DNA of 22,178 nucleotides, taken from a virus. Within the stretch, counting starts at the first letter, position 1. Each line of letters opens with the position of its first letter. The notes beneath the pieces are model-generated. The model had not been told where the DNA came from and made no database searches. It saw only the letters and a program-made list of their open reading frames with translations. The stretch is taken from positions 1 through 22,178 of the IMG/VR virus record IMGVR_UViG_3300046749_000115, one strand, 5' to 3'. The position numbers were made by a program, and so were the translations under genes. Positions 1 to 22,178 of this stretch are shown piece by piece.

Positions 1-114
1 AAGTAACTTCGATGATAGAGTTTTGACCGATTAGTGATTTGCGAATGACAAATCTTTTTGATTGAATTGAATTTTGCATAGTTATTATATTTAAGTATTA
101 GTATTTGTTTATTA

Positions 115-147
115 TATTATCCAGTTTGAGTTTAGTTTTGTTTGTAA
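115..147 (+). repeat. Degenerate direct repeat, copy 1 (TATTATCCA box)
   Basis: The 33-base unit begins TATTATCCAG and ends TTTGTAA. It aligns without gaps to units at 391-423 and 528-560, which share the same first nine bases and the terminal TGTAA. It is preceded by CATAGTT and TTTAAGT words (77-95) that also occur before copy 3. Confidence 0.6.
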
Positions 148-390
148 AGTGTATATTTGTTTAGTATTTAAAAATTAGTTATATGTATTACACTCAATGT
201 CTACTTGTATTGTTGAATTATTTTATTTACTTCAATTATATTTTCATGTTGACTATTAAAAAGTATTTCATTATTACTTGAATTTAATATTGTAAAGTCA
301 TATAACTTATCATTGTGACAATATTGTATTTGAAATTTAGTTTTTACATTGAAGACATTTAACATATTTAGTATTTTTTAGTTACATTAT

Positions 391-423
391 TATTATCCAA
401 ATTGACTTGTATTTTGTCTGTAA
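391..423 (+). repeat. Degenerate direct repeat, copy 2 (TATTATCCA box)
   Basis: The unit begins TATTATCCAA and ends TCTGTAA, at the same 33-base length as copies 1 and 3. It starts 276 bases after copy 1, about twice the 137-base distance to copy 3. A weaker match near 271-297, ending in TGTAAAG, sits about where a missing copy would fall. Confidence 0.6.
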
Positions 424-527
424 TTTAATTAGTATTATTACTTACTGTATTGTACATGTTGATCAGTTCAGTCGAAGTAAACATAGTTAGATAGTTCATA
501 GTTGTATTGTTTAAGTGATTACATATA

Positions 528-560
528 TATTATCCAGATTAGTTAGTAGTTTCTCTGTAA
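528..560 (+). repeat. Degenerate direct repeat, copy 3 (TATTATCCA box)
   Basis: The unit begins TATTATCCAG and ends TCTGTAA. It closes the T-rich tract; just after it, composition changes to G-containing, A-rich sequence. The upstream segment 496-515 shares CATAGTT and TTTAAGT words with the segment before copy 1. Confidence 0.6.
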
Positions 561-663
561 AAAGTCAAAGGGTGGGGCGTAATACACTGGTAATCAAGGG
601 TATATACGTAAAAATCTGGAGAAAAAGGGGGACCCGTAAAATCTAAAATCGTTTTTGTAACAA

Positions 664-676
664 ACTGATAATCAGT
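664..676. repeat. Short inverted repeat ACTGAT/ATCAGT
   Basis: Perfect 6-base arms flank a single A. This is too tight to be a good RNA hairpin, but it has the form of a DNA operator half-site pair. It lies immediately left of the larger hairpins. Confidence 0.4.
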
Positions 677-679
677 ATG

Positions 680-704
680 ATAGGGGGTAACACTATACCC
701 CTAT
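680..704. repeat. Hairpin ATAGGGG/CCCCTAT
   Basis: A perfect 7-bp stem (680-686 with 698-704) closes an 11-base loop. Four G:C pairs make it stable for such AT-rich DNA. A T6 run lies at 717-722, not directly at the stem base, so it is a poor match to an intrinsic terminator. Confidence 0.5.
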
Positions 705-720
705 ATATCTAGCAACTTTT

Positions 721-750
721 TTGTGACACTAGCCTTATAAATAGTATAGT
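721..750 (+). promoter_or_regulatory. Possible sigma70-type promoter (weak)
   Basis: TTGTGA (721-726) and TATAGT (745-750) are separated by 18 bases and resemble -35 and -10 boxes. They lie inside the long palindrome. The typical Bacteroidota -7 element TAnnTTTG is not seen here. In AT-rich DNA such matches are common, so this is only a candidate. Confidence 0.2.
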
Positions 751-767
751 AACAGGCTTATGTCACA
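722..767. repeat. Long interrupted palindrome TGTGACA-AGCCT / AGGCT-TGTCACA
   Basis: The outer arms TGTGACA (722-728) and TGTCACA (761-767) give 7 bp. The inner arms AGCCT (731-735) and AGGCT (754-758) give 5 bp. A 2x2 internal mismatch separates them and an 18-base AT-rich loop closes the structure. It could be an RNA hairpin in the 5' leader or a two-site operator for a dimeric regulator. It ends 63 bases before the first start codon. Confidence 0.55.
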
Positions 768-830
768 CTGAGGTAAAATCTTAGTGAAATCTGTGAGTAT
801 ATAATATATAAACGAATTAAAAGAAAGTAT

Positions 831-3119
831 ATGCCTATTATATATTCATACCCATTAATAAATACGGTCAAAGACAGTGACCAGTTTATAATAAGCGTAG
901 CCCCTACAGACAGTGAAGACACGTTTGAAACGCGCAATGTTACGTATGAAACGTTAAGGGACAATATATTAGCAGGTTCTACATCAGGTACAGTAGAAAG
1001 TATTACATTTGTAGCACCTTTAACAGGTGGAACTATAACAGATACAGGTAGTGTTAGCTTACCACAAGCTAATAGTTCTACTGACGGTTATCTATCTTCA
1101 ACTGACTGGACAGCATTTAACGCTAAACAGAACATTAGTGAAAAAGGCCAAGCAAATGGCTATGCGCCACTCAATGCGTTCACTAAAATAGACGTTCAGT
1201 ACTTACCTGACAGCTTTGTAGGTGCGGTAGTTTACCAAGGTACGTGGAACGCAGGGACAAACACACCTACACTTCCAGCCCCAGATCCTAACAACAAAGG
1301 TTATTACTACGTAGTAAGTGACCCTGGCACATATTTAGGTGTAACATATGGCATCGGCGACTGGGTTATTTCAAATGGAACTGATTGGGAAAAAGTTGAC
1401 AACTCGCAAAGTGTTACGTCTGTAAACGGGCAACAAGGTGTAGTTGTTTTAACTACCACAAATATTGCTGAGGGTACTAATCTTTACTATACAGATGCTA
1501 GAGTAGCATTAGCACCATCAGTTGTAGCCAACACAGCTAAAGTATCTTTCCCAGGTTTTGGAACTACAGCAGGTACAGCACTTGAAGGTGATACAGTAAT
1601 ACCAGCCGCGTACACAGATGCAGATGTTGATGCTCATTTAAATCAACCAACAGCTCAGATTGATCAGGTTTTATCTTGGAGTGGTGTTGATTACACTTGG
1701 GTAAATCAGTCTAGCGGTAGCAGCGGCAGTGTAACAGAGATTACAACAAGCGGTGGTTTAACTGGAGGTCCAATAACAAGTACAGGTGATATATCAATAG
1801 ATCCAACTGGTACTATTGGAGCTGGTACTTACGGTAGTACATTTAATAGTGTTAAGATAAATCAAATAGAAGTTGATACTTATGGCAGAATAGTATCTAT
1901 ATCAACTGGATCTACTGGATCTGGTAGTGGCACAATGTCTAGCTTTAATGTTACAAATGGCTCAACGTCAGGTGTTATGTCTGACAATGGCACATTCCAA
2001 ATATCTGGTGGTAACGGAGTTGACGTTTCACTTAGCGGGTCTGGTAGTACAGCTATATTTAACATAACTAACACTGACAGGGGTTCATCGCAAAGTATAT
2101 ACAAAAACTTTAGAGCAGACACAGGAGGTACTGCAACTGCTAACGTAAACAACGATACTATTGTTATAGCTGGCGGCACAAATATAGAAACAAATAGAAG
2201 CGGTGACACTATAACTATAAACGCTACAGGTGGCAACACCGACACTACTTATAGCTACGCATCGTCTCAAAGTACTAATGATGTAGATCTTACACTTGAA
2301 GGTTCTGATGCTTCAACAAATACAGTTAAACTTGTAGCTGGTTCAAATGTAACTCTTACCGACAACGGGTCTAACCAAGTTACTATTGATGCTGCCACAG
2401 GAACAGGTGTTGGTGGTAGTGGAACAACAAACTATATACCTATATGGTCAAATACGTCCACAATAGGTAACAGCGCTATATTCCAAAACGGAACTAACAT
2501 TGGTATAAACACCACGAACATTAATGCGGCTTTAGATGTTAATGGTCAACTTCGTGTTGAAGACACATTTAATCCACCTATATTAGCTGAAAGAAATATA
2601 ACAAGCCCAAGTCTCGGCGCTTTTCCATCTTTACATTTAAAGGCTATACCACCAAGTACACCTACCTCTGATGGCTTTGGAACAGGTATATTCTTTTCTA
2701 TAACAGGAAACAATGCAACTCCTGAAGCGAAAATGTACGCTGTAAGAAATGGTAACGATAACACCGCTAGCTTACAATTTTGGACTGGTCTAAACGCTAG
2801 TGTTAATTCAACTAATATACTAAGCACTGGTCAATTGCAACTACCACTTTATGGTGGTACTGCATTTTCTGGCACCGCTACAAAAAGTTTAGCTGTAGAC
2901 GCAGGTGGTAATGTTATTGAAATAGATGTTGCTGCATCTAATGTGCAATCAAACTGGACAGCTCCAGCTGGAGACCCTGCTGAAATATTAAACAAACCAA
3001 CAGACCTTGTTTCTGGTACAACACAAAGTCAAACAGCTGTTACACAAATAAGAACACTAACATCTACTGAGTATCAGGCTATAACTCCTGCGGCTGATGT
3101 ACTATATATAATCGTATAA
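831..3119 (+). CDS. Tail fibre protein with MPII-type N-terminal anchor
   Basis: This is a 762-aa, Gly/Ser/Thr/Asn-rich beta-repeat protein, very likely a virion-attached fibre used for host contact. It opens MPIIYSY...SDQFI, a short N-terminal segment shared with the fibre gene at 4420 and likely to be the virion anchor. Fibre motifs follow in order: DGYLSSTDWTAF (residues 85-96), NLYYTDARV (217-225), several GLTGG-type repeats, an NYIPIW segment near 530-540, LDVNG near 568, and a C-terminal end with EYQ...LYIIV. Such motifs are familiar from Bacteroidota phage fibres. The start at 831 is the first ATG after the leader; no Shine-Dalgarno sequence is visible. The family call is firm, but the receptor and exact position on the virion are unknown. 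Confidence 0.85.
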   Translation: MPIIYSYPLINTVKDSDQFIISVAPTDSEDTFETRNVTYETLRDNILAGSTSGTVESITFVAPLTGGTITDTGSVSLPQANSSTDGYLSSTDWTAFNAKQNISEKGQANGYAPLNAFTKIDVQYLPDSFVGAVVYQGTWNAGTNTPTLPAPDPNNKGYYYVVSDPGTYLGVTYGIGDWVISNGTDWEKVDNSQSVTSVNGQQGVVVLTTTNIAEGTNLYYTDARVALAPSVVANTAKVSFPGFGTTAGTALEGDTVIPAAYTDADVDAHLNQPTAQIDQVLSWSGVDYTWVNQSSGSSGSVTEITTSGGLTGGPITSTGDISIDPTGTIGAGTYGSTFNSVKINQIEVDTYGRIVSISTGSTGSGSGTMSSFNVTNGSTSGVMSDNGTFQISGGNGVDVSLSGSGSTAIFNITNTDRGSSQSIYKNFRADTGGTATANVNNDTIVIAGGTNIETNRSGDTITINATGGNTDTTYSYASSQSTNDVDLTLEGSDASTNTVKLVAGSNVTLTDNGSNQVTIDAATGTGVGGSGTTNYIPIWSNTSTIGNSAIFQNGTNIGINTTNINAALDVNGQLRVEDTFNPPILAERNITSPSLGAFPSLHLKAIPPSTPTSDGFGTGIFFSITGNNATPEAKMYAVRNGNDNTASLQFWTGLNASVNSTNILSTGQLQLPLYGGTAFSGTATKSLAVDAGGNVIEIDVAASNVQSNWTAPAGDPAEILNKPTDLVSGTTQSQTAVTQIRTLTSTEYQAITPAADVLYIIV

Positions 3120-3120
3120 T

Positions 3121-4404
3121 ATGGCTGATTTAAAATTCGGAAATGTAACACCTGCTGTAGGTAACATTAAGCTAGGTAGTAGTAATGTTTCTGAAATATA
3201 TCAGGGCGCAACTAAATTATGGCCACTAGGTTCAGCTCCGCAGCCAGGCGAAGTTACTGTATGTGATTTAATATGGACAAAAACAAATTCAACAATTACA
3301 GCAACAACAAGTGGCAGTGCTATACCTGTAGTTACTAATCAAAACGATTGGATAACTAAATGTCAAAATAACGATCCAGCTGCTTGCTATTGGCAATTTG
3401 ATTCTAATAATGCTTTTAGAGGTCTTTATTATAATGTTTTTGCAACAGAAGTAATACAGCCGCCAACAGGGTTTAGAGTTCCTACAGCGCAAGATTGGCA
3501 AGATTTAATAGGCTGTGCTGCAACAGGTTCTCCTGATAGTCCTAACGATGTAACTTCTTTAGGTAATAATTATTACGGTTTTTGGTCTTCTAATATAGCT
3601 TCTAATTCAAGATTTGGAACAGTAGATTTTAATTCTATAAGTGCTGGTTATACGTATCAAAATAGTACAACTATACCTCCAGCTCTTCCTCAATCTTGGG
3701 TTAGTCAAGGTAAAAGAGATATATATCACCAACAGCAACCTGGCAGCTTGCCAGCTAGTTATTACCCTATAACTATGTTTTGGAGAGGGCCTCAAGGAGC
3801 AAATCAAGATTGGATTGTTGGTTATTGGAACGCTGGTTTTGCTGATGGTTTTCAAGGTGGTAAAAATGGTGGGGCTCTTATGAGATTTGTTAAAGACGCA
3901 CCACCACCTGCAACTGTTAATTTTTATTTTAATGACACTCAAACAGGGACACCAACTACATCTTTGTATCAAGATGCTTTTGCAGCCGGAAACACACAAG
4001 GTACAAATGTTGCACTTTTGCAAACAAACGCATCTTTTGAGATAATAGGTAATCCAGCTACTATTAAATTTGTAGCATATACTGACGTAGGTACAGCGGA
4101 GCCTCCATTAGCTAGATTTACAAACATAGATTGGAAAATTTATACAAACTTAAATAGAACTATTTTAGCTCATCAAACTGAATGGGAGTTTGCCACAAGA
4201 GGGTCTGATTCTTTTCCAATAATACCAACTACACCTTCTAGTACTCTTGGTTTTAGTATTGAAAATTGGGGAACTGAAGCGGGTAGTGTAACTTTAAATC
4301 CAGGTGTTTATTACATAAGACTTGTGTATTATTATGGAAATAGTAACATTTCAGGTGGTTTTGCTAGTTCAAATTACAAGGTTTCTTTTGAACAAGGTCC
4401 TTAA
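3121..4404 (+). CDS. Fibre/adhesin with C-type-lectin-like (Fib_succ_major-type) domain
   Basis: This 427-aa protein starts one base after the previous stop. Residues 1-37 (ending YQGATKLWPLG) resemble a short phage virion-attachment head ending in a Y-x-G-x-T-K-L-W motif. Residues about 45-260 read as a C-type-lectin or formylglycine-generating-enzyme-like fold of the Fib_succ_major kind. Its marks are GFRVPTAQDW (117-126), an aromatic and Asn-rich middle with NNYYGFWSSN (149-158), and a closing GALMRFVKD (251-259). Such domains serve as ligand-binding heads and are the usual targets of diversity-generating retroelements. The remaining 165 residues look like another beta-rich domain of unknown kind. 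No reverse transcriptase or template repeat is seen in this window. I infer a receptor-binding role. Confidence 0.75.
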   Translation: MADLKFGNVTPAVGNIKLGSSNVSEIYQGATKLWPLGSAPQPGEVTVCDLIWTKTNSTITATTSGSAIPVVTNQNDWITKCQNNDPAACYWQFDSNNAFRGLYYNVFATEVIQPPTGFRVPTAQDWQDLIGCAATGSPDSPNDVTSLGNNYYGFWSSNIASNSRFGTVDFNSISAGYTYQNSTTIPPALPQSWVSQGKRDIYHQQQPGSLPASYYPITMFWRGPQGANQDWIVGYWNAGFADGFQGGKNGGALMRFVKDAPPPATVNFYFNDTQTGTPTTSLYQDAFAAGNTQGTNVALLQTNASFEIIGNPATIKFVAYTDVGTAEPPLARFTNIDWKIYTNLNRTILAHQTEWEFATRGSDSFPIIPTTPSSTLGFSIENWGTEAGSVTLNPGVYYIRLVYYYGNSNISGGFASSNYKVSFEQGP

Positions 4405-4419
4405 TAAAAAAAATAACAT

Positions 4420-5115
4420 ATGCCCATAATATCATCGTATAAAAAGAACAATACGCCAGAGCCATCTGATATACTCATAGGAACAGATGTATCTAATGGG
4501 CAGACAAAAAACTTTAGTCTAGGCGGAGCATCAGTTGTCATAATAAATGACTTTTTAAAACACTCTGCCTGGAAGTTTATCATACAAGATCCTGATCCAG
4601 ACCCTAGACCAGAAGGCACTATATCATTTGAAAACTATGGTGGTCAAGCTACATCTTGGCAAGATATAACTAGTCTGTATATAAATGTACAAATGCCAGT
4701 AACAATACCTGTAGTTTTACCTTATCTACAAAGATTTATAGGTCACGATATAATTATACAAGACATTAGATCGCTAGGTAGATTTGGCGTTTATACGTTA
4801 ACAGCTTTAACTCAAGTTCAAGGTAATGTTTATAACATGGAGCTAGAGTTTGTAACTGGTAATAATGACATACAAGCACTTCAATATTATTCAATTCAAA
4901 TAGATGAAGTAGAAGGCTTTGATTCTCACTTCGAATTTATACAAGGTGTACCAGCTACAACTTGGGACATAACACATAATTTAGATAAGTTTCCTTCAAT
5001 ATCAGTTGTAGATACAGCGGATACAACTGTTATAGGTAGCTATGATTACGTAACAAAAAATAGAGTAATATTAAACTTCTCGGATGCTTTTGCTGGAAGA
5101 GCGTTTTTAAACTAA
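4420..5115 (+). CDS. Short tail fibre protein with MPII-type anchor
   Basis: This 231-aa protein has an N-terminus (MPIISSY...NTPEPSDILIGTD) that aligns without gaps to the first 23 residues of the fibre at 831, with M-P-I-I, S-Y, N-T and S-D in register. The following NGQTKNFSLGG is typical of this anchor. The C-terminus, with TWDITHNL (residues about 180-187) and a closing segment ending GRAFLN, matches a recurrent phage fibre tip module. Between them lies a beta-rich body without a recognised domain. The leader (TTAATAAAAAAAATAACAT) is purely A/T-rich apart from one C. It is likely a second, shorter fibre or an adaptor in the same tail complex. Confidence 0.75.
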   Translation: MPIISSYKKNNTPEPSDILIGTDVSNGQTKNFSLGGASVVIINDFLKHSAWKFIIQDPDPDPRPEGTISFENYGGQATSWQDITSLYINVQMPVTIPVVLPYLQRFIGHDIIIQDIRSLGRFGVYTLTALTQVQGNVYNMELEFVTGNNDIQALQYYSIQIDEVEGFDSHFEFIQGVPATTWDITHNLDKFPSISVVDTADTTVIGSYDYVTKNRVILNFSDAFAGRAFLN

Positions 5116-5121
5116 AAAATA

Positions 5122-6930
5122 ATGGCAATACAATTTGTAAATAATGTAGATTTTAACGCGAATCAAGCGCAGTCTATAAGAATAGAAAACGTCGCAACCG
5201 ATCCTTCTACAGAATTAGTTATCGGTAGAATTATATTTAACACAGCTGCAGATACACTTAAGCAGTATGTTGCTGACGCTGGAAGCGGTAGCCCTGGTTG
5301 GGTTGAGGTGGGTAGCAGTAGTGGCGTTGAAACTTTAACAGCTGCTCAAGGTACATTTATATCTTTTACAGCGGCTAGTTCAGCAACTGGCGACGTTGAT
5401 TTAGGTACGTTTGATCTTTCAGCTGGTGGTTCACCAAGCGCAACTACATTTTTAAGAGGTGATAACACTTGGGCAGCCACAGGTACAGTAACATCTGTTG
5501 GTCTTTCAATGCCAGCAGCTTTTACTGTAACAAATTCTCCAGTAACAGGTTCTGGTACTTTAACTGTAACTGGTGCTGGTAGTACATCTCAGTATATAAG
5601 AGGTAATGGAACTTTAGCTACATTCCCAACTATACCAACTGTACCTTCTAACATTGTAGAAACAGTTACTACTACAGACGGTACATATATAAATTTAACA
5701 CCAAATACAGCTACAGATGGTGCGGTAACAATTACAGCTGATCTTTCAGCTGCAGATGGCACAGCTGCTTCAGGTGAAAGATATTTAACTAAAAGCAATA
5801 CCTGGGCAACGATTGCTTCGATACCTGGTACTTATGAATTCGAAGTAAGTGCTGATACAGGAACTCCTCAAGATGTTGGAAGTCAAGATACATTAGGTAT
5901 AAATGGTGGAACAAATATAAACACACAAGTTGCTGGTGGACCAGATATTACAATAAACTTAGATGATAGTATATCTTTAGCAGGTAGTTTAACAGTTGGA
6001 ACAACTGGTTCATTTACAGGTCAAGTTACAGTACCAACCGCAACAGCTGGAACAAACGCGCCTAACTTAGCTCAAGTTCAGTCTTTGGTAGCTGGAGTTG
6101 GTGTATTCCAGGGTGGTTATAATGCTATAACAAATTCACCGGCTTTAACAGGTAGTAGCAATATAGCGTTAGATCAAGGTGATTACTTTGCTGTAACCAA
6201 TTCAAACAACACTTCATTTTTAGGTACTATTTTAGAAGTTGGTGACTTAATATTTGCTAACAATACAATATTAGCAAACTCATCACCAGCCGCTATTGAT
6301 TACACAATTGTACAATCAGGACAAAGTATAGCTGGTGAAGGCGCAACAGATGGTGCTACTATAAAAGGTGTTGCTGGTTTTAACTCTGCACACTTTAGTG
6401 TTACATCTAACGGTTGGGTTTCAGCTGATATAGCAACCGCTAGTGCAATTGGTATTGGCAACGTAGATGCTTCTTCTGATGACTCAACACTGGGAATTAA
6501 CGTAGACTACAGTAACGGAACAGCGACAGTTGGATTAGACATAGAAGGTTTATCTGACATTTCTTTGCCAATTTCAAATCCACAAAATACTAGGCTTGCT
6601 ATATATGAAGATGATGATAATAAAAATTATGCAATATCTCTTACAGATTTAGCAGCCGAAATTGATATATCAAAAGGAGTTAGAATATTATTAAGCACCG
6701 CTACTTCAGGCGTGGGAAGAAATGAAGCTGGTGGTTTAACTACATTTGATGTAAACGTTGGTACTGTTCTTGGCGCGTCAGATCCTTTAGATGTTAAAGC
6801 AGAAATTACAACAGCTGCAGGTCAAACAGTGTATGCAGATGTCACAAGATCTGGTACTAAACTTAATGTTATATTTACAGGTAGTGTAGCAAATGGAACT
6901 TACTCAGCTTTACTAGTTGACGTAGGATAA
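5122..6930 (+). CDS. Tail fibre protein with MAIQF-type anchor
   Basis: This is a 602-aa Thr/Ser/Gly/Ala-rich repetitive protein. The N-terminus MAIQFVNNVDFNANQ, followed by a GWVEVG segment near residue 60, is a common phage fibre head that I know from many Bacteroidota phage proteins. Repeats with SATTFLRGDNTW, a GTVTSVGLSMP segment and STSQYIRGNGT are the usual T4-gp12/fibre-like shaft words. The C-terminal 90 residues (from about SKGVRILLS) form a distinct non-repetitive beta module. It begins six bases after the preceding stop and shares its anchor type with the next gene (MAVQFFNNV). It is a host-contact virion protein by family resemblance; its partner or receptor cannot be told. Confidence 0.8.
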   Translation: MAIQFVNNVDFNANQAQSIRIENVATDPSTELVIGRIIFNTAADTLKQYVADAGSGSPGWVEVGSSSGVETLTAAQGTFISFTAASSATGDVDLGTFDLSAGGSPSATTFLRGDNTWAATGTVTSVGLSMPAAFTVTNSPVTGSGTLTVTGAGSTSQYIRGNGTLATFPTIPTVPSNIVETVTTTDGTYINLTPNTATDGAVTITADLSAADGTAASGERYLTKSNTWATIASIPGTYEFEVSADTGTPQDVGSQDTLGINGGTNINTQVAGGPDITINLDDSISLAGSLTVGTTGSFTGQVTVPTATAGTNAPNLAQVQSLVAGVGVFQGGYNAITNSPALTGSSNIALDQGDYFAVTNSNNTSFLGTILEVGDLIFANNTILANSSPAAIDYTIVQSGQSIAGEGATDGATIKGVAGFNSAHFSVTSNGWVSADIATASAIGIGNVDASSDDSTLGINVDYSNGTATVGLDIEGLSDISLPISNPQNTRLAIYEDDDNKNYAISLTDLAAEIDISKGVRILLSTATSGVGRNEAGGLTTFDVNVGTVLGASDPLDVKAEITTAAGQTVYADVTRSGTKLNVIFTGSVANGTYSALLVDVG

Positions 6931-6945
6931 AACAAATAAAATTTA

Positions 6946-8673
6946 ATGGCAGTACAGTTTTTTAATAATGTAAACGTAGAAGCCCGAGTTATAGTAGGAA
7001 CTAACAACACGGTAGGTTCTAGTTTTTCCTCCACAAATATAATTGGAAGTGGCAACAACACATCAGATACAGGTGTGACTACTAGCACAAGTGTTATACT
7101 TGGAGACTCCAGCACTAGATATGGTAACATTGTTGTATCTGAAAGAACTTTAAAATTAGGTACAGATGATGTTATAAGCTCTAGTTCTTCAAATACAACT
7201 GGCATTTTAGAGCTTAATAACAGTTGGCGAGCAACCAGCGCTTTTGTAAATGTTGGTGGGTTTTTAGGTTATTTTCCACCGCCTACAACAAGTAATGAAT
7301 ACCTTTGGTTTTATGCGTCAGATAATAATTCTTTAACAACATCTAGTTTTAGTGCAGGTAATGCTCCAGAAGCAGCAGCCATACAAATGGAGTTTAATCC
7401 AAACTTTGGTACAAACTCTGCTGGAAATCCATCAAACGCACTTTTATTATCAGCTAACGGTAATAACTCATCTGCAGGCGCGCTTTACTTTACACTTAGC
7501 CAAAACAACACCACGTCATCGAGGGGCATTGTAACTTTTGATTGCAGACATAGAAACAATAATTATGAACCGCCTGATGGTATGAAGATGCTTGAAGTTA
7601 CAGGTGGTTGGAGTAGAACAAAATTTGTTGTAGAATCAGGAGGGCAAAACAATGAGGCTAGTGTAGGTATAGAAAAAGATATATTTCATCTTGGTGATAC
7701 CGATACGCACTTTGGATTTGTTGCAAATGATAACTGGGCAGTAACAACTGCAGGTTCAGAAAGAATAAGAGTAACAAGTGGAGGAAGTCTTGGTGTTGGT
7801 ACAAACAACCCAGTTAATAAATTAGACGTTACAGGTAACATTGGTATTGATGAGTATATAGTTCACAATGGAGATACTAACACTAAATTTGGTTTTTCTT
7901 CAGCAGGTGTTGTAACTTTTGGCGCAGACCCAGCTAATCCTACTTGGTATTTAGATTTAGTAAATAAAAAAGCAGGATTTAGAACTACAACTCCTGGTTC
8001 TGCATTCGATGTTAATGGTACTTTTAGGGCAAGAAATGAATTAAATGTAGGTGCTACATCAGAACAAAACTTTTTTGTTGAAGGAGGATCCGGACCTAGG
8101 TATGTTAAAATGGGTGCTTACACACCTACTAATAAAGATACTTGGTTAACAGGCACAACAAATGCAAATTTAGTTAGAGGCACTGCAGGCTTTGGAACAG
8201 GTGGTAAAGTCTTAATGGCAACATATAGATACACTACTAAAATAGAAGCCGGTGGTTGGCCTACAAGTGGTGGATATAGCAACGGGGTCAATGTGACACC
8301 TACTCCGTTAAGTACCCAACACATGATAGTTAAAGGTATTTTTGTGTACAGAGCAGGTGGTACTATAGGCTCTGGCTGGTCTACTAATAGTTACCCTGTT
8401 ATTTTTACACAAAAAAGAAACGATGGTAATTATTCACTTATAGGATCTGTAGATAGAAATACAATTATTAATGGAAATGGTTCTTGGTTTTACAATGCTT
8501 TTGGTTATGGTACAGGCGGTCAGAATGGTCAACAGGGTGGAACAGCTGCACCTGTAGTGTTGTCTTTGGATGCGGCTCCAATAACAAATGAGCCAACTTG
8601 GTACATTACAGTAGAATACAGTATAATAAAATTAGATGTTTATAGACAAAACGTAGATCAAACTTTAACTTAA
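6946..8673 (+). CDS. Tail fibre protein with MAVQF-type anchor
   Basis: This 575-aa protein begins MAVQFFNNVNVEARV, close to the MAIQF anchor of the preceding gene. The body carries the fibre signature SERIRVTSGGSLGVGTNNP followed by NKLDVTGNIGI, and later AFDVNG. These phrases recur in many phage and bacterial fibre-like proteins, often ahead of a chaperone or tip domain. The last 150 residues are aromatic-rich and end in a Tyr/Asp/Gln-containing tail. The leader is A-rich (AACAAATAAAATTTA). It is probably the fifth member of the fibre cluster. No intramolecular-chaperone (peptidase S74) catalytic motif is apparent. Confidence 0.8.
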   Translation: MAVQFFNNVNVEARVIVGTNNTVGSSFSSTNIIGSGNNTSDTGVTTSTSVILGDSSTRYGNIVVSERTLKLGTDDVISSSSSNTTGILELNNSWRATSAFVNVGGFLGYFPPPTTSNEYLWFYASDNNSLTTSSFSAGNAPEAAAIQMEFNPNFGTNSAGNPSNALLLSANGNNSSAGALYFTLSQNNTTSSRGIVTFDCRHRNNNYEPPDGMKMLEVTGGWSRTKFVVESGGQNNEASVGIEKDIFHLGDTDTHFGFVANDNWAVTTAGSERIRVTSGGSLGVGTNNPVNKLDVTGNIGIDEYIVHNGDTNTKFGFSSAGVVTFGADPANPTWYLDLVNKKAGFRTTTPGSAFDVNGTFRARNELNVGATSEQNFFVEGGSGPRYVKMGAYTPTNKDTWLTGTTNANLVRGTAGFGTGGKVLMATYRYTTKIEAGGWPTSGGYSNGVNVTPTPLSTQHMIVKGIFVYRAGGTIGSGWSTNSYPVIFTQKRNDGNYSLIGSVDRNTIINGNGSWFYNAFGYGTGGQNGQQGGTAAPVVLSLDAAPITNEPTWYITVEYSIIKLDVYRQNVDQTLT

Positions 8674-8679
8674 TATAAA

Positions 8680-8949
8680 ATGGCGTCTGATAATATACAA
8701 ATAACTAAACTTGAAGTAAAAATAGATTGTGATGGCTTAACAAATATAGTTAATAAGATATATTTTACTTACACAGACGGGCAGCAATATGTAGGTGCTG
8801 TTGGTTTACCAAACGCTGAAAATTTTGTTGCATTTGAAAATTTAACAGAACAAACTGTGTTAAATTGGTTAAATGTTGAAGAGGCGTTATCATCATGTTG
8901 CTATGATTCATTATCACCTATATGCGAGTTAAAAGGTTTACCATGGTAA
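8680..8949 (+). CDS. Small fibre-adjacent phage protein (DUF7936-like)
   Basis: This 89-aa protein directly follows the fibre cluster, six bases after its last stop. It reads as a small beta sheet plus helix: ITKLEVKID, then DGLTNIVNKIYFTY, a short FVAFENLTEQTVLNWL helix and a Cys-containing tail (CCYD, CELKG). The pattern of I-T-K-L-E-V, D-G-L-T-N-V-V and L-T-E-x-x-V-x-x-W-L resembles the small phage family I remember as DUF7936; this is from memory and unverified. Its function is unknown. The position suggests a tail or fibre accessory protein. The three Cys residues near the C-terminus are unusual for this window. Confidence 0.6.
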   Translation: MASDNIQITKLEVKIDCDGLTNIVNKIYFTYTDGQQYVGAVGLPNAENFVAFENLTEQTVLNWLNVEEALSSCCYDSLSPICELKGLPW

Positions 8950-8951
8950 AA

Positions 8952-8970
8952 ATCACTAAAAATAAGTGAT
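8952..8970. repeat. Hairpin ATCACT/AGTGAT
   Basis: A 6-bp stem with a 7-base A/T loop lies three bases after the stop codon of the preceding gene. There is no T-run behind it. It may be a weak terminator or an RNA-processing or protecting stem. Confidence 0.35.
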
Positions 8971-8985
8971 ATATAAAGTATACCC

Positions 8986-9001
8986 TGCTCGGGAAAGAGC
9001 A
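8986..9001 (+). promoter_or_regulatory. Hairpin TGCTC-GGGAAA-GAGCA in leader
   Basis: A perfect 5-bp stem with a 6-base purine loop lies 30 bases before the next start codon and is followed by an A-rich C-containing leader. A similar stem (TACTC-GCGAA-GAGTA) lies 28 bases before groEL. The two occurrences suggest a shared leader element. Confidence 0.4.
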
Positions 9002-9031
9002 ACCAAATAAACTAATATAAAACCAAAACCA

Positions 9032-9316
9032 ATGACACTATATTATAAGACTAGTACGTGGAGTAGTCAACCACAAATATCCGAAGACCAAATAAACTTT
9101 TGGAAGCATATCGCTGATAAAACTAATTGGCGAATAGTACAACTACCAAATGGATATTTTCAAACTGAATACAAAGATCAAGAAGAAGCTTGGCAAGATG
9201 TTACTCGTAGAGAAACTATGGACGGCGCAGAAGCCGCTATAGATGGTAGCATTGAGCATTATACTAAAAAGCTTGAATTTGTAAAAGGACCTAAGGTAGT
9301 TAAAACTTTTGAATAA
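9032..9316 (+). CDS. Hypothetical phage protein, Trp/Glu-rich
   Basis: This 94-aa protein has no domain I can name with confidence. It has a Trp-rich N-terminal half (WSSQPQISEDQINFWKHIAD, then NWRIVQLPNGYFQTEY) and a helical second half (AWQDVTRRETMDGAEAAIDGSI). The compact, well-ordered sequence and normal coding composition support a real gene. It stands alone between two structured intergenic stretches, so it is probably expressed with its own leader rather than by direct coupling. The neighbours are fibre genes on the left and groEL on the right, which gives no clear clue to function. Confidence 0.6.
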   Translation: MTLYYKTSTWSSQPQISEDQINFWKHIADKTNWRIVQLPNGYFQTEYKDQEEAWQDVTRRETMDGAEAAIDGSIEHYTKKLEFVKGPKVVKTFE

Positions 9317-9445
9317 AAATAAATCGGGCGAGGCATGCTGCGGTGTACTATTAACAAGTAGGAACCGTGTGGACGATTTACTGCCGGACCCGTTCAATAC
9401 GCTACTCGCGAAGAGTAAAATAAATATAATTTAATTAAATCAATT
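9317..9445 (+). ncRNA. Candidate structured leader RNA upstream of groEL
   Basis: This 129-base intergenic stretch contains a block (9325-9415) that is about 55% G+C by my count, far above the AT-rich intergenic norm here. A 7-bp perfect pairing joins TAAATCG (9320-9326) with CGATTTA (9374-9380). Inside it, CGGT/ACCG (9341-9344 with 9364-9367) and TACT/AGTA (9346-9349 with 9357-9360) stack around a 7-base loop. A separate TACTC-GCGAA-GAGTA hairpin sits at 9403-9417. It does not fit a tRNA. It may be a cis-regulatory leader of groEL or an independent small RNA. No known riboswitch class is recognised. Confidence 0.4.
9403..9417 (+). promoter_or_regulatory. Hairpin TACTC-GCGAA-GAGTA before groEL
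   Basis: A 5-bp stem with a GCGAA loop is followed by AAAATAAATATAATTT and the groEL start 28 bases on. It is the counterpart of the hairpin at 8986-9001. Confidence 0.4.
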
Positions 9446-11002
9446 ATGTCAGACAAAATTGTCAAAAACCTCAACTTTGGGGAAGACGCAAAGAACAGGG
9501 TGTTTAAAGGTATAGAAAAACTCACGAAAGCTGTTAGCTCCACGCTTGGGGCTAGCGGTCAATGTGTTATACTAGAAGATGATCAAGGCAAACCTGTAAT
9601 CACAAAAGACGGTGTAACTGTTGCAAACAGTATTATACTAAGAGACCCAGTTGAAAATATGGGTGCTACGCTTTTAAAAGAAGCTGCTAGAAAAACTGTG
9701 CAAGAAGCTGGCGATGGAACGACAACAGCTACAGTACTAGCGCACTCAATTTTAACAGAGGCCTACAAAAATTTAGATAAAGATAATACCCGTAATATTA
9801 AAGAAGGTATAAGTAAAGCTGTCGATAATGTTATTAAATACCTAGAAAAAAAAGCAATACCAGTTGAAGGTACTATGCTTGACGATGTTGCTACGATTAG
9901 CTGTAACAACGATAAAGAACTAGGTAAGATAATTGGGGAAGCGTTTAAAGCTGCTGGTGAAAACGGCGTTGTTGTGATGGAGCCAACTACTGAAGATACT
10001 ACAGAGCTTGAGTTAGTTGATGGTGTTCAGTACGATAAAGGTTTAACCAACTCACATTTTGTAACAAGCAAAGACAAGCGTGTAGCTGAGCTTGATAATC
10101 CATTAGTATTACTACTAGAGTCACCTGTAGAATCCGTGCGTAAAATACAGTCGGTATTAGAGTATGCGATTAAAAACAAAAAACCTTTACTTGTAGTAGG
10201 TGATCTAGAAACAGAAGTGTTAGCGACTCTCGCTATGAATAAAGTAAAAGGTAACATAAAAGTAAACGTTATTAACGCGCCTACATATGGTATAACTAAG
10301 AAAGATACACTTTCTGATTTAGCTTTACTCACAGGGGCTACTGTAGTTAATGAAGATCTTGGAGATGATTTAGACGTTATTAATCCAGACTTCTTGGGTG
10401 TTTGTGACAAAAGTATCACTAATGACACAGAAACTATACTGCAAGTAGATACATCTACTGAAGATATAAAAAAATTAATTAGTTCAGTAAAAGATTTAAT
10501 AATTAAAGCCAAAGCACCAGGTGAAGTTATACGTCTTGAAAAACGTTTGGCTAGATTATCAGGCAAGGTTGCAGTTGTTAAAGTCGGTGCTAATTCAGGA
10601 ATCGAATTAAAAGAAAAATCAGATAGAGTTGAAGACGCTATCTGTGCTACTAAAGCCGCGGTAAAAGAAGGTATAGTGTCAGGAGGCGGTATAGCTTTGC
10701 TTGACGCATCTAAAGAAACCAAAGCAAAAACAGCTGGTGAAAAGATATTGCTAGAAGCTATTAAAGCGCCGTTTAAAACTATACTAAATAACGCTGGACT
10801 GGAAGAGGTTGGTACGCCCGAAGAAGGTATGGGTGTTAATGTAATTACAGGTGATATTGTAAATATGGTTGATAAAGGTATTATCGATCCATTGCTTGTA
10901 ACTAAAAGCGCACTCAAACACGCGGCTTCAGTGGCTACCACTATATTATCTACAGATTGTGTAATCAATAATTTAAGAGTTGAGTATGAAAGCGATAGGT
11001 AG
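9446..11002 (+). CDS. groEL: Phage-encoded chaperonin GroEL (Cpn60)
   Basis: GroEL forms ring complexes that fold proteins inside an ATP-driven, GroES-capped chamber. This copy has 518 residues against 548 in E. coli. The equatorial ATP site is intact: ITKDGV with D55, GDGTTT (residues 89-94), and SDRVEDA with D397, matching the catalytic Asp of bacterial GroEL. SGGG at 412-415 is also present. The apical region (about 190-370) is diverged but recognisable (PLLVVGDLETEVLATL, APTYG). Two departures stand out: the phosphate-loop GPKG is replaced by GASG (35-38), and the C-terminus ends without the GGM-repeat tail. groES overlaps its 3' end. The sequence is unlike a recent host copy and fits a phage lineage. 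Likely clients are virion proteins, by analogy with other phage chaperonins; this is inference. Confidence 0.95.
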   Translation: MSDKIVKNLNFGEDAKNRVFKGIEKLTKAVSSTLGASGQCVILEDDQGKPVITKDGVTVANSIILRDPVENMGATLLKEAARKTVQEAGDGTTTATVLAHSILTEAYKNLDKDNTRNIKEGISKAVDNVIKYLEKKAIPVEGTMLDDVATISCNNDKELGKIIGEAFKAAGENGVVVMEPTTEDTTELELVDGVQYDKGLTNSHFVTSKDKRVAELDNPLVLLLESPVESVRKIQSVLEYAIKNKKPLLVVGDLETEVLATLAMNKVKGNIKVNVINAPTYGITKKDTLSDLALLTGATVVNEDLGDDLDVINPDFLGVCDKSITNDTETILQVDTSTEDIKKLISSVKDLIIKAKAPGEVIRLEKRLARLSGKVAVVKVGANSGIELKEKSDRVEDAICATKAAVKEGIVSGGGIALLDASKETKAKTAGEKILLEAIKAPFKTILNNAGLEEVGTPEEGMGVNVITGDIVNMVDKGIIDPLLVTKSALKHAASVATTILSTDCVINNLRVEYESDR

Positions 11003-11249
11003 AAATATAATTATAGAAAATAAAAAAGAAGATACCATTAAAAAAACAGATGGCGGTCTTATGTTAACTGGTAAGCAACGATTTGACATTCGTTATAAAG
11101 AAGCTACTGTGCTTCATTGTGGCGATGAGGTTAGAGGTGTTAAAAAAGGTAACAGAATATTTTACGATAAACATTCAAGCAATAGACTTGAGGTTGATAA
11201 AAATGTTTTTTACGTTATAAAAGATACTGATGTAGTTGTTGTATTATGA
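10986..11249 (+). CDS. groES: Phage co-chaperonin GroES (Cpn10)
   Basis: GroES caps the GroEL ring. This protein is 87 aa (E. coli GroES is 97). It begins MKAIGRNIIIE, then a mobile-loop region containing DGGLMLTG (residues about 22-29). This corresponds to the GGIVLTG of bacterial GroES, whose hydrophobic tripeptide binds GroEL. The second half shows the G-x-V..V-K-x-G-x-x-I-F...VDKNVFYVIKDTDVVVV pattern of the barrel. I chose ATG 10986; a TTG two codons upstream is possible but less likely. The start overlaps the groEL end by 17 bases and its stop overlaps the next start (ATGA), so translation is probably coupled. The order groEL-groES is the reverse of bacterial operons. Confidence 0.85.
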   Translation: MKAIGRNIIIENKKEDTIKKTDGGLMLTGKQRFDIRYKEATVLHCGDEVRGVKKGNRIFYDKHSSNRLEVDKNVFYVIKDTDVVVVL

Positions 11250-11689
11250 AATTAGACGCTAGTGACATTAGAGATTTAAATCTTCTTAAACACTATCGTA
11301 TAATACGTAAGTGGGCTTGTAAAAATAATAATCTTAATGATGCAGAGCTAGAGTTGTTAATATACTTAGACTGCATGGATATGTTTACACGTAAAGATTT
11401 TGAAGACGGTACATATTCTTTTAGTTGGGACAATAGACGTTGGAACAAGCTTTTACAAAAAGACTGGATTACACTTTGGAGAAAATACAATAGAACCACT
11501 CAAAAGTACAATATATATAAAGTATCGTTCAAAGGTAAACAGTTAATATCACGCATGTATAGAATTATGCTAGGTGAAGAAGATATACCTACTAGCGCCA
11601 GACGTAATAGCATAATGAAAGGCAAGACTTATAGTGATAAAGTTTTGTCGTTTGCTATTAATAAAGTCAACAAAGATAAAAACAGATAA
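11246..11689 (+). CDS. Small winged-helix-like protein, putative regulator
   Basis: This 147-aa basic protein is coupled to groES by a 4-base ATGA overlap. The layout suggests a winged helix of MarR-like type: a helix ELELLIYLDCMDMF (residues about 34-47), a helix RRWNKLLQKDWITLW (about 65-79) that could be the recognition element, and a strand-turn-strand with KYNIYKVSFKGKQLI (about 87-101). A helix ending MLGEEDIP follows. Similar small proteins sit among structural genes of Bacteroidota phages in my recollection. A DNA-binding role would fit late-gene regulation, but the assignment rests on pattern alone and a structural virion role is not excluded. Confidence 0.5.
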   Translation: MKLDASDIRDLNLLKHYRIIRKWACKNNNLNDAELELLIYLDCMDMFTRKDFEDGTYSFSWDNRRWNKLLQKDWITLWRKYNRTTQKYNIYKVSFKGKQLISRMYRIMLGEEDIPTSARRNSIMKGKTYSDKVLSFAINKVNKDKNR

Positions 11690-11690
11690 T

Positions 11691-12620
11691 ATGGGAAAGT
11701 TTAAATTACCAGGAAAACTTCCAGGTTCTCCAAATAGAGTAGTTATGCCAGCTATTCAAGGTGGTGGTAGCTATAGAAATCCTGCTATGGTTATTGATCG
11801 TAGCGCTGAAATACTTGGCGCTGGAATACGATCTGGTATGGACAAAATAGGAGACGCTTTGAAAAACAAAGCTATGGATAAAATATCTGAAGAAAAAGGT
11901 CAGGAGCCGCAAAGCAATGTAGATAAAGAAATCAAAAAAACTCTTGATGGTGATACAGGTCAAAACAAATATGATAGATTTATGAGCGGTGGTTACCAAG
12001 CTGGCGACATGCTTTCTAGTGTTGTAGTTCCTAGAACTAGTTTTGGATTTCCTATGGTTGACGACGAGCTAGCAGCTGTTGGGGCACCTGTAGATTTACC
12101 CGAAACACCTTTAGAAATGAAAAACGATTCACCAAACAAATTTTTAGGAGGAATAACCGCTGGTGTAGCTGGTGGTAGCGGAGCATCTAGAGGAGGTCAA
12201 GTAGATCTTCAAAGTCTTGCTGGCGGCGGAGGAATGCTCGCAAGACTAGCACAAGCTCAATTAGCTCAAAACGCAGGACCAACCCAAGCTCAGCAAGCTG
12301 CTGCGGCTAGCACTGCTGCTGGTGGAACAATAGGTACTGCAGCTCAAAACCCTATGACTGGTGTAGCTAGCGGAGGTCAAACATTAAACTGTACTCCAGT
12401 TGCAATGTCATACGACCCGCCGTTACAAGCAAATGAGAAAGGTGGTAAAAAATCTGTATTTAATATGAATACTAAAGGTATGGCTGAAACTGCTTTTGGC
12501 ACGCCAGCAGAAAGACAAGCTTCTGTTGGGGCGGCGTTTCAAATGAGTGAAGCTCAAGAAAAAGCATTCGGACCAGGTGGTCACTCTGAAAACCCAGGTC
12601 TATATAAACAATTAAAATAA
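11691..12620 (+). CDS. Gly/Ala-rich phage protein of unknown function
   Basis: This 309-aa protein begins one base after the preceding stop. I chose ATG 11691 (MGKFKLPGKLPG) because an upstream extension in the same frame would overlap the previous gene by 56 bases and add an atypical segment. It has a Lys/Pro N-terminus, a helical stretch with DKIGDALKNKAMDKI (51-65), the motif MKNDSPNKFLGG (143-154), a Gly-rich linker, and an Ala/Gln-rich stretch (about 186-220). The low-complexity, flexible composition resembles internal or ejected virion proteins of podophages, but no domain is recognised. It shares the S-P-N/A-K motif with other genes nearby. Confidence 0.6.
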   Translation: MGKFKLPGKLPGSPNRVVMPAIQGGGSYRNPAMVIDRSAEILGAGIRSGMDKIGDALKNKAMDKISEEKGQEPQSNVDKEIKKTLDGDTGQNKYDRFMSGGYQAGDMLSSVVVPRTSFGFPMVDDELAAVGAPVDLPETPLEMKNDSPNKFLGGITAGVAGGSGASRGGQVDLQSLAGGGGMLARLAQAQLAQNAGPTQAQQAAAASTAAGGTIGTAAQNPMTGVASGGQTLNCTPVAMSYDPPLQANEKGGKKSVFNMNTKGMAETAFGTPAERQASVGAAFQMSEAQEKAFGPGGHSENPGLYKQLK

Positions 12621-12626
12621 ATAGTT

Positions 12627-12830
12627 ATGGATCATAAAATAAGTAAGTTATTAGGTAAACCAACACTTGAAGGTCAAGTAGGAGAGTCTCATGTTTGGGA
12701 TGGGCCACTAGATACTAGCGGTTTTCCAATGGGTGTTGGTAGTAGCTCTGGTATTACTGGTATGAAAATTAAAACTGCAGCGTGCACTTATACTCCCGGA
12801 CCAATAACCAAAAAAGCTCAAGGTGTCTAA
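12627..12830 (+). CDS. Small hypothetical phage protein
   Basis: This 67-aa protein has a mixed charged and Gly-rich sequence (MDHKISKLLGKPTLEG, then FPMGVGSSSGITGMKIK). I recognise no domain. It is supported by its tight placement: six bases after the preceding gene and overlapping the next by 8 bases. It could be a minor virion protein or an assembly factor. Confidence 0.5.
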   Translation: MDHKISKLLGKPTLEGQVGESHVWDGPLDTSGFPMGVGSSSGITGMKIKTAACTYTPGPITKKAQGV

Positions 12831-13086
12831 AGTAGATAAAAAAACCTTAAAGTGTAACAAGCCTAGAAAAACACCAAGCCACAAAACTAAATCACATGTT
12901 GTTAAAGCTTGTGAAAATGGTAAAGAAAAAATAATTAGGTTTGGCCAACAAGGTGTAAGTACTGCTGGTAAAAAGCAAGATTCAAAATCAAAAGCAAGAC
13001 GTGCTAGTTTTAAAGCGCGTCACGCAAAAAACATTAAAAAAGGTAAAATGTCTGCTGCTTACTGGGCTGACAAAGTAAAATGGTAA
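12823..13086 (+). CDS. Small basic phage protein (KTLKCNKPRKTP family), GTG start
   Basis: This 87-aa, strongly basic protein is of a type widespread in phages. Recognisable words are KCNKPRKTPSHKTKSHVVKAC (beginning residue 9), EKIIRFGQQGVSTAGK, and a C-terminal ARRASFKARHAKNIKKGK ending SAAYWADKVKW. I believe this corresponds to a small Pfam family (possibly DUF6321; unverified). Its function is unknown. The high positive charge and conserved Cys pair could suit nucleic-acid or Zn binding. No ATG is available near the N-terminus, so translation must start at GTG 12823, overlapping the upstream stop by 8 bases. Confidence 0.7.
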   Translation: MSKVDKKTLKCNKPRKTPSHKTKSHVVKACENGKEKIIRFGQQGVSTAGKKQDSKSKARRASFKARHAKNIKKGKMSAAYWADKVKW

Positions 13087-13088
13087 TT

Positions 13089-13352
13089 ATGGAAAAAGGA
13101 CATTATGGTGAGTACACTGGCAACGCAAGATGCTGTGAAACTCCAGTGACAAAGAAAAACTACAGAGCATCAGTTGCTGACGATGGGGCTCATATTCATT
13201 ATCTAAAAGAAGATATCAACTATGATGCTAAACATGGCCATAGTGACGAGAACATGACTGCAGACGAAAAACATATATCTAAATTAGCAGGTGATATGAA
13301 GTATGACAGAGAACATCATGGATCACCAGCTAAAGCTCATTGTTATAAATAA
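13089..13352 (+). CDS. His/Cys-containing small phage protein
   Basis: This 87-aa protein begins MEKGHYGEYTGNARCCETP. I prefer ATG 13089, two bases after the preceding stop; an in-frame ATG at 13080 would add three residues and overlap the previous gene. Histidines cluster (AHIHY, KHGHSDEN, REHHG) and the end reads GSPAKAHCYK, with three cysteines overall, so metal binding is possible. It shares the SPAK motif with nearby proteins and ends on a TAATG junction with the next start. I do not recognise a family with a known function. Confidence 0.55.
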   Translation: MEKGHYGEYTGNARCCETPVTKKNYRASVADDGAHIHYLKEDINYDAKHGHSDENMTADEKHISKLAGDMKYDREHHGSPAKAHCYK

Positions 13353-13507
13353 TGAAATCAAAAGGTTTAGGCGACGACATAGCTAAGTTTACTAAAGCTA
13401 CTGGTATTAAAACAGTAGTTGATAAAATGGCTGAAGGTCTAAACATAAACTGTGGTTGTAATAATAGACAAGAGTGGTTTAACGAAAAATTTCCATATAG
13501 AAACTAA
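13352..13507 (+). CDS. 51-aa conserved phage protein with CGC motif
   Basis: This small gene begins MKSKGLGDDIAKFTKATGIK and ends NINCGCNNRQEWFNEKFPYRN. Both the GLGD-x-I-x-K-x-T-K-A-T-G-I opening and the C-G-C-x-x-R-Q-x-x-x-N-x-x-F-P-Y ending are a pattern I know from many phage proteins of unknown function near head or packaging genes. It fills the gap between its neighbours exactly: it starts at a TAATG overlap and its TAA overlaps the next ATG. That leaves little doubt that it is real. The two Cys in CGC might bind metal or form a disulfide. Confidence 0.75.
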   Translation: MKSKGLGDDIAKFTKATGIKTVVDKMAEGLNINCGCNNRQEWFNEKFPYRN

Positions 13508-13812
13508 TGGCATTTAAACTAGCACCCCCGTTCCCAATAGACAATACTCCAGTTTACCATGTTGATATGGAAGATGGTGTGTTAGGTAAGGCTAATAATA
13601 ATGGTACTATAATTATAAATAAAGATGTGCCATGTGGTAAAGTACAAGATGTAATTAACCACGAAATGGTTCATATAAACCAAATGCGTAGAGGTGATCT
13701 TGATTATGATGATAAAAATGTTTATTGGAAAGGTAAAACAATACCTAGATCAAGTATAAAAGAAGGCGCAAAGAATTTACCATGGGAAGCCGAAGCATAT
13801 AGAAACGCATAA
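13507..13812 (+). CDS. HExxH zinc-metallopeptidase-like protein
   Basis: This 101-aa protein contains NHEMVHINQM with HExxH at H52-E53-H56, a downstream RGDLDYDD segment, and LPWEAEAY with E94/E96, a plausible third zinc ligand. This layout resembles minimal gluzincin-like peptidase domains carried by phages and contractile injection systems. A Zn-dependent hydrolase, for example for virion protein processing or cell-wall breaching, is an inference from the motif; activity is unproven. It has a TAATG overlap with the preceding gene and an ATG in good context, starting MAFKLAPPFPID. Confidence 0.65.
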   Translation: MAFKLAPPFPIDNTPVYHVDMEDGVLGKANNNGTIIINKDVPCGKVQDVINHEMVHINQMRRGDLDYDDKNVYWKGKTIPRSSIKEGAKNLPWEAEAYRNA

Positions 13813-13822
13813 AAATATAATT

Positions 13823-14893
13823 ATGGCATACAAACCAAGTATAGTAGAACGAATGAACCGCGGATTAAATTTCCAGAAAACAAGTAGTCTACTTAAAAAA
13901 ACAAGCCCTTTTAAAGATACAGATCCACACACTGCAGGAGGCGGTCATAGTCATGCAGGTGATAGTGCTAATACTAGTACTTTTTCTGACGTACTACCTG
14001 GAGGAACAAGATCTACATTTCAAGGCAGCACTACAGCTAAATTTGATCCAAGCACGGTAGAGAAACAAGAACACGTTACTGGCACGAACTACTTAGAATC
14101 AACTCCAGAAAGTGAAGCTGCTTATATGGCTTTGTCTCCAGAAAAAAGAGCCGCTCAAGATAAAAAAGCGTTACAGCTACAAGCAAAAGAAAATTTAAAA
14201 ACTCAAAATATTAATGAATCTATTGATATAGCTAATGAAGCTAAAATAAAACAAGAAAAGCAAAAGTTTGAACTTGATCAACAAAACAAAGCTACATCTC
14301 AACAGTTTACTATTGGTGACGCTACTGAAGCTCAAGAGCAACAAGCTTCAATGTCTGCGTTTGAAACTTTTAATAGTGAGGTTGCTGGGGCTAGAACTGC
14401 TGCTTTAGAAAACGCTGGGGATATGTTTTCTCAAACATACACTAATTATTTATCAAAAGGAAAAACACCTGAGGAAGCTAGAAATATGGCTGCGCAAGAA
14501 GCGAATTACGCTTTAAAACGAGCTAGTTATTTTAATCAAGATCAGTTTACTAGGAAACAAAGAAATTCCAAGACACCATTTTTCCCTGGTGAACAATTTG
14601 AAGAAGGTCAACAAGTTCGATATGTACAAGGAACTTCAGATCAACCTGGGCTAGGTCGTTTTGGAACAAGTATTTTTGATGACACAAAAACAACTTCAGG
14701 TAGATATGGTTCGAGTTCCTATACTGCTGACCCTACAGATCTTTATGGTATAACTGAAAGCTACTTTGACGCCAAAGGTAACCAAATTGATGCAGACAAG
14801 TATCGTAAATTAAAGAAAAGAGGTAAAGATCCTAAAGTAGAATTAACTTATGGTTCTGAGCTACAAAAATATTTACAACAATTTCAACAATAA
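13823..14893 (+). CDS. Coiled-coil phage protein, putative internal virion or assembly factor
   Basis: This 356-aa protein has a Lys/Ser N-terminus (KPSIVERMNRGLNFQKTSSL, then KKTSPFKDTDPHTAGG), a His-containing GGGHSHAGD run, a long helical Lys/Glu/Gln-rich middle (about residues 108-165), a second helical part (about 180-250) and a Gly/Tyr-rich C-terminal third. No enzymatic motif is recognised. The mixed disordered and coiled-coil build fits an internal virion, scaffold or ejection protein. It follows a leader reading AAAATATAATT. Confidence in the gene is high, in its role low. Confidence 0.6.
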   Translation: MAYKPSIVERMNRGLNFQKTSSLLKKTSPFKDTDPHTAGGGHSHAGDSANTSTFSDVLPGGTRSTFQGSTTAKFDPSTVEKQEHVTGTNYLESTPESEAAYMALSPEKRAAQDKKALQLQAKENLKTQNINESIDIANEAKIKQEKQKFELDQQNKATSQQFTIGDATEAQEQQASMSAFETFNSEVAGARTAALENAGDMFSQTYTNYLSKGKTPEEARNMAAQEANYALKRASYFNQDQFTRKQRNSKTPFFPGEQFEEGQQVRYVQGTSDQPGLGRFGTSIFDDTKTTSGRYGSSSYTADPTDLYGITESYFDAKGNQIDADKYRKLKKRGKDPKVELTYGSELQKYLQQFQQ

Positions 14894-14903
14894 ATAATAA
14901 AAA

Positions 14904-15401
14904 ATGGCTTATAATAACCCAATACAAAAAAAAGGTTCTTCATGCGTACAAATGAAAGACCACAAAGGAAAACCAGCAGGATTAATGATGGAAGGTTCTG
15001 TAGCTTACCAAGAGTCTGACGCTCAAAAAGTTGTAAACTTAGAAACAAAAAACCCGGTTGCAGACAAAGCGTCAGCTATGGAAATGTCTCCATATAAAAT
15101 GGGTCATGAGTCACCAGCTAATAAAGATTCTGCTTTGCATAACACTGGTTATGGAGGTAAGCTAGCTACTAAAGAAGAAAAAGCAGAAATGCGTAAAAAG
15201 CCAGCTGGTGCTAACTTTTTTCCACCATCAAATCCTCAACCAAAAAGCTCATTTAAAAAACCTATATTAGATTCAAGTTCTCCTGGTTATGATGCAGCTA
15301 GACCTTTGTATGATTCAAATAAAGATGGCGACACTGTGTTTAGTGATTTAAATCAAGACGGAACAATGCTTGGTAGAGCTATTGGAAAAATATTTAGATA
15401 A
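14904..15401 (+). CDS. Phage protein with tandem DxNxDG motifs
   Basis: This 165-aa protein begins MAYNNPIQKKGSSCVQMKDH. The middle has MSPYKMGHESPANKDSALHN (residues 61-80), carrying two S-P motifs like those in neighbouring genes. Near the C-terminus DSNKDGDTVFSD (137-148) runs directly into DLNQDG (148-153). These two D-x-N-x-D-G calcium-loop-like motifs recall dockerin or EF-hand loops, without the full helices. It abuts the holin gene with no gap. A minor structural role is guessed from context only. Confidence 0.6.
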   Translation: MAYNNPIQKKGSSCVQMKDHKGKPAGLMMEGSVAYQESDAQKVVNLETKNPVADKASAMEMSPYKMGHESPANKDSALHNTGYGGKLATKEEKAEMRKKPAGANFFPPSNPQPKSSFKKPILDSSSPGYDAARPLYDSNKDGDTVFSDLNQDGTMLGRAIGKIFR

Positions 15402-15800
15402 ATGAAAAAACTTTTAAGTCTTTTAACTGGTGGTTTAATTAAAGACGTAGGCAATGTAATCGATAAGCTTACAACTACAGATGAAGAAAGATTAGCTGCT
15501 AAGCAAAAGATTCAAGAGTTATTGGAAAAAGCAGATCAAGATGCACAAGTGCAAGTTACCGAAAGATGGAAAATGGATATGCAATCAGATTCATTTTTAT
15601 CTAAAAACATTCGACCACTTGTACTGGTTTATCTTACATCTATATTTACTATTCTAGCATTTGCTGATGGTAACGTAGGTGGTTTTGAAGTTGCACAAGA
15701 ATATATTCCAATATTTCAGTCGCTATTAATAACAGTGTACGGCGCTTATTTTGTAGGTCGTACATGGGAAAAAGCAAAGAAATCGAGTAATAATAAATAA
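15402..15800 (+). CDS. Holin, 3TM type
   Basis: This 132-aa protein matches the 3TM holin family first named from gene transfer agents (GTA_holin_3TM). Holins form membrane lesions that set lysis time. It has a short hydrophobic N-terminus (MKKLLSLLTGGLI), a charged helix with TDEERLAAKQKIQELLEKA (residues 26-44), and the conserved block TERWKMDMQSDSFLSKNIRP (53-72). Two clear membrane segments follow at about 71-89 and 101-119, then a basic C-terminal tail. It starts directly at the preceding stop. No endolysin is recognised next to it. Confidence in the family call is high. Confidence 0.85.
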   Translation: MKKLLSLLTGGLIKDVGNVIDKLTTTDEERLAAKQKIQELLEKADQDAQVQVTERWKMDMQSDSFLSKNIRPLVLVYLTSIFTILAFADGNVGGFEVAQEYIPIFQSLLITVYGAYFVGRTWEKAKKSSNNK

Positions 15801-15823
15801 GTAAATAATTTAAATTAAATCAA
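15801..15823 (+). promoter_or_regulatory. AATTTAAATTAAATCAA leader
   Basis: This is the gap between the holin stop and the next start. It matches the last 25 bases before groEL (9421-9445) except for small insertions. The shared core is ATTTAA(A)TTAAATCAA. It may be a translation enhancer or a late promoter remnant. Confidence 0.35.
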
Positions 15824-16096
15824 ATGGCAAATAAAGTTACAGCTGAAGAGCTTAAAACAATTAAAGATCAACAAACAGAGTTAGGAACAGTTATCAATCA
15901 AATAGGTCAACTTGAGGCTAGTAAGCATGCTATGCTTCATAAGATTGCTGGTATTAACGAGTCTATCGAAGAGACTAAAAAAGAACTTGAAACAAAGTAT
16001 GGTTCTGTAAATATTAATCTCGAAGATGGTAGTTATACTGAAATCGAAAAAGAATATGATGACGATGGTTTGCAAGTTATAAAATCAGAAGAGTAA
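15824..16096 (+). CDS. Small coiled-coil phage protein
   Basis: This 90-aa acidic protein is a single predicted helix-loop-helix coiled coil (TAEELKTIKDQQTELGTVIN to about residue 62) followed by VNINLEDGSYTEIEKEYDD. The type is common and unnamed in Bacteroidota phages, as I recall. Its 23-base leader (15801-15823) is nearly identical to the one directly before groEL, ending ATTAAATCAA. Its stop overlaps the next start (TAATG). Function is unknown. A spanin role is unlikely, as no signal or membrane segment is seen. Confidence 0.65.
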   Translation: MANKVTAEELKTIKDQQTELGTVINQIGQLEASKHAMLHKIAGINESIEETKKELETKYGSVNINLEDGSYTEIEKEYDDDGLQVIKSEE

Positions 16097-16323
16097 TGAG
16101 TACTGTTATAAGAAAAATCAGTATTGGTTCTGATTATAAGAATGATGCTATGCACTATGCGTTAGGCCAACAGGTCTACGGCGGTCATGAGATATCACAT
16201 ATTCTGTTTGAAGACGATGATGCTTCTTATAACATATTCATAAAGAAAAACAACGAGGTATTGCCATGGAAGAAGTTTAATTCTAACATGGCTATATCTG
16301 TTGAATATGATTTAGAATATTAA
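16096..16323 (+). CDS. Small beta-type hypothetical phage protein
   Basis: This 75-aa protein opens STVIRKISIGSDYKNDAMHY and continues with YGGHEISHILFEDDDASYNI. The RKISIG-x-DYK-x-AMHY start is a pattern I have seen in small phage proteins of this neighbourhood. The rest looks like a small beta sheet. It is joined on both sides by one-base TAATG overlaps, so it is surely translated with its neighbours. Function is unknown. Confidence 0.65.
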   Translation: MSTVIRKISIGSDYKNDAMHYALGQQVYGGHEISHILFEDDDASYNIFIKKNNEVLPWKKFNSNMAISVEYDLEY

Positions 16324-16928
16324 TGAGAAGTGTTTTTGATTTTATAGTTGTGCCAAATGGAAAAAGGTATAACAATGAAATTGATATAGAAGGCGATAAA
16401 CTTATAGTTAATTCTAGTATAGAAAACTTTAAGCTTATAAACAGGAAAGCCGTTGTGCTTACTACACCAACTGCTTTTGATACGCCGATACAAGAAGATG
16501 ATGAAGTTATTATACATCATAATGTATTTAGAAGATATTACAACCTAAAAGGTGAAGCAGTTGACAGTAGTAAAACGTTTGATGACAATAAGTATTTTTG
16601 TCAATATGATCAAATATATTTATACAAACGTATAGTTAAGTGGATAGCTGTAGGTGAAAGATGTTTTATTATGCCAATTAAAAATAAAGATAAATGGTCT
16701 TTAGAACCAGAGCAAAAAAATAAAGGTATAGTAAAAATAGGTAATAAAACATTACAATCACTTGGTATACACGAAGGTGATTTAGTTGGTTTTAAACCAA
16801 ATAGAGAGTTTGAGTTTATCGTAGATAAGCAAAGACTTTATTGTATGCAATCAAATGATATTTTAGTTAAGTATGAGTTCAAAGGAAACGAGGAAGAGTA
16901 TAATCCAAGCTGGGCGAAAAGCAGTTGA
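16323..16928 (+). CDS. Tandem GroES-like (Cpn10-fold) protein
   Basis: This 201-aa protein reads as two GroES-like beta barrels in tandem. Domain 1 (about 5-102) has FDFIVVPNG, a loop, NRKAVVLTTP, IQEDDEVIIHHNVF and KYFCQYDQIYLYK. Domain 2 (about 111-186) has RCFIMPIK, NKGIVKIGN, GIHEGDLVGFKP and VDKQRLYCMQSNDILVKYE. Domain 2 aligns by eye to the groES product at 10986: G-x-V, G-(I/V)-x-x-G-(D/N), then VDK-x-x-x-Y and D-(I/V)-x-V. Neither domain shows an evident GGI(V/L)L mobile loop. It lies directly upstream of the terminase genes. It might be a variant co-chaperonin for capsid folding or a protein reusing the fold. The fold call is inference from pattern; a structure prediction would settle it. 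Confidence 0.55.
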   Translation: MRSVFDFIVVPNGKRYNNEIDIEGDKLIVNSSIENFKLINRKAVVLTTPTAFDTPIQEDDEVIIHHNVFRRYYNLKGEAVDSSKTFDDNKYFCQYDQIYLYKRIVKWIAVGERCFIMPIKNKDKWSLEPEQKNKGIVKIGNKTLQSLGIHEGDLVGFKPNREFEFIVDKQRLYCMQSNDILVKYEFKGNEEEYNPSWAKSS

Positions 16929-17148
16929 TGAGTTAATCAAGGTTGCTGAAGAAAAAATCATTACTAATACAGAAGATGATGTTTCTGCAGATAGACTTAA
17001 AAACGCGGCTGCTACTAAAAAGCTTGCTATATTTGACGCCTTTGAGATATTAGCTAGAATAGAAGAAGAAAAAAATATGCTTGAAGAAAAACCTCAAAAC
17101 ACTAAAGAAAAAAGTTTTAAAGGTTTCGCTGAGGGTAGATCAAGATAA
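16873..17148 (+). CDS. Small helical protein, candidate small terminase subunit
   Basis: This 91-aa protein overlaps the preceding gene by 56 bases and the large terminase start by one (TAATG). It is almost wholly helical: KSIIQAGRKAVDELIKVAEE (residues 8-27), then DRLKNAAATKKLAIFDAFEI (40-59), and a basic tail with SFKGFAEGRSR. Position immediately before TerL makes a small terminase or packaging accessory role plausible. The usual N-terminal DNA-binding helix-turn-helix is not obvious. There is no later in-frame Met before residue 69, so the long overlap is genuine unless a non-ATG start is used. Confidence 0.5.
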   Translation: MSSKETRKSIIQAGRKAVDELIKVAEEKIITNTEDDVSADRLKNAAATKKLAIFDAFEILARIEEEKNMLEEKPQNTKEKSFKGFAEGRSR

Positions 17149-19373
17149 TGTACGAGCAGTCTTTAGTAACAATAGTAAAAAACCACATTAAACCTAAAGT
17201 TTTAAAAAGAAACAATAGGTATAAAAAATGGGAGTATGGATATGACGTTGAAAACGACGTTATAGTTATAAGTAAAGACGGCACGGTAGGTGATGTAGTT
17301 GAAATACAAAACCTTAAAATAGCTTTACCAGCTATTCCTGAAAACGTTTACGTTGTATCTGATAAAGAAAAAGATCAGCGTTGGGTAAAGGCAGAGTACC
17401 CAAAACAATTAGCTAAAATTAAAAGCGTATTTGACTGGGAAAGATATCCAGTTAATTTTAAGGAAGAATGGTATGATTACATTGATGAAGAGTTTAGAAG
17501 AAGAGAAGAAGGTTTCTGGTTTAAAAACAAAGGTGTACCTACTTATATTACTGGTTCTCATTACATGTTCTTGCAGTGGTCTAAAATTGACGTTGGGGCA
17601 GCAGATTACAGAGAATCAAATAGACTTTTCTTTATATTCTGGGAAGCGTGCAAAGCAGATCAACGATGTTATGGTATGTGCTACCTCAAAAATAGACGGT
17701 CTGGTTTTTCCTTTATGGCATCATCAGAACTTGTACACAAAGCGACTATATCTTCCGACTCACGTTTTGGAATATTATCAAAGTCAGGTGCTGACGCAAA
17801 AAAAATGTTTACCGATAAAGTTGTGCCAATATCAATCAACTACCCGTTCTTTTTCAAACCCATACAAGATGGTATGGATAGACCGAAAACAGAACTCGCA
17901 TATAGGGTACCAGCATCAAAGCTTACAAGAAGAAAACTTGATCAAGGCGAAGCGCCAGAAGAGCTTGAAGGACTTGATACAACGATCGACTGGAAAAATA
18001 CAGGTGACAACTCATATGACGGTGAAAAGCTTAAACTCCTTGCCCACGATGAATCAGGTAAGTGGGAGCGTCCAGATAACATTTTAAACAACTGGCGAGT
18101 TACAAAAACAACATTAAGATTAGGTAGTAAAGTTGTTGGTAAGTGTATGATGGGATCTACAAGCAATGCTTTAGACAAAGGTGGTGATAACTTTAAAAAA
18201 CTATACTATGCATCAGACGTCACACAAAGAAACCGCAATGGACAGACTAGCTCGGGATTATATAGTTTGTTCATACCTATGGAATGGAACTACGAAGGGT
18301 TCATTGATTCTCATGGAGTACCTGTATTCGACTCACCAAGAGACGCGGTTAAAGATCCACAGGGCGACTTAATTACCACAGGAGTTATAGAACACTGGGA
18401 AAACGAAGTTGATGGTCTTAGAAATGATCAGGATAGTTTAAATGAATATTACCGTCAGTTTCCACGAACAGAAAAACACGCGTTTAGAGACGAAGCAAAG
18501 TTATCTTTATTTAATCTAACCAAGATTTACGAGCAAATAGATCACAATGAAGACATGAAAAACAAAGCTATGGTTACTCAAGGTAACTTTCAATGGGCTG
18601 GTGGTATAAAAGACACTAGTGTTAGCTTTGTACCAGATAATAATGGTAGATTTTTAGTTTCATGGATTCCACCTATAAATCTACAAAATCGTGTAATAAT
18701 AAAAAACGGAGTGAAGTTTCCAGGTAATGATCACGTAGGGGCTTTTGGTTGTGATAGTTACGATATATCTGGAACAGTAGACAAGCGTGGTTCAAAAGGG
18801 TCTTTACACGGTTTAACTAAATTTAGTATGGAGCAAGCTCCTTTTAATATGTTCTTTTTAGAATATATATCAAGACCTCCAACAGCTGAAATATTCTTTG
18901 AAGATGTTTTAATGGCGTTGCATTTTTACGGCATGCCTATACTTGCAGAGAATAACAAACCTCGATTATTATATTATTTAAAACGTAGAGGTTATAGAAA
19001 ATTTTCAATGAACAGACCAGATAAAATATACAATAAACTGTCTGTTGCAGAAAGAGAAATAGGTGGTATACCTAATTCAAGTGAAGATATTAAGCAAGCT
19101 CACGCTGCCGCTATAGAATCATATATAGAAGACTACGTGGGTTTGAGTGAAAATGGATGCGGTGATATGTATTTTCAAAGAACTTTAGAAGATTGGGCTA
19201 AATTTAATATAAACAACAGAACAAAATTTGACGCTACGATTAGCTCTGGCTTAGCCATAATGGCTTGTAATAAAAATAAATATACACCAGTAAACATACA
19301 ACAACGAGATCCAGTTAACATATCGTTTAAAAAATATGATAACACAGGTTACATTTCAAAAATAATACAATAA
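17148..19373 (+). CDS. terL: Terminase large subunit
   Basis: This 741-aa protein is the ATP-driven packaging motor and DNA-cutting nuclease that loads the genome through the portal. The ATPase core has a Walker-A-like LKNRRSGFS (residues 180-188), Walker B LLAHDES with D301-E302, and coupling motif GSTSN (336-340). The C-terminal nuclease half starts around residue 495; GCDSYD (534-539) is the likely first metal-binding Asp strand, with acidic residues near 572-586 and 601. The non-classical Walker A (R-R-S-G-F-S) is typical of several Bacteroidota-phage and crAss-like-type terminases in my recollection. The length is large but within range for that group. It abuts the portal gene with no spacing. 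Confidence 0.92.
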   Translation: MYEQSLVTIVKNHIKPKVLKRNNRYKKWEYGYDVENDVIVISKDGTVGDVVEIQNLKIALPAIPENVYVVSDKEKDQRWVKAEYPKQLAKIKSVFDWERYPVNFKEEWYDYIDEEFRRREEGFWFKNKGVPTYITGSHYMFLQWSKIDVGAADYRESNRLFFIFWEACKADQRCYGMCYLKNRRSGFSFMASSELVHKATISSDSRFGILSKSGADAKKMFTDKVVPISINYPFFFKPIQDGMDRPKTELAYRVPASKLTRRKLDQGEAPEELEGLDTTIDWKNTGDNSYDGEKLKLLAHDESGKWERPDNILNNWRVTKTTLRLGSKVVGKCMMGSTSNALDKGGDNFKKLYYASDVTQRNRNGQTSSGLYSLFIPMEWNYEGFIDSHGVPVFDSPRDAVKDPQGDLITTGVIEHWENEVDGLRNDQDSLNEYYRQFPRTEKHAFRDEAKLSLFNLTKIYEQIDHNEDMKNKAMVTQGNFQWAGGIKDTSVSFVPDNNGRFLVSWIPPINLQNRVIIKNGVKFPGNDHVGAFGCDSYDISGTVDKRGSKGSLHGLTKFSMEQAPFNMFFLEYISRPPTAEIFFEDVLMALHFYGMPILAENNKPRLLYYLKRRGYRKFSMNRPDKIYNKLSVAEREIGGIPNSSEDIKQAHAAAIESYIEDYVGLSENGCGDMYFQRTLEDWAKFNINNRTKFDATISSGLAIMACNKNKYTPVNIQQRDPVNISFKKYDNTGYISKIIQ

Positions 19374-21794
19374 ATGGTTTATACTAATGTAAATAGTTCC
19401 TTTCCAAGTCAGGTGGTACCGGATGCAGAAAAGAATACTTTAGACTACGGTTATCAAGTAGGTAGAGCTATTGAGAACGAATGGTTTAGAGGTGATCGTG
19501 GGTTAGGAGCTGGTGGTCGCTTTGGTAATAACTGGCAAGATTTTCATAGATTAAGATTATATGCTAGAGGCGAACAATCTGTAGCTAAGTATAAAGATGA
19601 GTTGTCAATTAATGGTGATTTGTCTTATTTAAATTTAGACTGGAAACCTGTTGCTGTGTTATCTAAGTTTGTAGATATTGTAGTTAATGGTATGACTGAT
19701 AAAGGTTATGAAATAAAATCTTTTGCCACAGACCCTTACTCCACTAAAAAAAGAACAGCTCACGCTACTGGTTTAGCTAAAGACGCTTTTGCTAAAGATC
19801 TTATAGCTCAAGCAGAAGGAAACTTAGGTGTAAACTTAAAAAACACTAATGTACCTGCGGATGATTTGCCTAGAACTAAAGAAGAACTAGAACTTCACAT
19901 GCAGCTTAGTTATAAGCAAGCTATTGAAATAGCTGAAGAAGAGCTTATACAGAATGTTTTTAGTTTTAATAAGTATCATGAGTTAAAGAAAAGATTAGCT
20001 TACGATTTAGTTACTATAGGTATCAGCTGCGCTAAAACAGATTTTAATTTAGCTAATGGTATAACAATTGATTATGTAGACCCTGCTAATTTAGTTTATT
20101 CGTACACAGAAGATCCTAACTTTGAAGATACATATTACGTTGGTGAAGTTAAAAGTGTAAGCTTAGAAGAAGTTAAAAAACAATTTCCGTATTTAACTGA
20201 CGCTGAATTAGAGGAGATACAAAAATATCCTGGTGATTCTAATTACACTAGAAACTATTGGGGTCAAGATGATAGTTACAATAATGTTCAGGTTTTATAT
20301 TTTGAATACAAAACGTACAATAATCAAGTATTTAAAATAAAAGAAACAGATCAAGGTTTAGAAAAAGCTTTAGAAAAACCAGGCGATTTTAATCCGCCAG
20401 CTAACGATAATTTTGAAAGAGTACATAGAGCTATAGAGGTTTTATACAGCGGTGCTAAAATACTTGGGCACGAAAAAATGCTTAAGTGGGAATTGAGCGA
20501 AAACATGACAAGACCTTACAGCGATCAGACTAAAGTTCAAATGAATTATGCTATATCTGCCCCTCGTATGTATAAAGGTAGAATAGAAAGTTTAGTAAGT
20601 AAGTGTATTGGGTTTGCAGATATGATACAGCTAACTCATTTAAAAATACAACAAGTACTTGCTCGTATGGTACCAGACGGTGTGTTTGTAGATGTTGATG
20701 GCTTGTCTGAAGTTGACTTAGGTAATGGTACAAATTACAATCCGCAAGAAGCTTTAAACATGTACTTTCAAACTGGTAGTATTGTTGGTAGATCTAAGAC
20801 TGTTGACGGTGATATGAACCCTGGTAAAGTGCCTATTCAAGAGCTGCAAACATCTAATGGTCAAGCTAAAATAGGTGCGCTAGTACAAACGTATCAATAT
20901 TATTTACAAATGATACGCGACGTGACAGGTCTTAATGAAGCTAGAGACGGAAGTCAACCAGATAAAAATGCTTTAGTTGGCTTACAAAAACTAGCTGCGG
21001 CAGCATCAAACACAGCTACTAAGCACATACTACAGTCTTTAATGTATATAACAGTAAGAGCGGCAGAAAATATAAGCTTACGAGCAGCTGATATGTTGAG
21101 CTTTCCGTTAACTAAAAACGCGCTGATGAACAGTATAAGTGTGTTTAACACAAACACGCTGTCACAAATAGAAAAATTAAACTTGCATGAGTTTGGTATT
21201 TTCTTAGAGCTAGAGCCAGATGAAGAAGAAAAAGCTCAGTTAGAGCAAAACATACAAGTTGCCTTACAAACTGGTGGTATAGATTTAGAAGACATTATTG
21301 ATCTTAGAGAAATATCTAATTTAAAGCTCGCTAATCAAATGCTTAAAATAAAACGTAAGCAAAAGATAGAAAGAGATCAAGCTGCCCAACAACAGAACAT
21401 ACAGGCTCAAGCGCAAGCTAACGCGCAGACCGCGGAAAAAGCTGCTCTTGCAGAGCTGCAAAAACAACAAGCTTTAACAGAAAGCCAATTGCAATTAGAA
21501 CAAGGCAAGTCTCAATTTGAAATACAACGTATGCAAACAGAGGCTGAAATTAAAAAACAATTAATGGCTGAAGAATTTAATTACAATATACAGCTTGCTG
21601 AAGCTAAAGCTAGAGTTGAAAGAGAAAAAGAAAAAGAAATTGAAAATCGTAAAGATGAGCGTGCTAGAATAATTGGTACACAACAATCTGAAATGATATC
21701 TCAAAGACAAAATGATGAACTGCCAAAAAACTTTGAGTCTGCAGGTAATGATTCGCTTGGAGGATTTGGACTAGAGCAGTTTGGGCCTCAATAA
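19374..21794 (+). CDS. Portal protein
   Basis: This 806-aa protein forms the dodecameric ring at the special capsid vertex, the docking site for terminase and the tail. It begins MVYTNVNSSFPSQVVPDAEK. It has a beta-rich wing (KTDFNLANGITIDYVDPANL, residues about 222-241), and a core with MIRDVTGLNEARDG (513-526) followed by KNALVGLQKLAAAASN, a signature I associate with long podophage or crAss-like portals. Residues about 658-770 form a Gln/Glu/Lys-rich coiled coil, and a disordered GGFGLEQFG tail ends the protein. The length and C-terminal coil argue for a podovirus-type barrel portal. It follows terL immediately, the classical packaging order. Confidence 0.9.
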   Translation: MVYTNVNSSFPSQVVPDAEKNTLDYGYQVGRAIENEWFRGDRGLGAGGRFGNNWQDFHRLRLYARGEQSVAKYKDELSINGDLSYLNLDWKPVAVLSKFVDIVVNGMTDKGYEIKSFATDPYSTKKRTAHATGLAKDAFAKDLIAQAEGNLGVNLKNTNVPADDLPRTKEELELHMQLSYKQAIEIAEEELIQNVFSFNKYHELKKRLAYDLVTIGISCAKTDFNLANGITIDYVDPANLVYSYTEDPNFEDTYYVGEVKSVSLEEVKKQFPYLTDAELEEIQKYPGDSNYTRNYWGQDDSYNNVQVLYFEYKTYNNQVFKIKETDQGLEKALEKPGDFNPPANDNFERVHRAIEVLYSGAKILGHEKMLKWELSENMTRPYSDQTKVQMNYAISAPRMYKGRIESLVSKCIGFADMIQLTHLKIQQVLARMVPDGVFVDVDGLSEVDLGNGTNYNPQEALNMYFQTGSIVGRSKTVDGDMNPGKVPIQELQTSNGQAKIGALVQTYQYYLQMIRDVTGLNEARDGSQPDKNALVGLQKLAAAASNTATKHILQSLMYITVRAAENISLRAADMLSFPLTKNALMNSISVFNTNTLSQIEKLNLHEFGIFLELEPDEEEKAQLEQNIQVALQTGGIDLEDIIDLREISNLKLANQMLKIKRKQKIERDQAAQQQNIQAQAQANAQTAEKAALAELQKQQALTESQLQLEQGKSQFEIQRMQTEAEIKKQLMAEEFNYNIQLAEAKARVEREKEKEIENRKDERARIIGTQQSEMISQRQNDELPKNFESAGNDSLGGFGLEQFGPQ

Positions 21795-21825
21795 AAAACT
21801 TTTAATTATTTAATTATATTATATT
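21795..21825 (+). promoter_or_regulatory. A/T-only leader before the acidic protein
   Basis: The interval is almost purely A and T (TTTTAATTATTTAATTATAT at 21800-21819) and ends five bases after the last listed T. It resembles the TTTAATTAAAT leaders before groEL and the gene at 15824. It probably serves as a non-Shine-Dalgarno translation leader, or holds a promoter. Confidence 0.3.
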
Positions 21826-22178
21826 ATGTCAGAAGAAATAAAGCAAGAAGGTGAATTTAAAGTTAAAAAACCTTCTAAACCTAAAAACTTAGGTAAAACA
21901 GAAAATGTAACTAAAGTAGAAATACCAAGCAGTCAAGGCGAGGTAAATCAAGATGTTACAAAGGTAGAAATTAAAACTGAAGAAAATGCCGTTCAAGAGC
22001 AAAGCGCAGATGCAAGCGATGATACTGTCAGACAACCCGAAGACAGTGGCTACAGCAAAGAAGTGGTTGAAGAAATACGGACCACCGAATCAAATGAAGA
22101 GTCCCCTATCTCTGTTATTGAAGAGGTATCAGAAGAAGAATCAAAACCCACTGAAGAGGTAAAAGAAGTTAAACAAGA
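21826..22178 (+). CDS. Acidic scaffold-like protein, N-terminal part (cut by window end)
   Basis: An open frame starts at ATG 21826 (MSEEIKQEGEFKVKKPSKPK) and runs to the window edge, 117 codons plus two bases, with no stop. The sequence is highly charged and Glu/Val/Ser-rich with no globular motif; TKVEI appears twice, at residues 29-33 and 45-49. Acidic, disordered proteins right after the portal are commonly prohead scaffold or capsid-assembly factors, which is my best guess. A 31-base A/T-only stretch (apart from one C) separates it from the portal. The true length and C-terminus are not visible. Confidence 0.6.
   Translation, partial: MSEEIKQEGEFKVKKPSKPKNLGKTENVTKVEIPSSQGEVNQDVTKVEIKTEENAVQEQSADASDDTVRQPEDSGYSKEVVEEIRTTESNEESPISVIEEVSEEESKPTEEVKEVKQ

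Follow-up and report, generated by a model that had tools for sequence, protein, structure and literature searches.

Reiterated two-block elements ahead of small minus-strand genes as probable early promoters in a group of uncultured phages with a sigma-70-family factor

The window analysed here is an entire IMG/VR record (IMGVR_UViG_3300046749_000115), a phage fragment of 22,178 bases. Small minus-strand genes lie at its left end, and a plus-strand late block with tail-fibre, GroEL, terminase and portal genes begins beyond a divergent region. Rfam and tRNA searches of the window gave no match. The features of the left end are as follows.

2..79, minus strand: 5' part of a small gene of family F1, from the ORF list; open at the contig end and continued in L004
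115..147, minus strand: copy 1 of the candidate early element, 33 bp, held-out score 35.2 bits
201..365, minus strand: 54-aa ORF of family F11, from the ORF list and homologues
391..423, minus strand: copy 2 of the candidate early element, 33 bp, held-out score 36.0 bits
425..499, minus strand: 24-aa micro-ORF of family F3, from the ORF list and homologues; product putative
528..560, minus strand: copy 3 of the candidate early element, 33 bp, first block mismatched, held-out score 28.9 bits
664-676, 679-709 and 722-767, no strand: three inverted repeats, fold z-score -3.25; sequence conserved in L002, L003 and L004
773..803, plus strand: putative late promoter GTAA-N19-AGTATATA, facing the late genes
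831..3119, plus strand: first late gene, encoding a tail-fibre-like protein of 762 aa

In the first-pass annotation, positions 1-560 had been described as a T-rich tract without genes. The composition was as described (positions 1-500: GC 0.216, AT skew -0.204, plus strand T-rich), and it arises because the small genes are on the minus strand and the coding strand is A-rich. The tract is not non-coding. Three minus-strand ORFs (2-79, 201-365 and 425-499) have homologues in other phages, and a gene hidden on a larger contig, the outcome that the same annotation had named as one that would refute it, was found in L004, which carries the left-hand ORF beyond the window edge. The three gapless 33-base repeats were present at the starts claimed (115, 391 and 528; spacings 276 and 137). 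They were scored with a matrix whose source copies each differed from every window copy at 6 or more positions, and all three exceed chance, the best score in 2 Mb of sequence simulated with the dinucleotide make-up of window 1-560 being 24.5 bits. A decayed copy proposed near 271-297 was not recovered: the best minus-strand score within 250-330 was -5.7 bits, the plus strand scored lower, and the stretch falls within the 54-aa ORF. The nearly 2:1 ratio of the two spacings proved accidental. Among 225 successive spacings at 80 related loci, of those listed, none lay within 3 of 137 and only one within 3 of 276; at these loci the spacings ran from 79 bp upwards with a median of 759, and helical phase was absent (resultant 0.07 modulo 10.5).

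Read on the minus strand, the element is TTACAnACAAA-N13-TGGATAATA, with an ATG shortly downstream; the copy at 528-560 departs from it in the first block. When IMG/VR was scanned for the two blocks at any spacing between 8 and 18, 98 stretches carrying the element were returned. The spacer was exactly 13 in 185 of 193 distinct copies, so that the two blocks keep a constant distance; the 8 copies with other spacers were excluded from later counts. Copy totals vary with the context filter, from 193 distinct copies to 170 having 40 nt before and 250 nt after; a shorter-context set held 189 copies, 100 of which were folded, and distinct 36-mers numbered 143 and 156 in two scripts. Conservation extends to unfixed positions, with A-T-A following the first block (84, 78 and 82%). 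The same blocks and spacing were recovered by a word-pair count made without a preset pattern on early upstream stretches of seven genomes, where TGGATAAT was present in 29 of 99 stretches (0.2 expected).

The placement of the element relative to genes was highly regular. An ORF start was found within 60 nt downstream in 160 of the 170 copies with context; the corresponding shares were 36.4% for 3400 random positions on the same strand and 16.5% for the element sites read in the reverse direction. All 146 matches with up to 2 mismatches lay on one strand per record in each of 27 long records, which were selected for element presence and carry up to 10 copies apiece; the reversed control gave 0. 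This orientation and the position upstream of gene starts are those expected of early promoters. The gap between element and ATG ranged from 7 to 68 nt (5th to 95th percentile), a variability to be expected of a promoter rather than of a ribosome-binding site. The second block is followed by the ATG after fewer than 10 nt in 16 of the 170 IMG/VR copies; if the element is a promoter, these copies would give leaderless or nearly leaderless messages. A stem-loop or terminator role for the element was rejected, as a stable fold was absent: in 100 copies the mean z was -0.05 for the element and -0.49 for its upstream side, slightly better than shuffles.

A variant first block, CACGGACTT, was found in L295, L308 and L314 and in one copy of L279, with the same geometry and strand in 17 of 17 cases. 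In cellular genome contigs the entire collection yielded 11 stretches with the element, 8 of them with one isolated match each and the remaining three (L323, L325, L326) phage-like. The latter are short contigs from an Aliivibrio MAG (L325, L326) and a Sphingobacteriales MAG (L323) with 1-5 exact elements before the same kinds of small genes, and are probably phage sequence that was binned together with the host. At 3 mismatches the element was matched in only 4 of 30 portal-chosen or named records, many of the 30 being fragments without an early region. The named phage MW202828 contained 0 elements at 2 mismatches; at 3 mismatches it and Elemovirus elemoA had one isolated match apiece. In one record of 69,399 bp (G008) two identical elements at equal spacing occur at both ends (6939-7189 and 68690-68940), which suggests terminal redundancy or assembly overlap.

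The small genes of the window recur elsewhere, mostly behind the same element. Family F1 (2-79) has many homologues, with 11 members in 14 early blocks, and the element lies upstream of most; the exceptions include L295, L308 and L314. Among the matches listed, F11 has 6 distinct outside homologues (40-91% identical) with the element upstream of 5, the one in L277 being without it, and F3 likewise has 6 (59-83% identical), all preceded by the element. With E for the element, the window reads E-F3 E-F11 E-F1, L004 reads E-F15 E-F1 and G053 reads E-F3 E-F1; the order in G055 is E-F14, E-F11 with one unplaced ORF, then E-F1, and that in G057 is E-F3 E-F15 E-F11 E-F14 E-F1. Element-plus-gene units thus change in order and content between close relatives, as in cassette shuffling. 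Identity between the window and L004 is 94.6% across window 1-185 and 89% in the divergent region, and only 51% in the stretch between, which is the trace that an exchange of promoter-plus-gene cassettes would leave.

The base skew had been suggested to mark a strand or transcription switch point, and this was borne out: positions 560-830 part the minus-strand small genes from the plus-strand late block, as in relatives. The skew check proposed with it showed no GC-skew inversion at the tract. The inverted repeats at 664-767, between the divergent motifs, may be an operator, a terminator or an origin. The putative late promoter beyond them scored 33.8 with the matrix, the other strand reaching no more than 7.8; 0.15 matches were expected in the window. 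Across 80 sigma loci drawn from 485 relatives, the two blocks of GTAA-N19-AGTATATA were counted, on the strand that does not carry the sigma gene, 30 times at spacing 19 and at most twice at any other spacing, and the sigma strand had 0 at spacing 19; this count is not fully independent because the motif was first seen in genomes among the same 80 loci. A GTAA block with a second block at constant spacing, upstream of late genes as in the late promoters of phage 7-11 (see below), was found.

A candidate phage sigma-70-family factor accompanies the element. Sigma70_r2 matched in 11 of 17 records tested, nine of them over the cut-off, on the element strand and downstream of the element block; Sigma70_r4_2 (PF08281) gave nothing over the cut-off in the 17 records. 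In three proteins r2 and r4 were both found, r2 over the cut-off in two and r4 just below it in all. The phage protein (alignment A2) matched 57 distinct solved sequences at E up to 0.1, all sigma factors among the matches listed. The predicted model was of low confidence (pLDDT 68), and its Foldseek matches were sigma chains at TM about 0.3. With a profile built from ten proteins having the Sigma70_r2 match, the gene was found in 25 of the 27 element-bearing long records; in the other two (G023, G027) the elements lie at most 3.5 kb from the contig end toward sigma. The same profile found it in 0 of 5 named relatives and 0 of 4 portal-chosen fragments. In two of the 25 records the frame is interrupted by stops or frame changes (G012 58338-59098 and G017 35215-35965), through either sequencing error or decay.

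The survey was also run from the sigma gene. Among the 80 loci, 45 had at least 9 kb upstream, and 39 of these carried the element; six were without the strict element, three of the six bearing the variant. In all 80 loci together, 276 element copies lay upstream and 11 downstream of sigma on the sigma strand, and 0 on the other strand. In L295, L308 and L314, where the early first block is changed, the late motif is still GTAA-led. Sigma region 4 identity between the variant and standard groups was 0.77, against 0.75 within the first (19 proteins aligned), and a single column distinguished the groups across the entire protein. That late motif and region 4 stay constant where the early block changes fits a sigma that reads the late class and something else that reads the early class.

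The window terminase and portal matched PHROGs 6681 and 6547, respectively. By terminase, the nearest named phages are MW202828.1 (62% identical) and the Flavobacterium elemo phages (46%), and terminase matches were found in 87 phage records, which are assigned to Flavobacterium (68), Cellulophaga (15), Tenacibaculum (2), Maribacter (1) and unclassified (1, MW202828.1). As these matches are mostly to Flavobacterium and Cellulophaga phages, a Bacteroidota host is likely. At 9446-11249 the window carries a GroEL-like gene followed by a small gene in the place of GroES, an arrangement also seen in MW202828 and elemoA.

These comparisons make it highly probable that the elements are early promoters repeated ahead of small genes, next to the point where early and late genes diverge, and that a phage sigma factor switches on the late genes. 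Sequence comparison supplies the support: a constant spacer, single orientation, placement, conserved ORFs, shuffling, co-occurrence with sigma and a late motif of constant spacing; it is from these that we infer a promoter role for both motifs. Window 1-560 would be the start of the minus-strand early block of a tailed phage, in which each tiny gene has its own 33-bp two-block promoter, and 560-830 a divergent control region ending in the late promoter that would serve the plus-strand structural genes. A polymerase present from the outset, most likely that of the host and perhaps with a phage helper, would transcribe from the early copies immediately; small proteins of host-takeover type would result, and read-through would reach the genes for replication and sigma. 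In the next step, the phage sigma would steer host polymerase to the GTAA-type late promoter; recognition of the late motif by this factor fits the sequence pattern and the analogy with phage 7-11. The repeats flanking each small gene would allow cassettes to be exchanged by recombination.

The identity of the early reader, probably host polymerase, is the weakest link in this scheme. The Bacteroidetes promoter consensus consists of TTG and TAnnTTTG. The early element does not match it, a point against the scheme. The host-type pattern TTG-N17-21-TAnnTTTG was rejected as a candidate, being near expectation in the window and most of six phage genomes, with a highest count of 12 against 6.2 expected on one strand of G018; no consistent occurrence was found ahead of sigma, and TAnnTTTG was present in 0 of 99 early upstream stretches (4.0 expected). 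A T7-type RNA polymerase (PF00940) was detected in 0 of 17 records, a profile equally silent in 14 control genomes. Searched for a virion RNA polymerase, the 3694-aa protein of elemoA gave only DUF3293 over the cut-off in Pfam and nothing in PHROGs. Giant virion-block proteins are encoded at 1564-12648 of elemoA (L201; the 3694-aa protein) and at 741-12320 of MW202828.1, and DUF3293 was the only domain over the cut-off in them.

The phage sigma might itself read the early elements, as a middle or feedback class, in which case expression of the tiny genes would have to wait until sigma had been made or injected. The two do occur together (25 of 27 long records; 39 of 45 sigma-chosen loci), the named relatives that are without the element at 2 mismatches are likewise without sigma, and the element is very strict and hardly present in cellular genomes (11 stretches, three phage-like). 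The early element and the late motif, however, have no block in common, the changed early block of L295, L308 and L314 is accompanied by an unchanged sigma region 4 and GTAA late block, and, within the early block, the copies precede sigma (276 upstream, 11 downstream). We regard this reading as unlikely. Distinctly less probable is a start-associated sequence of the SAS type, known from cluster K mycobacteriophages, that would act on the mRNA during its translation or processing. The SAS is separated from the start codon by a short and nearly constant distance. A single copy before each small gene, one orientation and variable gene content agree with such a role; against it, the two blocks are fixed relative to each other and not to the start codon, from which the element's distance is anything but constant (7 to 68 nt), and over 100 copies the RNA of the element showed no stable fold (mean z -0.05).

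Strict two-block sequence and many intergenic copies would also suit an operator for a phage repressor or another DNA-binding protein at gene junctions, but the element is asymmetric, confined to one strand and placed just upstream of starts, and the chance of this reading is slighter still. The first-pass annotation had favoured an iteron-like origin, a partition or packaging site, or a decayed tandem array, a proposal that the copies, unphased, on one strand per record and nearly all before an ORF start, do not sustain. The tract is AT-rich, repeated and adjoins a divergence point with conserved inverted repeats; yet the copies are scattered between genes over several kb, irregularly spaced (79 bp up, median 759) and up to 10 per record, nearly all have an ORF behind them, and GC-skew inversion is absent. 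Close, phased direct repeats at one site, as in iterons, were not found, and we give these readings very little credence. Early promoters of small genes remain the preferred explanation of the element.

Beyond this explanation, and only as a tentative possibility, this uncultured lineage, probably of Bacteroidota phages, may run a private two-code programme. Phage-only early promoters, whose first block would switch genome-wide in concert from TTACAnACAAA to TCACGGACTTA, would be read by a lineage-specific factor, a sigma would be dedicated to the GTAA late promoters, and the early promoter would double as a recombination joint for trading tiny host-takeover genes. On the preferred explanation, an apparently non-coding tract is read as a promoter code pointing to micro-genes (24-80 aa) that ORF callers easily miss and that are candidate host-takeover proteins in a widespread uncultured phage group. 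Since the early code is paired with a phage sigma and a separate late motif, the early-to-late switch is directly testable.

Among the literature matches listed, judged by title and the opening of the abstract, no description of the early element was found, and the matches listed contained no comparable promoter system for this phage group. Closest in gene content, MW202828.1 and elemoA share the layout of divergent small genes followed by GroEL, terminase and portal, their terminases being 62% and 46% identical to that of the window, and differ in that neither the sigma gene nor the late motif was found in them. In MW202828.1, a perfect 16-bp palindrome, GTGTCGTTAACGACAC, is present in fourteen exact copies at 43745-55154 (L196), many of them just upstream of small early genes; the palindrome occurred in none of the other loci compared. 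A repeated junction element of another kind seems to be in use in this sister phage.

Three published systems resemble the one proposed here. In the phiEco32-like phage 7-11, experiments showed that the sigma factor SaPh711_gp47 reads late promoters of the form GTAAtg-(16)-aCTA, and two early promoters, read by host sigma-70, are reported (PMC8948821). As in 7-11, a phage-encoded sigma is accompanied by bipartite GTAA-led late promoters with a constant gap and by a separate early class. The putative early promoter here is a reiterated cassette element, in contrast to the two early promoters reported for 7-11; the second late block is TGTRAGTATATA and not aCTA, and use of the sigma, experimental in 7-11, is here inferred. 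The SAS/ESAS of cluster K mycobacteriophages has the sequence GGGATAGGAGCCC, half of the copies carrying 17-bp inverted repeats (PMC3203893). Like the SAS there described, the present element is asymmetric, repeated, mostly in one orientation and ahead of varying gene families; it differs in consisting of two blocks at a fixed distance, with a variable distance to the start codon. In T4-like phages, promoter early stem-loops (PeSLs) are a repeated early-promoter element at gene junctions that has been linked to small-gene shuffling between related phages (PMC4503421). The element studied here is likewise a repeated junction element and putative early promoter, found together with cassette shuffling between related phages. 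Unlike the PeSLs of that account, it has no linked stem-loop (over 100 copies the mean z was -0.49 for the upstream side and -0.05 for the element side), and both phages and sequence are different. Per-gene early promoter cassettes and sigma-switched late genes are kinds already known, and the system proposed here would belong with them.
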